Positions 1-64,000 of a stretch of DNA of 64,000 bases are shown piece by piece. A program made the position numbers and the translations under genes. The notes beneath the pieces are model-generated. The model saw nothing but the letters and a program-made list of their open reading frames with translations, did no database searches and had not been told where the DNA came from. This stretch comes from Alkalihalobacillus sp. AL-G (lineage in GTDB: Bacteria > Bacillota > Bacilli > Bacillales > Fictibacillaceae), in the NCBI RefSeq assembly GCF_030643805.1, contig NZ_CP094656.1:2356001-2420000 (forward strand), given 5' to 3'. Within the stretch, counting starts at the first letter, position 1; every line of letters starts with the position of its first letter.

Positions 1-1210
1 AAACACGAGCCCGAGCGTTCTTAGCCTTTTCGAGTTGTTGTTCGGCTTGGCGGAGTTCCTTCTCAAGTTGTTCCGTATCGTTTCCGTTGTTCCCGCCTAG
101 GTCCTTCTCGAGTTCTTCCTTATACTCGATTAGTTGTGCGTAAACTGCTGCGTCGACGTATTCCTCTTTTCCGCCTCCATTGCGGCAAACGATTCCGAAC
201 GGGTCCGCTTTTTGACACGATTTGACGAACACGACCGTTTTACCTTTGGCGTTCTTCCTCGTTACGAATGAGCGAGCGTATCCACAAGTACCGCATTTGA
301 TTAGTCCGCTATAACGTTTCGAGTGCATACGGTTCCGAGCGTGTTCTTTCGAACGACGATCGAATGTCTCTTTAAGAGTCGCAAACTCCTCCTCGGTCAT
401 AACTGCCTCGTGAGTGTCCTTCACGATAGTCCAATCACCACGAGCAACCTTTTCGAGTGGCTCTGTCTTTCGATCTAAGTGTCCGCTGCCTTTCGTTTTA
501 CCATAAACGGTATGTCCGAGATGTGTCTCATTCGTAAGGATTCGCTTTATTGCGACTTGGTTCCAATGCTTACCATAAGCGGTTTTGTAGCCTTTACGAT
601 TGAGCTCTTGGGCTAGCCTTAGAGCGGGCTCCCCTTTTAAGACTTGATTCTTTATATAGTCGAATAGGACTCGCTTATCCTCATTGACATATATGCGTTT
701 ATTGTCTCGGTCGTACTCGTAAGGGAATGGAGGCGGACCGTTGACCCATGCTCCCATTTTCGCACCGATTTTCTTACCACGTTGGAGTCGCTTTTTGATT
801 TGTCGATATTCGAATCGAGCCATAAGTCCGAGGAACTCCGAGAGCATTTCGTCCGATTCGTTTTTGAGGTCGAACACTTTTTGCGGTGTGATTATAAGAG
901 TATCGCTATCACGCAAAGCAGCTCGAATGATTGCCGCATCTTGGTCGTCTCCACGTCCTAGACGATCGTAGTCAATCACGATAACTGCGTCGAATAAGTC
1001 GTCTCGAATATCGTCGAGTAGCTCTAGCATTTTCGGACGATAGTCCAACGAGTCCCCGCTCGCAATCTCATTATAGAGAATCGGAGTCCATCGGTTGGAC
1101 TCGGCGAGTTCGGTTAATTCTCGTTTATGTTTTTCGAGGTCGTCGTCTCCCTCTCCTCGTGATTTCCGAAGATAGATTGCGACCTCTTTTATATCTCGTA
1201 TTTGTTCCAT
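1..1210 (-). CDS. Large serine recombinase (partial, C-terminus beyond window edge)
   Basis: This is a site-specific integrase of the large serine recombinase type, open from the ATG at 1210 to the window edge (403 codons seen). The resolvase-like catalytic domain spans about residues 8-150, with the nucleophile in YLRKSR (Ser17) and the downstream arginine-rich DYDRLGRGDD segment. A recombinase domain (GKKIGAKMGAWVNGPPPF onwards) covers about 155-280. A zinc ribbon follows (CGTCGY ... SCQK ... VC), and then a coiled coil begins near 380. The SD is AGGAACTT or GGGGGTG just upstream. Enzymes of this class insert and excise phages and integrative elements and usually lie next to one attachment site. 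Here the predicted junction is 1.4 kb away at 2568-2587. Codon use is rich in CGA and TCG, unlike the AT-rich genes beside it. The family call is firm; the element's remaining content is not visible. Confidence 0.95.
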   Translation of the reverse strand, partial: MEQIRDIKEVAIYLRKSRGEGDDDLEKHKRELTELAESNRWTPILYNEIASGDSLDYRPKMLELLDDIRDDLFDAVIVIDYDRLGRGDDQDAAIIRAALRDSDTLIITPQKVFDLKNESDEMLSEFLGLMARFEYRQIKKRLQRGKKIGAKMGAWVNGPPPFPYEYDRDNKRIYVNEDKRVLFDYIKNQVLKGEPALRLAQELNRKGYKTAYGKHWNQVAIKRILTNETHLGHTVYGKTKGSGHLDRKTEPLEKVARGDWTIVKDTHEAVMTEEEFATLKETFDRRSKEHARNRMHSKRYSGLIKCGTCGYARSFVTRKNAKGKTVVFVKSCQKADPFGIVCRNGGGKEEYVDAAVYAQLIEYKEELEKDLGGNNGNDTEQLEKELRQAEQQLEKAKNARARV

Positions 1211-1306
1211 AAGTTCCTTAACACCCCCTTTAATAACTTATCACGTTATGTAACTAACACAAAGTCTAATAGATTCTTTTGGTAAGGTCAATAAGTTTAT
1301 TAGTCT

Positions 1307-1335
1307 TTGGAAAATTTTAAGTAATGTAGTAGAAT
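1307..1335 (+). promoter_or_regulatory. Sigma-A-type promoter of the membrane/TIR-like cassette
   Basis: TTGGAA at 1307-1312 and TAGAAT at 1330-1335 are separated by exactly 17 bases and point at the two-gene cassette. The leader then holds an A/T-rich inverted repeat, AAAAGAAAA / TTTTCTTTT (about 1349-1371), just before the SD, which could be an operator or a 5' stem. The call rests on consensus matching only. Confidence 0.6.
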
Positions 1336-1391
1336 CTTAATAGATAAAAAGAAAAGGTTTTCTTTTTGGTGATTAGGGGGGGAATTATGAA

Positions 1392-1805
1392 ATGGAGTAT
1401 ACTTTACCGATATTTCTGCTTGGGCTAGGTTTTCTAATAAAACTATGGGTTAACAAGGAAACAACAAAACCACATTTACTCACTTCTGTATCAGAGTTAC
1501 CCGTGGATATAATGTTTTTAAGTTCAGCCTTAATAATCTCATATACCGAATTGCAGACCAAAAAGGTAGTTCTAAATAATGTTAGGAGCTCCGCAGATGT
1601 AATTGCTAGCAATATAAATAATGGATATATCATTTTTATTGGATACATAATCATAACATTTATTATAACTGCAATTTGGAGATGGAATAGGAGTTTTTTT
1701 GAAGCTGAAAGATGGGTAGTATTTAACATTATTCTTATTGTAAAACTTGGTTTGGCAATATATTGTCTGTACCATGCTATTACAAAACTAAACGAGGTGA
1801 TGTAA
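1392..1805 (+). CDS. Small four-helix membrane protein of the cassette, unknown function
   Basis: I do not recognise the family. The 137-residue protein has about four hydrophobic segments (residues 4-20, 38-52, 76-96 and 107-130). A short polar loop with SELPVDIMF lies before helix 2, and a WRWNR patch follows helix 3. The start at ATG 1392 has a strong G-run SD (TTAGGGGGGG) 9 bases upstream. Its stop is 2 bases before the ATG of the TIR-like gene, whose SD (GAGGTGATG) is inside this gene's end, so the two are translationally coupled. The sequence is markedly AT-rich compared with the recombinase and the chromosome. A plausible job, by inference, is as membrane partner, sensor or immunity partner of the downstream effector-like protein. 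Confidence 0.8.
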   Translation: MEYTLPIFLLGLGFLIKLWVNKETTKPHLLTSVSELPVDIMFLSSALIISYTELQTKKVVLNNVRSSADVIASNINNGYIIFIGYIIITFIITAIWRWNRSFFEAERWVVFNIILIVKLGLAIYCLYHAITKLNEVM

Positions 1806-1807
1806 CA

Positions 1808-2515
1808 ATGGACACACAAACTATATTGATACTTTTATTGGTTATTACATCACTAATGGTATCAGTGTTAACATTCTTGACAACAAAAATTAAAAGCAGC
1901 AGAGATAAGGTTTACGATTTTGAAATGAACCAAGCGAAGTATAATGATATGCGTAGATACTATGAATCAATTCTAGAGAAATATAATGAAAAACTTATGT
2001 CGCATGAGGAACGGTGGAAGGATGTAAACCATTTATTGTTAAATCAGAATAAGATAAATGAAAAGGATATAGAGCCCGAGGTGCATTATACTAATTTCTT
2101 ATTAAATCACGGTATTCAGGAAAAGGAACTAGAGGTCGATCGATATACCGCATTTTTACTGACATCATTTGATGAAAAATATAAAAATATAAGTGATGCA
2201 ATCAAAAATACTTGTAGAGGTATTGGATTAGAATGTTTACGAGGAGACGAAGAATATGTAGCGGGTGATTTATTACCACACATATTAAAGCATATTGTAA
2301 AAGCTCGAATTATAATTGCAAACATAGACGGGAGAAACCCAAATGTTTATTATGAATTAGGAATAGCACATGCATTAGGAAAACCAACAATACTGATTTC
2401 GAAAACTATTGATAAAGTTCCATTTGATATTAAATCGAAAAATATTATTCAATATAAAGATGCTTACGATTTACATCAAAAACTAACTAATGCCATATCA
2501 CGTGCGATACTTTAA
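1808..2515 (+). CDS. Membrane-anchored TIR-like / nucleoside deoxyribosyltransferase-like protein
   Basis: This 235-residue protein has an N-terminal membrane helix (4-26), a charged segment likely to form a coiled coil (30-75), and a C-terminal Rossmann-like domain from about 112 to 220. The diagnostic block is IANIDGRNPNVYYELGIAHALGK (172-191; quoted as its parts DGRNPNV and YYELGIAHAL). It is typical of TIR-like and nucleoside 2-deoxyribosyltransferase-like domains found in bacterial conflict proteins, and Glu183 is the likely catalytic residue. These folds cleave the N-glycosidic bond of nucleotides, in several cases NAD+. ATG 1808 is chosen because of the GAGGTGATG SD; an upstream in-frame start at 1763 would overlap the previous gene. 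A terminator begins at the stop codon. Activity and role are inferred: a defence or abortive-infection effector is likely but not shown. Confidence 0.82.
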   Translation: MDTQTILILLLVITSLMVSVLTFLTTKIKSSRDKVYDFEMNQAKYNDMRRYYESILEKYNEKLMSHEERWKDVNHLLLNQNKINEKDIEPEVHYTNFLLNHGIQEKELEVDRYTAFLLTSFDEKYKNISDAIKNTCRGIGLECLRGDEEYVAGDLLPHILKHIVKARIIIANIDGRNPNVYYELGIAHALGKPTILISKTIDKVPFDIKSKNIIQYKDAYDLHQKLTNAISRAIL

Positions 2516-2540
2516 AGCCGTTTTAATAACGGCTTTTTTC
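2514..2540 (+). terminator. Rho-independent terminator of the cassette
   Basis: The stem AAAGCCGTT / AACGGCTTT with loop TTAAT is followed by a T-run. It overlaps the stop codon of the TIR-like gene and closes the two-gene unit before the integration junction. Confidence 0.9.
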
Positions 2541-2567
2541 TTTCATTTTGAGTGTTTTCCTATGGAA

Positions 2568-2587
2568 ACTTGTCATCAATGACAAGT
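2568..2587. other. Predicted attachment site junction (attR or attL) of the serine-recombinase element
   Basis: ACTTGTCAT and ATGACAAGT form a perfect 9-bp inverted repeat around a non-palindromic CA (2577-2578). This is the layout of a large serine recombinase site: symmetric arms and a 2-bp crossover. On the right arm, read on the minus strand, the sequence is continuous yyaL-type coding sequence up to the central dinucleotide. Beyond it, similarity to the family stops and a TGA appears. The arm to the left belongs to the element. The full site is probably 40-50 bp. The crossover position is inferred, not measured. Confidence 0.7.
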
Positions 2588-2746
2588 CGAATAACCGATG
2601 GAAACCATTACAGGCTTATTTTCACGCTTTGCCTTTCCAAAAGCTTCCTCTCCCCACGGATACCAATCGACTGGATTGTTTGCATGTTGAAGTAAGTAAG
2701 GGGACTTTTCTGCGATCAATCTATTGGGCTTCTGATTAGTTGTCAT
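2576..2746 (-). pseudogene. yyaL: yyaL-type (DUF255 thioredoxin-fold) gene, N-terminal fragment cut by integration
   Basis: From the ATG at 2746 (SD AGGAAGGTGATC) the frame encodes 56 residues and then TGA. The translation contains [26 protein letters not shown] and SIGYSTCH, which is the unmistakable start of the YyaL/SPATA20 family (DUF255, thioredoxin-like domain, about 680 residues when whole). The family continues WCHVM at exactly this point, so the CxxC-type motif is cut. The break coincides with the central dinucleotide of the inverted repeat at 2568-2587. The remaining roughly 620 codons should lie at the far end of the element, left of this window. The fragment alone cannot fold as a thioredoxin domain. 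Confidence 0.9.
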
Positions 2747-2885
2747 TGAAGATCACCTTCCTTTCTTTGAAAAAGTGAACAAATATTATGATACCTCTTT
2801 ACTCTAACACGACTCACTACGTTTATGACTTCCCGTTATCGTCCCCATTCAATAGAGCAAAAGGTCACTTCAAACGATTATCCTC

Positions 2886-2911
2886 ATAAAAAAACACCGG
2901 AATACGGTGCT
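2886..2911 (-). terminator. Terminator of the CHRD gene
   Basis: On the minus strand GCACCG and CGGTGT pair across a TATTC loop and are followed by seven T. It lies 55 bases beyond the CHRD stop codon. Confidence 0.8.
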
Positions 2912-2964
2912 TGCTTGTCCTAAATAGAACTAAGTTCATACTTTAATTCATTTACTTGCTTCTA

Positions 2965-3396
2965 CTAAACTTCTTCAATTTGTCCTCTGATCTCGCCATC
3001 CGGATTTTGTTCTGTATGGGCATTGACATAAGTGAGACCCTCTTCCATCAACTCGACCAACTGCCTGACTGTAGTGATCCCTTCAGGGTTGTCCACAATA
3101 TCCTCGTCAGTGATTACGCCTGTTACAACTCCTTTCCTAGTCGTCAAGCCTTCCTGTTCTGCTATCGTTTGTACATTTTCGCCAAACAAAAATGCAAGTA
3201 CAGGACCGTTTACATCAGGAGCTCCGAAATGAATATGGGCTTGAATGAAGTTTTCTATATTGCATACTACTAGTCGGAATTTAAGTTTTGTATGATTTGA
3301 ATTTGCGCTAAACTCCGCATTGCCGAACGCATTGGTTTGAACTGGAGGAACCTCATTTCTCCCAGACAATTTTGCAATGAATAAGGATTCCAACAT
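2965..3396 (-). CDS. CHRD domain protein
   Basis: The 143-residue protein is a stand-alone CHRD domain. The family pattern is clear: FIAKLSGRNEVPPVQTNAFG near the N-terminus, then AHIHFGAPDVNGPVLAFLF, and the end YVNAHTEQNPDGEIRGQI. CHRD domains occur in chordin and in many bacterial proteins of unknown function. No signal peptide or membrane segment is visible, so it is probably cytoplasmic or spore-associated. The start ATG 3396 has SD AAGGAAGTG. It is a single-gene unit with its own terminator, lying just outside the integrated element. Confidence 0.9.
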   Translation of the reverse strand: MLESLFIAKLSGRNEVPPVQTNAFGNAEFSANSNHTKLKFRLVVCNIENFIQAHIHFGAPDVNGPVLAFLFGENVQTIAEQEGLTTRKGVVTGVITDEDIVDNPEGITTVRQLVELMEEGLTYVNAHTEQNPDGEIRGQIEEV

Positions 3397-3634
3397 TGTT
3401 GTTCACTTCCTTTCATACGTATATATTTACTTTACGTGAAAGCGAACGAATAAGGTTGTGCATTATACCTAATATCTTAAAAAAAGGCGGTTTGTCCAGG
3501 GTTGAATCTAAAAAAAAAAAGAGTACGACACATGTAAATTGTCATGTGTAAAAAAGGGATATCATTCCATTTAGTTGAATAAGTTGGGTAGATGGTACTT
3601 AATGTTTTAAAAATAAACATCAAAGGAGGCCTTT

Positions 3635-4141
3635 ATGGGTGAAAAGAAATTTGTAGCACATCCTAATTCACAAAATAAGTTTGAAGGGATGATTACATAT
3701 GGAGACAGGGATATCGAACTATCCGAAAACCCCCTCATTTCCATTACTCTAGGGGAGCGGTTTTCTGTTTGGAAAACGATCGTGAACGCCGTTGTGAGTC
3801 AATTTGTCATGAAACAAATGAAAAAGTCATCAGGATTGCTTTACGCAGAGTTGAAAGGAAACATCAAAGAAGGCTACGGTTTTACATTGACGGTCTGGGA
3901 AAGTAAAGCGATGGTCCCTTTTCGAGATCGTGGGGCCCACAAGTTTGCGATGCGGTTTTTCAGTTGGGTGTTTTATGGCGGAAAATCCCAAGCTTATTTT
4001 TTGACGTATAAAGCTGATGATGTGATTCCGACATCTGAAGAGGCTTATCAATTAGTAAAAGAGTATGGAAAATTCATTGATGGTGGAAAATTGGTTCGAA
4101 AAGCCAAAAACCCTGCAAAGCAAAATATTTTGGAAAATTAA
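3635..4141 (+). CDS. Conserved hypothetical protein, possibly a dimeric alpha/beta-barrel (DUF3291/monooxygenase-like) protein
   Basis: I cannot assign this 168-residue protein with certainty. ATG 3635 follows a canonical AAAGGAGG. The central part, GYGFTLTVWESKAMVPFRDRGAHKFAM, resembles the strand-helix segment of ABM/DUF3291-type ferredoxin-like barrels, where a 'W-(E/D)-(S/D)...F...GAH' helix caps the sheet. It has no signal peptide or clear membrane helix. It stands alone on the plus strand and converges with the SRPBCC genes. Function is unknown. Confidence 0.75.
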   Translation: MGEKKFVAHPNSQNKFEGMITYGDRDIELSENPLISITLGERFSVWKTIVNAVVSQFVMKQMKKSSGLLYAELKGNIKEGYGFTLTVWESKAMVPFRDRGAHKFAMRFFSWVFYGGKSQAYFLTYKADDVIPTSEEAYQLVKEYGKFIDGGKLVRKAKNPAKQNILEN

Positions 4142-4155
4142 CAGTTCAAAAACCT

Positions 4156-4197
4156 AAAGAAAAATAGAGCTTCCCATAAAATAACATAGGCAGCTCT
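4156..4197. terminator. Convergent terminator
   Basis: AAATAGAGCT and AGCTCTTCCTATTT form an imperfect stem between two convergent genes, with A/T runs on both sides, so it can serve either strand. Confidence 0.55.
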
Positions 4198-4217
4198 TCC
4201 TATTTCTTTCAGTGTAT

Positions 4218-4703
4218 TTATTTATATTGACGAGAAAATACTTTGAAGGCAGTTCTGGAAAGCACGCCTGAAACACCGGTTTTCGGTACATGTGGTTTTC
4301 CTTTTCCAGTATCTACGAACGCTTTTAGGCTTTTTAACGTTGTATCCCAACCCTTCGAACACATCTTGTAGCATTTGAGGTCTGGAGTTAATCCTATGTG
4401 TTCAAATTGCAAGGTTGTTCCTCCTTCTTCACTTTCAGAAAGAGTAAAGACCACCTCTGTGCCTACCCATTCACTCCACCCCTCGACACACTTCCAACGA
4501 ACCTTTTTAAAGGGGGCGAGTTCAATGATTTCCATCGAATTGAAAAGTAGTTTTTCAAAGTAAAATGAGCTTTTTCCGCCAACTTCTGTACTTACACGAC
4601 AATCCGTTGTCCACCATCCTTTTATTCCCTCTGGGGTCGTGATTGCACCGTAAACGGCTTGAACATCAGATTTTAACTGGACCTGAATTGAATAGCTATT
4701 CAA
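4218..4703 (-). CDS. SRPBCC (START/AHSA1-like) family protein
   Basis: The 161-residue protein has the SRPBCC ligand-binding fold: VYGAITTPEGIKGWWTTDC at the N-terminus, a central VRWKCVEGWSEWVGTEVVF strand region, and a C-terminal helix GWDTTLKSLKAFVDTGKGK. These domains bind hydrophobic ligands in a deep cavity; the ligand here is unknown. Start is a TTG at 4703 with AAGGGG upstream, since no ATG is available near the domain start. It lies 5 bases after the ArsR-SRPBCC fusion gene, so the two should be co-transcribed. Confidence 0.85.
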   Translation of the reverse strand: MNSYSIQVQLKSDVQAVYGAITTPEGIKGWWTTDCRVSTEVGGKSSFYFEKLLFNSMEIIELAPFKKVRWKCVEGWSEWVGTEVVFTLSESEEGGTTLQFEHIGLTPDLKCYKMCSKGWDTTLKSLKAFVDTGKGKPHVPKTGVSGVLSRTAFKVFSRQYK

Positions 4704-4708
4704 CGTAT

Positions 4709-5500
4709 TTATTCCCCTTTTTCCACATATTCTTTAAGGCGTTTCTCAAGCAGCTCGACCCAACCATGTCTATGGGCTTCTTCCCATTCAGGATCCAAGA
4801 GTCCAACAGCATCATGAGTAAGCTTCAATACAGTCGATGAACCGTGTTCTTCTAATTTATACGTATAATGACTATTGACTGCACCTTTCATTCCGAGAAG
4901 TCCGTTTAGACGGATTTCCTCGTTTTCTTTTATATAGAGAACGGTTCCCCAGACGGCACCGTGACCGTCTCCCCAATCCTCGTAAAAGCGCCCGTCCATA
5001 TTCGGTTCAAATACAAGCTTAGAATCCTTGTCGCTTAATCGAAATGCCCACCAATTATCAATCTCTTCAGTCAATGCTTGGAACACACGTTCTTTCGGCG
5101 CCTGAATCGAAACTTCCTGTTCGATTTGAAACCAACTCACCTCTAGCTTTGCTACTTTATTTTCCATGTTCATACCCCTTTCTTTCTCTTCAATTTGATT
5201 TTTCAGATGAACGAGCGATGATGAAAACTGAGACTCATATTTACTGACCCATCTGTTATAAAGCTGTTGTAACGGAATTGCGTTTATAAAATTTAAGCGG
5301 ATTCTTCCCTTTCGACGTACAACAATCAGTCCAGCCGATTCGAGTATATCTAAATGCTTCATGACAGCATAGCGTGACACATTGAATTTCTCGCTCAATT
5401 CACCAGTAGTCATCGGACCATTTTTCAAGTAATCCAGTATTTCCACTCTTGAGTGATGTGCCAGTGCTTTAAAAATGTCGATTACCTCATTACTTTCCAT
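4709..5500 (-). CDS. ArsR-type repressor fused to an SRPBCC domain
   Basis: The product, 263 residues from ATG 5500, joins two domains. A winged-helix ArsR/SmtB domain (about 1-85) shows FKALAHHSRVEILDYL, MTTGELSEKFNVSRYAVMKHL and the wing VVRRKGRIRLNF. An AHSA1-type SRPBCC domain (about 125-260) contains VSIQAPKERVFQALTEEIDNWW. No metal-binding cysteine motif is seen, so the SRPBCC part may be the sensor. An AGGAGGT lies about 16 bases before ATG 5500, unusually far, and an in-frame TTG at 5530 overlaps it. A sigma-A promoter (5574-5603) and a perfect 22-bp palindrome sit directly upstream, implying autorepression of this gene and the SRPBCC gene behind it. Confidence 0.88.
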   Translation of the reverse strand: MESNEVIDIFKALAHHSRVEILDYLKNGPMTTGELSEKFNVSRYAVMKHLDILESAGLIVVRRKGRIRLNFINAIPLQQLYNRWVSKYESQFSSSLVHLKNQIEEKERGMNMENKVAKLEVSWFQIEQEVSIQAPKERVFQALTEEIDNWWAFRLSDKDSKLVFEPNMDGRFYEDWGDGHGAVWGTVLYIKENEEIRLNGLLGMKGAVNSHYTYKLEEHGSSTVLKLTHDAVGLLDPEWEEAHRHGWVELLEKRLKEYVEKGE

Positions 5501-5535
5501 TGGAAGGGTTCTTTGGACCTCCTTTCGCAATCCTT

Positions 5536-5557
5536 TATGTTACTTATAAGTAACATA
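5536..5557. promoter_or_regulatory. Palindromic operator for the ArsR-SRPBCC repressor
   Basis: A perfect 22-bp palindrome with half site TATGTTACTTA lies between the predicted -10 and the SD of the repressor gene. A second half-site-like sequence, ATAGTAACAT, overlaps the -10 at 5574-5583. Position and symmetry fit an ArsR-family operator; binding is inferred. Confidence 0.7.
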
Positions 5558-5573
5558 TTTAACGTGTGACTAA

Positions 5574-5603
5574 ATAGTAACATTTAAATTCTTTTGTAGT
5601 CAA
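5574..5603 (-). promoter_or_regulatory. Sigma-A promoter of the ArsR-SRPBCC operon
   Basis: Minus-strand TTGACT (5603-5598) and TACTAT (5579-5574) are spaced 18 bases apart, directly upstream of the palindromic operator. Confidence 0.6.
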
Positions 5604-5625
5604 TACTTTTTAAGTCAAAACAAAA

Positions 5626-5659
5626 AAAGCAGCTCTGATTTGGATCAAAGCTGCTTCTC
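5626..5659 (-). terminator. Intrinsic terminator without an obvious upstream gene
   Basis: On the minus strand AAGCAGCT and AGCTGCTT pair around a 14-base loop and are followed by seven T. The csp transcript should already stop at 6012, so this stem must end another minus-strand transcript starting between about 5660 and 5900. This supports a small RNA there. Confidence 0.7.
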
Positions 5660-5681
5660 TGTTTCGCCTGTTGCGAACTTT

Positions 5682-5767
5682 GGACCCTGAATAGTTTACC
5701 CTTCTAATAGTTAAAGGGCTGGAGGTTGTATCCCCGTGTTCATCCGGGAATTATGGGTCCGTTTTTT
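5682..5767. ncRNA. Candidate structured RNA (three-way junction)
   Basis: GGACCC (5682-5687) pairs with GGGTCC (5755-5760) and encloses two hairpins: CCCTT/AAGGG (5699-5718) and CCCG/CGGG (5733-5748). On the plus strand the closing stem is followed by GTTTTTTT, like a terminator. On the minus strand the fold lies just upstream of the terminator at 5626-5659, like an aptamer plus expression platform, although the ArsR operon has its own promoter further on. The strand is therefore undecided. I do not recognise the class, and it could be chance pairing. Confidence 0.35.
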
Positions 5768-5832
5768 TAAATTTAATACTGCTTAAACTTTCGCAAGAAT
5801 ACCTATTTTTCACTAACATACTTTCTGATGAC

Positions 5833-6012
5833 ATGATTATTGCCAATAACTCAAACAACGAAAGCCCTACCTCTCTTTCGTCCTTACGACTCCTTGATCG
5901 TGCCAGTGTGGATCAGCTACTACAATTAGAACGTTCATTTTTACAGAAATTTAAGGGAAAATGGTTTGTGTTAAAAGGAAGGGTTAATGTGGAGTTTATT
6001 TCATTACATTAA
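5833..6012 (+). CDS. Possible small ORF, 59 codons, unknown
   Basis: ATG 5833 to TAA 6012 encodes a hydrophilic peptide with a helix-like middle (SLSSLRLLDRASVDQLLQLE) ending in KGKWFVLKGRVNVEF. The frame is open from about 5695, but there is no start with a convincing SD, and no family is recognised. It could be a remnant of a longer gene. The stretch 5531-6055 otherwise holds the ArsR promoter and operator, a terminator and a folded-RNA candidate. Confidence 0.25.
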   Translation: MIIANNSNNESPTSLSSLRLLDRASVDQLLQLERSFLQKFKGKWFVLKGRVNVEFISLH

Positions 6013-6044
6013 AAAAGGGTGATGTACCATGTACATCACCCTTA
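6011..6044 (-). terminator. Terminator of the cold-shock gene
   Basis: A perfect stem GGGTGATGTAC / GTACATCACCC with a 3-base loop is followed on the minus strand by TTTTTT, immediately after the csp stop codon. Confidence 0.9.
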
Positions 6045-6055
6045 ATCAGCTATTG

Positions 6056-6256
6056 TTACGCCTTTTGAACGTTTGATGCTTGAGGTCCACGGTTACCGTC
6101 AACGATTTCAAAAGTAACTGTTTCGCCTTCTTCTAACGTTTTAAAGCCTTCGCTTTGAATTGCTGAAAAGTGAACGAATACATCGTTTCCTTCTTCGATT
6201 TCAATAAATCCAAATCCTTTTTCTGCGTTAAACCATTTTACTTTACCTGTATTCAT
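6056..6256 (-). CDS. cspD: Cold-shock protein, CspD-like
   Basis: The 66-residue protein is a single cold-shock domain that binds single-stranded RNA and DNA as a chaperone. RNP1 (KGFGFI) and RNP2 (VFVHF) are intact, and it ends with the usual [10 protein letters not shown]. The start is ATG 6256 with GGAGGT 7 bases before it; a longer frame to 6295 has no SD. About 270 bases separate it from the divergent SIMPL gene, room for the long 5' leader typical of csp mRNAs. CspB, CspC and CspD paralogues are hard to separate, so the letter is tentative. Confidence 0.93.
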
Positions 6257-6527
6257 GCGAATACCTCCTAAAAAATTAAACTGTGTATTCGCCATAAGTT
6301 ATGTTTCAATATTTTGTACCAAGTTTGAAGAAACACTTTAATATGAATCGACCTGTAAATCGTCCACATTTGATGTAGCTACGACTTATTTATCCAAAAA
6401 TATTTAAACGAACTTAATAGCGTTATTCCTATAATAAACGATTTGTAGGTATGTGTCAATCACTTCTTATCTTTTATCTTATTGAATATAGTATGAGGAC
6501 GATTTAAATTCAGAAGAAGGTGATGAA

Positions 6528-7226
6528 ATGATGATGAATCAATCGTATTACCCACAGCCATTTCCACACCAGCCTATTACGAAACCCGATCGCGGATTTA
6601 AGCAAAACAATGTGATGGAAGTGTTCGGTACTGGAAGTGTTACCGCACCACCAGATGAAGTGATTATCTCGATAGGTGTACAAACGCGCGGGAAAAACGT
6701 TCAGCAAGCGGTCCAGGAGAATACAGCAAAAAGCAACCAAATTATCGAAGGGTTGAAAAAGTTAGGACTAACAAATGAACAAATTGGTTCATCCAGTTAT
6801 ACGATCACACCAGTTTATGAATATAAAGATGGGGCTCCGTACTTCATTGAGTATAGAGTTGAGCATTTATTAGAGATTGAACAAAAAGATGTAACGAAAG
6901 CTGGGACCATCTATCAAACTGCAATTGAAAATGGGGCAAACATTGCAAGGGAGCTTCGATTTCAAGTTTCCGATCCTCTTCGCTATTATGAACAAGCCCT
7001 TACTGAGGCATTGAATCATGCATTTCAAAAAGCCCAGAGTCTATCAAGTCAATTAGCGGTTCAAATCAATCCTGTGCCGATAAAGCTCTTGGAAGTCGGT
7101 GATCAGGGGCCGATCCCTTTTTACGATTCAGCGGTTAAATTTGCGTCGACTGAAGTTCCAATCCAACCACAACAACAGGTCGTCAAAGCCCAGATCAAAG
7201 CGTGGTTTCAATACTTATCCACTTAA
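6528..7226 (+). CDS. SIMPL domain (DUF541) protein
   Basis: The 232-residue protein is a SIMPL/DUF541 family member. The domain starts at about residue 28 with VFGTGSVTAPPDEVIISIGVQT and continues through SSYTITPVYEYKDG and the helix YEQALTEALNHAFQKAQSL. Members form oligomeric channel-like assemblies, and the physiological role in Firmicutes is not settled. It has no signal peptide; the first 25 residues are Pro/Gln-rich (YYPQPFPHQP). The AGAAGGTGATG SD precedes ATG 6528. It stands alone and is divergent from the csp gene. Confidence 0.88.
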   Translation: MMMNQSYYPQPFPHQPITKPDRGFKQNNVMEVFGTGSVTAPPDEVIISIGVQTRGKNVQQAVQENTAKSNQIIEGLKKLGLTNEQIGSSSYTITPVYEYKDGAPYFIEYRVEHLLEIEQKDVTKAGTIYQTAIENGANIARELRFQVSDPLRYYEQALTEALNHAFQKAQSLSSQLAVQINPVPIKLLEVGDQGPIPFYDSAVKFASTEVPIQPQQQVVKAQIKAWFQYLST

Positions 7227-7322
7227 AAATAATTGTATAGTTTCCTCGATTGTATTAAACTATTGTCAGATACGTTGACTATAGTCCGCTCCAAAATTAA
7301 ACAAAAATCGAATGGTGTCTAA

Positions 7323-7583
7323 ATGGGGGAATTAGCGTTGAAACTTGAACAAGCTGTAGGATTAGTACTACGGAAGCATCGTACAGTCGAAAAAATATCG
7401 CAGTTTAAACTGGCAAAGTTAACTGGCTATGACAGATCATTCATTAGCCTATTAGAAAGAGGACAACGGGTCCCGTCTGTGAAAACGATCTTCGTACTAA
7501 CCGAGCACTTACAAATCTCACCCTCCCAATTTATTGATGAAGTCCACGAGCTTGTTGATAGTGACATCATGGAATATGATTAG
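7323..7583 (+). CDS. XRE-family helix-turn-helix regulator
   Basis: This small protein is essentially one HTH_3/XRE DNA-binding domain (about residues 10-72): ISQFKLAKLTGYDRSFISLLERGQRVPSVKTIFVL. The recognition helix is followed by the usual LERGxRxPS turn. It has no sensor domain. ATG 7323 has only a weak GGTG. A TTG at 7338 with GGGGGA 6 bases upstream is an equally good or better start (81 residues). The target is unknown, and nothing beside it suggests a phage. Confidence 0.88.
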   Translation: MGELALKLEQAVGLVLRKHRTVEKISQFKLAKLTGYDRSFISLLERGQRVPSVKTIFVLTEHLQISPSQFIDEVHELVDSDIMEYD

Positions 7584-7589
7584 AATTCA

Positions 7590-7626
7590 AAAAGGACCTG
7601 CATTATTCTAACGTGCAAGGTCCTTT
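7590..7626. terminator. Bidirectional terminator
   Basis: AAAAGGACCT and AGGTCCTTTT pair between the convergent XRE and DUF962 genes, with GCAT/GTGC extending the stem imperfectly. A/T runs lie on both sides. Confidence 0.85.
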
Positions 7627-7634
7627 TCCTTTAA

Positions 7635-7976
7635 TTATGATGCCGCTTTATCATTTGGTAAATGTTTTCCGAGTTCTTTTCCGAGTTTACCTGAAAGCAT
7701 AAAGCCGAACATTTGAAAATCTGCACGTAATGCCCATAAAGGGTGACCAAATGTCGCAGGCTTGTTCCCTTCAATAAAAAAATGGCTGATCCAAGCAAAC
7801 GAATACGCTATAACTGGCGCGAGTGCGATGTACCAGTAGTTCATCGTCCCGATGGCAGTAATGATACAAATGAATACGAAACTTGTTCCTACAAAGTGCC
7901 AGCCTCTCGTTGCCGGTTTTGCATGCTGCTGCAAATAGAACGGCCAAAACTGAGTAAAGCTATTAAATTCCTTCAT
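7635..7976 (-). CDS. DUF962 / Mpo1-like membrane protein
   Basis: The 113-residue protein matches the Mpo1/YGL010w family (DUF962). FWPFYLQQHAKPATRGWHFVGT at the start and FAWISHFFIEGNKPATFGHPLWAL in the middle carry the conserved histidines. Two to three membrane helices span about 27-65 and the region around 85-100. The yeast relative is an Fe-dependent dioxygenase acting on 2-hydroxy fatty acids; a similar role here is an inference. Its ATG overlaps the last 4 bases of the YciI-like gene, so the pair is translationally coupled. Confidence 0.88.
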   Translation of the reverse strand: MKEFNSFTQFWPFYLQQHAKPATRGWHFVGTSFVFICIITAIGTMNYWYIALAPVIAYSFAWISHFFIEGNKPATFGHPLWALRADFQMFGFMLSGKLGKELGKHLPNDKAAS

Positions 7977-8290
7977 TTCACTACCTCCTCCCCATTTTTT
8001 GAACCTTGCATTAGTGACACCCGAAACGGATGCAAAGTTGCCTGCATGATACCGTTAACGACAGCAGGATCTCCATTCATAAGTTCCTCGGCTCTTTCGT
8101 ATGTATCGACCCTAAGAATGACCACCCCAAGTGAACCGTCTAAACAGGGGCCTGCTAATACGAGCTCACCCGTTTTCAAAAGGTTCTCTATGTATGCGAA
8201 ATGTTCCTCTAACACAGCTTCCTCTTCTTTAGTTACATCATTAATGAAGCCATCCCGATTTGGAATCAATTTATAAAGGTACTCCGCCAT
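7973..8290 (-). CDS. YciI-like protein
   Basis: The 105-residue protein has the YciI dimeric alpha/beta-barrel fold. YLYKLIPNRDGFINDVTKEEE begins it, HFAYIENLLKTGELVLAGPCLDGSLGVVILR holds the conserved histidine and GP(C/F)xDG motif, and NGDPAVVNGI follows. Family members are suspected of dehalogenase- or isomerase-like chemistry, but none is assigned here. It overlaps the DUF962 gene by 4 bases and is the first gene of this two-gene unit. Confidence 0.88.
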   Translation of the reverse strand: MAEYLYKLIPNRDGFINDVTKEEEAVLEEHFAYIENLLKTGELVLAGPCLDGSLGVVILRVDTYERAEELMNGDPAVVNGIMQATLHPFRVSLMQGSKNGEEVVK

Positions 8291-8352
8291 TTGAATATTC
8301 CTCCTTTACCCCCTTTTATTACTTTCTTTCTTACTATTTAAATTCCTCTATT

Positions 8353-8372
8353 CCAGTACGGTACGTGAAATT
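8353..8372. repeat. 20-bp direct repeat, copy A
   Basis: CCAGTACGGTACGTGAAATT occurs here, abutting the stop codon of the 87-residue gene, and again at 8762-8781. Similar bases follow both copies (TTCATATCTTCG and TTCACATCTTCGG), so the second looks like a decayed duplicate of this gene end. Confidence 0.6.
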
Positions 8373-8636
8373 TTATAACCAGTATGAGGAAATCTGATTC
8401 ATATCTTCGCATAGTGCACTTCTTTCGTCTGGATGAACCATGACTGGTATTTGATCATATAAGGTAATGTAAACTGTCCTATCATCATCTTGATTATTCA
8501 AATAGTGTTGCAGCTGTTGAAACTGTCTCTCGGATAGAACACATTGTACGGAAAGCTGTTTTACTCTCATTAAAGTAAACGCCTTTTCCTCCTCATCCCA
8601 ATTACCACCTAAAACCGGTCCATCATACTCTTTCAT
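8373..8636 (-). CDS. Hypothetical protein, 87 residues
   Basis: I do not recognise this protein. It is acidic and soluble: EYDGPVLGGNWDEEEKAFTLMRV at the start, then a beta-strand and helix pattern VQCVLSERQFQQLQHYL, and VYITLYDQIPVMVHPDE. No membrane segment is seen. ATG 8636 has an AGGAGGCA-type SD. A 20-bp repeat touches its stop codon. It is a stand-alone minus-strand gene. Confidence 0.65.
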   Translation of the reverse strand: MKEYDGPVLGGNWDEEEKAFTLMRVKQLSVQCVLSERQFQQLQHYLNNQDDDRTVYITLYDQIPVMVHPDERSALCEDMNQISSYWL

Positions 8637-8761
8637 ATGGATTGCCTCCTTCTAATAGACACACTATTCTTCTGTTAGGGTGGAATGTATGATTGAAGTT
8701 TATACAATTGGTTTTGAATCCCCTTTGTTATCCTACTAATTGCTTTTCAAAAAAAATCATC

Positions 8762-8781
8762 CCAGTACGGTACGTGAAATT
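8762..8781. repeat. 20-bp direct repeat, copy B
   Basis: This is an exact second copy of the sequence at 8353-8372, 409 bases away in the same orientation, in sequence without a clear gene. Confidence 0.6.
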
Positions 8782-8825
8782 AATTCACATCTTCGGACAA
8801 TAAGCCTACGTCCACAACATATTTA

Positions 8826-8856
8826 AAAAGAAGCGATTCACTCGGGACCGCTTCTT
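8826..8856 (-). terminator. Terminator of the 70-residue membrane protein gene
   Basis: AAGAAGCG and CGCTTCTT form the stem, overlapping the stop codon and followed by a T-rich tract on the minus strand. Confidence 0.75.
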
Positions 8857-9067
8857 ACTTTTCTATATGATTTCCATCTTGCTCATTTTGGTTATCCTTT
8901 GTTTCGAAGGTTGCGTCAGTTGTTTGCTCCAATTTGGACAGCTCCTTCGCCGATTGTCTTCGAATAATAATAGTAGCTATGATCGCTCCTGTAACAAAGA
9001 TGAATAACATGATGAGCGATGGAATATATTCACTTTTGTCTTCAGGAAAATAAAGAAATGGCATCAT
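8855..9067 (-). CDS. Small single-pass membrane protein, unknown
   Basis: The 70-residue protein has one hydrophobic segment (about 15-35, IPSLIMLFIFVTGAIIATIII) followed by RRQ and a long acidic, Gln/Asn-rich cytoplasmic tail (KLEQTTDATFETKDNQNEQDG). The positive residues after the helix suggest the tail is inside. The SD is GGGTGGG. No family is recognised and the function is unknown. Confidence 0.6.
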   Translation of the reverse strand: MMPFLYFPEDKSEYIPSLIMLFIFVTGAIIATIIIRRQSAKELSKLEQTTDATFETKDNQNEQDGNHIEK

Positions 9068-9182
9068 GGGTATCCCACCCTTTCAAATTATGCTTTCTTC
9101 ATTATAGCAAACGTGAACGGAGCACGTTGTAAACGGCCTTACAATTTAGTGAACACCTGCCGAGGCACCTGTTAAATAGAAA

Positions 9183-9210
9183 GGCTGACTCGAATTTCAA
9201 GGAGCCAGCC
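9183..9210 (-). terminator. Terminator of yppE
   Basis: GGCTGGCTC and GAGTCAGCC pair with one G-U and are followed by TTTCT on the minus strand. Confidence 0.75.
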
Positions 9211-9224
9211 AATAATTGTATCTT

Positions 9225-9587
9225 TTAAAGTTGTTTTTCCATCGATTCGAGAATGTAGTCAATCGATTTCGTCATCGCAAGAAAACGCTTTGCTTTTGTA
9301 TCCTTTTGAAAAGCCTGCACGGCGATGATTGTCAGGTTTTCGGATGTATCTTTAATTTGGATCGGATACACATACTTCGGACGCTCTCGGATCGCCCATT
9401 CCGAAGCAAGTGGCTTCCATTCATCCACCAGTGATTGCACCTTATCTGCAAAAGGTTTCGCACTACCAAAAAAATCAACTTCGTATCCATCGGACATTGT
9501 ACGTTGTTCGAATTGTTGCTCTGCTTGCTTCGTATAAACACGCAATTGTTTCGTCATTTCATTCAATCGACTATTGTCCGTAGTCAT
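9225..9587 (-). CDS. yppE: YppE-like protein (DUF1798)
   Basis: The 120-residue all-alpha protein belongs to the YppE/DUF1798 family: LNEMTKQLRVYTKQAEQQFE, then VDFFGSAKPFADKVQSLVDEWKPLA, and the end AKRFLAMTKSIDYILESMEKQL. The B. subtilis homologue is also near recU and ponA, and its function is unknown. yppF and yppG, present beside it in B. subtilis, are not seen here. This is the left edge of the conserved block. Confidence 0.85.
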   Translation of the reverse strand: MTTDNSRLNEMTKQLRVYTKQAEQQFEQRTMSDGYEVDFFGSAKPFADKVQSLVDEWKPLASEWAIRERPKYVYPIQIKDTSENLTIIAVQAFQKDTKAKRFLAMTKSIDYILESMEKQL

Positions 9588-9635
9588 CCTGCTTCACCCC
9601 GCTTTACTTATCGTATCAAAAGCGGTTTTCAAAAT

Positions 9636-10169
9636 CTACAACGAAAATAAACTCAAAAGCCAATTGCGCTTTTGCTTTGTGGCAACCGGATTGAATTCCG
9701 TGCGAATCTCGTTCGTAGCCGTTACTTGAAGCAGCAGCTGCTCTTCAAACACAACCATTTTCTCCTCTAGATCAGTTAAACGCGTCGCCATATGGTCTAG
9801 ATCCTTTCGATGCTGTAAAACTTGATAGCTCAGCACCTCGTCAGCCTTTTGGGAAACTTTCTTTTCAAGAATATCAAGTTGGGAGTGAAGCTTTTTGAAC
9901 CGCTCGTCCATTTCACTGATTCCAGACTTGCTCAACTGAATACTTTCGTTCGTTGTTCGTTCTTGAATTTTAATGTCGCTCATTTGTAATCCTTGTTGTA
10001 ACTGTTTCTGGATTGTACTCAACACCTGAATATCTTCTTCACGAAACAAATAGTGGCCATGCTCGTTTTTCGGACAGGGGATCTCAAAATATTTGACCCA
10101 TCGTTGGATTGTCGTAGGATTGACACCAAGCTTTTTTGATACGGCTTTTGTTTTAACCAGGCTTCCCAT
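9636..10169 (-). CDS. racA: RacA-like polar chromosome-anchoring protein (MerR-type HTH plus coiled coil)
   Basis: The 177-residue protein has an N-terminal MerR-like winged helix (about 4-70: KTKAVSKKLGVNPTTIQRWV ... NEHGHYLFREEDIQVL), a coiled coil (about 85-155, heptads through LHSQLDILEKKV and LTDLEEKMVVFEEQLL), and a short basic/hydrophobic end (KQKRNWLLSLFSL). This is the layout and length of B. subtilis RacA (184 residues), which binds origin-proximal DNA and tethers it to DivIVA at the cell poles during sporulation. ATG 10169 is chosen because of GGGAGGTC upstream. Its place beside yppE differs from B. subtilis. A generic MerR-like coiled-coil protein remains possible. Confidence 0.72.
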   Translation of the reverse strand: MGSLVKTKAVSKKLGVNPTTIQRWVKYFEIPCPKNEHGHYLFREEDIQVLSTIQKQLQQGLQMSDIKIQERTTNESIQLSKSGISEMDERFKKLHSQLDILEKKVSQKADEVLSYQVLQHRKDLDHMATRLTDLEEKMVVFEEQLLLQVTATNEIRTEFNPVATKQKRNWLLSLFSL

Positions 10170-10342
10170 CAAAAAGACCTCCCGTTGTTATTATTACAAA
10201 TACTATTCAATGGTTCCCCCCCTAACCCTTCATGTCTGACAAAACTAGAATTTGTTCGGCAAAGAAAGTGGATTTCGACATCAGATTGCTCCTCGAATAG
10301 TTGTGGCATCAGTATCCATACTATTAGTAGGAGGTGACCAGT

Positions 10343-10444
10343 TTGTCTAAAAAGAAGGAAAAACCACAGCAACGGAACGACCGTCAAAACAAACCAGGAT
10401 ATGGGGATAAGAAATTGGAAGGTCCAAACCGCCCATCTACTTAA
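10343..10444 (+). CDS. 33-residue hydrophilic protein with TTG start, probably spore-associated
   Basis: An excellent SD (AGGAGGTGA, 10329-10337) lies 5 bases before a TTG at 10343, and the 33-codon frame ends in TAA at 10444. The product is very polar and low-complexity (SKKKEKPQQRNDRQNKPGYG, then KKLEGPNRPST). This is the style of small spore-core or spore-coat proteins of Bacillus, with a GPNRPS-type tail. It has no hydrophobic segment. A large stem-loop terminator follows. The assignment to spores is an inference from composition. The opposite-strand frame at 10169-10462 is a shadow. Confidence 0.7.
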   Translation: MSKKKEKPQQRNDRQNKPGYGDKKLEGPNRPST

Positions 10445-10484
10445 TTCTCCCGACTTTCCCAATTATGAATACTGAATAAAATAA

Positions 10485-10540
10485 GCTGACTCCTATGCAG
10501 AAACCTTCCAATGGAATGGAAGGCTCAATTAGGAGTCAGC
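10485..10540. terminator. Large shared stem-loop terminator
   Basis: GCTGACTCCTA and TAGGAGTCAGC pair over 11 bp. They enclose a second hairpin (CCTTCC/GGAAGG). It lies between the plus-strand small gene and the minus-strand yppC and overlaps the yppC stop. Confidence 0.85.
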
Positions 10541-11540
10541 TTTGTATTTTGCTTTTCAAAAAAGCAAGCAGGTGTAGTTCTGAACGTTTATGTGCATACC
10601 AATCGTTCAAGTGTACCTTGTCAGGCAATGAAATCTCTTGAAATCGAAGGTTAGTGAATGACTTTTTCAACGACCAATCCTCATCGTATTCTCTCTGATG
10701 GCGAATAATGGGATAGAGTGTTCTCAGCGCGGCCATGTGTCCTTTGCGTCCGATTTTCAGAAACCGCTCATACTCTGATCTTGCTCCAGTTGGTTCAGTG
10801 TTAGAAGCAAATGAACTAAAACGTTGATGGTACGCAGGGTGGAACAACAGCTTCAATAAACGTCGGCCGAGCAAAATCCGTTTCTTTGCTTTTCGAAATC
10901 CATGTACAGACAGACCGAACAAGTCTCCTTCAACAGTTGGAAATAATACCGTACTAAAATGAAAGCGATCTTGAACCCAAAACGGTAGGGAATGAAAGAC
11001 CCGCTCTTTATAAAGGGTTCGTTCTAGAACAGGCTTTTGGATCAATTGTTGTTCGTTAACAATCAGACACGTGTTAATTCGCTCGTAATTCCTCTTGTTC
11101 CATAACCTCTCCCACTCTCTCCCCATAAAAGATGAAACTTGAAAGGCTTTCAATAAATGGAATAATGGTGTGTTACACTTCTTGGATACCTCATATAGTA
11201 AAAGTTGTGGGTATGCATCACTAAAAATCAACCAATTGGCTCTTTCATATGTTTCAAACAACAAGCGCCTCTTTTTTACCGACAATAATGTCCGATATTC
11301 AGGGGAATGAAGATCACACATATTCCACCCCGCATTTCTAGAAACCATACTTGCAAGAAAAGACCATGAAATCTCAGGATTTTGCTCATAAAAATTGTGA
11401 TACGCTTTTGTTCGTGAAATATTATCGACGTTCCATTTGGTCGTCTTCTTTTGAATCGTAACAATCAGGTGTTTTTCATCCTGTGTAAGGTTTGATTCAT
11501 TTGGTTTCACAAATAATTTCAGAGCACTTTTATTCCACAT
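10536..11540 (-). CDS. yppC: YppC-like protein (DUF2515)
   Basis: The 334-residue protein matches DUF2515/YppC: TKAYHNFYEQNPEISWSFLA, SMVSRNAGWNMCDL, then FETYERANWLIFSDAYPQLLLYE, and the C-terminal GARSEYERFLKIGRKGHMAAL. It is soluble or peripherally associated, and its function is unknown. It sits next to recU, divergently, as in B. subtilis. ATG 11540 begins the family's normal N-terminus. Confidence 0.88.
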   Translation of the reverse strand: MWNKSALKLFVKPNESNLTQDEKHLIVTIQKKTTKWNVDNISRTKAYHNFYEQNPEISWSFLASMVSRNAGWNMCDLHSPEYRTLLSVKKRRLLFETYERANWLIFSDAYPQLLLYEVSKKCNTPLFHLLKAFQVSSFMGREWERLWNKRNYERINTCLIVNEQQLIQKPVLERTLYKERVFHSLPFWVQDRFHFSTVLFPTVEGDLFGLSVHGFRKAKKRILLGRRLLKLLFHPAYHQRFSSFASNTEPTGARSEYERFLKIGRKGHMAALRTLYPIIRHQREYDEDWSLKKSFTNLRFQEISLPDKVHLNDWYAHKRSELHLLAFLKSKIQS

Positions 11541-11769
11541 TCCAACCCCGATTCTACAAACGTAGGTTCGTCTTTTTTAGTAAAATACTCGACAAACGGT
11601 CTGTGTGTGGTATATTTTTAATAATGCAATTCGATAAATTTACTGATTGAAACTATATGTACCTTTATACGTCTATATTAAAGACAACAAAAGAAGAATA
11701 GCAGCTTTTGAACAACATCTATTAAGTATAGGTGTTTTATAATCATCGTTTTAAGGAAGGTGAATCCAA

Positions 11770-12390
11770 TTGGACTTTCGCTATCCCAACCGAAAACCTG
11801 CAAGCTCTCAACTACAAACGGTAGGAAGGACTTCTTTTAAAGAAAAGGAAGGCAATCGGTCGTTTGCAAACCGTGGAATGACATTTGAGGATGACATCAA
11901 CCATTCCAATCTATATTATTTACAATCCGGAAAAGCAGTTATTCATAAAAAGCCGACTCCTGTGCAAATCGTTTCAGTGGATTATCCAAAACGGAGTGCA
12001 GCTGTCATAAAGGAAGCTTATTTTAAACAACCGTCTACAACAGATTACAACGGGGTATATAGAGGGAAATATATTGACTTTGAGGCAAAGGAAACTCGAA
12101 ATAAGACATCCTTTCCTTTAAATAATTTTCATCAGCACCAAATCGAGCATATGAGGCAGGTTACTAAGCAGGATGGGATCTGCTTCATACTTGCTCGCTT
12201 CAAGACTACCCAGGAGGATTTTCTTCTTAAAGCCTCGGACTTATTTCAGTTTTGGGAACAACAACAACAAGGTGGACGGAAATCAATCCCGAAAGCCTTC
12301 TTCGAAGAAAAAGCCCCATCAATCCAGCTCGGTTATAATCCGAGAATTGATTATTTGGAAATTATTGATAAATTGTTTTTCGCTGGATGA
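11770..12390 (+). CDS. recU: Holliday junction resolvase RecU
   Basis: RecU cuts Holliday junctions and helps load and regulate RecA during recombinational repair and chromosome segregation. The 206-residue sequence has the family core: [61 protein letters not shown] (catalytic Asp and the E-x-K motif), and [10 protein letters not shown]. The start is a TTG at 11770 with AAGGAAGGTGA upstream. It is followed by ponA 403 bases on, a pairing conserved in Bacillaceae, although here a repeat element separates them. Confidence 0.97.
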
Positions 12391-12472
12391 TTTAGGGTAA
12401 TAAACGAGTTGGACGTTACGAAGGATATATGAGGTATATTTTCTTTTATATGAACAACCTCTTTAAAATACG

Positions 12473-12752
12473 TGTTCAAAAAAGTAGACGTATCAGAATT
12501 ACTAGTATGAAGTTCGACTAAGGTCATCACATCCTCTGATAACGTCGAACTGACTTACATCGTGTGAGCCCAAGGCACGACAGTTTTGAGGACCGGAACG
12601 ACGAGCGGTACTTGCATGAATGCTACGAGTTGTACCGAGGAAGTATCCTCTAGGAATGAACTAGTAGACGCAGGTACATATGCTCTTACTTTGGACCGGA
12701 AAAACCGAGTAACGTCGAAATTCGCCGTTTATCAGATCGATACTTTTTGAAC
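12473..12752. repeat. MITE-like repeat between recU and ponA
   Basis: This 403-base gene-free stretch holds an element bounded by GTTCAAAAAAGTA (12473) and TACTTTTTGAAC (12741-12752), an inverted pair. Inside it GTTCGAC and GTCGAAC form another inverted pair (about 12512-12550). GAACTGACTTACATCGTGTG (12547-12566) recurs with three changes over 24 bases at 37894-37917, and the terminal sequence recurs at 46822-46839. TGAACAACCT followed by a T-rich run occurs on both flanks, as a duplication might. It has no coding capacity. A non-autonomous mobile element is the simplest reading. Confidence 0.6.
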
Positions 12753-12793
12753 AACCTTTTAACACCGTTAAGAATAGAAAGGTAGGAACAACC

Positions 12794-15394
12794 ATGAATA
12801 ACAATTATAAATCACGACAGGAAAGGCGTCATCAAGCCAATCCGAAAAATAATAAGAAAAAACCTCCAAATTCGAAAAAAGGGATATTGAAAAAAGTAAC
12901 AGCCCTCCTTCTCGTTTTTGGATTAATTGGAATTACTGCAGGAGCAATCGCTGTTTTTGCAATCATAAGTAATGCTCCTGAGTTAAACCCGAAAGCACTC
13001 GAAACACCTGTTGCTTCCAAGCTTTACGATATGAATGGTGATGAATACGGGATGCTGTATTCGGATGAAAAACGGATTCGCGCAAATTTAAGCGATATAC
13101 CTGAAGTTGTTCAAAATTCCTTCGTTGCTGTCGAGGATGTTCGATTTTATGATCACTTCGGTATTGATATCCGAAGAATCGGTGGAGCAGTAATTGCCAA
13201 TATCACTGAAGGTTTTGGTGCTGAAGGCGGAAGTACGATTACTCAACAGGTCATTAAAAACACACTATTGACGAATGATAAAAAAATCACTCGGAAAATA
13301 AAGGAAGCGTATCTCGCCATCAAACTCGAGCAAAGATACTCGAAGGATCAAATTTTAGAAATGTACTTGAACAAAATCTATTTTGGTCAAAGTGCATGGG
13401 GCGTTGCAACCGCAGCTGAAACATATTTCGGAAAAGAAATCAGTGAGCTTAAACTGCATGAAGCGGCACTCCTTGCCGGTTTACCAAAAGCACCTAGCTA
13501 TTATGATCCATTCGAAAACCCTGAAGGGGCTGAAGAACGGAGAAATATCGTTCTTTCCCAAATGGAAAAATACGGATATATTACGAAGGAACAGTATGAA
13601 AAAGCAAAATCTATTCCGGTTACAGAATATGTTAAAAAGCCTGATCCTGAAAAACAAAATGATCCTTACAACACGTTCGAGGCCCAAGTCATGGAAGAAG
13701 CAGCCAAGATGGCCGGCTTCGATGATCCAGGAAAGGTCAAATCTGCAGGGCTCGAAATTTATACGACCCTGAACCCGAAAGCGCAAGATGCAGTGGAAGA
13801 AGCTTTGTACACAGATACGATCATCGCTCAGAAAAATATCAAGGGTGGACTTGTTCTAATGGATACTCAAACAGGTGCAGTCCGTGCTATCGGCAGTGGT
13901 CGGAAAAATCAAATGAGCAGCTATTATGCGACCCAGCTGAAACGACAACCTGGATCTACCATCAAGCCGATTCTCGACTACGGTCCTGCGATCGAGCACA
14001 TGCAGTGGCCGACTTACAAACAAGTCAGTGATGAGGATATCGTTATCAACGGCCACGAATTCCATAATTATGATAACGAAAACCATGGTACGATGTCGAT
14101 TCGCAGAGCATTATATGAGTCATACAACCTCCCTGCCATTCATACTTGGCAGGATGTCGGCGCTGACAAAGCAGAAGAATTTGCAGAGAAACTTGGCATA
14201 GAAATCGATGATAAACATTACAGTCCATCTTATGCGATCGGTGGCTTCCGTGAAGGCCCTTCTCCGATGGAGCTAGCTGCTGCATATGCTGCATTCGGGA
14301 ATGAAGGGGTTTACAATGAACCTTTCACGGTTACAAAAATCAAGTTCCCTGATGGGCGCGTTATTGAGAAAAAGTCCAATCCTGAGGTAGTGATGGAAGA
14401 ATATACTGCTTACATGATTACGGATATGCTGAAGGACGTCATGACAATCGGAACGGCAAGAGATGTGAATTTGAACTTCCCTGTTGCTGGTAAAACCGGA
14501 ACGACAAATTACGGTTCAGAAGTTCCTGAAATCGAAGGAGAAACGAAGGATGCTTGGTTCGCTGGATATTCAACAGAATTGACAGCCGCAATCTGGACCG
14601 GTTTTGACAGCTATGAAGATAAAGAAGGAAACTTTCAATATTTAACGGGAAAAACGGATGATTACTCGAAACAGATCTTCGAATATGTCATGGAGCGCGC
14701 AAGCAAGGACCTAAAGAATGCAGATTGGAAGCGTCCTAAATCAGTTGTCGAAGTTCCGATTGAAAAAGGAACAGGAAAACGTGCAAGCGAATTTACACCG
14801 GACGATCAAATCCGAATGGAACTTGCAGTTGAAGGGACTGATCTTCCTAAGGTATCTGAAAAATACTTCAAAGTCGAAACACCAAAAGACTTTAAAGCGA
14901 AATATGATAAAAAGAAACATGAAGTGAAGCTGAGTTGGAAATATCCAAAGGAACTGCTTGATAAGGGAATTACCTTTAAAGTCCTCTACTCTATGGACGG
15001 AGCAGGCTATCAAGAGTTAACTAGCCAAAGTGAAATGGAGCTCGTTGTCCAAAACATCGCGCCTGGCACAACATACAACTTCCAGGTCGTAGCAGTCGAT
15101 CAAGGACGTAATAAGGAAAGTGATCCTGCGACGGTTCAGGTTAAAACTGAAAAGGAAAAGGATAGTTTGCCGGATCTACCAGGTGATGGTGATGGAGAAG
15201 GCGACGATGATGGTAATGGCAACGGCGGAGGCAATGGTGGAACCGATGGAACCGATGGTGGTGAAGGTGGTACTGGAGACGGAACCGGTGATGGAACAGG
15301 TACAGGTGAAACCGGCGGCACCGGAGATGACGGTGGCACCACACCGCCTTCCGGATCTGGTTTATTGCCCCCATCAGGCCGTGAAGAATCTTAA
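12794..15394 (+). CDS. ponA: Class A penicillin-binding protein 1A/1B
   Basis: This bifunctional peptidoglycan synthase has a glycosyltransferase and a transpeptidase, anchored in the membrane with both domains outside. The 866-residue protein has a basic N-terminus, a membrane helix (36-58), and a GT51 domain (about 80-255) with Glu114 in EDVRFYDHFG and GSTITQQ. The transpeptidase (about 340-650) has Ser388 in STIK, the S443-Y-N motif and K567-T-G. A fibronectin type III domain lies near 723-810. The tail is strongly Gly/Asp/Thr-rich (DGDGEGDDDGNGNGGG and more). The weak SD is GGTAGGAA. It follows recU. The long low-complexity end resembles the Gly-rich tails of other Bacillus PBP1 proteins but is more acidic. 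Confidence 0.97.
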   Translation: MNNNYKSRQERRHQANPKNNKKKPPNSKKGILKKVTALLLVFGLIGITAGAIAVFAIISNAPELNPKALETPVASKLYDMNGDEYGMLYSDEKRIRANLSDIPEVVQNSFVAVEDVRFYDHFGIDIRRIGGAVIANITEGFGAEGGSTITQQVIKNTLLTNDKKITRKIKEAYLAIKLEQRYSKDQILEMYLNKIYFGQSAWGVATAAETYFGKEISELKLHEAALLAGLPKAPSYYDPFENPEGAEERRNIVLSQMEKYGYITKEQYEKAKSIPVTEYVKKPDPEKQNDPYNTFEAQVMEEAAKMAGFDDPGKVKSAGLEIYTTLNPKAQDAVEEALYTDTIIAQKNIKGGLVLMDTQTGAVRAIGSGRKNQMSSYYATQLKRQPGSTIKPILDYGPAIEHMQWPTYKQVSDEDIVINGHEFHNYDNENHGTMSIRRALYESYNLPAIHTWQDVGADKAEEFAEKLGIEIDDKHYSPSYAIGGFREGPSPMELAAAYAAFGNEGVYNEPFTVTKIKFPDGRVIEKKSNPEVVMEEYTAYMITDMLKDVMTIGTARDVNLNFPVAGKTGTTNYGSEVPEIEGETKDAWFAGYSTELTAAIWTGFDSYEDKEGNFQYLTGKTDDYSKQIFEYVMERASKDLKNADWKRPKSVVEVPIEKGTGKRASEFTPDDQIRMELAVEGTDLPKVSEKYFKVETPKDFKAKYDKKKHEVKLSWKYPKELLDKGITFKVLYSMDGAGYQELTSQSEMELVVQNIAPGTTYNFQVVAVDQGRNKESDPATVQVKTEKEKDSLPDLPGDGDGEGDDDGNGNGGGNGGTDGTDGGEGGTGDGTGDGTGTGETGGTGDDGGTTPPSGSGLLPPSGREES

Positions 15395-15413
15395 GGAGTT
15401 TTTCTGCTACATG

Positions 15414-15448
15414 AAAGGAACGGATCGATTGGATCCGTTCCTTTTGCT
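15414..15448. terminator. Convergent terminator after ponA
   Basis: AAAGGAACGGATC and GATCCGTTCCTTTT form a strong stem with loop GATTG, between convergent ponA and the LysM-GH18 gene. Confidence 0.93.
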
Positions 15449-15450
15449 TT

Positions 15451-16722
15451 TCATTTTTTTATTTGAAATCGATCTTGTAATAGGACCCAAAGCGGCGGGT
15501 ACGAAAAAGCCAGGTTCCAAAATGACATCCCGGCAATCCCAAGCCTTTTCAACAGTTCAAATTTTGCCGCATAGCTTCTTAAATCCTCAAACCAGACGAT
15601 GTGCTCTTTGCCATTTTGATCATAATACGTATAGAATGGAGCTTCATCCTCTTGATTGTATTGAATCTCAGTCCGTTGTGTATAGGCTAACCGAGTTGCC
15701 TGTGGGATACTTAATGCTTTAGCAAACTCTCCACCTTCTACAAATGGAAGTGTCCAATCGTATCCGTACAGGTTCACACCCATCATTACCTTTTCCTTCG
15801 GAATTTCAGAAATCGCATAGCGCAATACCCTTTCTACTTCTGGAAGTGGACTGACTGGCATTGGCGGTCCTCCACTCCATCCCCATTCGTACGTCATAAT
15901 AATGACATAATCTACAATTTGCCCATGCGCTTTATAATCATGCCCTTCATACAACACACCTTCTTGAGTCGCACTCGTTTTAGGCGCGACTGCAGTGGAG
16001 ACGATATATCCTTGTGGCCTCATGCGTTGTACAAGCCTTCTCAAAAACTGATTATAGCGTTCCCTGTTTTCGGCACCGAGAAACTCAAAATCTACATTTA
16101 CCCCAGTGTATCCTTTTTGTTGCATGAGCGTAAGTATGTTGTTGATCAACGTAGTTTGAATTTGTTGACTTGATAAAATCGTAGTCGCTAGCTCTGTACT
16201 GAAGTCAGCCCCCTCTTTGATGTTCGTTATCGTCAAAATCGGCCGGACACCGGTCGACTTTGCAACTTGCAGCAAACGATCATCGTTTTCAAGCTGCCTC
16301 AGATTCCCTTGTGCATCAACATGATAACTGAAAACTGCGAGCCAGCTTAACGCTTTCGCAGCATCACGGGCATTCGCAATTGTCTCTTCATAGGGTTCTG
16401 CATAAGCATTTACGATTGTGGGTGTCTTAGCCCTCTCAGGAATGCGCAGTACCTGCCCAGGATATAATACACTTCCCTGAAGTTGCGGGTTTGCACTTTG
16501 AAGCTCTTGCACCGTTACACCTGTTTTTCTTGCTATACTAAAAAAAGAATCCCCCTGCTGAACGGTATACCGGTTTTGTGTTGGAATAAGCAACGTCTGT
16601 CCGACTGCGAGCTGTCCAGGTTGCTCTAATCCGTTGATATCCACAATCCTCTGCCACGGTATTCCATAAAGCTGTGAGATTCCCCATAACGATTGTCCTT
16701 GTGCGACAACATGGATTTGCAT
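15451..16722 (-). CDS. Cortex-lytic N-acetylglucosaminidase, YaaH/SleL type (two LysM plus GH18)
   Basis: The 423-residue protein has two LysM repeats (about 2-47 and 51-95) and a GH18 domain (about 105-420). The catalytic region is TGVNVDFEFLGAENRERYNQFLRRLV, with the Asp-x-Glu pair in VDFEF. YVIIMTYEWGWSGGPPMPVSPL and GMSFWNLAF complete the barrel motifs. There is no signal peptide, as in B. subtilis YaaH and B. cereus SleL, which are made in the mother cell and act on spore cortex fragments during germination. It is a single gene, converging with ponA. Which paralogue it is cannot be decided from position, since yaaH and sleL are elsewhere in B. subtilis. Confidence 0.92.
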   Translation of the reverse strand: MQIHVVAQGQSLWGISQLYGIPWQRIVDINGLEQPGQLAVGQTLLIPTQNRYTVQQGDSFFSIARKTGVTVQELQSANPQLQGSVLYPGQVLRIPERAKTPTIVNAYAEPYEETIANARDAAKALSWLAVFSYHVDAQGNLRQLENDDRLLQVAKSTGVRPILTITNIKEGADFSTELATTILSSQQIQTTLINNILTLMQQKGYTGVNVDFEFLGAENRERYNQFLRRLVQRMRPQGYIVSTAVAPKTSATQEGVLYEGHDYKAHGQIVDYVIIMTYEWGWSGGPPMPVSPLPEVERVLRYAISEIPKEKVMMGVNLYGYDWTLPFVEGGEFAKALSIPQATRLAYTQRTEIQYNQEDEAPFYTYYDQNGKEHIVWFEDLRSYAAKFELLKRLGIAGMSFWNLAFSYPPLWVLLQDRFQIKK

Positions 16723-16806
16723 GGACGAACCTCCTCAAAACGTCATCATGCTACTATCCTATGTTCTCTTTACTTGTCCATATGCTGTTTTTTTACCTGA
16801 CAAGAA

Positions 16807-17469
16807 TCAAACAGTGACCTTGACTTTTCTCATCCGCTTCTGTCCTTCACGACAAAGATAAAGGAGCGGACAAGCATCACATTGAGGGTTCTGAGCCTTA
16901 CAATGATATCGTCCGAAAAAGATAAGACGATGGTGGGTTTCAGACCATTCCTCCTTCGGGATTTTACGCATCAGTGTTTTTTCTACCTCAAGCACACTAT
17001 CCTTCCACTTAGAGATTGCAAGGCGTTTTGAAACCCGTTCAACATGTGTGTCCACGGCAATGGCCGGTTCGCCAAATGCCACTGAAACGATTACATTCGC
17101 CGTTTTCCGTCCAACTCCTGGCAACTTGACGAGCTCGTCCCTCGTTCTTGGAACATCACCACCATATTCGTGGATTACCATTTCAGAAAGCTTGCGAATG
17201 TTTTTACCTTTATTACGAAAAAGTCCTATTGAGCGGATATCATTTTGAAGCTCCTCTAACGGAACTGCTAAATAATCCTCTGGAGCTTTGTACTTTTCAA
17301 ACAATCCTGGCGTTACTTTATTGACAAGGGCATCTGTACATTGAGCAGATAACAAAACGGCGATGGTCAATTCAAAAGGGTTGGAATGATTCAGCTCACA
17401 GTGTGCCTCAGGAAACATTTCTCCCATCGTATCTAATACTTCACGGATTTGTTTTTTCGTCAACATCAT
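16807..17469 (-). CDS. nth: Endonuclease III
   Basis: This DNA glycosylase/AP lyase removes oxidised pyrimidines. The 220-residue protein shows the helix-hairpin-helix LVKLPGVGRKTANVIVSVAF with the catalytic Lys, the catalytic Asp in AVDTHVERVSKRL, and the C-terminal [4Fe-4S] loop with C-x6-C-x2-C-x5-C (CKAQNPQCDACPLLYLC). AAAGGACGAG precedes the tandem ATGs at 17469 and 17466, so either may be used. It lies 90 bases after dnaD in the same direction, the conserved dnaD-nth order. Confidence 0.98.
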   Translation of the reverse strand: MMLTKKQIREVLDTMGEMFPEAHCELNHSNPFELTIAVLLSAQCTDALVNKVTPGLFEKYKAPEDYLAVPLEELQNDIRSIGLFRNKGKNIRKLSEMVIHEYGGDVPRTRDELVKLPGVGRKTANVIVSVAFGEPAIAVDTHVERVSKRLAISKWKDSVLEVEKTLMRKIPKEEWSETHHRLIFFGRYHCKAQNPQCDACPLLYLCREGQKRMRKVKVTV

Positions 17470-17558
17470 ATCTCGTCCTTTTTACGTAAAATTGAGTTCC
17501 ATACATTTCCTCAAGTTGCGAGAAGCAGGCAGAAGACGCATGTCGTAACCTGACGCTA

Positions 17559-18263
17559 TCATTGCTCAAGCCAATTATAATATGGAAAATCGGATGTATT
17601 CGACTCACTTTTTGTATCCTTGCGCTGATAGCGATGACGGCGGAACTTTTCCCCGTACTGCTTTGCGTCCTCAACAGTCTGGATACCATTCTTTTTCCAC
17701 TCAAATAAGATACGATCGATATAGCGAAAGTTCAACTTTCCTGATAAAACCGCTTCTTTCAAAGCTGCGATGATCAGTTCAACCTTATGGTGATCTTGAT
17801 CGATCCATATCGCCAACGTTTCGCATTCAATCGGTGATAGTGGTCGTCCGAACTCTTTTTCCACGATTGAGTAAATTTGGGTTTCTTCTTCTATTTGTTT
17901 GTCTTTTGCGGCACCGACTTGTTGTTCTTCTATTATACGGATCAATTTGTCCCAAAGTGGTTCGAGTGTATACGTTTCGGAAAACATCTGCTGATCCGGA
18001 TCTTGATGCTCCTCGATCTTCAGCAAGCCTTTCTGAATGCATGTCCTTAACAATTGCATACATTGGTGCGAAGAAATCGTCATTCTAGACGATATCTGTT
18101 CAGGGGTTGGAAAGTAGTTGCCACTTTCAATGAATGAATGCATATGTAAAAGAACCATCATCTCATCTTCCTTAACACCTAGTCGATGATAGTTCATCAA
18201 TAATACGTTCGGAATCGCGATCGTACCTGCTTGTATCCAATTTAAAAAACTTTCTCGTTTCAT
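17559..18263 (-). CDS. dnaD: DNA replication initiation protein DnaD
   Basis: DnaD acts with DnaA, DnaB and DnaI to load the helicase at oriC and at restart sites. The 234-residue protein has the N-terminal winged-helix DDBH1 domain (about 1-110: IAIPNVLLMNYHRLGVKEDEMMVLLHMHSF) and the C-terminal DDBH2 domain (about 130-200: IYSIVEKEFGRPLSPIECETLAIWI and FRYIDRILFEWKKNGIQTVEDA) with the YxxxIxxxW-type motif. The basic tail probably binds DNA. It lies between asnS and nth as in B. subtilis. Confidence 0.97.
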   Translation of the reverse strand: MKRESFLNWIQAGTIAIPNVLLMNYHRLGVKEDEMMVLLHMHSFIESGNYFPTPEQISSRMTISSHQCMQLLRTCIQKGLLKIEEHQDPDQQMFSETYTLEPLWDKLIRIIEEQQVGAAKDKQIEEETQIYSIVEKEFGRPLSPIECETLAIWIDQDHHKVELIIAALKEAVLSGKLNFRYIDRILFEWKKNGIQTVEDAKQYGEKFRRHRYQRKDTKSESNTSDFPYYNWLEQ

Positions 18264-18345
18264 TTACTACACCTCAATCATATTATAACAGACCTATTGA
18301 TTAGAAATGAGAGGAAATCCATATATCTTCTTAAAACAGCCGGCA

Positions 18346-18380
18346 AAAGAAAAGGATGACCCCTTGATGGAGCCATCCAG
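18346..18380 (-). terminator. Terminator of asnS
   Basis: GGATG and CATCC pair around a 15-base loop, followed by TTTTCTTTT on the minus strand, just after asnS. Confidence 0.65.
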
Positions 18381-18399
18381 TTTCACCTTTTGAATTTCC

Positions 18400-19692
18400 T
18401 TAAGGATACAGACGATTTAACAAGCGCGGGAACGGAATGGATTCGCGGATGTGTTCGATACCTGAAATCCATGCCACCGTCCGTTCTAATCCTAGTCCAA
18501 ACCCTGAGTGCGGCACGCTACCATATTGTCGAAGCTCCAAGTACCATTTATAAGCATCAGACGTAAGGTCATGTTCTTCATAACGTTGTTTCATCAATTC
18601 TAAATCATCGATACGCTGACTACCGCCGATGATTTCTCCATAGCCTTCCGGAGCGATCAGATCCGCACAAAGTACGACATCATCCCGGTTCGGATCAGGT
18701 TTCATATAGAATGCTTTAATGTTCTTCGGATAATTCGTAATAAAAACTGGCTTGTCGAAGCTTTCAGCGATTGCCGTTTCATGCGGAGCTCCGAAATCCT
18801 CTCCCCACTCGATATCATCAAAGCCTTTTTTCTTCAACAGCTCAATTGCGTCGTCGTACGAAATCCTTGGAAACGGCGCTTTGATCTTTTGGAGCTTTTC
18901 GAGATCACGGTCAAGTGTTTGCAGCTCGATCGAGCAGTTTTCCATGACAGATTTGACCATATATGTTACATATTGCTCCTGGATTTCGAGGCTTTCATCA
19001 TGTTCAACGAATGCCATCTCGGGTTCAATCATCCAGAATTCAATCAAATGACGGCGTGTTTTTGATTTTTCGGCTCGGAATGTTGGACCGAATGAGAAAA
19101 CTCGTCCGAATGCCATTGCAGCAGCTTCCATATAAAGCTGGCCGCTTTGTGACAAGTAGGCATCCTCATCAAAGTATTTTGTGTTGAACAATGTTGTCGT
19201 TCCTTCTGCAGAGCTGCCAGTCAGAATAGGCGGGTCGATTTTAACAAACCCCTCTTTATTGAAAAATTCATATGTAGCACGGATGATTTCGTTACGAATT
19301 CTCATAATCGCATGCTGCCTTTTCGATCGTAACCAGAGATGACGATTGTCCATCAGGAATTCAGTCCCGTGTTCTTTTGGAGTAATTGGATAATCCGTTG
19401 ATTCATGGAGTACTTCAATTCCTGTCACAACAAGCTCAACACCTGTTGGCGAACGATCATCCTTCTTTACGGAGCCTGTTACATATAAGCTTGTCTCCTG
19501 TGTGATTGACTTTGCTTGCTCCCACACGTTATCATCAACTTCGCTTTTAACAACGACACCTTGAACAAACCCGGTTCCATCCCGTAGCTGCAGGAAAGCA
19601 ATCTTCCCGCTTGAGCGCTTGTTCGCAAGCCATGCGCCGATCCTTACTTCTTTATCGATATGGTCACGTAATAATTGTATTGTCGTTTTCAC
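18400..19692 (-). CDS. asnS: Asparaginyl-tRNA synthetase
   Basis: This enzyme charges tRNA-Asn with asparagine. The 430-residue class IIb synthetase has an OB-fold anticodon-binding domain (about 1-110) and a catalytic domain with motif 2 ([28 protein letters not shown]) and motif 3 ([17 protein letters not shown]). The motif 1 region is near [20 protein letters not shown]. Length matches the Bacillus enzyme. It lies downstream of aspB, an arrangement that pairs aspartate formation and Asn charging. No T-box leader is visible in the 106 bases before it. Confidence 0.98.
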
Positions 19693-19798
19693 GTTAAACT
19701 CCCTCCACCTTGTCCATACACATTCTATAACGCATACATTATAAACATTGCTTGTTATAGTTTACATGAAACTTAATTGATTAGACAACCTAACTTGC

Positions 19799-20983
19799 TT
19801 ATTTCCGGTGCTTTTCCATAAAGCTTTTGATCCGTTTCAACGCTTCCTCAAGAATGGGTAGCGAAGTTGCATAGGATAGTCTCACATTATCCGGTGCACC
19901 GAAGCCGCTTCCTGGTACGAGGGCTACTTTTTCATACTCGAGCAGTGCTTCGACCCATTTGTCGACATTTTCAAAGCCTGTCAACCGAATCGCTTCTGTT
20001 ACATTTGGAAATAGGTAAAAGGCTCCCTTCGGCTTTTCACATTTAAATCCAGGGATCTTTACTAACAAGTCATAAACATGATTTAACCGCTGTTCAAAAG
20101 CCTGATTCATTTCAGCGACTGGTTCTTGTGAGCCATCATATGCTGCGATTGCTGCATATTGGGCGATTGAAGTCGGATTGGATGTACTATGACTAACTAG
20201 ATTCGTCATCGCTTGGATTACATCTCTGTTCCCTGCCGCATATCCGATCCGCCAGCCGGTCATCGAATGAGATTTCGAAACACCGTTTATAATGATAGTT
20301 CTCTCCTTTAGTTTGGGAGAAAGCTGGGCGATGGACATATGCTGTTCACCAAAATAGACGAGCTTCTCATAAATCTCATCCGAAATGATTAAAAGATCAT
20401 GCTGCACACAGATATCCCCAAGCGCCTGTAGCTCTTCCTTCGTGTAGATCGCTCCAGTCGGGTTCGATGGCGAGTTGAGTATGACTGCTTTCGTCCGAGG
20501 TGAAATGCTATCTGCAAGCTGTTCCGGTGTTATCTTAAACCCATTTTCTTCCTTACCTTCAACATGGAGGGGTGTGCCTCCTGCAAGCTTGACTTGTTCA
20601 GGGTAACTAACCCAGTATGGTGTCGGAACAATAACCTCGTCACCTTCATCCAATAATACTTGAAAGAGCGTATACAACGCATGCTTGGCGCCTGTAGTTA
20701 CTATGACTTCCCCTGGTTCGTACGAAAGCTGCTGATCCTCTTCAAACTTCCGGATGATACTTTGTTTCAACGGCATCAAGCCCCCGGAAGGCGTGTACTT
20801 CGTGTATCCTTCGTGCATCGCCTTTTCAGCTTGCTGAATAATGTGTTCAGGTGTATTGAAATCCGGTTCACCTGCACCTAAACCGATCACGTCATGTCCT
20901 TCTGCTTTTAATGCGTTGGCCTTTGCGGTGATCGCCAAGGTACTTGATGGTGTCAGTGCTTTAACTCGATTTGCTAACTTCAT
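19799..20983 (-). CDS. aspB: Aspartate aminotransferase
   Basis: This is a PLP enzyme of class Ib that interconverts aspartate/2-oxoglutarate and oxaloacetate/glutamate. The 394 residues include GLGAGEPDFNTPEHI, the PLP-contacting NSPSNPTGA and SDEIYEKLVY, the Schiff-base lysine in NGVSKSHSMTGWRIGYAAG, and NVRLSYATS at the end. It is in the conserved ypmB-aspB-asnS-dnaD order. The start matches the family N-terminus KLANRVKALTPSSTLAITAKA. Confidence 0.97.
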   Translation of the reverse strand: MKLANRVKALTPSSTLAITAKANALKAEGHDVIGLGAGEPDFNTPEHIIQQAEKAMHEGYTKYTPSGGLMPLKQSIIRKFEEDQQLSYEPGEVIVTTGAKHALYTLFQVLLDEGDEVIVPTPYWVSYPEQVKLAGGTPLHVEGKEENGFKITPEQLADSISPRTKAVILNSPSNPTGAIYTKEELQALGDICVQHDLLIISDEIYEKLVYFGEQHMSIAQLSPKLKERTIIINGVSKSHSMTGWRIGYAAGNRDVIQAMTNLVSHSTSNPTSIAQYAAIAAYDGSQEPVAEMNQAFEQRLNHVYDLLVKIPGFKCEKPKGAFYLFPNVTEAIRLTGFENVDKWVEALLEYEKVALVPGSGFGAPDNVRLSYATSLPILEEALKRIKSFMEKHRK

Positions 20984-21035
20984 TGATTTTTTCCTCCATA
21001 CATACTGTTTTAAATTCGATAAAAAACATCACTGT

Positions 21036-21536
21036 TTAGGACGTCTGATTCATGCGATATTCCTTGAATAAGGAACCATCTGAAAAACGGATATAATGAA
21101 AGGTGTACGTATCATCATCCTCTTTATAAACAATTTCCCAAACTGGGGTGAAGTTTGAAGATGTCGTATATTTTTCAAGTCCAAGATGAATGGATATCAA
21201 CTTTTCTGGATGGAGCTCTTCTGTAACGTACTGTTTCACTTTTGTCTTGTTCCAGCCTTCGTCTGCGTTGATTGTCCGCTCCTCACCTTTTTTGACGGGT
21301 ACAAACACGTACATCTTTTCTTGGTCGATGTTCGTTTGGATGACTTGATACGAGCCATACGAGCCATAATAATGTTCGATATCCTGTACATTGTTAAAGC
21401 CATATTCTTTTTTTGCTGCAGCTATCGCCTTATTTTGCTCTTCTCGATGATCCTGGATTACATAATAATAATACGAAATTCCAATCCCAGTAGTGACAAA
21501 GAACATTGTTGCGAGTATATATATCCACTTTTTCAT
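21036..21536 (-). CDS. ypmB: YpmB-like protein (DUF5590), membrane-anchored
   Basis: The 166-residue protein has an N-terminal membrane anchor (about 5-25) and an extracytoplasmic part with two PepSY-like units. The first is around DHREEQNKAIAAAKKEYGF and the second ends FTPVWEIVYKEDDDTYTFHYIRFSDGSLFKEYR. The family role is unknown. ATG 21536 has AGGTGATAT as SD; the GTG at 21545 lies inside that SD. It overlaps no gene and follows ypmA by 9 bases, as in B. subtilis. Confidence 0.9.
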   Translation of the reverse strand: MKKWIYILATMFFVTTGIGISYYYYVIQDHREEQNKAIAAAKKEYGFNNVQDIEHYYGSYGSYQVIQTNIDQEKMYVFVPVKKGEERTINADEGWNKTKVKQYVTEELHPEKLISIHLGLEKYTTSSNFTPVWEIVYKEDDDTYTFHYIRFSDGSLFKEYRMNQTS

Positions 21537-21545
21537 CAATATCAC

Positions 21546-21716
21546 CTATGTACGGTATATAGTAAAAACCATCATTTCGTCATCTTCCTGATCAAGAGCG
21601 AGTCCGAACATCAAGTCCTCATGCTTCAAAGTTCGGTTGAGCGCATCGACTATTTTATATAAATCCTTTGATCTTTCTACCTTGACCGTTGAAAGGACTT
21701 CGATTTTACTTTCCAT
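21546..21716 (-). CDS. ypmA: YpmA-like protein (DUF4264)
   Basis: The 56-residue protein MESKIEVLSTVKVERSKDLY... ends with DEMMVFTIYRT, the whole-length pattern of YpmA (DUF4264). The start is ATG 21716 with GGGGAGTG upstream, not the longer frame to 21797, whose N-terminus has no family match. Function is unknown. It is first in a ypmA-ypmB pair. Confidence 0.88.
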   Translation of the reverse strand: MESKIEVLSTVKVERSKDLYKIVDALNRTLKHEDLMFGLALDQEDDEMMVFTIYRT

Positions 21717-21980
21717 TGTTGCCACTCCCCAATAATTCTTCCTTCTTTTTTCAAACATAAGTTGGTCGTTGCAGGACAAACTAACGTTACAAAGCAAATC
21801 AGTTTCCTACTGAATGCAAAAAACTTTTCCTTCCCTGACACCTATACGCTGATTCATTCGATGAGACAAACCTTTTCCAATTCTTGGTTTGTTATTCATC
21901 GGCTGAGTCAGTGTTTTTTATTCCTACCCAGTTTATTTTCAATGATAGGGTGGATTTTTTCAACAGGTTCATGAAAAATC

Positions 21981-22886
21981 TCAAGATTGCAGCGCCAAAT
22001 CGGGTGCTATCAGTGGTACAGTTGTGATTTTATATTCGGAATCATTGCATTTGACCATTACGATCCCTTGTTTAAACGGTAATAAGATTTCAGTCCAATG
22101 CTCCTGCAAACGTCTAGAGACGTCATCACTCACATTATAACCTTCTTTTTTAAAAATGACCGCTATTTCTGAATCTATGTGGTTCAATAGGTGTTCACTC
22201 GTGCCAAAATAATGACCAAACCCGCCAACCTTAAGCAATTCGGTGTCACCGATCCCTTGCGAGATGACCGCTTCATCTGCTTCTTTACTTGCAACTCCCA
22301 TATATAAGAATTGGTGCTTTTTATACTTTAAAACCAATGCCAATCCACCTTCGTGAAACTCCTTCCGATCTTCAATGTATGCAACATCAATCTTTAACCC
22401 ATTGAATACTGTAAACGTATCATTTTGTTTCAGCGGGAGCACTTGTTCGTCGTTTACACTGAATTGCTGTACAAATTGATCCCTGGATTGCTCTGCGAGA
22501 TATATTTGTTTAACTTTCATATGCTTAAGGAGCCATGGCAAGTTACCGGTATAAAGCTTCCCGACGTTCGTAAAGATAAGTGCATCAATCTTTTCGACTC
22601 CGAAAATCGACAATTGTTGACGAAATTGCCTTTTAGAACTTAGGCTTCCCGTATTGATAAGTATATTCTGTCCCTTATGATTTTGAATCAACGTCGATTC
22701 ACCGCTGGATAATTCAAGGAAGGAAAACACCACTTCTCCTGATTTCAAATTCAAATCAAGATCTTTGATCACATTTCCACCGGTTTTTTCGACCATAAAA
22801 AGATCCGGAGCAATTTCATCCGGAAATCTGCTGATTGTAATCATGAACAGAAATAAAACAAACAAGACCACTGGCTTACGATACAC
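21981..22886 (-). CDS. ComEC-like metallo-beta-lactamase-fold protein lacking the metal-binding motif
   Basis: The product is about 301 residues with an N-terminal membrane anchor or signal (YRKPVVLFVLFLFMITISRF). It then shows the layout of the ComEC/Rec2 MBL domain: VVFSFLELSSGESTLIQNHKGQNILINTG, then IDALIFTNVGKLYTGNLPWLLKHMKVKQIYL. In active relatives the second stretch reads T-H-x-H-x-D-H-x-G; here it is TNVGKLYTG, with no histidine. The later metal ligands are also unclear (FLYMGVASKEADEAV). It therefore looks like a pseudoenzyme kept as a binding module. The start is a GTG at 22886 with SD GGGGGGATC; an ATG at 22904 lies within or before the SD. B. subtilis has no gene here between dinG and ypmA as far as I recall. 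Confidence 0.72.
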   Translation of the reverse strand: MYRKPVVLFVLFLFMITISRFPDEIAPDLFMVEKTGGNVIKDLDLNLKSGEVVFSFLELSSGESTLIQNHKGQNILINTGSLSSKRQFRQQLSIFGVEKIDALIFTNVGKLYTGNLPWLLKHMKVKQIYLAEQSRDQFVQQFSVNDEQVLPLKQNDTFTVFNGLKIDVAYIEDRKEFHEGGLALVLKYKKHQFLYMGVASKEADEAVISQGIGDTELLKVGGFGHYFGTSEHLLNHIDSEIAVIFKKEGYNVSDDVSRRLQEHWTEILLPFKQGIVMVKCNDSEYKITTVPLIAPDLALQS

Positions 22887-22940
22887 TAATGATCCCCCCG
22901 ACATCGTGTGTTTTCTATAGTGTATGCGGCTTATCCGTTC

Positions 22941-25736
22941 TTAACCTAACCAGTCTTTCAAATCATCGAGGAGACTGTACATATCATCTTGCTTGACTGG
23001 TACATCCGGTAGAGAACCAATGAACATTTTCCCATATTTTGTTGTAACAATCCTGCGATCGAATACAAACACAGCTCCATGGTCTGAAGAAGTCCTGACA
23101 AGCCTTCCGAATCCTTGTTTAAAACGAATGATCGCTTGTGGCAATGAAAGCTCCATGAACGGGCTTTTTCCATCCTGTCGAATTTGTTCGCTACGAGCTT
23201 CCATAACAGGATTATCTGGAGGCGTAAATGGTAAACGGACGATAACGAGACAGGATAAATCGTTACCTGGTATGTCGACCCCTTCCCAAAAACTGCTCGT
23301 GCCAAATAAAACAGCTCGGTCCATTTGCTTGAAGTTTTTCGTCAATCTTGCCCTGCTGCCGCTATCGATTCCTTGGCCAATTAAAGAAAAGTCTTCAGGC
23401 TCGGTTATGTCTTTAAACCGATAATACGTCTTTTTCAGCATGTCATAGCTTGTGAAGAGAACGAGCATACGACCATCTGTAATATGTGCGATTTGATAGA
23501 TCGATTCAGCAATAGTAGCCGCATAGTCAGCGGTAGAGACATCCTTGATCATCGGTAAATCGGTGGGAATCATGATTTTAGCTTGTTTCTCAAAATCGAA
23601 TGGTGAAGGTAGCTGGAGTGTCAGTGCTTCCTCTATCCCAAGCCGACTCCGAACATAATCAAACCGATTCCGAATCGTCAATGTAGCTGAAGTAAGGATG
23701 ATACTTCGTTTTTTCGCAAAAAAATCTTTTGTAAGCCGTTTGGAAATGTCAATTGGCTGATTATAAATTGAAGCAGCATTGCGGGCTCCACCAGCATCCG
23801 TTTCAATCCAACATACTTCATCGTCATTCGTTGAAAGAATCATATGTGCTAAGGCATTTCGTTCTTCATCTAGACGATTGAGAAGTCCTGTATAATCGAC
23901 GAGAACACCCCGTTGTGATACAGTTAAATGCTCTTCCTTCATCTGTGCTTCCTTCATCAGCTTTTGACACGTTCGCAAAAAATCATTGATATGCATCTGT
24001 ACTCTTGCCAAAACTTCTTTAATCTCAATGTACCATGAGGCATCTGCTTCATTTGACTGAAACCGATAGCTGATTTTACCGACCTCTGATTTAGAGCGGT
24101 TTTTACCGACAACATACGATTTGATCATGCTGAAAAGCTGATCAATCTCAAATTTCAATTCCTTCAGTGGCTCTGTGATGCTCTTCTTCGTAAATCGGAT
24201 TTCGCTTTGCGTGAGAATCTCAGCGAATTTCCCCCAAAGACTCATCGGTGATTGTACATCAGCACCGAGCCGTTCAAGCAGACGAAGAAACGAAAAGTAA
24301 TCCGTCTTCATGCCGAAATAATCGCTGGCGACATCCTCCAGGTGGTGTGCCTCATCGATCACTGCTTCTTTATAGGATGGTAAGAGTGCATGGTCATTCA
24401 CAAGGTCAGTGAACAGCAATGCGTGGTTCGTGATGACAACTTCCGCCTCCATCGCTTTTCGTTTTGACCGATGATAAAAACATCTGGAAAACCAAGGGCA
24501 TTTATGATTCAAACACGAATTCGAATCACTTTTTACCTGATGCCAAAACAATTGGCCACCAGACGGTAGATTCAATTCTTCAATATCTCCTTCGTCTGTT
24601 GTTGTCAACCATACGAGGATTTGCGCCTTCGCAAGCAGTACATCATGATTATTTTCATATAGCTGCTCTAATTGCTGCTCGAATTTCCGTAAACATAAAT
24701 AATGGTTTCGCCCTTTTAAAACGGTCGCTTCAAAGTCAAACGGAACGAGCTTTTGCAAAAGTGGGATATCGCGGTCTAACAGTTGTTCTTGCAATTGAAT
24801 CGTATGGGTGCTCACGACAAATGGACGGCCTGTTTGTCTCGCATGAAGAAGTCCAGGAATTAAGTAACCGAGGGATTTACCGATACCGGTCCCTGCCTCG
24901 ATCAAGGCGTGCTCTCCATTGGAGAGGGCTTCGTCAACAGCCTTCATCATCGCTTCCTGGCCATCCCGCTTTTCATAATTCGGCATCGATTCCGCAAGCT
25001 GTGCCAAAACAGAATTGTAGTCGCCGATTGAATCATCCATATCCGTGACCGACTCAGACTCCTTCATTTGTTGAAGGACAAGCTGGCGGTAAATATCAAG
25101 TCCCTCCACCTCATCCTCAAGCAGTCCCATCTTAACCTGAATCTTGTCCTGAACGATATCGGCAAAGTCACTTTTGAGTCCGACCAATAACGGGTGCAAT
25201 CGTTGCAGAGTCAATAGTGCCAACGTATCAAGACGATCTAATAATTGGATGAAAAGATGTCCTGTTGCTTCTGCATCACTATCAGCCTGGTGAGGATTTT
25301 CGTGGCTGAGTGAAAGAAGTTCGGATAGCTGCGATAACTTATATGAATCAAGATTCGGCATTAAAATTCTCGTAAGCTCTACTGTATCGAGTGCTGTCCC
25401 TCTCCACTCAAAATAGCCTGCATTCACCAGTTCTGCATTTAAAAAAGGAAGATCGAACGAAATATTATGTGCGACCAAATAAGCCCCGTCCATCATTTGG
25501 AGCAGCTTTGGGGCAATTTCCTCAAATAAAGGGGCATCTTCAACTTCGCTCTGATCAATTCCTGTCAGCGAAGTTATGAAAGCGGGAATCGGCGAGTTAG
25601 GATTTACAAAGGACGAAAACCGCTCGACGATGGTCCGATTTTCAACGACGACGAGCCCGATCTGTATGACACGGTCACCATTTTTCGGAGAATGACCGGT
25701 TGTTTCTAAATCTATAACTACGTAACGTTCACTCAT
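22941..25736 (-). CDS. dinG: DinG-type helicase with N-terminal 3'-5' exonuclease domain
   Basis: The 931-residue protein joins a DnaQ-like exonuclease (about 1-170: VIDLETTGHSPKNGDRVIQIG, VAHNISFDLPFL, HQADSDAEATG) to an XPD/DinG superfamily 2 helicase. The helicase motifs are Walker A GTGIGKS, DEAH in VIDEAHHLEDVA, SATLT, and the C-terminal QGFGRLVR. Four cysteines (LCLRK, then C-x4-C-x5-C in SCLNHKCPWFSRC) are spaced as in iron-sulphur DinG/XPD helicases, so a [4Fe-4S] cluster is possible. The role is in repair or R-loop and replication-conflict processing. It lies between panD and ypmA, as in B. subtilis. Confidence 0.95.
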   Translation of the reverse strand: MSERYVVIDLETTGHSPKNGDRVIQIGLVVVENRTIVERFSSFVNPNSPIPAFITSLTGIDQSEVEDAPLFEEIAPKLLQMMDGAYLVAHNISFDLPFLNAELVNAGYFEWRGTALDTVELTRILMPNLDSYKLSQLSELLSLSHENPHQADSDAEATGHLFIQLLDRLDTLALLTLQRLHPLLVGLKSDFADIVQDKIQVKMGLLEDEVEGLDIYRQLVLQQMKESESVTDMDDSIGDYNSVLAQLAESMPNYEKRDGQEAMMKAVDEALSNGEHALIEAGTGIGKSLGYLIPGLLHARQTGRPFVVSTHTIQLQEQLLDRDIPLLQKLVPFDFEATVLKGRNHYLCLRKFEQQLEQLYENNHDVLLAKAQILVWLTTTDEGDIEELNLPSGGQLFWHQVKSDSNSCLNHKCPWFSRCFYHRSKRKAMEAEVVITNHALLFTDLVNDHALLPSYKEAVIDEAHHLEDVASDYFGMKTDYFSFLRLLERLGADVQSPMSLWGKFAEILTQSEIRFTKKSITEPLKELKFEIDQLFSMIKSYVVGKNRSKSEVGKISYRFQSNEADASWYIEIKEVLARVQMHINDFLRTCQKLMKEAQMKEEHLTVSQRGVLVDYTGLLNRLDEERNALAHMILSTNDDEVCWIETDAGGARNAASIYNQPIDISKRLTKDFFAKKRSIILTSATLTIRNRFDYVRSRLGIEEALTLQLPSPFDFEKQAKIMIPTDLPMIKDVSTADYAATIAESIYQIAHITDGRMLVLFTSYDMLKKTYYRFKDITEPEDFSLIGQGIDSGSRARLTKNFKQMDRAVLFGTSSFWEGVDIPGNDLSCLVIVRLPFTPPDNPVMEARSEQIRQDGKSPFMELSLPQAIIRFKQGFGRLVRTSSDHGAVFVFDRRIVTTKYGKMFIGSLPDVPVKQDDMYSLLDDLKDWLG

Positions 25737-25923
25737 ATTTTCACCTCTATTAACCGCATAAAGCGATTAAAACACGTGTTCTGCTTCTAATACTCCTTTT
25801 ACATTTTACGCTTCAACAACTGATTCTGCAATGTAGAAACGAGAAACTGTATCTGAGTAATTTGCAGATTTAAAAATAGAAGTGCTCTCGTTGAATAAAA
25901 TGTGCGAAGTTGAAAATTTCAAA

Positions 25924-26020
25924 TAAAGAAAACTTGGCAAGCGCCAAGCCTTAGCGTAGGCCGATCGCCCTAGTTACGCTTATACTATAGAAAGTATTTT
26001 TATACTTTCTTAACGTGCAA
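25924..26020. repeat. Dispersed palindromic repeat (about 95 bp), copy 1
   Basis: This gene-free region (25737-26071) carries a structured repeat. CTTGGC-AAGC-GCCAAG comes first, then an imperfect GGCCGATCGCC palindrome, then ACTATAGAAAGTAT with TATACTTTC. It matches copy 2 (55351-55446) almost throughout and copy 3 (61913-62003) more loosely, all in the same orientation. It abuts the T-run of the panD terminator. The rest of the gap shows nothing I can name. Confidence 0.8.
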
Positions 26021-26062
26021 AAAAGTGCAGATCACCTTTTCAGGTCCATCATGCACTTTTTT
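26020..26062 (-). terminator. Terminator of the panBCD operon
   Basis: On the minus strand AAGTGCA and TGCACTT pair around an inner stem (GGACCTGAAAAGGTGATC) and are followed by TTTTTGC. It is 10 bases past the panD stop. Confidence 0.85.
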
Positions 26063-26071
26063 TGATCAACC

Positions 26072-26455
26072 TTATAAAACTGTCCCAGCCGTTTCATAAG
26101 AAAGGCGTTCAGTGATCCTGTTGTTTTCATCCATAAGAAGGATCGATGGTTGATGTTTACGGGCATCTTCCTCTGTCATCATTGCGTAATTCAGGATGAT
26201 GACGATATCTCCCTCTTGTACGAGTCGTGCTGCTGCACCATTTAAGCAAATCGTACCGCTTCCCCGTTCACCCGGAATAATGTACGTTTCAAATCGCTCA
26301 CCATTATTATTGTTCACGATCTGTACTTTTTCGTTCGGGTACATATCGGCCGCATCAAGAATGTCCTCATCAATCGTTATACTTCCTACGTAGTTTAAGT
26401 TCGCTTCTGTTACTTTTGCTCTATGAATTTTCCCTTTTAACATGGTGCGAAACAT
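26072..26455 (-). CDS. panD: Aspartate 1-decarboxylase (pyruvoyl)
   Basis: PanD makes beta-alanine from aspartate for pantothenate. The 127-residue proenzyme begins [22 protein letters not shown] and self-cleaves at Gly-Ser in [10 protein letters not shown] (Gly24/Ser25) to make the pyruvoyl group. [15 protein letters not shown] and [10 protein letters not shown] complete the family pattern. ATG 26455 is used because the longer frame to 26518 overlaps panC and has no homology. It is the last gene of panB-panC-panD. Confidence 0.97.
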
Positions 26456-26477
26456 GGTGATCTCTCCTCCTGTATCT

Positions 26478-27335
26478 TTATAAGTCAATTTCCGATTTTT
26501 TAATGATAATATTGTCAATCAGCCTTGCTTTTTCAAATTGGTACGCAATCGCGATAATTATCGTTTGATCGAGCGACTCGATCGGCTTAAGCTCAGGATA
26601 GCTTAATATTTCCGCATAATCGAGATGGCCATGTTCGATGCCTTCAAGGCTATACACCAATTTCTTTTTTACGCTTTCTACCGACTCGCCAGTCAATACA
26701 GCCTTCCGAGCTGTTAAAAGCTGATCATACAATCGTGGTGCATCCTTACGTTCCGCATCTGACAGGTTTACATTACGGGAGCTTTTAGCAAGTCCGTCTT
26801 CCTCTCGAACAGTTGGACAGGCAACGAGTTCTATCGGAAAATTAAAAGCCTCGATCAGGTCATGTACGATTGCAACCTGCTGTGCATCCTTCTGACCAAA
26901 ATACACTCGATCAGGCTGGATAATATGAAAAAGCTTCGTTAAGACGGTCACGACTCCATCAAAATGTCCAGGTCTCTTTTTTCCGCATAATACGTCAGTG
27001 CGTCTCATTACGGTTAATTGACAACCTGACTCTGTCGGATACATTTCATCCTTGTTTGGAACGAATATCGCATCGACACCATAAGTGTTGACAAGAGCCT
27101 TATCTCGCTCGAAATCTCTCGGATACTGGTCATAGTCTTCATTCGGCCCGAACTGAAGCGGATTTACAAAAATACTGGCGATTACGTAATCACACTCTTC
27201 CCTTGCCTTTTCCAAAAGCGAAGCATGTCCTTTATGAAGATAGCCCATTGTTGGTACAAAGCCGATTGTAATGTCTCGATGTTTTCTTTCTTTGATGTAC
27301 TGTTGCATATTGTCAATGTGCTTTATTACGATCAT
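26478..27335 (-). CDS. panC: Pantothenate synthetase
   Basis: PanC joins pantoate and beta-alanine using ATP through a pantoyl-adenylate. The 285-residue protein has the HIGH-like [33 protein letters not shown]-type loop (here [20 protein letters not shown]), FGQKDAQQ, and the KMSKS-like [14 protein letters not shown] 27335 is chosen: GGAGGA, at the end of panB, precedes it by 6 bases, and it starts right after the panB stop. The pair is translationally coupled. Confidence 0.97.
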
Positions 27336-27336
27336 A

Positions 27337-28167
27337 CTATCCTCCATATAATGATGAAAGTACTTCTTCTTTCATAGTAAATGTATGTTTTTCTTCAGGA
27401 AACCGTCGTTCTCGAACATCGTCCACATAGCCTTTAATGGCCTGGTCAATATCAGTGGCCACATTCGTATATTGCTTTACAAACTTTGGTACGTGGTGTT
27501 TACCGTACCCGATCAGGTCATGATAGACGAGAACTTGTCCGTCCGTGCCAACCCCTGCACCGATTCCGATTGTTGGAATGGATAGAGCATGACTGACTAC
27601 CTCTCCTAGCTGACGGGGAACACATTCGAGAACGATTGCAAACGCCCCAGCACGTTCAACCGCTTTTGCGTCCTCAATCAGTTGTTCAGCCGCCCTTGCA
27701 TCTTTCCCTTGAACTTTATAACCTCCGAGAACAGCTACAGATTGAGGTGTGAGACCAAGGTGGGCAACGACTGGCACTCCGGCTTGTGTAAGCCGTTCGA
27801 TGCTAGTGATCACCTCACCAGCTCCTTCAACTTTAACAGCATCAGCACCTGCTTCCTGCATAATTCGTGCAGCATTGGAGAGCGTATCGGAAACAGTCGT
27901 GTGATAGGACATGAACGGCATGTCTGTTACGACGAATGTATTTTGTGCTCCTCTTTTTACTGCTTTCGTATGATGTACCATATCATCCATTGTGACAGGA
28001 ATCGTCGAATCATACCCAAGTACGACCATTCCAAGGGAGTCTCCTACCAGAAGCATATCCACCCCTGCATCTTCTGCAAGTTTTGCAGATGGGTAGTCGT
28101 AGCTTGTCAGCATGACGATTGATTCCTTTTTTTCTTTCATTTTACGAAAATCGCTCGTTTGTTTCAT
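27337..28167 (-). CDS. panB: 3-methyl-2-oxobutanoate hydroxymethyltransferase
   Basis: PanB makes ketopantoate from 2-oxoisovalerate and methylene-THF. The 276 residues include [33 protein letters not shown] (metal and substrate site), [24 protein letters not shown] and IGIGAG. It heads the panBCD operon. The start with a good AGGAGGAA SD matches the usual N-terminus. Confidence 0.97.
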
Positions 28168-28248
28168 AAAAGTTCCTCCTTTTTTTAATCAGAGGAAGAT
28201 GAAAGCAGCTGTTTATGGTTTTGAATCTTATGGTAAGTACAAAACCAT

Positions 28249-28278
28249 AAAAAAACCTTCTTTCAGACAGAAAGAAGG
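28249..28278 (-). terminator. Terminator of the cca-birA unit
   Basis: CCTTCTTTC and GAAAGAAGG pair with loop TGTCT and are followed by seven T on the minus strand, between birA and panB. Confidence 0.88.
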
Positions 28279-28409
28279 ACGGCTGACTTTTATCCCTCTG
28301 TCCATGTCCTTCGTTTACGGATCAAGGCAGATTGATTTTGAGTTTTAGTGCGTAACCTTTGAGTGCAGTTCGATCATCGATACCACCTCATCGTCATTAT
28401 AACAGATGT

Positions 28410-29399
28410 TTATTTATTTTGGGAAAGTTCGATATCGGCTGAATATACTTGATGGACTTCACCTGCTTGATCCTCAATAAGCAGCACACCTTCATCAGTG
28501 ATTCCTTGAGCCTTTCCTGTCAGTTCCCCAGAAAGCGTTTTCACTCTTACATGCTTTCCAAGACTTGCTGCTGATCCTTCCCATAATAGCTTGATCGGCG
28601 CAAAACCATGTTCAAGGTAAAGGGTATACAGCTTTTCCATCTCCTCTAAAATCGAACGGACAAGCTCTGAGCGGTCAATGTCAGAACCCCCATTTTCAAC
28701 CTTTAAAGATGTGGCGATGGACGCGAGTTCCTCCGGAAAAGAGTCTTCTGGTGTATTGACATTGATCCCGATTCCCATGATCACTGAATTGACCCGGTCT
28801 GCTTCTGCTTGCAGCTCAGTAAGAATCCCTACGATTTTTTTACCATCAATCAGAATGTCGTTCGGCCATTTGATTTGTGGCTTCAGTCCCGTGGACTTCT
28901 GTATTCCCTGCACGACACTGACTGCTGCCAATAGCGTTAACTGCGGTGCTTGCTGGGGCGGAATGTTCGGTTTTAAAATAATACTCATCCAAATTCCGCT
29001 GCCCTTTGGGGAATGCCAAGGTCTTCCTAAACGACCTCTGCCTGTCGTTTGTTGTTCAGCGATTGCGATGGTTCCTTCAGGTGCACCCTCCATTGCAAGT
29101 CGATGCGCGATTTCCTGTGTTGAAGTGACCTGTTCTTCATAGTGCACGTTTTGTCCTAATTTTTCCGTTTTCAAATTGCTTTTTATTTCACCTGGATGAA
29201 GGTTATTCGGACGTTGTTGGATTCGGTACCCCTTTTTTTGGACGGCTTCAACAACATAGCCACCCTTTCGAAGCTCTTCAATATGCTTCCAAATTGCTGT
29301 TCTTGAACAACCTAATTCATCACTTAATCTTTGTCCAGACACAAATTCCTCAGACCCTGACAGCAAGCCTATCAATTGTTCTCTTGTCGACGATCCCAT
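28410..29399 (-). CDS. birA: Biotin protein ligase / biotin repressor
   Basis: BirA attaches biotin to acetyl-CoA and pyruvate carboxylases and, through its DNA-binding domain, represses biotin genes. The 329-residue protein has an N-terminal winged helix (about 5-65: LSDELGCSRTAIWKHIEELRKGGY) and the ligase domain with GRGRLGRPWHSPKGSG and KWPNDILIDGKKIVGIL. The C-terminal SH3-like part ends the protein. ATG 29399 is placed 11 bases after AAGGAG; GTG 29411 overlaps that SD. It overlaps cca by 28 bases. Confidence 0.96.
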   Translation of the reverse strand: MGSSTREQLIGLLSGSEEFVSGQRLSDELGCSRTAIWKHIEELRKGGYVVEAVQKKGYRIQQRPNNLHPGEIKSNLKTEKLGQNVHYEEQVTSTQEIAHRLAMEGAPEGTIAIAEQQTTGRGRLGRPWHSPKGSGIWMSIILKPNIPPQQAPQLTLLAAVSVVQGIQKSTGLKPQIKWPNDILIDGKKIVGILTELQAEADRVNSVIMGIGINVNTPEDSFPEELASIATSLKVENGGSDIDRSELVRSILEEMEKLYTLYLEHGFAPIKLLWEGSAASLGKHVRVKTLSGELTGKAQGITDEGVLLIEDQAGEVHQVYSADIELSQNK

Positions 29400-30568
29400 T
29401 GTTGTATCCACTCCTTAATGGCCGGGAGTTCATTCGTTAACCGGCCTTCAACTACATTGCGTTCAATTTCGCTCATCACTTTTCCGATCCATGGACCAGG
29501 CTTTCTTTGAAACATGCTTTGAAGACTATTTCCATTTACAGCTAAATCATTTCGATCATGTATCGGTAAACGCTTATATCGATCTGTTAAATCGTGCCGA
29601 TCGATTTCTTTTGTATGTACGATTCCGAAAAACACACGGAGTCTGAAAACCGCTTCTATTGCTTCCCAACCATAGATGTATAAATTCCAATCGGATCGGA
29701 TATCATCGGCAGTTTTAACTAAATTGATATACGTGATGACATGGTTCAATTTTTGATTAGGAAGCTTCCAAGCTTTCAGCCAAGGCTTCACATGTTCGAT
29801 TTTTAAACATAAAGCGGTTGCAGCCCAACGCTCTTCAATACTAGCAAGCTTGCTCCAGTCCTTCTCAATACATTCATGTAGTTGATTGAAGCTTCCTCCT
29901 GGAAAAAACTGATATACGTTCGATTTCCAGAGCAGTTGCATCGCTTTTTGACAGTAGTCTCCTAAAAGCAGTTTCTCAAATTCGTCTCGGATCCGTTCGG
30001 TCGACACTTTTTCAAGTAGGAATGCTTGTTCAATCAGTGCCTGTTTCGTTCTTTCTTCAATCTGAAAACCAAGTAAACTTACGAAACGAATTGCCCGCAT
30101 CATACGAAGAGGGTCCTCTTGAAACCGTTCAGCAGATACCCCGACGGCTCGAATCAGCCTTTCCTCAATATCTTTTTTTCCGCCGAATGGATCTAGGATC
30201 GAACCGTTAATTTCCTGTGCCATTGCATTCATCGTAAAATCCCTTCTAGCAAGGTCTTGTTCGATCGAATCATGAAAATGGACTTCAGTCGGATGTCGGT
30301 AATCGGAATATTCTCCATCTGACCGAAATGTCGTAACTTCATAGGATTGTTTTTTCCAGCGGACGATGACCGTACCGTGCACGATACCGACAGGAATTGT
30401 TTTGTTGAAAATTCGTTGTACTTCCTCTGGGGATGCTGATGTAGCAATATCAATGTCACCGAGACTACGTCCGAGAAGCTTGTCCCTGACAAAACCACCT
30501 ACAATATACGCTTCATACCCATGATTGTGTAGTTGTTTAATAAGTTGGATTGCATTTTCAATAGACAT
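29372..30568 (-). CDS. cca: CCA-adding tRNA nucleotidyltransferase
   Basis: This enzyme adds or repairs the 3' CCA of tRNAs without a template. The 398-residue class II enzyme begins with the catalytic GGFVRDKLLGRSLGDIDIATSA (the two carboxylates in DID), then RRDFTMNAMA, DPFGGKKDIEERLIRAVG, and the base-recognition ED/R motif in EDPLRMMRAIRF. It lies between bshA and birA as in B. subtilis, with its end overlapping birA. Confidence 0.97.
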   Translation of the reverse strand: MSIENAIQLIKQLHNHGYEAYIVGGFVRDKLLGRSLGDIDIATSASPEEVQRIFNKTIPVGIVHGTVIVRWKKQSYEVTTFRSDGEYSDYRHPTEVHFHDSIEQDLARRDFTMNAMAQEINGSILDPFGGKKDIEERLIRAVGVSAERFQEDPLRMMRAIRFVSLLGFQIEERTKQALIEQAFLLEKVSTERIRDEFEKLLLGDYCQKAMQLLWKSNVYQFFPGGSFNQLHECIEKDWSKLASIEERWAATALCLKIEHVKPWLKAWKLPNQKLNHVITYINLVKTADDIRSDWNLYIYGWEAIEAVFRLRVFFGIVHTKEIDRHDLTDRYKRLPIHDRNDLAVNGNSLQSMFQRKPGPWIGKVMSEIERNVVEGRLTNELPAIKEWIQQWDRRQENN

Positions 30569-30580
30569 CCCGCACCTTCT

Positions 30581-31732
30581 TTACAAGGAAGTAGTAACAG
30601 ATTTCATTTGAAGTGTTTTTGAATAGATCTCCAAGTAATCCTGTAAAATCTTTCTTGAATGAAAATGGTTGTGAACATGGTGGATTGCATTCTCCGACAT
30701 TTGGCTATGCAATTTCGGATCCTCCAAAATGTCGAGTGCTTTTTTGGTTATTTGCTCCACATTCCCGACATCGCAAATAAAACCTGTTTTACCGTCCTCG
30801 ACAACCTCTGGGATCCCTCCTACATTCGTGCCGATCACTGGAACACCGCATGCCATCGCTTCAAGTAAAACAAGTCCAAAGCTTTCTTTTTCCGACAAAA
30901 GGAGCTTAAGGTCACTGATTGCGAACAAGTCTGCAATATTTTCCTGTTTTCCGAGAAAGAGAACATCTTCTTCGATCCCAAGCTCAGTTGTTAACCGGCA
31001 CGCAACCGTCAATTCAGGTCCATCCCCGATCAGCAGGAGCTTTGCTGGCATTTTTGAACGAATATTATAGAATGTCTTAATTACATCTGGTACACGTTTA
31101 ACGGTTCTGAAATTGGAAACATGGATAAGAACCTTCTCGTCAGGCCCGATATCGTACTCATTTCTCAATCCTGAAGTCGGTTTCCTTTTGTAAACCTGTT
31201 CATCTACGAAATTATATACGCAGTGAATTTTTCTCAACGATCCTAATAGCTCGTTCGTTTCTTTAATTAGGCTTTCTGAAACAGCTGTTACTGTATCGGA
31301 CTGCTCGATCCCGAACCGAATCAGGTCACTCAAGCTAGGATCATTACCAAGGACTGTAATGTCGGTACCGTGTAAGGTTGTCACGATCTTCAAATGATCC
31401 CCAACCATTTGTTTGGCGAGGTACGCACAAATCGCATGAGGAACGGCATAATGGACGTGAAGAAGATCAAGTTCCTCCCTCTTTGCGATCTCTGCCATTT
31501 TACTCGCGAGTGTTAAGTCATACGGCGGGTACCGGAAAACAGAATATTGATTCACTTCAACCTCATGGAAATGAATATTCGAGTAAAATTTTTCGAGACG
31601 GAACGGAATGCTTGATGAAATAAAGTGGACGTCATGCCCCTCTTTAGCGAGCATTTTTCCGAGCTCTGTTGCCACTACTCCCGACCCGCCAACTGTTGGA
31701 TAACAAGTAATTCCGATTTTCAACTTTTTCAT
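30581..31732 (-). CDS. bshA: N-acetyl-alpha-D-glucosaminyl L-malate synthase
   Basis: BshA does the first step of bacillithiol synthesis, joining GlcNAc from UDP-GlcNAc to L-malate. The 383-residue GT-B (GT4) enzyme shows [19 protein letters not shown] at the N-terminus, [20 protein letters not shown], and the C-terminal [26 protein letters not shown] donor site. It overlaps bshB1 by 4 bases, so the two bacillithiol genes are coupled. Confidence 0.96.
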
Positions 31733-32436
31733 CGTGCAGCTCCAATCAATGTGTCGACCAATATCGGCCTTTTTGTAATAAATCCTTCAGCATATTGGAC
31801 CCCAGTTTCCTTTCCGAAAAGGGTATCTCTCGCTTCCACAGCTTCAAGGTAACCATTGTTCAATGGTGTTTCAATCCCACCTTCTGAGGATACGAATTGA
31901 CTTTTATAGGCACGGAGGCAGTTGATCTTTGCCTTCATTTCATTCGTAATATCAACGGCAACCTGAGGATGGTCATAGCCATTGATAAAATAATAGTAAA
32001 CGTGATCGACTTTATGTGGAGCTAGATCATTTTCGGATTGAAAACGGCGGATCCCAGCTGAGAAGACCGCTTCTTCAACAAGCTTGGTACAATTACCATG
32101 ATCAGGATGTCGATCTTCCGGATATGGGAGGAAAATGATCTTAGGCTGATACGTGCGGATCACCCGAACAATTTTACTGATAAACATTTCATTGAATTGT
32201 AAACCCCTGTCAGGTAATTCAAGGTTGATACGCGTATGTAATCCTAATTGTTCCGAGGCTTCTTTTGCCTCCTGTTGTCGTCGTTCAACGCTTCCGTTTG
32301 ACGAAAGTTCAGCTAGCGTCAGATCACAAATCCCAGCTTTATAGCCTTTTTTAGTATGTTGGATGATTGTACCGGACATTCCGATTTCGACATCATCAGG
32401 ATGAGCACCGAATGCAAGTAGATCGAGTCGGTTCAC
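31729..32436 (-). CDS. bshB1: Bacillithiol deacetylase BshB1
   Basis: This zinc deacetylase of the LmbE/PIG-L family removes acetate from GlcNAc-malate, the second bacillithiol step. The 235-residue protein has the metal motif [31 protein letters not shown], and [20 protein letters not shown] with the third metal histidine. It overlaps mgsA and bshA by 4 bases each. The last bacillithiol gene, bshC, is not in the window. Confidence 0.96.
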
Positions 32437-32849
32437 TTCAGATCTTCTCCCTTACTGCGAACGACATGCCTCCACTGGAAATCTCCGCGTTCAAGTGCAT
32501 GGATAAACAGTTCGGCACTCGCCATGTTTGACGCTAATGGAATTTGGTATACATCACAAAGGCGGATAAGTGCTGCAATATCCGGTTCATGTGGCTGGGC
32601 AGTGAGTGGATCTTTAAAAAAAATGATAAGGTCCATTTTGTTATCAGCGATCATAGCTCCAATCTGCTGGTCGCCACCGAGGGGACCGGACTGAAACCTG
32701 AATACACTCAATCCTGTTGCTTCTTCAATTTTCAATCCTGTCGTACCCGTTGCATATAGGGAATGCTCCTTTAAGACCGGGCGATAGGCGACGGTAAAAT
32801 TAATCATATCCTGCTTCTTCTTATCGTGAGCGATTAGTGCAATATTCAT
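32433..32849 (-). CDS. mgsA: Methylglyoxal synthase
   Basis: MgsA turns dihydroxyacetone phosphate into methylglyoxal, a bypass that relieves sugar-phosphate stress. The 138-residue protein has [12 protein letters not shown], the phosphate-binding [27 protein letters not shown], and [15 protein letters not shown] with the catalytic Asp. It lies between dapB and bshB1, as in B. subtilis. Confidence 0.97.
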
Positions 32850-32857
32850 GTATTCAC

Positions 32858-33664
32858 CTACTCCATCAAGTTTTCCAACCCGTAAACGAGAAGGTCAAGC
32901 TTCATTACAGACTCTACAGCCATCTTTACACCTGGCATGAATGCACTGCGATCGATTGTGTCATGTCGGATCGTCAATGTTTGCCCAGTCGCACCCATCA
33001 GTACCTCCTGATGAGCAACAAGACCTGGAAGCCGTACACTATGGATGCGGATTCCTTCATAATCTCCGCCACGGGCCCCTTCTAAATCTTCTTTCTCATT
33101 CGGGTGACCCTGTTTCATCGGTTCTCGGACATCCTGGATCATCTGTGCCGTTTTCATCGCTGTCCCTGAAGGTGCATCTAGCTTTTGATCGTGATGCTGT
33201 TCAATGATTTCGATATCTGGCATGAACTTCGCAGCCATACGGGCAAATTTCATCATCAAAATGGCACCAACAGCAAAGTTTGGTGCTATAACCGCACCAA
33301 GACCCTTCTCTTCAGCAATCCGGCTGTAAGTTCCGATTTCCTCATCCGAGAAACCTGTCGTCCCGATTACTGGACGGATTCCATTTTCGAGCGCGATTTC
33401 AAGATGCTTTTTCCCTGATTCCGGTTTTGTAAGATCAATAAGTACATCTGCACCCGTATCATGGATACAGATGGCTAGATCCTCATATACTGGGATATTC
33501 AATGCAGGTTGTCCATCAATGTCTTGAAGTGCCTTACCAGCATTTTTTGTATCGACAACCGCTTTTAAATCGAAATGATCGGTAGCTGTAACCATTTTTA
33601 CGGCTTCCATTCCCATTTTCCCTCGTGGTCCTGCTATGATGATACGAATTTTTCTATTGTCCAT
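32858..33664 (-). CDS. dapB: 4-hydroxy-tetrahydrodipicolinate reductase
   Basis: DapB is an NAD(P)H-dependent step of lysine and dipicolinate/peptidoglycan precursor synthesis. The 268 residues show the Rossmann motif [35 protein letters not shown], and the active-site [15 protein letters not shown]. It is in the ypjD-dapB-mgsA cluster. Confidence 0.97.
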
Positions 33665-33667
33665 CTT

Positions 33668-33997
33668 TTATTCCTCCTCAATCCGCGTCCATCTATCTTT
33701 ATCACGAGTATTGAATTTCTTCATGACAAGTTCTAGCGCTTCATCTAAATCTATATGTAAAGAGTTTGCAAAACAAATGATGACGAACAGAAGATCCCCG
33801 AGTTCCGCTTCCATGGAGCTTTCATCCTCTGTGCTCTTTTTCGGCTTTTCTCCATAGTGATGGTTGACTTCTCTTGCAAGCTCACCGAGTTCTTCCGTCA
33901 TACGAGCCATCATCGCTAGTGGGCTGAAATACCCTTCCTTAAACTGACTGATATGATCGTCTACCTCTTTCTGCATGTCTTTCATTGTCCGTTCCAT
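33668..33997 (-). CDS. ypjD: MazG-like nucleotide pyrophosphohydrolase YpjD
   Basis: The 109-residue all-alpha NTP pyrophosphatase has the metal-binding E-x2-E ... E-x2-D pattern (MTEELGELAREVNHHYG and EAELGDLLFVIICFANSL). Start ATG 33997 follows GAGGTG by 6 bases; the GTG at 34006 is inside the SD. The substrate in vivo is unknown, with a house-cleaning role likely. It is 3 bases before dapB. Confidence 0.93.
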   Translation of the reverse strand: MERTMKDMQKEVDDHISQFKEGYFSPLAMMARMTEELGELAREVNHHYGEKPKKSTEDESSMEAELGDLLFVIICFANSLHIDLDEALELVMKKFNTRDKDRWTRIEEE

Positions 33998-34131
33998 GTC
34001 ATACACCTCGCTTCTTTCTATTATTCATGTTAGCTAAATCTATTCGGTTTGACAAATATTAAAGACACGGATAAGTTTGATGAGGTAGCAAAATGAACGT
34101 ACATATCATACATCAAGAAGGAGGGTCGTTC

Positions 34132-35004
34132 ATGCCAAAAATAAAATTGAAAAACGTCCTGTTTATTTTACTTGGTTCAGCGATCTTTGGTTTTGGAATC
34201 ATCCACTTTAATATCGAAAACAACCTTGCAGAAGGTGGATTTACCGGGATTACGCTCATACTGTTCAATCTATTTGGGATCGATCCCGCCATTTCAAACC
34301 TCGTTTTAAACATTCCATTGTTTTTTCTAGGCTGGCGGTTACTAGGCAGAAATACATTTATTTATACGATCATCGGTACTGTAGGGGTATCGTTTTTCCT
34401 ATGGCTCTTCCAGTATCAATTTCAGCTTTCTATCCCTCTTCACGATGATCTGACACTTGCTGCACTTTTTGCAGGGGTGTTTATCGGGATCGGGCTTGGC
34501 ATCATTTTTCGGTATGGAGGGACTACTGGTGGCGTCGACATCATTGCAAGGCTGGCTCACAAGTATATCGGCTGGAGCATCGGTAAAACAATGTTTTTAT
34601 TCGATGCCTTCGTTATCACCTTTGCAATGATTACCTATTTGAACTATAAAGAGGCCATGTATACACTCGTTGCTGTCTTTGTCGGAACACGCGTCATCGA
34701 CTTTATTCAAGATGGTGCTTATGCGGCCAAAGCTGCAATGATCATTTCAGAGCATAATGCTGAAATCGCCAACCGGATCATCAAGGAACTTGATCGAGGC
34801 GCAACGGTATTGAATGGAAAAGGAACGTTCACCGGTGAACAGAAAGAAGTACTCTATTGTGTCATTGCTCGTAATGAAATTTTCCGCTTGCGAAATATGA
34901 TACAACAGATTGATCCACATGCGTTTGTGGCAGTAAATGATGTCCATGATGTCCTCGGTGAAGGATTTACATTAGACGAGAATAAAAATCCGTTGCATGA
35001 TTGA
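34132..35004 (+). CDS. YitT-family membrane protein
   Basis: The 290-residue protein has five to six membrane helices in the first 190 residues and a cytoplasmic DUF2179 domain at the C-terminus (AEIANRIIKELDRGATVLNGKGTFTGEQKEVLYCVI ... DPHAFVAVNDVHDVLGEGF). The GLGIIFRYGGTTGGVDIIARL motif is typical. Family function is not established. ATG 34132 follows AAGGAGGG; an upstream start at 34093 lacks an SD. It is divergent from ypjD, the place of B. subtilis ypjC. Confidence 0.92.
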   Translation: MPKIKLKNVLFILLGSAIFGFGIIHFNIENNLAEGGFTGITLILFNLFGIDPAISNLVLNIPLFFLGWRLLGRNTFIYTIIGTVGVSFFLWLFQYQFQLSIPLHDDLTLAALFAGVFIGIGLGIIFRYGGTTGGVDIIARLAHKYIGWSIGKTMFLFDAFVITFAMITYLNYKEAMYTLVAVFVGTRVIDFIQDGAYAAKAAMIISEHNAEIANRIIKELDRGATVLNGKGTFTGEQKEVLYCVIARNEIFRLRNMIQQIDPHAFVAVNDVHDVLGEGFTLDENKNPLHD

Positions 35005-35118
35005 AAGTAGATTCTTGTTTAGGGTGATCGCTTTTTAGAAAGTCATCCCCTAAACGAATCTCATGTTGTGGCTGATGCAAGCTTTTTCATTAGTATTTTT
35101 CTTAGATTCTGTTAGCTT

Positions 35119-35400
35119 CATGTCCGATTACGCTCTATTCGGTGTGTGTTTTCCTAATAACTGTAAAATCCATGTCCGATTAACGCTCTATTCGGTGTGT
35201 GTTTTCCTAATAACTGTAAAATCCATGTCCGATTACGCTCTATTCGGTGCGTGTTTTCCTAATAACTGTAAAATCCATGTCCGATTACGCTCTATTCGGT
35301 GCGTGTTTTCCTAATAACTGTAAAATCCATGTCCGATTACGCTCTATTCGTTGCGTGTTTTCCTAATAACTGTAAAATCCATGTCCGATTACGCACTACC
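35119..35400. repeat. 52-bp tandem repeat array, five full copies plus a partial
   Basis: The 541-base gap between the YitT and YugP genes holds five copies of a 52-bp unit starting CATGTCCGATTACGCTC, at 35119, 35171 (53 bp, one inserted A), 35224, 35276 and 35328. A sixth, partial copy begins at 35380. Copies differ by one or two bases (TGTGTG versus TGCGTG). The unit length is not a multiple of 3, so the frame that crosses it is not a gene. There are no spacers, so it is not CRISPR. A possible stem of TTTAGGG-like arms at 35018-35054 may end the YitT transcript. Confidence 0.95.
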
Positions 35401-35455
35401 CGTTCCTTATGTCGTGATTTCGGCTGTTTTTGAGAACGTTTATGCTTTTTTCGAC

Positions 35456-35487
35456 ATAAACAAAACTGCCGAGGTGTTCTCGACAGT
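35456..35487 (-). terminator. Terminator of the YugP-like gene
   Basis: ACTGTCGAG and CTCGGCAGT pair (one G-U) and are followed by TTTTGTTT on the minus strand. Confidence 0.8.
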
Positions 35488-35545
35488 CCGTTGCATGACT
35501 TTGGTAAACGTCATACCGTATTTTATTCTAGATGAAGGTTTATGC

Positions 35546-36220
35546 TTAATCGTCTGAATTCATGCCCACGAAGATCAGTACAAATCGCGCGAGCTCCAGT
35601 AATGCTACAAGAGCACTAGCGACATAGGTTAATGCTGCTGCGTTCAGTACTTTCTTTGCTTGTCTCTCCTCATCATTACGTATCAAACCAAGCGCAACGA
35701 CCTGATCCATCGCCCGGCTACTTGCATTGAATTCGACCGGTAAAGTAACGAGCTGAAACAAAACTGCTCCTGCCATCAGGAGGATACCAGGTAAGATCAG
35801 GTTTGCTGCGCCCATTATGATTCCGATAAAAATCAAAAAGTACGAAAGATTTGAGCCTATCGAAGCAACCGGAACTAACGCATGTCTAAATCGTAATGGA
35901 GTGTATTCCTTCGCATCTTGAAGCGCATGGCCGACTTCGTGAGCCGCAACCGCTGTTCCTGCTATAGAATGGCCGTAAAAGTTGTCCTCAGATAAACGCA
36001 CAACCTTTTTACGTGGATGGTAGTGATCACTTAATTTTCCTCGAACCGGCTCGACATCAACATCGAAAAGACCGTTGTCGTTCAAAATCTTACGAGCAAC
36101 CTCTGCCCCGGACATGCCAAGTGAAGATGGAACCTTCGAGTATTTCGAGTACGTTCTTTTCACTCGGAACTGTGCCCATAACGGGATCGCTATCAGTAAG
36201 AAAAAATAGAGTAAGAACAT
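35546..36220 (-). CDS. YugP-like zinc metallopeptidase, membrane-bound
   Basis: The 224-residue protein has an N-terminal helix, a catalytic part with HEVGH (in AAHEVGHALQDAKEYTPLRFRHALVP), and three further helices, ending with LLELARFVLIFVG. The block GMSGAEVARKILNDNGL followed by LSDHYHPRKKVVRLSEDNFYG is the YugP/zinc metallopeptidase signature. ATG 36220 follows GGAGGAATG. Substrates are unknown. Its place between ypjC and ypjB analogues differs from yugP in B. subtilis. Confidence 0.92.
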   Translation of the reverse strand: MFLLYFFLLIAIPLWAQFRVKRTYSKYSKVPSSLGMSGAEVARKILNDNGLFDVDVEPVRGKLSDHYHPRKKVVRLSEDNFYGHSIAGTAVAAHEVGHALQDAKEYTPLRFRHALVPVASIGSNLSYFLIFIGIIMGAANLILPGILLMAGAVLFQLVTLPVEFNASSRAMDQVVALGLIRNDEERQAKKVLNAAALTYVASALVALLELARFVLIFVGMNSDD

Positions 36221-36287
36221 GTTGCATTCCTCCAAAAATAAAACCGTCGTATTTTGAGGGCAATGATAGTCACTTCAACGGATTCTG

Positions 36288-37100
36288 TCAACGAAACCGA
36301 TTGTATTCCTTTTCCTTCGAAATGGTACGGACTTCCCGCTTCTCACCCTTGTATTTTCTCCATCCTACGTAAATTAATGTAGAAATGATCACTCCGCCAA
36401 TCGTAATGATTAACCAGACGATTGAAGGATCTGATTCATCCCTCTCTGTTGAATTAAACGCATCTTCAAGACCGGATTTTATCGCACTGATCTGCTGAAG
36501 CTGATGATCAGTTGTAACGATTAACGATCGATTTTCATCAAGATAAGTAATATACGAATCCAACTTACCCAAAACGTCCTGAGGTAAATCAACGCTTAAT
36601 GCCGGATGGATTTTCTCATATTGAGAAAGAAACTGGTTGAAGTAAACGTAAAAGGATTGGATTTCATGGTTGACTGCAGCCTTGCGCATATGTTCAAGCG
36701 GAACCATAATTTGGTTCCGGGTTGTTTTCCAAAGAGGCTGGTGCTGAGAATAGACGGCATCAACGAGAAGGTGGAACTCTGTTATTGCATCCACTCGTTC
36801 TTCATGTGATGCTGAGGCACTCGTCAACAGTTTCAAAGACTCGTCAAAGCTTGTCGAAAAAACGCGAAGGTTGTGCATTGTAAGTTTTTGCTCATCGCCC
36901 TGTAGTCCAAGGTACTCATCCTCAAAGTACGTTAGCATGTCCTTTGCTTCCTTGTACTTTTCAGCCTTCGTAAGCTGAAGTGCTTTATAAGATAAATCAC
37001 TCAGCTTCTTCCACGGGTTGCTTTCTGCTTGATCGGCCCACGCCATACTAGGAAACTGAACGAACAAGACAATGATTAATAGGATCATTACCGCCCTCAT
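36288..37100 (-). CDS. ypjB: Sporulation protein YpjB
   Basis: The 270-residue protein has a signal peptide (about 1-22, ending SMAWA-DQ), a long helical extracytoplasmic domain with KLSDLSYKALQLTKAEKYKEA, a C-terminal membrane helix (about 227-247, SIVWLIITIGGVIISTLIYVG), and a basic cytoplasmic tail. Length and layout match the YpjB sporulation family. The molecular role is unknown. Downstream of ypjA, same strand. Confidence 0.9.
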   Translation of the reverse strand: MRAVMILLIIVLFVQFPSMAWADQAESNPWKKLSDLSYKALQLTKAEKYKEAKDMLTYFEDEYLGLQGDEQKLTMHNLRVFSTSFDESLKLLTSASASHEERVDAITEFHLLVDAVYSQHQPLWKTTRNQIMVPLEHMRKAAVNHEIQSFYVYFNQFLSQYEKIHPALSVDLPQDVLGKLDSYITYLDENRSLIVTTDHQLQQISAIKSGLEDAFNSTERDESDPSIVWLIITIGGVIISTLIYVGWRKYKGEKREVRTISKEKEYNRFR

Positions 37101-37244
37101 AAAACTTGTCCCTCCCTTTTAGAAAACTTGGAGTCTTATACAGCGCATGTACCGCCCATCTTAGGCGAAGGTAATACATGCTATTCGTACAAGATATACT
37201 CCATACTATGAGGACTGGGACAAGAGTAGAACGTCATTACGAAA

Positions 37245-37829
37245 TTATGACGTTTTTGGCTTCATTCGAATCGTTAGGAAATAGACAAGTGCTACGGAAC
37301 AAACGCTTAGCCAAAAGGTTAAATAAGCGACCTGATCGGTATATGCATTGAGCACCGAATAAGTTGGCATTTCCCCGTACACATAATCGATGATTTCATT
37401 ATGAAATACCCATATGGCTACAACGAAAATGTGCCAGCGTTTGATCGTATAAAATTTATGATAAAGAAGCCCCTCTATTGCCATACCGAAATGAGAAAAG
37501 ATCAGCATGTAATTGACCCATGACAATGAACCACTCACGTATCCCCCTGCAAAATTCATTCCGACTGCCCAGATTCCATATTTAAATAAAGTAATGGCAG
37601 CAAGCGCCTCCATCAATGGCCAGCTTTTCCCCTTTAAGAAAGCGATAAGGACAAATACGAAAAACAAACTAGCCGTTGGGCTATCGGGGACAAAGGGCAG
37701 AAAATACCAAGGCGTCACAGCCAACTGATCCGCATACCAATAATACCCGTAGATCGTTCCGAAGATGTTGATGATCAATAGCATCCAAAGGAAGGAACGA
37801 TTGCCTAAAATCATTTGTAAGTTGATCAT
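37245..37829 (-). CDS. ypjA: YpjA-like membrane protein (DUF1405)
   Basis: The 194-residue polytopic protein (about six helices) fits DUF1405: IFGTIYGYYWYADQLAVTPWYFLPFVPDSPTA and HFGMAIEGLLYHKFYTIKRW. ATG 37829 follows AAGGAGA by 6 bases; the longer frame to 37877 has no SD. It is downstream of the qcr operon, as in B. subtilis. Function is unknown, with a link to the bc complex only by position. Confidence 0.9.
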   Translation of the reverse strand: MINLQMILGNRSFLWMLLIINIFGTIYGYYWYADQLAVTPWYFLPFVPDSPTASLFFVFVLIAFLKGKSWPLMEALAAITLFKYGIWAVGMNFAGGYVSGSLSWVNYMLIFSHFGMAIEGLLYHKFYTIKRWHIFVVAIWVFHNEIIDYVYGEMPTYSVLNAYTDQVAYLTFWLSVCSVALVYFLTIRMKPKTS

Positions 37830-37893
37830 TCGATTCTCCTTCATAAATAAAAATGGGTTCAAAAAAGGAAGATTCACGAACTGTGACTACGGC

Positions 37894-37917
37894 GAACTGA
37901 CTCACATCCCGTGAGCC
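37894..37917. repeat. Fragment of the MITE-like repeat
   Basis: GAACTGACTCACATCCCGTG and the next bases match 12547-12570 with three changes over 24 bases. CTCAC and GTGAG can pair. It lies between ypjA and the qcr terminator. Confidence 0.5.
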
Positions 37918-37953
37918 TCCGGACTTTTGTGAACATCCTCACTTTTCATAGAG

Positions 37954-37990
37954 AAAGAGGTTGACTCCGATTTTATGAGTCAACCTCTTT
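37954..37990 (-). terminator. Terminator of the qcrABC operon
   Basis: The 14-bp arms AAAGAGGTTGACTC / GAGTCAACCTCTTT surround a 9-base loop, just past the qcrC stop. Confidence 0.92.
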
Positions 37991-37998
37991 CAACACTG

Positions 37999-38760
37999 TT
38001 ATTTCTTTTCGAGTCCTGCAATGAACTCGGTTAATTGCTTCAATTCCTCCGGAGTCCCTTTAAAAACTCCTGGCGGCATGTTTCCTGTACCGTTTTTCGC
38101 AATGTTTCCGATTTCTTCAGGTGTTAAACCGGTACCGATCAAGGAAGGACCACTGGCACCTGCCAGGTTTCCACCATGACAGCCAATACAGGTTTGTTCT
38201 TGATAAACCGCATACCCAGGTGCAGATTTATCAATTTCAACCTCAACGATCTTACCTTGTTGTTCAGCCTTTTCCCAGTCGTGATTTACAACTGATTCCC
38301 AAGTTAAGTAAATGACCGAAGCTAATGCCAATAACATCAAGCCTGTTGCAATCGGTCGCTTCGCAGGTCTACGTTCAGGACCGCGATCCAGCCATGGTGC
38401 TAACAGCAATGCACCGAATGCAAGTCCGGGCATGACCATCGTACCGATCAATGTATAATCCCCTGCTGCATATTTATACTTTAATAATTGGTATAAGAAT
38501 AAGAAATACCAGTCGGGTAATGGGATATAGCTCGCATCCGTCGGGTCTGCTTTCCGTTCGAGCGGAGATTCGTGAACGACTGTCAGGATGAGATAGCCAA
38601 TCAAGAATACGGATCCGACCATCCACTCTTTTAAAAGGAAGTTTGGCCAAAACGCTTCCGTTTTCCCCGGATACTCGGAGTAGTCCTTCGGAATGTTCGG
38701 TTTACGTTCTGCAGGAATTCGTGAATCCCCGACAAACTTCATACCTTTGCCACGATGCAT
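37999..38760 (-). CDS. qcrC: Menaquinol:cytochrome c reductase, cytochrome b/c subunit
   Basis: The 253-residue subunit fuses a subunit IV-like membrane part (three helices, about 46-160, with DASYIPLPDWYFLFLYQLLKY) to a C-terminal cytochrome c domain carrying one CIGCH haem site and the Met ligand region NGTGNMPPGVF. It transfers electrons from menaquinol toward cytochrome c oxidase. It is last in qcrA-qcrB-qcrC. Confidence 0.97.
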   Translation of the reverse strand: MHRGKGMKFVGDSRIPAERKPNIPKDYSEYPGKTEAFWPNFLLKEWMVGSVFLIGYLILTVVHESPLERKADPTDASYIPLPDWYFLFLYQLLKYKYAAGDYTLIGTMVMPGLAFGALLLAPWLDRGPERRPAKRPIATGLMLLALASVIYLTWESVVNHDWEKAEQQGKIVEVEIDKSAPGYAVYQEQTCIGCHGGNLAGASGPSLIGTGLTPEEIGNIAKNGTGNMPPGVFKGTPEELKQLTEFIAGLEKK

Positions 38761-38790
38761 CTTTCTACCTCCTTTATCCTATCGCATCTT

Positions 38791-39465
38791 TTACAGTGGT
38801 CCAGAAATTCCTTGCTTTCGAATCATGATAAAGTGCGCTCCCATCAGACCGAGAAGGGCACCAGGCAAGAAGAATACATGGATCGCAAAGAATCGCGTTA
38901 ATGTTTGTGCGCCGATAATTGTTGCGTCTCCTGCAAGCAATGTTTTAAGCATAGGCCCAATGACTGGAACCGTCTGTGCGATTTCAAGCCCTACCTTCGT
39001 TGCAAATAGTGCTTTCATATCCCACGGAAGCAAGTATCCTGTAAAACCGAGTCCGAGCATGACGCCGAAGATCATAACCCCGACAACCCAGTTCAATTCA
39101 CGAGGCTTTTTATATGCACCTTGGAAGAAGACACGTAAAGTATGTAGAAACATCATTACGATAACTAGACTCGCGCCCCAGTGGTGCATTCCACGGACAA
39201 TTACCCCAAACGCGACTTCATTTTGTAAATAATAAACGGATTCATACGCATTAATGATATCCGGAACATAGTACATCGATAGGAACATTCCGGAAAGGAT
39301 TTGGATTACCGTTATGAAAAACGTTAATCCACCAAAACAGTAAACGAACGCTGAGAAATGGTGAGCAGGATTGACGTGCTCGGGCACTTCATGGTCTGCT
39401 ATGTCTCGCCACATAGGCGTAATATCAAGACGTTCATCTACCCAGTCATACATTTTTTGTAACAT
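38791..39465 (-). CDS. qcrB: Menaquinol:cytochrome c reductase, cytochrome b6 subunit
   Basis: The 224-residue cytochrome b has four membrane helices with the haem-ligand histidines in GMHHWGASLVIVMMFLHTLRVF and RFFAIHVFFLPGALLGLMGAHF. FTGYLLPWDMKALFATKVG is near the quinol site. It lies 30 bases upstream of qcrC and 15 bases downstream of qcrA. Confidence 0.98.
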   Translation of the reverse strand: MLQKMYDWVDERLDITPMWRDIADHEVPEHVNPAHHFSAFVYCFGGLTFFITVIQILSGMFLSMYYVPDIINAYESVYYLQNEVAFGVIVRGMHHWGASLVIVMMFLHTLRVFFQGAYKKPRELNWVVGVMIFGVMLGLGFTGYLLPWDMKALFATKVGLEIAQTVPVIGPMLKTLLAGDATIIGAQTLTRFFAIHVFFLPGALLGLMGAHFIMIRKQGISGPL

Positions 39466-39480
39466 CGATTACGCCCCTTT

Positions 39481-39978
39481 CTACTGTGGTACTGCTGCAC
39501 CTAAATAAAGTTTGCCATCCTGCACCTTTGTCTTATAAACATCAAGCGGTGCTAACGGTGGCGTGCCCTTTATATTCGTACCGTTTTTTTCGTAACGTCC
39601 GCCATGACAAGGGCAATAAAATTGATTTGGATGAGATGGATCGGCTGCCCAGTCCACTGTACAGCCTAAGTGCTTACAAATAGGTGATAGTGCTACGATC
39701 TCTCCACCTTTTTCTTTAAACACCCACGCTGCCTTTGTAACTTCAGATTCATACCAACCATCTTTTTGATCAATTTTAAACGTAAACCTTTGTGGTTTTT
39801 CAGTAAGCTTATTAACTTCGACAACAGGCACCATATCCTGTGCTGCACCCTGTTTCATAACAGGGTCAATTGCAAACCGTACCATCGGCAGGAGCATGCC
39901 TGCAGCCATAAATCCACCGACTCCGGTTAAGGTATAGTTCAAAAATTGTCGTCTGGAAACTTCATCTTTTTTGGCCAT
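39481..39978 (-). CDS. qcrA: Menaquinol:cytochrome c reductase, Rieske iron-sulphur subunit
   Basis: The 165-residue protein has an N-terminal RRQFLNYTLTGVGGFMAAGM Tat-like/membrane anchor and a Rieske domain with the two [2Fe-2S] boxes CKHLGC and CPCHGG. The cluster faces the outer surface of the membrane and receives electrons from menaquinol. It is the first gene of the operon. Confidence 0.97.
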   Translation of the reverse strand: MAKKDEVSRRQFLNYTLTGVGGFMAAGMLLPMVRFAIDPVMKQGAAQDMVPVVEVNKLTEKPQRFTFKIDQKDGWYESEVTKAAWVFKEKGGEIVALSPICKHLGCTVDWAADPSHPNQFYCPCHGGRYEKNGTNIKGTPPLAPLDVYKTKVQDGKLYLGAAVPQ

Positions 39979-40110
39979 TGGTTTCCCCCCTTATGCAGTA
40001 GACTAAGTCCAACCGGACAATTCATTTATTACACATACATTACTAGGACATTAACATGATAGCGTAACTTATTACCATCGTCAATATTATGATTATCCAT
40101 TTCCACTAAT

Positions 40111-40581
40111 CTATTCGCCGAGTTTCGTGTTTTGCCACTTTTTTGTGACAATTTGAAGAAGATGCTTCACCTGTTCACCAATTACATCCCGTTTATATTC
40201 ATCCTCCATATGTTCAAGAGGTACTGGTGGGATGTTGATCAAGTCCGGATTAAGCTCGTCCACTCCACTCCAGCGGGCATCGGAGGTCACAAATGTTATG
40301 TATGGAATTCCCTGCTCGATAAGTTCATCCCTTAAGCCTATCATTCTACTTAAGACACTATCATCCGACTCTTTTGACAGATAAGTAATCGGGGGGAATA
40401 AAATGACCCGGCCTTTTAATTGCCGCTCCAATTCGTCTGTTACGATAAGCGGAAATTCACCTTTTAAAACTGTGTGCTTCATTTGTTTTCCCATGGATAT
40501 AGGGATCAAGGGGACAATTGCTGTATCAACATACTCTTCCGATTGTAAATAAAGATCAATATCCTCTGAACGCCACTTCAT
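40111..40581 (-). CDS. ypiF: YpiF-like protein (DUF2487)
   Basis: The 156-residue protein matches DUF2487: MKWRSEDIDLYLQSEEYVDTAIVPLIPIS, VILFPPITYL, and LIEQGIPYITFVTSDARW. It looks soluble. The function is unknown, but its position between ypiB and qcrA is conserved, which suggests a link to the bc complex or regulation. Confidence 0.88.
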   Translation of the reverse strand: MKWRSEDIDLYLQSEEYVDTAIVPLIPISMGKQMKHTVLKGEFPLIVTDELERQLKGRVILFPPITYLSKESDDSVLSRMIGLRDELIEQGIPYITFVTSDARWSGVDELNPDLINIPPVPLEHMEDEYKRDVIGEQVKHLLQIVTKKWQNTKLGE

Positions 40582-40732
40582 AATTAATCACACCCTTTAT
40601 TGCATATAAGTACGTATTCAGTTTACCACTCCATCCACCGATTTTGAAACCATTCAGAAAAATCGTTGACATATTCATATTCTCGCCTCACTGCATAACT
40701 ATAGCTTGAAAAGTTTTATATACTGAAAAATT

Positions 40733-40775
40733 TAAAAGACCTGGTAGAGAAAACATCATCTCCACACAGGCCTTT
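40733..40775 (-). terminator. Terminator of ypiA-ypiB
   Basis: AAAGGCCTG and CAGGTCTTTT pair with one G-U around a long loop, about 75 bases past ypiB. Confidence 0.6.
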
Positions 40776-40849
40776 CAGATGCGTTCTATTTCATTAAGTT
40801 TTAAGTAGTGCTGCATTAAAATGCTGATTGTCTTATTTACCGCGATCAA

Positions 40850-41386
40850 TCATAGCTTATTCAATTCCTCAGTCAATTTTGCAAATGATTCATAATCTTT
40901 ACTGTCAAGTGCATCATCAATCTGTGTTTGAAGTGACTTTTTTCTGAAATGACTGAAGGATTGGTCCAGAATCATTTCTGCCCAAAGTCCGTATTTTTTA
41001 TCAGGTACCATGTTTTCAGGTATATGCGGATTTTCTTCAAGCACTGCTGCGTACTGAGGAGTACGATAAGATCCTTTGAACTTCAATTCTATAAAAACAT
41101 CTTCTTCTTGGTTTAAGCGAATATCATGGAACGATTTTTCTGCATCAGTTGTTAAAATATTTTGCTTATAGAACCGGAAAGGGACCCCATCCACACAATT
41201 GGTTGACATGATGATCGCTTTCGGACAATATTCGGCATTTTCAACAAAATGAACGTTTTCCATTAAAGCCTCATCGCTAACCAAATAATTCAACAACCAT
41301 ACACATTCGCGCTTCTTCAGCTGGTAGTGGTTTAAGAACCATTTTAAAAAGTCCTTTTTTTCCAGGACGGAAACGGTGCTGCCCAT
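40850..41386 (-). CDS. ypiB: YpiB-like protein (UPF0302, IDEAL domain)
   Basis: The 178-residue protein belongs to UPF0302. The N-terminal part [37 protein letters not shown] is typical, and the C-terminus is an IDEAL domain ([25 protein letters not shown]). GGAGGGAT precedes ATG 41386. It is conserved with ypiA and ypiF upstream of qcr. The molecular function is not known. Confidence 0.9.
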
Positions 41387-41524
41387 TGCAATCCCTCCAT
41401 CATTCCCATGTCGTACGAGATCTTACAATCCTACACCCATAACTTCTCTCAATTACAGAGAGATCGATAATTACTTACTATGTTCGATTTGCATGTGTTC
41501 AATTCCTTCTTTTTCAGAAAAAAA

Positions 41525-42787
41525 TTACTCATCGTTTAGTCTCATTATTTCATCTTCAAGCTGTGTCAAACTTGGATCGATATCGAGTGCTCGTTTATAT
41601 AATGCGATTGCTTCGTTTCGTTGACCTATTTCTAACATATATGTTCCATAGTCCTCCAAAAATTCGACCCTATCGTTAAGTCCATTATATGCAGTCTCAT
41701 ATCGTTTTATTGCGATTTCATCGTTTTCAAGTTCTCGGTACGCTTGTGCTATCCTCCAATTGGATTCATGGTCAATGTCGCCGTATCGTTCGACCTCTAT
41801 TCCGAGATCGATCAGTTCCTCATATCGCTCTTCTGTCGCATAAAATGTCATAATAGCAAGACATGCATCTGAATTTGCAGGGTTGATGGACAATGTATGT
41901 TTTAATAATTCTTCGCCTTTTTCAAAATCGTTCATACGAAGCGCCAGTCGTCCAGCTTGCAAGTATAAGTCTTCGTTGAATTCATCTAGCCGGATACCTT
42001 CTAAATAAGTTTCTACTGCTTCTTTATTAGCTCCTTCTTCCTCATACGCTTTTGCTAATAACGGATAAAGGGTCGTGTATTGAGGGTCCAAATCCTTCAG
42101 GCGGTTAAATGCATTAATTGCTTTCTGGTATTCTTCGACCCTGGTTGCGGTTAATCCATACCCGAACCAAGCATCAGGATTCGTTTCTTCATTAATGCCT
42201 TCCTCGTAAAAGCGAAGTGCTTCTTCAAATGCACCCGAACCTGATAAGGATTCAGCTAACCTCAATAAGACTGAAATCCCGTTCATCTCCTTGATGCCCT
42301 GTTCATACAATTCCTGATAATATAAAACACCTCGGTGAAAGTTGCCTTGGAAGAGATAGAATTCTCCTAGGCCGAAACTGACTACCGGTTCATTTGGTGC
42401 ATGGCGTTTGGCTTCAAGAAGTTTTTGCTCCGCTACTTCAGCGAGACCTTGTCTTTCATATAAGTCGGCTGATAACAGCATTGCCTGTAAATACTCTGCA
42501 TCCTCTGAATGAATCGTAGAAAGTAAGTCCAATGCCTCTTCCTCACGATCAACTTCAACATTCAGTTCCGCCGCAAAAACCTTTAGTTCATTGACATCTG
42601 GATAAAATGCGATTAATTCTTCCGTTACATCAATCGCTTCTTCTATAAATCCAAGCTCATAATATAATTGGGCGATCTCAAGAAGGGTCTCGTGATCACT
42701 TTTATCCCTTAGTTGTTTTAAAAGTGCTAAACCCTCTTTGATTTCTCCCTGATCGATTGCTTCGATCGCAGTCTGCAACGTCGGCAT
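41525..42787 (-). CDS. ypiA: TPR-repeat protein YpiA
   Basis: The 420-residue protein is built of about ten tetratricopeptide repeats, for example NPDAWFGYGLTATRVEEYQKAINAFNRL, LYPLLAKAYEEEGANKEAVETYLEG and FLEDYGTYMLEIGQRNEAIALYKRAL. It is acidic, without membrane segments, and should be a cytoplasmic scaffold. ATG 42787 follows AAAGGATG; the ATG at 42796 is in the SD. It comes before ypiB, as in B. subtilis. Confidence 0.9.
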   Translation of the reverse strand: MPTLQTAIEAIDQGEIKEGLALLKQLRDKSDHETLLEIAQLYYELGFIEEAIDVTEELIAFYPDVNELKVFAAELNVEVDREEEALDLLSTIHSEDAEYLQAMLLSADLYERQGLAEVAEQKLLEAKRHAPNEPVVSFGLGEFYLFQGNFHRGVLYYQELYEQGIKEMNGISVLLRLAESLSGSGAFEEALRFYEEGINEETNPDAWFGYGLTATRVEEYQKAINAFNRLKDLDPQYTTLYPLLAKAYEEEGANKEAVETYLEGIRLDEFNEDLYLQAGRLALRMNDFEKGEELLKHTLSINPANSDACLAIMTFYATEERYEELIDLGIEVERYGDIDHESNWRIAQAYRELENDEIAIKRYETAYNGLNDRVEFLEDYGTYMLEIGQRNEAIALYKRALDIDPSLTQLEDEIMRLNDE

Positions 42788-42894
42788 AATGGACATCCTT
42801 TCTATAAATAAAAGCGGGTCTTAATCGGAGTTTCATCTAAATTCATTGCATCCGATGGAAATGTTGAACTGCCTTGACATCCTGTTCGTATGGT

Positions 42895-43803
42895 TCATAA
42901 CAGGTCATTTGACATCGCTCGAAATAGTCCCGGTCGAGTTATTTGCAGTTGCTTCCCTTCCCCAGGATTTATGTAGATGTCATCTCCTACCTTTAGAGCT
43001 GTTCCTTTTCTGACAACTAATACTGGTTGGTTACTTTCATCATACTGAACTCTCGATTGAGCAGCAAGTGGAGTGTCTTGTTCATAAATGACATAATCAA
43101 TATCACACCCTGTAACCCAAGAACCTTTTTGAGGGTATATGCCGAGTTCCTGCAGATGATATTTCGTAAAAGGCTGTTCCGGTAGTGGTAACTGTTTAAT
43201 AGTAGTTATCGACTTTGATTTGGAAACTCTACTCCAACGATCTTGCAGTTGCATTAATCTTTTTTCCTGAAGGGCCAGTTGTTCCCACCCTGCAATGATT
43301 GGAATCGTATAAGGAAAGTTGACGTTTCGAATCCATTCCCAAATGACGGTGTCGATATCTTCTTCCTGCTCGAGGATACCATATATGAAAGGAATCTTTT
43401 TCTTTTGGCATGTACGTATGAGTGATGGTGTAATACGGGTCATTGGAAGCGAAAGTCCGATCACATAATCAATCGGCAATACGGAAAGGTGTTCTACCAA
43501 TCGGTTATACCTGCCCTCTAATTCCTTTGCGAATCGAATCGAAAAAGTCGTGACAACGGTTGTGCACCCTGTACTGATTAATTGTTTACATCTCTTCAAC
43601 AAACTTTCGGTATCCATTCCCTCCAAAGAGAAATCTCTCATCACAAAGCCTGGGATAACATGAAGTCCGCTCGTATTGACGGTCATACATTTCATTTTCA
43701 ATGGGCGTTCTGAAACGTAGCTAACGATTGAATTTTTGACATGAACGTTTTTCTTTTTCGGTTCCTCATCTGTCGTCCATACATTTTCAAGGATATATTC
43801 CAC
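42895..43803 (-). CDS. Amidohydrolase-like protein lacking the HxH metal motif
   Basis: This 302-residue protein reads like a NagA-type amidohydrolase that has lost its active site. The N-terminal beta-sandwich (ILENVWTTDEEPKKKNVHVKNSIVSYVSE) and the entry to the barrel (TSGLHVIPGFVMRDFSLEG) are recognisable, but where relatives have D-x-H-x-H there is MRDFSL. LISTGCTTVVTTFS follows, as in NagA. No later zinc histidines are evident. The C-terminus VLVVRKGTALKVGDDIYINPGEGKQLQI is unlike NagA. It lies between ypiA and aroA, where B. subtilis has no gene. The family is inferred from pattern only. Confidence 0.6.
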   Translation of the reverse strand: MEYILENVWTTDEEPKKKNVHVKNSIVSYVSERPLKMKCMTVNTSGLHVIPGFVMRDFSLEGMDTESLLKRCKQLISTGCTTVVTTFSIRFAKELEGRYNRLVEHLSVLPIDYVIGLSLPMTRITPSLIRTCQKKKIPFIYGILEQEEDIDTVIWEWIRNVNFPYTIPIIAGWEQLALQEKRLMQLQDRWSRVSKSKSITTIKQLPLPEQPFTKYHLQELGIYPQKGSWVTGCDIDYVIYEQDTPLAAQSRVQYDESNQPVLVVRKGTALKVGDDIYINPGEGKQLQITRPGLFRAMSNDLL

Positions 43804-43949
43804 CTGTTCTCCCCCTTTAGCTTTAACGCAGAACTATTACTGACAGGCTATGATAGGACAGACAGGGATAGAACTGGATGACATGTATTCTGGTAACATA
43901 AGTACGATAAATGGGGATCGAGTGAAGTATGGCCATCATAAAGGCTTGT

Positions 43950-44097
43950 ATGATTCCTTTTTTGTGCAAAGGATGCAGGTTGAGGGCATCATAGAGGTTG
44001 AATCGTTCCTTCTTTTGCAAAAGTACAGTTCGAAGGTATCATAGCGCGATTCGTTCCTTTTTTTGCAAAAAGCAGCTCGGGGGCAAAATACTGCGAA
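43950..44097. repeat. Degenerate tandem repeat of about 50 bp
   Basis: The 458-base gap 43804-44261 contains three or more diverged copies of a unit that runs TTCGTTCCTTYTTTTGCAAA, then a CAGTTCGARGG-like part, then CATCATAG or ATCATAGCGCG (starting near 43950, 43998 and 44049). A partial earlier copy ends near 43945. The frames through it are not genes. The rest of the gap shows nothing I can name. Confidence 0.7.
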
Positions 44098-44261
44098 ATA
44101 ACACAAAAAAAAGCCCAGCTCGTTTTCGTAGTAACACGAAAATCCGCCAGGAAAAAGTTCCATTTTCATATGGATAGGAGTGGAGAGAAACCATACTAAC
44201 ATCATTATAACAAGCAATCTTATAAAATCAATATATTTTTAGAAAATTTATATTATTTAAC

Positions 44262-45554
44262 CTATTCAGATTTTAATGAGTCGAGGTCATCAAGAAAACC
44301 AGGGTAGGAAACTTCCAATGAAGGAATCCCGTCGATTGATACTTCATCGGTTGCAATACAAGAGGCCACCGCAAGCATCATCCCGATCCGATGGTCATCA
44401 TTCGTACTGACTGAACCTCCCTTCACCTTCTGGTTCCCTTCAATAATCATTCCGTCCTCTGTAGTTTCAATGACAATTCCAAGCTTCTGCAGCTCTGATG
44501 CAATCGTTTCAATCCTGTCGGTTTCTTTCATGCGTAGTTCAGCCGCATCCTTAATGTAAGTTACACCTGATGCCTGAGTAGCGATCAAAGCGATCATCGG
44601 GATTTCATCGATTAACCTTGGAATCATCTCTCCCCCGATTTCAATGCCTTGCAAAGAGGAATATCCGATCGTAATGTCACCGACAGGCTCGTTATTAAAC
44701 AATCTTTTATTTGTAATAGATATATTTGCATCCATTCTGATCAATATATCAATAATGCCTGTTCGAGTCGGATTCAGGCCTACATCTTTCATTTTTATTT
44801 GGCTGCCTGGTGTGATTGCACCTGCACCGAGAAAAAATGCTGCGGAAGAAATATCACCAGGTACTTCGATGCTTGTTGCTTGTAAATTTTGCCTTCCATT
44901 TGTTCGTACCGTTCTCTCATCGATCATGACCGCCGCTCCGAACGACTTGAGGATTCGCTCTGAATGGTCACGAGAACGGTATGGCTCTGTTACTTTGGTC
45001 ATTCCTTCACTTTGCAAACCACAAAACAGGATCGCTGATTTCACCTGGGCACTTGCAACAGGACTTTCATACGTAATCCCCTTCGTATTCCCGCCAGCAA
45101 TCGTTAACGGTGCAAATTCACCATTCTCCTTGCCTGTTATACTTGCTCCCATCTTTAAAAGCGGCTGAACAACCCGGCCCATCGGACGCCTTCGAATTGA
45201 TGCATCTCCCGTAATTTCAGTATGGATTGGACTGCCAGCCAAGATGCCCGATAAAAGCCGAATCGTCGTACCTGAGTTCCCGACATCTAACGTGTCCTCC
45301 GCTTCTCTAAGACCGGTCCAGCCGTTCCCATGAATCGTCAATGTATCCTTTTGTTCTTCTATGTGAATACCTAATTGTCGGACACAACGTATCGTACTGT
45401 TACAGTCAGCACTGTTCAGGTACCGTTTCACTGTCGTTTTCCCGTTTGCGACCGCTCCAAGCATAATCGCCCTATGCGTGATTGATTTATCCCCAGGCAT
45501 TTTAAGTGTTCCTTTTAAACCCTTTTTATATGGATGCATTGTCACTCGGTCCAT
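44262..45554 (-). CDS. aroA: 3-phosphoshikimate 1-carboxyvinyltransferase (EPSP synthase)
   Basis: This enzyme (called aroE in B. subtilis) makes EPSP from shikimate-3-phosphate and PEP. The 430-residue protein shows LKMPGDKSITHRAIMLGAVANG, the LDVGNSGTTIRLLSG motif, SAQVKSAILFCGL, PGDISSAAFFLGAG, and KETDRIETIASELQKLG. Both the GNSGT and DKSITHR motifs are intact. ATG 45554 follows GGAGATGGAG. A terminator (45634-45666) separates it from hisC, where tyrA would be in B. subtilis. Confidence 0.97.
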   Translation of the reverse strand: MDRVTMHPYKKGLKGTLKMPGDKSITHRAIMLGAVANGKTTVKRYLNSADCNSTIRCVRQLGIHIEEQKDTLTIHGNGWTGLREAEDTLDVGNSGTTIRLLSGILAGSPIHTEITGDASIRRRPMGRVVQPLLKMGASITGKENGEFAPLTIAGGNTKGITYESPVASAQVKSAILFCGLQSEGMTKVTEPYRSRDHSERILKSFGAAVMIDERTVRTNGRQNLQATSIEVPGDISSAAFFLGAGAITPGSQIKMKDVGLNPTRTGIIDILIRMDANISITNKRLFNNEPVGDITIGYSSLQGIEIGGEMIPRLIDEIPMIALIATQASGVTYIKDAAELRMKETDRIETIASELQKLGIVIETTEDGMIIEGNQKVKGGSVSTNDDHRIGMMLAVASCIATDEVSIDGIPSLEVSYPGFLDDLDSLKSE

Positions 45555-45633
45555 TATTTCTCCATCTCCATTTCGTTCAAACATTGTTTAGTATTCGAAA
45601 GCATGACAAGATAATTTCTTTTATGAAAGATTC

Positions 45634-45666
45634 AAAAAGGATTGACTCAAATGAGCCATTCCTTTT
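45634..45666 (-). terminator. Terminator between hisC and aroA
   Basis: AAAGGAATGGCTC and GAGTCAATCCTTTTT pair imperfectly around ATTT. It occupies the position of tyrA in the B. subtilis supraoperon and would separate the trp-hisC transcript from aroA. Confidence 0.7.
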
Positions 45667-45676
45667 AAATAATTGT

Positions 45677-46780
45677 TTATTTTTCGGATTCAGCATCCAG
45701 CCAGTTTGAGAGGCAGTCGATGATTCCCTTGTTTTGTTCCTCGCTTCCGATCGTGATTCGAACAGAGGTTGGAAATCCGAGGGCGTTGCCAGACCGGACA
45801 ATATATCCTTGCTGCAACAGAAATTGAAAAACTTCATCGCCTTGCTTTGTTTTGAAATCTATTAAAATGAAGTTCCCTTGGGACGGATAATAGCCAAGGT
45901 CATACTGCTCGCAAAAGTGCTCATATAAATCCATTCCTTCTCGATTGCGAATTCGACACATTTCAATATACTCAAGATGATCCAGTGCAGAAATCGCGGC
46001 TCTTTGTGCAACTCTAGAGGTGTTGAACGGCTCGCGGACAGGATCGACGACACTGATTAAATCCTCATGTGCCACACCGTACCCGATTCGTAAAGAAGCG
46101 AGTCCGAATGCCTTTGAAAAGGTTCGGAAAACAACAAGATTCGGATAATCACGCTGCAAGGCAAGGGTATCTGGATAATCCTCTGCAACAACATACTCAC
46201 AATACGCTTCATCACAGGCAACGATAACGTCTTTAGGGACACGTTCTAAAAAAGATACCAACTTTTCCTTAGAAACATATGTACCTGTCGGGTTGTTCGG
46301 ACTGCAAATCCAAACAATCTTCGTGTTTTCATCGATTGCTTCATACATTTCGTCGAGATCATGGTGGCCTTGATCGTCCAATGCAATTTCTCGGATTTCT
46401 GCCCCTTCAATAACAGAATTATGACGATACTGTGGAAATGTAGGCTTAGCCATAACCGTATTCGTATCAGGGCTAAGGTACGTCCTACAAAACATCTCTA
46501 CAACCTCATCAGACCCATTTCCAAATAAAATTTGCCTCGGTAGAACACCGAGATAATGTGCCAGCTTATCCCGAATTTCTGCTGCGTACCCGTCTGGATA
46601 AATCGAAACCCGATCGAGTTCATCCATTACCGCATCTTTAACAGCTGGAGCACAACCGAAAGGATTTTCATTCGACGCTAATTTTGTTACTGAAGTAAGC
46701 CCGAGCTCACGCTTTACCTCTTCAATTGGTTTACCTGGTTGATAAGCCTTCAATGTTAAAATCTGTTCCTTTGCTTTCAC
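45677..46780 (-). CDS. hisC: Histidinol-phosphate aminotransferase
   Basis: This PLP enzyme acts in histidine synthesis and, in Bacillus, also transaminates prephenate-derived tyrosine and phenylalanine precursors. The 367 residues include KLASNENPFGC, FGNGSDEVV, CSPNNPTGTYVS, DEAYCEYV, and the Schiff-base lysine in VVFRTFSKAFGLASLRIGYG. It follows trpA in the supraoperon, as in B. subtilis. Confidence 0.97.
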   Translation of the reverse strand: MKAKEQILTLKAYQPGKPIEEVKRELGLTSVTKLASNENPFGCAPAVKDAVMDELDRVSIYPDGYAAEIRDKLAHYLGVLPRQILFGNGSDEVVEMFCRTYLSPDTNTVMAKPTFPQYRHNSVIEGAEIREIALDDQGHHDLDEMYEAIDENTKIVWICSPNNPTGTYVSKEKLVSFLERVPKDVIVACDEAYCEYVVAEDYPDTLALQRDYPNLVVFRTFSKAFGLASLRIGYGVAHEDLISVVDPVREPFNTSRVAQRAAISALDHLEYIEMCRIRNREGMDLYEHFCEQYDLGYYPSQGNFILIDFKTKQGDEVFQFLLQQGYIVRSGNALGFPTSVRITIGSEEQNKGIIDCLSNWLDAESEK

Positions 46781-46821
46781 GTCTACACCTCATAACCTTG
46801 AATAAGAATCGCCCTTCTGCC

Positions 46822-46839
46822 TTGTTCAAAAAGTTGACG
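46822..46839. repeat. End fragment of the MITE-like repeat inside the trpA stop region
   Basis: TTGTTCAAAAAGTTGACG matches the terminal sequence of the element at 12473 (GTTCAAAAAAGTAGACG). It supplies the last codons (Ser-Ser-Thr-Phe) and TGA stop of trpA. Confidence 0.45.
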
Positions 46840-47638
46840 ATTTAGAAGGAAGAAGGGAACCTACATAACTTTTAAAAGATTCTTTCCAATTCTCTGTTTC
46901 CATTCCACTTGAAACAGATTGAAGCTCTTCTGCTTTACGGATTAAAGAACTACCGATAATCACGCCATCGCAAATTTTGCTTACTTCTTCAAATTGCTCG
47001 CGGCTTGAAATTCCAAACCCCAATGCTACTGGTACGTTCGAATAAAACTTAGCTTCCTGTACTAACCGTTGTACCTCGGGATGAAAGGCATTCCGTTCAC
47101 CGGTTACACCAAGTGATGATACGCAATATAAGAAGCCTTCTGCATTTTGAGAGATTTTAATCAACCGTTCCGGAGAGGTCGTCGGTGCAACCAGTGAGAT
47201 GCAACAGATGCGACTATCCTTGCATCCATTTCGAAGCGACTCACTTTCCTCAAACGGGAGGTCGGGAACAAGCAGTCCGTCGATACCGTATTCATTCATT
47301 TTGTCGATCACATGCTGTTGTCCTAATTGTAGCAAAAGATTGTAATAAGTAAACAGAACAATAGGGATGTGGAGTCCTGATTTTCGCATTTTTCCAACCA
47401 TTTTCATTGCTTTCTCAAGATTCATACCACCCTTAAGGGCGCGCTTCGCAGCCTCCTGAATGACCGGTCCATCCGCAAGTGGATCGGAATAAGGGATTCC
47501 AATTTCGAGTACATCGGCACCCTCCTCCTGTAATAGAAGAGCCAAGTCAATCGTATCGGCTTCAGTAGGATCTCCTGCCATCAGAAACGGGATGAATATC
47601 GGTTCTTTTTTATTCCTTATTTGATCAAACCTGTTCAT
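46826..47638 (-). CDS. trpA: Tryptophan synthase alpha chain
   Basis: TrpA cleaves indole-3-glycerol phosphate to indole, which passes to TrpB. The 270-residue TIM barrel shows [34 protein letters not shown] with catalytic Glu and Asp, [13 protein letters not shown], and [14 protein letters not shown] 47638 with AAAGGGGGG is chosen; the longer frame to 47839 runs through trpB. It overlaps trpB by 14 bases. The last residues come from a repeat-like sequence. Confidence 0.96.
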
Positions 47639-48833
47639 TTGCTTTCCCCCCTTTGATGATATTAATGAGTGTGGAGACATCTTTGTCGCCTCTTCCTGAT
47701 AAACAAATGACAATTGCTTCCTCACTTCCTCGTGAAGCGGCTTCTTTAAACCCTTGTGCAAGGGCATGTGCGCTCTCGATCGCTGGTAGAATCCCTTCAT
47801 GTTCACATAAAACCTGCAACGCTTCAATTGCTTCGGCATCAGTTATCGTTTTATACGTCGCTCGCCCGCTCTCTGCTAAATGGGCATGCTCCGGACCAAC
47901 ACCTGGATAATCCAAACCAGCCGAAATCGAATAAGGTTCCATAATTTGTCCATATGCATCCTGAATTAAATACGTCATCGATCCATGAATGACACCGATA
48001 GAACCTTTTGTGATCGATGCCGCATGTTTCGGTGTATCCGTACCGAGACCCGCTGCCTCTACTCCGATCAATTCAACCGAATCCTCAAGAAACGGATGAA
48101 AGATCCCCATCGCATTACTGCCACCTCCGACACAAGCGATAATGGCATCCGGAAGTCTCTTTACTTGATTTAAAAATTGCTCCCTCGTCTCTGTACCGAT
48201 AATAGATTGCAAGTCCCGTACGATGGTCGGGTAAGGATGTGGACCTACGACAGAGCCGATACAATAGAACGTATCCTGTACAGAGCCTGCCCAGTAACGG
48301 ATCGCTTCATTGGTTGCATCCTTTAACGTCCGGCTCCCACTAGCAACAGGCACTACGTCAGCACCTAGCAGTTGCATTCGGAATACATTCAATGATTGTC
48401 GTTGGATATCCTCCTCACCCATAAAAACGGTGCAGGATAAACCGTACCTTGCGCAAGCGGTCGCAACAGCGACCCCGTGTTGACCCGCACCGGTTTCTGC
48501 AACAACTTTCCGTTTATTCATCCTTTTTGCAAGAAGGACCTGCCCTATTGCATTATTGATTTTATGGGCGCCAGTATGGTTTAAATCTTCCCTTTTCAAA
48601 TAAATGGATGCCCCACCGAGCAGCTCCGTACAATTTTGTGCATAGGTCAGCGGGGTTGGACGTCCAGAATAATCGACAAGCTCCTTTTCAAGCTGCTTCA
48701 AGAAAGTGGAATCCTTCATCGCTTCCTGAAATGCTAGCTCTAGTTCCTCAAGAGCGTACATTAATGTTTCAGGCACGAACCTACCTCCGAATCGACCGAA
48801 TCGTCCATGTTCACTTGGAATGGTTATAGTCAA
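47625..48833 (-). CDS. trpB: Tryptophan synthase beta chain
   Basis: TrpB joins indole and serine using PLP. The 402 residues include [20 protein letters not shown], the Schiff-base lysine in [26 protein letters not shown], and the phosphate loop GGGSNAMG. It overlaps trpF upstream by 23 bases and trpA downstream by 14. Confidence 0.98.
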
Positions 48834-49467
48834 AATTTTTCATCCTTTCTATGAGTAAATTTAACAATGTATCGTCCTTTCGATTTCCTTTTTCGACTCC
48901 ACTGGATAAATCAATGCCGTATGGCTGAAAGGTTAGACATTCCGTAACATTTTCCGGTGTAATCCCACCAGCAATAAAACACCGCTTTTGTTCGAGATTG
49001 GCAAGCTTGCTATATGCAGGAATCGTACTCCAGTCAAAACTTAGTCCAGTGCCGCCTCTTTTACCAGGAACTTTCGTATCGATTACAAATCCATCAACTG
49101 CATCCATGTACTTGTCCATCATCGTAAGAGATTTTTCAGAATGTGGAATCGCCTTCCAAATTTCAATATTCATCTTGTTCCGAATCTGTTCGATCAAGTC
49201 GGTATCCTCATCACCATGAAGCTGAATGACATCAAACTTAACCAGTTCGCAGGTATGGACAATTTCTTCTAAACTCAAATCAACCAATACAGCGACCTGC
49301 TTCATGCTGGATTTAACCTTGGACTTATCGATTATCGTACGGACGTGTTCAGGGGTGACCCGCCTTTTGCTCGGTGCCAAAACAAATCCAGCATAATCAA
49401 TCTCATGTTTCGCAATCCGCTCATACTCTTGAATCGTTTGAATCCCACAAATCTTTAGAGCGGTCAT
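48811..49467 (-). CDS. trpF: Phosphoribosylanthranilate isomerase
   Basis: TrpF isomerises phosphoribosylanthranilate in tryptophan synthesis. The 218-residue barrel starts LKICGIQT (catalytic Cys), has [24 protein letters not shown] (catalytic Asp region), and [11 protein letters not shown] near the end. ATG 49467 overlaps the trpC stop by 4 bases. Confidence 0.96.
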
Positions 49468-50231
49468 ATTGAAATTCGATCCTCGAGAAGGCAACATACT
49501 GCCTCATTAATATCCTTTGATTTCATTAACGATTCCCCAACAAGAACAGCAGAGGCACTGACTTTTTTTACATATTGAATATCAGCATTCGTTTGAATTC
49601 CGCTTTCACTTACGAACGGTATATGATCCGGTAACATTCGTGAAATCCTCAACGTATTTTCAAGGTTCGTATCAAACGTTTCGAGGTTACGATTATTGAT
49701 GCCGATTAAATCGGGAGTGAAAAAGTCTAGGATCCTCATAAGCTCCTCCTCGGTATGAACCTCTAGGAGTACCTCCAATCCGAGTTCACTTGCATACTCA
49801 TAAAGCTCCTTAGCTTTTTCAACTTGTAATGCTGCAGCGATCAACAGAACGGCATCTGCTCCAATCGCTTTACTTTCCTCCAATTGGATCCGATCGATAA
49901 TAAAATCCTTGCGCAAGATGGGAAGGTCAACGGCTCGTTTGATTTGGGTCAGAAAGGTGGGATTCCCTTGAAAAAAAGTCCGATCAGTAATAACCGAAAT
50001 CGCATCAACCTGACTTGACGCATACTCGACAGCAATCGCAACAGGGTCAAAGTCCTTCCGGATCACACCTTTAGATGGAGAGGCTTTTTTCACCTCAGCT
50101 ATAAGTGCGACATCACGTGAGCGATCTTTTATTGCATCAATCAGTGAACGACTTGTAAACTTACCGGTGTATACGGGCTTTTCTAATGTTTTGATCTCTT
50201 CTTGTTTTACTTCAATGATTTGCTTAAGCAT
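49464..50231 (-). CDS. trpC: Indole-3-glycerol phosphate synthase
   Basis: TrpC closes the indole ring. The 255-residue barrel has LIAEVKKASPSKGVIRKDFDPVAIA, LPILRKDFIIDRIQLEESKAIGADAVLLI, IGINNRNLETFDTNLENT, and VSESGIQTNADIQ. ATG 50231 overlaps the trpD stop (ATGCTTAA), so translation is coupled; the GTG 6 bases upstream is less likely. Confidence 0.97.
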   Translation of the reverse strand: MLKQIIEVKQEEIKTLEKPVYTGKFTSRSLIDAIKDRSRDVALIAEVKKASPSKGVIRKDFDPVAIAVEYASSQVDAISVITDRTFFQGNPTFLTQIKRAVDLPILRKDFIIDRIQLEESKAIGADAVLLIAAALQVEKAKELYEYASELGLEVLLEVHTEEELMRILDFFTPDLIGINNRNLETFDTNLENTLRISRMLPDHIPFVSESGIQTNADIQYVKKVSASAVLVGESLMKSKDINEAVCCLLEDRISI

Positions 50232-51252
50232 AGACACGATTCATCCCCCGTGATCCCGACATTTTCAAATAATGGTCCCACACATTTCCGGAGTCGATTG
50301 CCTGTTTGGAAAGCTTTACACCGGCTTCGAGTGATTGAACCTTATCCGCTACAACAAGACCGACCGCAGCATTCAACACGACGATCTCAATTGCAGAACG
50401 GTTAGCTTTTCCTTTGAAAATGTTCTGAATCAATGCCGCACTATCAGAGGAAGACGAAATCGAAAGCTCCATTAAATTCCCCTTTACAAGACCAACGTCC
50501 GTCGGATCGATTTTAACCTTTTTAATCGATTGTGGAGTTACTTCCAATAACGTAGAGGTTGTTGTAATCGAACATTCGTCAAGTCCATCATCACCTGTTA
50601 CGACCATCACTTTTTGCATTCCGATTCGTTGCGCTACAGCTGCTATTTTCCCAGCTAGAATAGGGTCGGCTACACCGAGCAACTGACGTTGACACGATGC
50701 AGGATTGCAAAGTGGACCTAGGATGTTGAATACGGTTCGAAAGCCGATTTCCTTTCGTGGATTGACTGCATGCTTCATTGCAGCATGATAATTTGGTGCA
50801 TAGAGAAAACACATCGAATGTTCTTCCAACGCCTGCAAAGCTTCCTCTCGGTCTAATTGAATCGGGATATTCAAATGCTCCAAGACATCAGCACTTCCGC
50901 TTTTAGATGAAAATGCACGATTACCGTGTTTCGCGACTTTTACCCCAATTGATGCCATAACAATCGCAGCTGCTGTGGAAATATTAAAGGTTCCTGCTCC
51001 ATCTCCGCCGGTTCCACACGTATCGACTACGTTATCAAACGGGGTCGAAAATGGGACCGCATGTTTTCTCATCGATTTAACAAAGCCAGTCAGCTCATCA
51101 ATCGTTTCACCTCGAAAACGGAGTAGTGTCAATAAACTTGCGACTTGGTTCTCAGTAGCAACACCTGTCATGATGTCATCCATCAGAGCCCTCGACTCCG
51201 CTTCCGTATAGGTCGACCCGTTGATTCCTTTAGATAATAGATTTTTAAACAT
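50224..51252 (-). CDS. trpD: Anthranilate phosphoribosyltransferase
   Basis: TrpD joins anthranilate to PRPP. The 342-residue protein shows the PRPP loop VDTCGTGGDGAGTFNIST, KHGNRAFSSKSGSADVLE, and FLYAPNYHAAMKHAVNPRKEIGFRTVFNILGPL. The SD is GAAAGGAGA. It is the first gene after the trp leader: trpE is absent between the attenuator and this gene. Confidence 0.97.
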   Translation of the reverse strand: MFKNLLSKGINGSTYTEAESRALMDDIMTGVATENQVASLLTLLRFRGETIDELTGFVKSMRKHAVPFSTPFDNVVDTCGTGGDGAGTFNISTAAAIVMASIGVKVAKHGNRAFSSKSGSADVLEHLNIPIQLDREEALQALEEHSMCFLYAPNYHAAMKHAVNPRKEIGFRTVFNILGPLCNPASCQRQLLGVADPILAGKIAAVAQRIGMQKVMVVTGDDGLDECSITTTSTLLEVTPQSIKKVKIDPTDVGLVKGNLMELSISSSSDSAALIQNIFKGKANRSAIEIVVLNAAVGLVVADKVQSLEAGVKLSKQAIDSGNVWDHYLKMSGSRGMNRVYA

Positions 51253-51311
51253 TAGTGTCTCCTTTCATCCGTATTCAGCATTTTCGCTCATGTTTTCGGA
51301 TAAAAAGAAAT

Positions 51312-51353
51312 TCATGGTGGTTGAAAACAATTTGGATAGGAATTGGTAAACAT
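51312..51353 (-). other. Short 13-residue reading frame in the trp leader region
   Basis: GGGAGTGTG precedes an ATG at 51353 and a 13-residue frame that ends in TGA. It lies between the attenuator and trpD, where trpE should start. It may be a leftover of a deleted trpE start region or a leader peptide; it does not resemble a trpE N-terminus and has no Trp codon. Confidence 0.3.
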
Positions 51354-51453
51354 GCTCTATCACACTCCCTTTGAAAAAAGAAGATCAGATAGAGTTGAGT
51401 GGTGTGAGGTGGTATTGGGGATGAAGAAAATCATTGAATACTTTCTTCATATA

Positions 51454-51489
51454 CAAAAAACTCCTATGGCAAAGAAAGGCCATGGGAGT
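51454..51489 (-). terminator. trp attenuator (intrinsic terminator)
   Basis: ACTCC(C)ATGGC and GCCATAGGAGT pair around CTTTCTTT and are followed by TTTTTTG on the minus strand, 30 bases after the GAG cluster. TRAP bound to the GAG repeats would favour this hairpin. Confidence 0.85.
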
Positions 51490-51516
51490 ATACTTAAAAA
51501 ACTAGTTTAACCCTTG

Positions 51517-51562
51517 CTCGCCTCAGCTCATTATTAAACTCAACTCTAACTCTACTCAGCTC
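51517..51562 (-). promoter_or_regulatory. TRAP binding site in the trp leader
   Basis: On the minus strand eight GAG triplets run from 51562 to 51517. The spacers are 2, 2, 3 and 2 bases, then one 9-base gap (which fits one non-consensus triplet with two 3-base spacers), then 2 and 2. This spacing is that of TRAP targets (usually 9-11 repeats). TRAP (mtrB) is encoded at 58837-59058. Confidence 0.9.
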
Positions 51563-51665
51563 ATCAATATTCAATCCGGCTTGCACCTATATCTCAAACA
51601 GGTATGCCTTTCGCTTCTCCTCAAGAACAGTAAGCACTTCGAAAAAAGAAGAAGAACGTAATTCA

Positions 51666-51694
51666 ATCCTAGTAAACAACATTTAAATTGTCAA
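51666..51694 (-). promoter_or_regulatory. Sigma-A promoter of the trp leader
   Basis: Minus-strand TTGACA (51694-51689) and TAGGAT (51671-51666) with a 17-base spacer overlap the aroB stop codon, so the trp genes can be transcribed separately from aroC-aroB. Transcription would start near 51658, about 100 bases before the GAG cluster. Confidence 0.75.
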
Positions 51695-52791
51695 GAAGAT
51701 TCACACTTTTTGCTCCATTTATCGAAGTGTTTCAATTCTTCTAGCAATAGGTCTTCAGGTACCCCGCTTGTTCGTACCTGTTCAAATCCGGCATATAAGA
51801 CCATCCGAATCTCTTGACCTGCATTCTTCTTATCCTGTTTCATTCTCTCGATCAAAAGCTCCGGTCTAGCTAAAGATGGGTGCCATATGGAATAGCCCAT
51901 ATTTTTGATCCACTGTAGAAGGTCAACTGGCATCAACGATTTCCCGTAGATTCTTTCGCTCAAACGAATCGAAAAAAGCATACCGATCATAACCGCTTCT
52001 CCATGTGGAATATGTTGATAACGACTCTCCGCTTCAATCGCATGACCCAATGTATGTCCGAAATTCAAGTAAGCACGGACACCTGATTCATATTCATCCT
52101 CTTGTACAATTCCAGCTTTTATACTGATTGCTGCAAAAACGGCGTGTACAAGTGCCTCATCATCTTCTATCGGGAAATCGAGAACCTTTTCATTAAGAAA
52201 TCGATATAATTCGTGATCCCGGATCAATGAACTTTTAATGATTTCAGCAAATCCTGACCGCCATTCTTTACGTGACAACGATTTTAAATAGTGAAGATCA
52301 TAGATGACGGCTTCAGGCTGGTAAAATGCTCCAATCAAATTCTTCCCTGCCGTATGATTGACGCCCACCTTACCACCGACACTGCTATCGTGGGCCAATA
52401 AGGTTGTAGGCATTTGTATGAACGCTACACCTCGTAAATACGTCGCTGCAACAAATCCAGCAATATCTCCGACAACGCCGCCACCAAGCGCGACAATGAC
52501 TGACTTCCGATCCAGTTTCCTATTCAATGCATAACTGATGATTTTTTCATACTCGCGTAATGATTTACTCGACTCCCCAGCTGGGATCACCCACTCGAAC
52601 ACTGGAAGATCAGTCAACATGCTTTTAATTTCCCGTAAATATAACGGTGCGACATTGCTATCAGTTATGATAAGGATTCCTGAGCATTCACTCACCTGTT
52701 TATGGAGTACGTCCTGTAAAAGTGTCGAGGCTCCTCCCCCTATGTGAACGGGATACTGCTTCGAACCTGTTTTGATATCAATTGTTTCCAC
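51691..52791 (-). CDS. aroB: 3-dehydroquinate synthase
   Basis: AroB makes 3-dehydroquinate from DAHP with NAD+ and a divalent metal. The 366 residues show VALGGGVVGDIAGFVAATYLRG, PTTLLAHDSSVGGKVGVNH, and the zinc-ligand histidines in NFGHTLGHAIEAESRY and HGEAVMIGM. The start is a GTG at 52791 with AAAGGGG upstream, immediately after the aroC stop; the longer frame to 52827 lies in aroC. The trp promoter overlaps its end. aroH, next in B. subtilis, is absent. Confidence 0.97.
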   Translation of the reverse strand: METIDIKTGSKQYPVHIGGGASTLLQDVLHKQVSECSGILIITDSNVAPLYLREIKSMLTDLPVFEWVIPAGESSKSLREYEKIISYALNRKLDRKSVIVALGGGVVGDIAGFVAATYLRGVAFIQMPTTLLAHDSSVGGKVGVNHTAGKNLIGAFYQPEAVIYDLHYLKSLSRKEWRSGFAEIIKSSLIRDHELYRFLNEKVLDFPIEDDEALVHAVFAAISIKAGIVQEDEYESGVRAYLNFGHTLGHAIEAESRYQHIPHGEAVMIGMLFSIRLSERIYGKSLMPVDLLQWIKNMGYSIWHPSLARPELLIERMKQDKKNAGQEIRMVLYAGFEQVRTSGVPEDLLLEELKHFDKWSKKCESS

Positions 52792-52792
52792 G

Positions 52793-53965
52793 TTAAAACC
52801 CCTTTGAGTACGTTGCATACTGGTCAAAATTTGAACGAATCATCTCCATCGATTCATTGCCGAATTTTTCAGTCAAAGCATTGGCTAGTTCCCAGGCTAC
52901 AACTGCTTCAGCGACCACACTTGCTGAAGGAACGGCACAGCTGTCTGAACGTTCGATACTCGCGGTAAACGGCTCTTTCGTTTCGATGTCCACACTTTGA
53001 AGTGGCTTATAAAGGGTCGGAATCGGTTTCATCACACCTCTTACGACAATCGGCATTCCGTTTGTCATCCCACCTTCAAATCCACCGAGATTATTCGTTT
53101 TACGATAGTAACCGTATTGTTCATTCCAGAGAATTTCGTCATGAACCTCACTTCCCGGTTTACTAGCCGCGGTAAAGCCAATGCCGAATTCGACTCCTTT
53201 AAAGGCATTGATACTGATGATCGCAGCCCCGATTTTCGCATCAAGCTTTCGATCATAATGGACATGGCTTCCAAGTCCAATCGGAACGCCTTCCACGATC
53301 ACTTCTACAATACCTCCGATCGAGTCACCATTCTTTTTCGCCAGATCGATCGCTTCCATCATTTTTTCACCTGTATCGTGATCGAAGCAGCGCACGGGCG
53401 ATCCTTCAGTCACTTCTCGTAGCTGTGCAAGAGATTGAAAGCTTTGTTCCTCTACTTTTACTCCGCCGATTTCGACAACATGACCTGCAGTACTGATGTT
53501 GAACTGTTTAAGCAACACTTTTGCCACCGCACCTGCAGCAACTCTTACTGTCGTTTCACGGGCAGAAGAGCGCTCTAAGACGTTTCTCATATCCCGGTGA
53601 TTGTATTTGATCGCTCCGTTCAAATCGGCATGACCAGGGCGCGGCTTCGTAATGATCCGTTTCATTTGATCGGCTTCTTCTTCTGAAATCGGTTCACTTC
53701 CCATGATGGTTTGCCAGTGCTTCCAGTCTTTATTTTCAACAATTAGCGCGATTGGCGCACCGGTGGTTTTCCCGTGTCGGACTCCACCAACGATTTTGAC
53801 CGCATCCGACTCAATTTGCATTCTACGTCCACGACCGTGTCCCTTTTGTCTTCGCTGTAGTTCGTAATCGATCATCTCCTTGCTCAGTTCAAGGTTCGAA
53901 GGAACGCCTTCAATAATCACAGTCAATTGTGGTCCATGTGACTCTCCCGCTGTTAAATAACGCAT
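52793..53965 (-). CDS. aroC: Chorismate synthase
   Basis: AroC (aroF in B. subtilis) makes chorismate from EPSP with reduced FMN. The 390-residue protein has [16 protein letters not shown], the signature [38 protein letters not shown], and the C-terminal [20 protein letters not shown]. It begins the aroC-aroB pair after cheR. Confidence 0.98.
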
Positions 53966-54003
53966 GATTACACAGATCCTTTCCTAACATTCAACTAAGC
54001 CAG

Positions 54004-54786
54004 CTACTTGTCTGACATCTTTTCGTAAAAAAAGGTAGCCACAGATTGCAGCCCATAATTCTTTGGCTCGAAAATCTGCTCTGTACTCCCTACAAAAAGA
54101 ATACCTCCAGGTCGTAGCGCTTGACTGAATTTTTTGTAAAGCTGTACTTTTGCCTCTTCTGTAAAGTATATCAATACATTCCTACAAATGATAAGATCCA
54201 GATCGCTTTTAAAAGGATCTAGAAGTAGATTTTGTTTTTCAAAAGTTATATTATCCTTTAACCGACCTTCAACTTTATAACCGATTCCATCCTTTTTAAA
54301 ATAAAACTCCTTAAAGTGTTCAGGAACTTCTTGCAATGCTCTTTCCAGATAGTATCCAAGCTTTGCACGCTTCAATGCTAGTTCGTCAATATCTGTTGCG
54401 AGAATCGAGTAATCTTCTTTTCGAAGTGAATGGTGCAAGATCATCGATAGTGTGTATGGCTCTTCTCCTGTTGAACAAGCCGCGCTCCACGCTTTGACTG
54501 TTTTTTTCGACTCCAAAAGTTTCGGTAGAAGTTGCGTTTCCAAAACGTCCCATTGTGACGGATTTCGGTAAAATTCAGATACATTAATCGTCATCCGATC
54601 CAAAAACTCTTCTAACAGTATAGTGTTTTCTTTCATAGCTTTATAATAATCATGGAAGCTGCCATACCCCTTTTTGTCTCTTAAAGAGGTCAGCCTACGT
54701 TTCATTTGGCCTTCTTTATATAAAGCTAAATCAATCCCCGTATGATTTTTAATTTGTTCCGTGAAAATCGTATAATCCTGCTCCAT
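54004..54786 (-). CDS. cheR: Chemotaxis protein methyltransferase
   Basis: CheR methylates glutamates on chemoreceptors with SAM. The 260 residues have an N-terminal helical domain ([13 protein letters not shown]), [23 protein letters not shown], the SAM site [38 protein letters not shown], and [12 protein letters not shown]. It is between aroC and ndk, as in B. subtilis. No other chemotaxis gene is nearby. Confidence 0.97.
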
Positions 54787-55350
54787 TTGAATTCTCCTCT
54801 TTACTTCTCCACTATTCGGATTGCTCTCTATTCTTTCATTATATCGTACGATACGGACCAGAAATGTACAAAAAACGCATAAAAAAATGGCTCAAATCAG
54901 GAATGACCCTTCATTGAACCAGCTTCTGTTAATTACCATCAAAAATCCCCTATTGATATATTGAAAAATTTACTCGTTGGGAATTATAGAATCTTTTTTC
55001 TGAATGTATTGATTTTTATTCGTTAAGGGCATCTTTTCGTGTTTTTCAGATGAATATAATCGAAAAAATGGAATGAAGCCATTTTTACAGCATGAATATC
55101 AGCTGTTTTGTCCATGAACTGCGAAAATCAAGATTACAATTGCATCTCCCTCATTTTCCACTGGGATCTAGTGCTCTATTAATGTTTTGACGCGATAATC
55201 GGAAGTTTGACGCGGAATAAGAATTTTGCACGCGAAAACGAGAGAGTTGGTGTTTAACTTGGGATTTCGGCGTCTGACTCAAGATTTTCTCGTGTAAGCA
55301 CGGGGGAATTATTGAGCTTTCCAGTCTAAGGCGCTGCGGGAGCCATCATA
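54787..55350. other. Gene-free stretch between cheR and ndk
   Basis: No gene is supported here. It has a stem near 55062-55088 (ATGG/CCAT with T-run) and three loose copies of a 20-base motif (TTTGACGCGATAATCGGAAG, TTTGACGCGGAATAAGAA, TTTGCACGCGAAAACGAG) at 55194-55251. Copy 2 of the palindromic repeat follows at 55351. Confidence 0.6.
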
Positions 55351-55446
55351 TAAAGAAAACTTGGCTAGCGCCAAGCCTTAGTGCAGGCGATCGCCCTAGT
55401 TGCGCTTATACTATAGAAAGTATTTATACTTTCTTAACGTGTGCAA
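55351..55446. repeat. Dispersed palindromic repeat (about 95 bp), copy 2
   Basis: CTTGGC-TAGC-GCCAAG, the palindrome GGCGATCGCC and GAAAGTAT-TT-ATACTTTC line up with copy 1 (25924). The end runs into the T-run of the ndk terminator. Confidence 0.8.
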
Positions 55447-55476
55447 AAAACACTCCGCAATCAAGCGGAGTGTTTC
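55446..55476 (-). terminator. Terminator of ndk
   Basis: AAACACTCCGC and GCGGAGTGTTT pair with loop TTGATT, followed by TTT on the minus strand. Confidence 0.92.
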
Positions 55477-55505
55477 CTAAAGTTTAAAGTACGACTGTTT
55501 TAAAC

Positions 55506-55949
55506 TTAAACCCACTTATCGATTTCTTTATCGTAGCTCACAATCTCCTCTTCATTGAAGAACAAGCTTACTTCACGCTCTGCGCTTTCTGGAGAGTCAG
55601 AACCGTGAATGATGTTCTGGCTGACTTGTACTCCATAGTCACCGCGAATTGTACCAGGTGCTGCGTCTACTGGGTTTGTTTTTCCCATCATGTTACGTGC
55701 AGTTGCAATTACATTTTCGCCTTCCCAAACCATTGCAAATACAGGTCCGGAAGTAATAAAGTCAACAAGCTCTCCAAAGAATGGACGCTCTTTGTGCTCA
55801 CCGTAATGATTTTGAGCAAGCTCATCGCTGATCATCATCAGCTTTGCACCTGCTAGCTTAAAGCCCTTTTTTTCAAAGCGATTTACAACTTCACCGATTA
55901 GGTTACGTTGAACACCATCAGGTTTTACCATTAAGAAAGTTTTCTCCAT
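55506..55949 (-). CDS. ndk: Nucleoside diphosphate kinase
   Basis: Ndk balances NTP and dNTP pools through a phosphohistidine. The 147-residue protein starts [20 protein letters not shown], and the phospho-His is in [20 protein letters not shown]. The start is ATG 55949 with GGAGAG upstream; the longer frame to 55988 is not conserved. It lies between cheR and hepT. Confidence 0.98.
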
Positions 55950-56048
55950 GTGAAGCTCTCCTATTCTATGTATGAATTTTTCGGACATGCTTAAACAGTC
56001 CGTGTATCCGAAAATGATTTTATCAAACTTTAAGCGTTTTCACAACTT

Positions 56049-57017
56049 TTAGTAGTCTCTTTTTCCAATATACTCCGCTATTTGCAATAACGCTTTTTTC
56101 GGGCGGTTATCAGGTAAAGAGTCGAGCGCCGTGTACGCTTTATTCAAATAACGATCTGCAACCTGTTTTGATTTTTCAATCGAGCCGTTTTCATGGACCA
56201 TCCGGATCAATAGATCGATTGTATGACGCTCAATCGGCTGCTCCATACATGCTTGTATCAATTGTTCTTTAAAAGCGGGATCCTTCATTGCAAAAAAGAC
56301 CGGGAGTGTAATGTTACCTTGCTGTAAATCCCCACCTGCAGGTTTTCCAAGCTGTTTCTCTGTCCCTGTAAAGTCTAGGATGTCATCGGTGATCTGAAAC
56401 GCCATCCCAACATAGTAACCAAAGCGCTTCAACTGTTTTAATGTATTCCGGTCAGCATCAGCAGCAAGAGCACCGAGCTCACAGCTTACTGATAACAAGA
56501 GAGCGGTTTTTCGTTTGATCCGTCGTAAATAATTTCGTATATTCTGGTTGAGATTATATTGATCCCTGATTTGCTCGATCTCACCAAGGCTCATTTCGAG
56601 AATCGCCTCTGATAAAGCGTTATGTGCCTCAGGATTATCCAAATGCGTTATGTACTCAATCGATCTTGCAAAAATATAGTCACCTGTATACATGGCGACC
56701 CGATTATCCCATTGCGCTTTAATTGTTGCTTTCCCCCGCCGTAGAGATGCATCGTCAATCACATCATCATGTACAAGGGATGCCATATGAATTAATTCCA
56801 ACGCGACTGCTGCTCGTTTTACACGTTCGATATCATACTGTCCAAACTGTGCTGATAACAGCACAAAAACAGGGCGTATCCGTTTCCCCCCTGCCTTTAA
56901 CAGTTGAATCGATGCATCCTGTAGGATCGAATGCTGTGCTCCAATCGTTCGTTCCAAGTCCTTTTCGACCAACGACAGATCGCTTCTTAAATGAGAATAA
57001 ATTGTTGTCAATTTCAT
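56049..57017 (-). CDS. hepT: Heptaprenyl diphosphate synthase component II
   Basis: HepT is the catalytic subunit making the C35 side chain of menaquinone-7. The 322 residues carry the first Asp-rich motif ASLVHDDVIDDASLRRG and the second FQITDDILDFTG, plus GGKRIRPVFVLLSA. With hepS and menG it forms the conserved three-gene menaquinone tail cluster. Confidence 0.97.
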   Translation of the reverse strand: MKLTTIYSHLRSDLSLVEKDLERTIGAQHSILQDASIQLLKAGGKRIRPVFVLLSAQFGQYDIERVKRAAVALELIHMASLVHDDVIDDASLRRGKATIKAQWDNRVAMYTGDYIFARSIEYITHLDNPEAHNALSEAILEMSLGEIEQIRDQYNLNQNIRNYLRRIKRKTALLLSVSCELGALAADADRNTLKQLKRFGYYVGMAFQITDDILDFTGTEKQLGKPAGGDLQQGNITLPVFFAMKDPAFKEQLIQACMEQPIERHTIDLLIRMVHENGSIEKSKQVADRYLNKAYTALDSLPDNRPKKALLQIAEYIGKRDY

Positions 57018-57058
57018 AATAATTTCACCCTGGCCCTATCTTTGAAGCTTTCCAGCCC

Positions 57059-57766
57059 TTAACGTTTGACTCCAATATGTGTTGCAGCAACGCCGCCGGA
57101 GTATGCTTTATCATATACATCTACAAAACCTGCATCTCTGAATCTATCTGCCAGCTCAACTCTACCAGGAAACCCTTTGGCGGATTCTTGGAGCCACGAG
57201 TACTCCTTATAGCTTTTTGCAAACAACTTACCTAACAGCGGCATGACAAAACGAAAATATCCGTAGTATAGCTGTCTGAAAACCGGAATGGTCGGTTGAG
57301 AGGTTTCCAAACAGACTACCTTTCCTCCAGGTTTGACTACTCGATACATTTCCCGTAAAACCTGATCAAGATCTGGTACGTTCCTTAAACCGAAGCCGAT
57401 CGTAACATAATCGAAGGTGTCGGAGTCGAACGGTAGTTCCATTGCATTCCCATGAATCAACGAAACATTGTTCAGACCCTGATGATCAACCTTCTCCTGC
57501 CCGATTTTCAGCATGTTTTGGCTGAAGTCCAATCCATATGCTTCCCCATTCGGTCCTACTGTATGTGCCATCGCAATCGTCCAATCAGCTGTACCGCAAC
57601 AAACATCTAAACTGATTGCACCAGATTGAACGTTCATACGTTTCATCGTATCTTGTCTCCAAGCAATATGCCGTTGGAAGCTGATAACCGAATTCATCGT
57701 ATCGTAATTTTTGTAGATTGATTCAAATACTTGGTGTACACGTTGTTCCTTCGTATCTGGTTGCAT
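57059..57766 (-). CDS. menG: Demethylmenaquinone methyltransferase
   Basis: MenG (menH/ubiE) is the last step of menaquinone synthesis, SAM-dependent. The 235-residue protein starts [24 protein letters not shown] motif [53 protein letters not shown], and ends [16 protein letters not shown] 57766 with AGAAGG; the frame to 57850 overlaps hepS. It is between hepS and hepT. Confidence 0.97.
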
Positions 57767-57770
57767 ATGA

Positions 57771-58586
57771 TTAACCTTCTTCCGCATATCTCTCAATTGG
57801 TAGTCCAGACCGTTTCGTATAGTTACGCATTCTCTGATCCAATAAACCATGCATCAACGGTTCTTCTGACCATAGCTTTTCCAGGCGACTTTTCGAATGA
57901 AATAAATAACCGTCCAATATTTCGAGTAATTGTTGCTTTAAACCATGCCAGTTTGCCTTTGACCGGGCAAGCTGGTTTGATATTTTCTTTGCCAATGGTG
58001 TAAATTCATTGTTCATGATGCTTTTCCGCTCATTCAGCAAACGTTTCATAAACAAATATTCATCCGCAATCCCTTTCCATAGAGGAAGATGAAAATGTTC
58101 GGCTGTTTTCAACAGGAGAGTGGACTCGATTCGACGTAGGTTATCCATAGATTTTTCGATCGACTGCTGTTCATTTTTATATAACTGCATTTTATTTTCA
58201 TTAATTTCTTGAATCCCTTGAGCTAGCGTACGAATCATCGACAGGTCTTTAATACCAGACAGCAGGTGATAATACCAGCTGCTATAATAATCTCCAGCTA
58301 ATACAGTTAATTGTCTGTTTTTAATATCAGAATCCTCATTAACATCATGATTTGTAACTTTCTCATGGGTATCAAGGGCAATTTGTACAAGCATTGTGGA
58401 TACCGCATACTGTTCACGCTCTTTTTTACTCAGATCTTTTTCACTGAGCATGATGTGAACTAAAAGAAGCTTATCTTCATCGATTACGGGACGATCAATA
58501 AAGCGCATTAAATATGGATGTTGTAATCGTTGATCTATATTGTGCATCAATGTTGATATTGTCCGGCTAGTTTCGTTGTTCATCAT
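57771..58586 (-). CDS. hepS: Heptaprenyl diphosphate synthase component I
   Basis: HepS is the small non-catalytic partner of HepT. The 271-residue helical protein matches the HepS family: [37 protein letters not shown], then [42 protein letters not shown] 58586 (or 58583) follows GGTGGGGG. It is 228 bases downstream of mtrB. Confidence 0.92.
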
Positions 58587-58836
58587 TCTGCTCTCGGCCC
58601 CCACCAAATTCGATGTAACCTATAATAACGACTCCGCTATTGTCGCTTTATATAAGGCGTACCTTTTCCAATGCTATTATATCATAAAAAACAATCAATC
58701 ATGCGGTTCATTCAGCAATAACGAAACGCTCACTCGTATAAGGATTCAAGTATGTATAAGGGGACAAGATCACAAACGGAACACTGCAATCCACCAGAAT
58801 GTAAATACTACGATTCCCCCAATTGAATGTTGACGA

Positions 58837-59058
58837 TTAATCCTTATCTGTTTGGATTTCTCCATGACGTGTTTGAATGACAGCTTTTCCCCTTACTTTA
58901 ACTGCGGAAGTATGTTCTGTGAATTGTGCGATCATCACTTCACCTTTGTCCAGCTTCTCAGAATGATGGAATCGTGTGTCAGTGCCTCGTGTTAAGCCGA
59001 TTACATTAACACCGTTTTCCTTTGCCTTGATTACAAAAAATTCATTTTCATTCGACAT
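58837..59058 (-). CDS. mtrB: trp RNA-binding attenuation protein (TRAP)
   Basis: TRAP is an 11-mer ring that, when bound to tryptophan, wraps RNA with (G/U)AG repeats and turns off the trp genes. The 73-residue protein keeps [26 protein letters not shown] and [17 protein letters not shown], including the Thr/Gly tryptophan pocket and the Lys and Arg residues that contact RNA bases (K in LDKGE, K and R in KVRGK). It follows folE by 18 bases. Its target, the leader at 51517-51562, is in the same window. Anti-TRAP is not seen. Confidence 0.98.
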
Positions 59059-59076
59059 GGTTTTCCCTCCCTTGCA

Positions 59077-59634
59077 TTATGAATTTATCAAACTCATCAC
59101 TTCAGATCGTGCTGCCTGATCTTTTTCAAATATTCCTCTGACCGCAGAAGTGATTGTTTTTGAACCTGATTTCTTCACGCCTCTCATCGTCATACACATA
59201 TGTTCTGCTTCAATGATGACCATTACACCATGTGGAGTAAGAGAATCTTTCAAAGAATCTGCAATTGTGGAAGTGATTCGTTCCTGTAGCTGTGGTCGTC
59301 TGGCAACCGCCTCTACTGCCCGAGCCAGCTTGCTAAGTCCTGTCACTTTTCCACCTTTAGGTATGTATGCTACATGTGCTTTTCCGAAAAATGGAACGAG
59401 ATGATGTTCACACATTGAATAAAAAGGAATGTCTTTCACGAGTACAAGCTCTTCGTGGTCTTCTCCAAAGATCGTTTGAAAGTGTTCTGATGGATCTTGA
59501 TTCAAGCCCTGGAACACTTCTTCATACATTCGTGCTACACGTTTCGGTGTATCGAGCAATCCCTCACGTTCTGGATCTTCCCCAATTGCTTCAAGTATCA
59601 TTTTAACCGCAGTTTCTATTTTATTATGGTCCAT
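59077..59634 (-). CDS. folE: GTP cyclohydrolase I (zinc-dependent)
   Basis: FolE (mtrA) starts folate synthesis by converting GTP to dihydroneopterin triphosphate. The 185 residues show the zinc-ligand [21 protein letters not shown] and the second Cys in [19 protein letters not shown]. It is the first gene of the folE-mtrB pair, an old arrangement in Bacillus linking folate and tryptophan through chorismate. Confidence 0.98.
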
Positions 59635-59693
59635 AGTAGGTTTCCTCCATTAGCGTTATCACACAGATAATAGCACAACAATCTCCAAACGTG

Positions 59694-59726
59694 CAAAAAA
59701 GAAGAGTCGATGTCCGACTCTTCTTT
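59694..59726 (-). terminator. Terminator of hbs
   Basis: GAAGAGTCG and CGACTCTTC pair with a 5-base loop, followed by TTTTTTGC on the minus strand. Confidence 0.92.
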
Positions 59727-59746
59727 AATGGCGCCCTATGTACGTA

Positions 59747-60019
59747 TTACTTTACAGCGTCTTTAAGGGCTTTTCCTGGTTTGAATGCAGGAACTTTACT
59801 TGCAGCGATTTCGATTTCCTCACCTGTTTGTGGATTGCGACCCTTACGAGCTGCGCGTTCACGCACCTCAAAGTTACCGAAACCAATCAGTTGAACTTTG
59901 TCTCCACTCTTTAAAGTGCCTTCGATCGCTTCGAAAACAGCATCAACTGTTTTAGAAACGTCTTTTTTAGAAAGTTGAGTTTGTTCAGAAACAGAATTAA
60001 TAAGATCTGTCTTATTCAT
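59747..60019 (-). CDS. hbs: DNA-binding protein HU
   Basis: HU is the main nucleoid protein, a dimer bending DNA. The 90-residue protein is [20 protein letters not shown]... with [31 protein letters not shown] (the arm with the intercalating Pro) and [18 protein letters not shown] 60019 has AGGAGGTGA at the right distance; the earlier ATG at 60028 is in the SD region. The 315 bases before it to spoIVA hold its promoter and the spoIVA terminator. Confidence 0.98.
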
Positions 60020-60276
60020 ACGATTCACCTCCTCTCAAAGGGGTTTGGTTTTAGTCATTATAACCAATAATGCTAAGAACTAACAGTATGAACACGTTGA
60101 CAAGCCTTATATTAAACGATATTGAATGGAAATTCAATGTTTTTTCCCGAGTTTTGTATGTTTAACTGTATATTTAAAAGATTTTGGGAAAAGAAACGAA
60201 GGAAATGGGGTTATTTTGTACACGTTATTTGTTGATTCATTGACTCACTATGACCCTGACAGCTAGAACGCGCAAA

Positions 60277-60304
60277 CAAAAAAGACTCCGATGTTAGGAG
60301 TCTC
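60277..60304 (-). terminator. Terminator of spoIVA
   Basis: AGACTCC and GGAGTCT pair with loop TAACATC, followed by TTTTTTG on the minus strand. Confidence 0.9.
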
Positions 60305-60334
60305 TAACTATACTGTTGACTTTTTGAACTTCCT

Positions 60335-61813
60335 CTAAAGAATGATTGCGATTAACCCGCCTGATCCCTCATTAATGATCCGTTCAAGTGTTTCTTTTAG
60401 TTTATAGCGTGCATTTTCTGGCATAAGTGAAAGCTTAGCTTGGATGCCTTCTCGAACGATCGAATTGAGTGACCTTCCGAAAATGTCAGAATTCCAAATG
60501 GATAGTGGATCATCTTCAAAGTCTTGCATGAGGTATCTTACAAGCTCTTCGCTCTGTTTCTCTGTACCGATGATTGGTGCAAATTCTGATTCTACATCGA
60601 CTTTTATCATGTGGATGGATGGTGCGACTGCCTTAAGACGTACACCGAAACGAGATCCTTGACGGATGATTTCAGGCTCATCGAGGCTCATGTCACTAAG
60701 TGCAGGTGCCGCAATTCCATATCCCGTCTGTTTAACCATTCTTAATGCATCTGCAATTTGATCGTATTCGGATTTCGCGTGAGCAAACTCCTGCATCAGT
60801 TGTAGTAAATGATCTTTACCGCGAATCTCAACCCCTACAACTTCTTTTAAAATTTGGTCATATAAATCATCTGGTGCATATAAGTCGATTTCAGCGATCC
60901 CTTGACCCATTTCGATTCCTGCGAGGCGAGCTTCATCGATGAATTCGAAATCTGTGAAATTACCAACAACCCGGTCGACATCCCTTAAACGTTTAATGTC
61001 TTTGACGGTATCACGGACGGACTCTTCATAGCTTAATCGGAGCCAGTGCTCATTGTTAAGGACCATGACCCAGCTTGGTAGGTTTACATTCACTTCGAGT
61101 ACAGGGAATTCATACAATACTTCTCTTAAAACGTTATTGATATCATGCTCTGTCATACTCTCAACACTAAGTGACAGAACTGGGATATCATGCTTTTCAG
61201 TAAGATCCCTTCGAAGCTTTTCAGTTTCCGGATGATGCGGATGCACAGAGTTGATGACCATGATAAACGGTTTTCCGACTTCCTTAAGTTCATCGATGAT
61301 CCTTTCCTCTGATTCTACGTAATCATAGCGCGGAATTTCCCCGATTGAACCGTCCGTTGTGACGACGACTCCTAATGTTGAATGCTCCTGGATAACCTTC
61401 CTTGTTCCAATTTCAGCTGCTTCATGAAAAGGAATCGGTTCCTCATACCATGGTGTGTGGATCATACGTGGACCGTCTTCATCTTCGTAACCTTTTGCAC
61501 TCGGAACCGCATAGCCAACACTGTCTACCAGCCGAACATTCACTTCCAGTCCATCATCAACTTCAATTTTCACCGCCGTGTTCGGGACAAACTTCGGCTC
61601 AGTCGTCATGATTGTCTTTCCTGCTGCACTTTGTGGTAATTCATCCTGTGCTCGTGCCTTATCTGACTCGTTATCAATGTTCGGAAGTACTACGAGTTCC
61701 ATGAACTTTTTTATGAACGTAGATTTACCGGTCCGAACGGCCCCCACTACACCTAAATAAATATCGCCACCCGTCCGTTCCGCGATATCCTTAAAGATAT
61801 CTACTTTTTCCAT
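60335..61813 (-). CDS. spoIVA: Stage IV sporulation protein A, coat basement-layer ATPase
   Basis: SpoIVA polymerises on the forespore membrane with ATP hydrolysis and is the platform for coat and cortex. The 492-residue protein, same length as in B. subtilis, has the Walker A loop GVVGAVRTGKSTF, VRLVDSVGYAVPSAKGYEDEDG, and NEGSGGLIAIIL at the C-terminus. ATG 61813 has GGAGGGGAA; the longer frame to 61882 is upstream DNA. A sigma-E promoter lies at 61864-61892. Confidence 0.98.
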   Translation of the reverse strand: MEKVDIFKDIAERTGGDIYLGVVGAVRTGKSTFIKKFMELVVLPNIDNESDKARAQDELPQSAAGKTIMTTEPKFVPNTAVKIEVDDGLEVNVRLVDSVGYAVPSAKGYEDEDGPRMIHTPWYEEPIPFHEAAEIGTRKVIQEHSTLGVVVTTDGSIGEIPRYDYVESEERIIDELKEVGKPFIMVINSVHPHHPETEKLRRDLTEKHDIPVLSLSVESMTEHDINNVLREVLYEFPVLEVNVNLPSWVMVLNNEHWLRLSYEESVRDTVKDIKRLRDVDRVVGNFTDFEFIDEARLAGIEMGQGIAEIDLYAPDDLYDQILKEVVGVEIRGKDHLLQLMQEFAHAKSEYDQIADALRMVKQTGYGIAAPALSDMSLDEPEIIRQGSRFGVRLKAVAPSIHMIKVDVESEFAPIIGTEKQSEELVRYLMQDFEDDPLSIWNSDIFGRSLNSIVREGIQAKLSLMPENARYKLKETLERIINEGSGGLIAIIL

Positions 61814-61863
61814 TCGTTCCCCTCCCCATTCCAGAGTGTGTTTGGGTAATGTTAGACAATATA

Positions 61864-61892
61864 TATCTATGACGTTGTCCAATGAATATGAC
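61864..61892 (-). promoter_or_regulatory. Sigma-E promoter of spoIVA
   Basis: On the minus strand GTCATATT (61892-61885) and CATAGATA (61871-61864) are 13 bases apart, which closely matches the sigma-E consensus. spoIVA is a known sigma-E gene in B. subtilis. Confidence 0.75.
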
Positions 61893-61912
61893 TATTTCTA
61901 TAGTCATAGACA

Positions 61913-62003
61913 TAAAGAATCTTGGCTAAGACAAGACTTAGCCCACGCTTAACCCAGGATTCGCTTTTGCGATAGAAAGTATTTCTACCTCCATACGTAA
62001 AAA
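61913..62003. repeat. Dispersed palindromic repeat (about 95 bp), copy 3, diverged
   Basis: TAAAGAATCTTGGCTAAGAC begins a sequence that parallels copies 1 and 2 but with changed arms. TCGC-TTTT-GCGA and ATAGAAAGTATTTCTAC remain, and it ends in the T-run of the yphF terminator. Confidence 0.6.
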
Positions 62004-62043
62004 AATCCCTCCCTTTCTACACTTTATTGATAGAAGGGAGGGA
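62004..62043 (-). terminator. Terminator of yphF
   Basis: CCCTCCCTTCTA and TAGAAAGGGAGGG pair around an 11-base loop, with TTTTTTT after it on the minus strand. Confidence 0.9.
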
Positions 62044-62049
62044 ACATAC

Positions 62050-62763
62050 CTATTTTAATAAAAAAACTGGTTCACTATCTTGAACTGTATATGGAACAGA
62101 AAATGCAGGAACGAACATTGAATCTCGCACTAAAATATCGCGAATATCATCACCGTTTTGATAGGAATGACTTTTATCTTGCAATGCGTGATAGAGATCC
62201 ATTGAGTAATCTATATACACATTATTTTTTTCATCAACAATAAGCGGCAAATTATTTCCGGTAAATGGGCTTTTGACAACAGGCTGTTTATCGTACCCGA
62301 TTTCTTTGTATTTGAGTGTATATCGCTTATTAGCTAATACATCCTTATAAGGAAGATAATTATTCTTTTCAAGATACAATCGGATGCTTAGTCGATAATC
62401 CTTTACTTTTTCAACTGCTTCAAGGTCGACCAGCTTCACTTTGGGCTCTTTCTCAACGTCAACAAGAACGTATTGAAAAATACCGCCAGTTTGATAGGAG
62501 TTTCCCGGTGGTTCAGATATATATCTCGGAACTAATTTCCCAAAATCAATCGGATACTTTATGTAAATCGGCGTACCCTGGTCCCGGTTCTCAATGGGCA
62601 ATACTCCAGTGTCCATCCGGTATTTCTGGACGGCCTTTTGGACGGAATGAAGCTGTTCTTCATATGGAGTCCGATTTTTAACAAGACGATCATCAGGATA
62701 TAAGCAGCCTGTCAATATCACTGTCAAACTTAATATGAGTATCGAGAGCATAAAACGTTTCAT
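62050..62763 (-). CDS. yphF: YphF-like lipoprotein
   Basis: The 237-residue protein has a lipoprotein signal (MKRFMLSILILSLTVILTGC, lipobox LTGC, Cys20) and an outer domain with RTPYEEQLHSVQKAVQKYRMDTGVLPI and IKYPIDFGKLVPRYISEPP. It matches B. subtilis YphF in size and position between spoIVA and yphE. Function is unknown. Confidence 0.88.
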   Translation of the reverse strand: MKRFMLSILILSLTVILTGCLYPDDRLVKNRTPYEEQLHSVQKAVQKYRMDTGVLPIENRDQGTPIYIKYPIDFGKLVPRYISEPPGNSYQTGGIFQYVLVDVEKEPKVKLVDLEAVEKVKDYRLSIRLYLEKNNYLPYKDVLANKRYTLKYKEIGYDKQPVVKSPFTGNNLPLIVDEKNNVYIDYSMDLYHALQDKSHSYQNGDDIRDILVRDSMFVPAFSVPYTVQDSEPVFLLK

Positions 62764-62825
62764 ACAATCACCTATCTATAAAAACTTATCGTCATTTATT
62801 CTAGTTAAAAACAAGCTTGTCCAAT

Positions 62826-63026
62826 CTATTTCTGTACAGGTCCGCTAAATACAACGTATACAATCATTAAACCAGCTGTAATCATACAGGCATATGCAAA
62901 GATTGCCACGATGGATTTGAAAAATCCCCTCAGTTTAATCCGACTGATTGAAATCGAAAGTACTGCTACGAACATTAATCCAATCGCAGAAAGCGAGATC
63001 CACATTTTAATTAAACCTTCGGACAT
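62826..63026 (-). CDS. yphE: YphE-like membrane protein (DUF2768)
   Basis: The 66-residue protein has two membrane helices (about 9-27 and 38-60) joined by the basic loop SRIKLRGFFKS, as in DUF2768/YphE. It sits between yphF and gpsA, the conserved place. Function is unknown. Confidence 0.88.
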   Translation of the reverse strand: MSEGLIKMWISLSAIGLMFVAVLSISISRIKLRGFFKSIVAIFAYACMITAGLMIVYVVFSGPVQK

Positions 63027-63202
63027 AACGACTCCTCCTCAACATCGGGTCTTATTATAGCACACTTCAACCTATCTTCCATATGTACAATATTCTAACG
63101 ATTATTTTTGACAGTGTTTTTTTGAAATGCTTTAGTGTCTAAATTATATACGGATACGATTACAGGGTAATTATTCCTCTTATCCTCATCTTTGCACACA
63201 AG

Positions 63203-63238
63203 CAAAAAAGCTGAAGAAAAGGGGCGCCTTCCTTCAGC
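63203..63238 (-). terminator. Terminator of the spoVIF-like gene
   Basis: GCTGAAG and CTTCAGC pair around a 15-base loop and are followed by TTTTTTG on the minus strand. Confidence 0.75.
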
Positions 63239-63342
63239 ACGACTAAATAACCGTTCCCTACTGCAGCTCAAAATCTCCATTCCATGATAGTGTATGCAAG
63301 ATTTATTGATACTGTATCGCTCAATCGCCTATTTTACGCCGA

Positions 63343-63600
63343 TTATTTTTGTTTGAACATTTTCGCGATCGAGGTCATGTCCAGAGGGATGTTATTTTTT
63401 AGTATCGCATTTACAATTTGTTCTTCTTTTTCCTTAGATACAGGAACACCGGCTAATCGCGAAACTTGGGCAATTAGCTGACGAATTGTTTTCTCATCGC
63501 GTAAATTTGCATTTTGTACGGAATCTGCCAATTTAAAAATGTCATTCTTTTTAACGCCGGTTTTCTTCTCAACGTCATCCATAAAATTGTTTCTGTCCAT
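63343..63600 (-). CDS. Stage VI sporulation protein F-like
   Basis: The 85-residue protein, MDRNNFMDDVEKKTGVKKND, then KLADSVQNANLRDEKTIRQLI and KEEQIVNAILKNNIPLDM, is typical of the SpoVIF family needed for late coat assembly. ATG 63600 has GAGGAGGA. A -10 like sigma-K or sigma-E (GCATAGTATA, 63640-63631) is just upstream, which suits late mother-cell expression. It lies between gpsA and yphE. Confidence 0.88.
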   Translation of the reverse strand: MDRNNFMDDVEKKTGVKKNDIFKLADSVQNANLRDEKTIRQLIAQVSRLAGVPVSKEKEEQIVNAILKNNIPLDMTSIAKMFKQK

Positions 63601-63662
63601 CAAAGTCCTCCTCACACGTAACATTCATCATATACTATGCGAGAAGATAGACTTCGTGAGTT

Positions 63663-64000
63663 TTATCGGTTGCTTTTTTCGTCCAATGAATAACGATCAG
63701 ATATTAAGGACTGAAGGTCTTCCCCTTCATGAGTCCGACTTCGCTTCATTAATGAATCCACAGCTTCTTTTGGAGATTTCGAATGAAAAAGCACATCATA
63801 CAATTCGTTGACTATCGGCATTTCCACTCCTTCTTTTTGCGCAAGCTGATGAGCCGCATTCGTCGTACGTACGCCTTCAACGACCATCCCTATGTTCCCA
63901 AGGACCTCATCAAGAGTTTGGCCTTTTCCGAGCAGATTCCCTGCTCGCCAGTTCCGACTATGGACACTCGTACACGTGGCGACAAGATCCCCTAATCCGG
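63663..64000 (-). CDS. gpsA: NAD(P)H-dependent glycerol-3-phosphate dehydrogenase, C-terminal part
   Basis: GpsA makes sn-glycerol-3-phosphate for phospholipids. Only the C-terminal 112 codons are in the window: [20 protein letters not shown] (substrate site), [23 protein letters not shown], and [13 protein letters not shown]. The start lies beyond the right edge. Confidence 0.96.

Follow-up and report, generated by a model that had tools for sequence, protein, structure and literature searches.

The DNA analysed here (the window) is a stretch of 64,000 bases from Alkalihalobacillus sp. AL-G, positions 2,356,001 to 2,420,000 of a genome that is one contig of 4,155,898 bases (NZ_CP094656.1). 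Near its left end two short genes lie side by side between the recombinase of an integrated element and one of the element's ends. The features are listed below, with window positions unless a collected locus (L numbers) or the genome is named.

2 to 1210, minus strand, divergent from the pair: large serine recombinase of the element (open reading frame and family search), cut by the window start; the whole 498-aa gene is at L002:17714-19210
1307 to 1335, plus strand: promoter-like TTGGAA-17-TAGAAT, a 9/12 match of a kind found at chance level in the region
1392 to 1805, plus strand: gene 1, small membrane protein of 137 aa with four helices
1794 to 1800, plus strand: GAGGTGA within the 3' end of gene 1, the likely ribosome-binding site for gene 2 (read by eye)
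1808 to 2515, plus strand, ATG start: gene 2 (protein P0002), 235 aa, with an N-terminal membrane helix, a coiled linker and a TIR/NDT-fold domain
2138 to 2512, plus strand: the TIR/NDT-fold domain of gene 2, residues 111-235, from structural alignment of the predicted model
2354 to 2356, plus strand: codon of Glu183 of gene 2, candidate catalytic residue, invariant in 24/24
2514 to 2536, plus strand: intrinsic-terminator-like hairpin directly after gene 2 (hairpin scan against shuffles)
2577 to 2587, no strand: attachment core ACTTG[T/C]CATTG at one element end; the other end is at genome position 2343956, L002:5956-5966
2577 to 2746, minus strand: 5' part of a split yyaL-like (DUF255) host gene, the remainder of which is at L002:4068-5972

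The initial annotation described two open reading frames with a 2-base gap, each with a Shine-Dalgarno sequence, and both points were borne out; by eye, a run of G's precedes 1392 and GAGGTGA precedes 1808. The placement of GAGGTGA within the end of gene 1 suggests that translation of gene 2 may be coupled to that of gene 1. The pair is also, as had been stated, more AT-rich than the recombinase, with a GC content of about 30% compared to 46-49%. The claim that the pair has its own promoter is weak, the 9/12 site being of a kind that chance would produce here; 15 such sites were found in the region, where 8.3 (sd 2.9) were expected. The proposed terminator hairpin is correctly placed, but one such hairpin was found where 0.9 were expected in shuffles, so that it is weak evidence taken alone.

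The element is about 14.6 kb (about 14,620 bases), and its insertion splits the yyaL-like DUF255 host gene. When the flanks were joined without the element, the yyaL-like reading frame was unbroken across the examined stretch. The common core, together with a flanking inverted repeat seen by eye, is compatible with a serine-recombinase attachment site. The location first given for the pair, between the integrase and the attachment site, is correct, the pair being the last cargo before the core. Within the element, beside the attachment site at its other end, lies a second, different yyaL-like 5' fragment (with the letters SIGYS) at L002:6000-6110 (genome about 2344000-2344110); it may be left over from a previous insertion, or may at one time have served to restore the interrupted gene. 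On opposite strands (L002:6838-7740 and 8056-8958) the element encodes an adenine methylase of the D12 class and a protein of the DUF7690/DUF7687 type, possibly a restriction-modification pair; a resolvase and a T5orf172/MUG113 protein are among its other products. Near the recombinase, a 210-aa protein without a Pfam match (L002:16667-17299) has the stretch RNNLVH, which resembles a motif of HEPN proteins. Neither Argonaute nor nucleotide cyclase families were found among the 10 element proteins scanned.

Recurrence and surroundings of the gene pair

A search of GTDB species genomes with the large protein gave 74 loci, 17 of them with matches over long stretches, and viral contigs also yielded full-length relatives. 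In 20/20 loci examined (these 17 genome loci and 3 viral ones), a short ORF with several predicted membrane helices lay directly upstream of the large gene. In the remaining 57 genome loci the match was chiefly to the TIR/NDT domain, and they were left out of the membership count; some of them (e.g., L037) are unclassifiable because a contig end truncates them. The upstream-gene check covered 29 of 80 viral loci and, of the 57, the first 19, among which L039 yielded no ORF; all loci were covered by a profile scan. In that scan, two profiles, one for the small protein and one for the N-terminal half of the large protein, were run against all ORFs of at least 50 aa in the loci then collected, duplicate loci (L001/L003/L009; L013/L092; L014/L095; L091) being counted once. 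Both profiles matched in 24 distinct loci, the N-terminal half matched alone in one (L094), and the small protein matched alone in none, while the TIR-type domain was found in 180 ORFs at E < 1e-5, duplicate loci included. The profiles had been built from 21 of the 24 pair loci, L089, L090 and L093 being outside the build. Leave-one-out scoring, which removes this circularity, gave 42-100 bits for 24/24 small proteins; the controls were 69 decoy ORFs with several membrane helices, at 14.9 bits or less, and shuffled sequences, at 11.8 bits or less. The small proteins are therefore all homologous, with a mean pairwise identity of 20% in the 24 aligned pairs.

The small-protein profile used alone served as an independent test of pairing. 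It gave two matches in 398 genomes of the phylum, the strong one being the window's own, and it was further run on three groups picked since each holds a pair: 242 genomes of the genus of L017 (two matches, both known before), 296 genomes of the family of L029 (ten matches, five strong) and 152 genomes of the family of L030 (two matches, both strong). The four strong new matches (L180, L181, L183 and L190) all adjoin a large protein of which both halves were recognised. With these four, the small and large genes are adjacent in 28 loci, which is beyond chance and answers the co-occurrence survey that had been proposed as a check. The small gene of L181 has an apparent in-frame stop inside the matched region, and we count this against a functional module. 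Six weak matches of about 20 bits (L171, L184-L188) were rejected as chance, no partner half being found within about 3.2 kb and the open frames being at least 297 residues long; that of L171 lies inside a 433-aa ORF that looks by eye like a transporter. In 16/16 pair-bearing genomes searched (of 17, without L021) there was exactly one small-family match at E <= 0.001, and it was at the pair. The profile of the large protein, run at E <= 1e-30 on the 398 genomes of the phylum, found the window's own protein and one domain-only match (G245).

Single-sequence queries with the small protein found no new relative in plasmids or phages (tblastn), in viral contigs (one search returned only the query's own contig) or in 99 relatives. 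The small family diverges too fast for such searches, and profile searches worked. With P0002 as tblastn query, matches were obtained in 42 phage and 88 plasmid records, none of them covering 80% of the protein. The most extensive match (H41; 74%, residues 47-219) was to a 358-aa protein of a Levilactobacillus plasmid, without an annotated small gene directly before it. Five of the 99 relatives had matches to the TIR/NDT domain only, and three tblastn searches with other family members found no pair.

Gene 1 and gene 2 are a real two-gene family. Its host labels are Bacillota, Pseudomonadota, Bacteroidota, Actinomycetota, Elusimicrobiota and viral contigs, the last (from IMG/VR) making up 6 of the 28 pair loci. 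In 24/24 measured pairs the small gene comes first and the spacing is -26 to +12 nt. The distances among small proteins track those among large proteins, with a Mantel r of 0.633 that was reached in 0 of 10,000 permutations; r was 0.491 after one of two close relatives was dropped, the permutations having been run for the 0.633 set.

All-against-all BLASTP of ORFs of at least 80 aa revealed no recurring third gene across 23 loci. The largest shared clusters there were ORFs that look by eye like methyltransferases, found in five loci but not at a constant position, together with recombinases and with shadow ORFs of gene 2. Family searches were done with 83 neighbouring proteins of the 23 loci, hand-picked from 122 listed ORFs with likely wrong frames omitted and a few further genes added. 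Among the matches listed (the best 25 families of each scan) were three of the Resolvase/Recombinase type, two tyrosine integrases, transposases, portal and terminase proteins, DnaB and primases. Among the best 25 of 43 PADLOC families, mad2 and RmrA were matched twice each and a TIR-NLR once, alongside various candidate families. Part of the copies are on mobile DNA; mobility is claimed for that part of the loci and not as enrichment. Beside some copies stand host genes of an ordinary kind (groEL for L016, an rlmH-like gene for L022), which we count against a defence module. Defence-type neighbours are few, and neighbours alone do not prove a defence role.

Three surroundings deserve separate mention. 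In Exiguobacterium undae (L022:3373-3855) the pair is near the rlmH-like gene, of the SPOUT methyltransferase family, and rlmH is where SCC elements are known to insert in staphylococci. In L190 (749-1498) the large protein ends in the C-terminal tail ALQRTSR, which we take to be read-through into an integron attC site, and this pair may travel as an integron cassette. Upstream of the L093 pair, a portal-like protein (L093:3487-5331) has a C-terminus that looks Acb1-like by eye, and one Acb1 and one Phage_portal_3 match were listed by Pfam for the 83 neighbours; a putative anti-CBASS gene and candidate defence genes would thereby adjoin each other in this locus.

The two predicted proteins

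The gene 1 product had been called a four-helix protein, and the AlphaFold2 model (mean pLDDT 92.4) agrees, with helices at 4-20, 26-65, 68-104 and 108-136. By this model the chain would be almost entirely membrane helix, leaving no room for a ligand-binding domain. Pro37 is invariant in the alignment of 24/24 small proteins, and residue 39 is acidic in 23/24. No consistent family was found in Pfam or PADLOC for 21 members, the matches being scattered single ones, and the window's own protein had no match in NCBIfam or PHROGs. SIR2, SLOG and macro domains were absent from the 21 small proteins in Pfam (16 families listed, E <= 0.1) and in PADLOC, where there was a single weak SAVED_TM match. 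A search for a known fold gave none that was convincing.

For gene 2, the TIR/NDT-like domain first noticed in the letters was recovered in structure: residues 111-235 of the predicted model align to DNPH1, MilB, the SPARTA TIR and SARM1. The closest structures are DNPH1, MilB and TIR domains, DNPH1 and MilB being the best. The model has a pTM of 0.63, with pLDDT below 50 at residues 84-92. Glu183, which had been singled out as the candidate catalytic residue, is invariant in 24/24 gene 2 proteins; it lies in helix 178-189, after the third strand of the model (168-172), and is probably the catalytic position. Further, R49, E53, N74 and L76 are conserved in the coiled linker; aligning 21 pairs had likewise shown Glu183, the linker and, in the small protein, Pro37 to be preserved. 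The nearest Pfam family is Nuc_deoxyrib_tr, matched by 19/21 gene 2 proteins at E no better than 1.7e-5. The PADLOC TIR effector model PDLC00733 was matched by 21/21, the match of P0002 covering only positions 276-363 of 388, and the PADLOC ThsA model was matched by 1/21 (1.2e-4). The NCBIfam model SLATT_4 gave a weak match to residues 9-86 of P0002 (3.1e-4; 20.6 bits, where the cut-off is 55). The gene 2 domain has the TIR/NDT (TIR-DRHyd-SLOG) fold and the conserved glutamate; PMC7159879 relates TIR, DRHyd and SLOG domains to each other as domains that may produce nucleotide signals in biological conflict systems.

Relation to known systems

No named system of this composition, as had been surmised, was found in PADLOC scans or by full-text search of open-licence papers, and the main text of the DefensePredictor paper (PMC13092281) has no word beginning with TIR. 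The pair is an unnamed two-gene family that joins a known effector fold to a new membrane partner.

Thoeris (ThsB TIR with a SIR2-SLOG or TM-macro ThsA) is likewise a two-gene system with one TIR-fold enzyme, and in the TM-macro variant, as PMC11204291 describes it, the TIR protein is beside a membrane protein. In the present pair, however, the anchor is on the TIR-like protein, and the partner is four helices with no SIR2, SLOG or macro domain detected. The P2-like phage AC1 encodes a three-gene system of a TIR protein and transmembrane proteins that protects E. coli C, according to the account in PMC9122126. It resembles the pair in being a phage-encoded TIR protein with membrane proteins, and for AC1 phage protection is described; the two are set apart by composition, AC1 being described with three genes, whereas here there are two and no third gene recurs among ORFs of at least 80 aa. 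The label Rst_2TM_1TM_TIR presumably belongs to the AC1 system. Swarozyc, a DUF4062 TIR-like NADase described as activated by phage portals (PMC13174449), has by that description a TIR/NDT-like domain, a conserved Glu and a helical stalk. It differs in that no DUF4062 was found in 21 gene 2 members (Pfam, E <= 0.01, six families listed), and the protein here has a membrane helix and a membrane partner of its own. SPARTA TIR and the TIR effectors of CBASS and Pycsar are set apart by the lack of Argonaute and cyclase in the 10 element proteins scanned, neither gene of the operon being a CBASS CD-NTase, and the PADLOC match is partial.

Kiwa consists of the membrane protein KwaA and of KwaB, that is, a small protein with four membrane helices plus an effector at the membrane. 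The general plan is alike, but PADLOC, which includes Kiwa models, listed none for the 21 small and 21 large proteins, and the effector here has a TIR/NDT fold. DNPH1, MilB and nucleoside 2-deoxyribosyltransferase are soluble enzymes; they offer the nearest fold and the family with the candidate catalytic Glu, whereas gene 2 is membrane-tethered and paired.

Proposed function and alternatives

The observations from which a function may be proposed are that the two genes form a unit and are inherited together, that gene 2 has the predicted fold with a conserved Glu, and that part of the copies are on mobile DNA. We think it slightly the more probable view that the pair is one membrane-bound anti-phage module, in which the partner restrains or gates a tethered Glu183 glycohydrolase that cleaves NAD+ or a nucleotide and arrests the infected cell. 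The initial annotation had read the pair as an antiphage or conflict module in which the small protein may sense, anchor or restrain the effector. That reading is supported in part, in its anatomy, fold, co-occurrence and copies in phages and by recombinases; neighbours alone give no proof of defence. Three of the outcomes that had been named beforehand as refuting it are computable (rare co-occurrence, a lack of the fold and a lack of the conserved Glu), and all three came out in its favor: the genes co-occur, and fold and Glu are present.

The steps of such defence, from complex formation and trigger to substrate and outcome, may be as follows. Gene 2 would be the effector, in which an N-terminal membrane helix leads through the coiled linker to a cytosolic glycohydrolase domain of TIR/NDT type, and gene 1 would be a four-helix integral membrane partner that packs on the gene 2 helix and keeps the effector inactive. 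A phage-induced membrane event (DNA entry, a phage membrane protein or loss of potential) would be the trigger, and the signal would pass through the partner's helices to cluster or realign the effector domains. The Glu183 enzyme would then cut the N-glycosidic bond of NAD+ or a nucleotide, and the infected cell would be arrested. Direct control in the membrane is the simplest mechanism for a tethered enzyme whose small partner consists almost wholly of membrane helix. The closest folds belong to nucleotide N-hydrolases, so that the substrate may be something other than NAD+, a point against the reading favored here. A larger and more tentative proposal, to which we give somewhat less than an even chance, is an undescribed immune system that crosses phyla and in which a new family of four-helix sensors directly switches a tethered TIR/NDT glycohydrolase without a diffusible messenger; it would be a bacterial counterpart, in plan, of membrane receptors bearing TIR domains.

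The two genes might instead work as a Thoeris-like relay, in which the TIR/NDT domain senses infection and makes an ADP-ribose-type or nucleotide signal, and the effector is the four-helix protein, which forms an open pore once it has bound that signal. A TIR protein with a membrane protein is the plan of TM-macro Thoeris as described in PMC11204291, and the same plan is proposed for the AC1 system in the account of PMC9122126. Such a relay seems unlikely to us, the small protein lacking a ligand-binding domain and any SIR2, SLOG or macro match, with one weak SAVED_TM match in 21; its helices fill the predicted chain, and the TIR-like protein is itself membrane-bound, as would not be needed for a diffusible messenger.

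The tight coupling with the small gene first in 24 measured pairs, the copies on mobile elements and the finding of the gene 2 N-terminal half alone in only 1 of 25 loci (L094) would also be expected of a toxin-antitoxin-like pair, in which gene 2 is toxic alone, the small protein is a membrane inhibitor that stabilises the element, and phage defence is secondary or absent. We consider this quite improbable, as L094 stands without a partner and without a predicted membrane helix, and conservation of the central linker may mean that the partner does more than inhibit, though this last argument is weak. It is improbable, too, that the pair has no part in defence and serves in ordinary metabolism or in membrane stress, as a nucleotide N-hydrolase or a signalling enzyme associated with the membrane. 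The best structural matches, DNPH1 and MilB, are indeed nucleotide N-glycosidases, Nuc_deoxyrib_tr is the nearest Pfam family (19/21), and some copies are by ordinary host genes; but the pair is sporadic, with strong small-family matches in 1/398 genomes of the phylum and in 2/242, 5/296 and 2/152 of the pair-holding groups, copies are on mobile elements, and the small protein diverges fast (mean pairwise identity 20%).

TIR-fold enzymes underlie many immune systems, and to our knowledge the route by which membrane events reach bacterial TIR enzymes is poorly understood. If the membrane-bound anti-phage module is real, it would be a minimal system for asking how a membrane signal switches a TIR-type enzyme, its small partner being a new family co-inherited across phyla. 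The 28 pairs supply alignments, and the conserved E183, P37, D39 and R49 supply targets for mutation. The large-protein relative at L094:5971-6570 (N-terminal half, E 1.2e-8), which has neither a small gene nor a predicted membrane helix, is counted against the module and is a useful contrast for asking what the small partner does.
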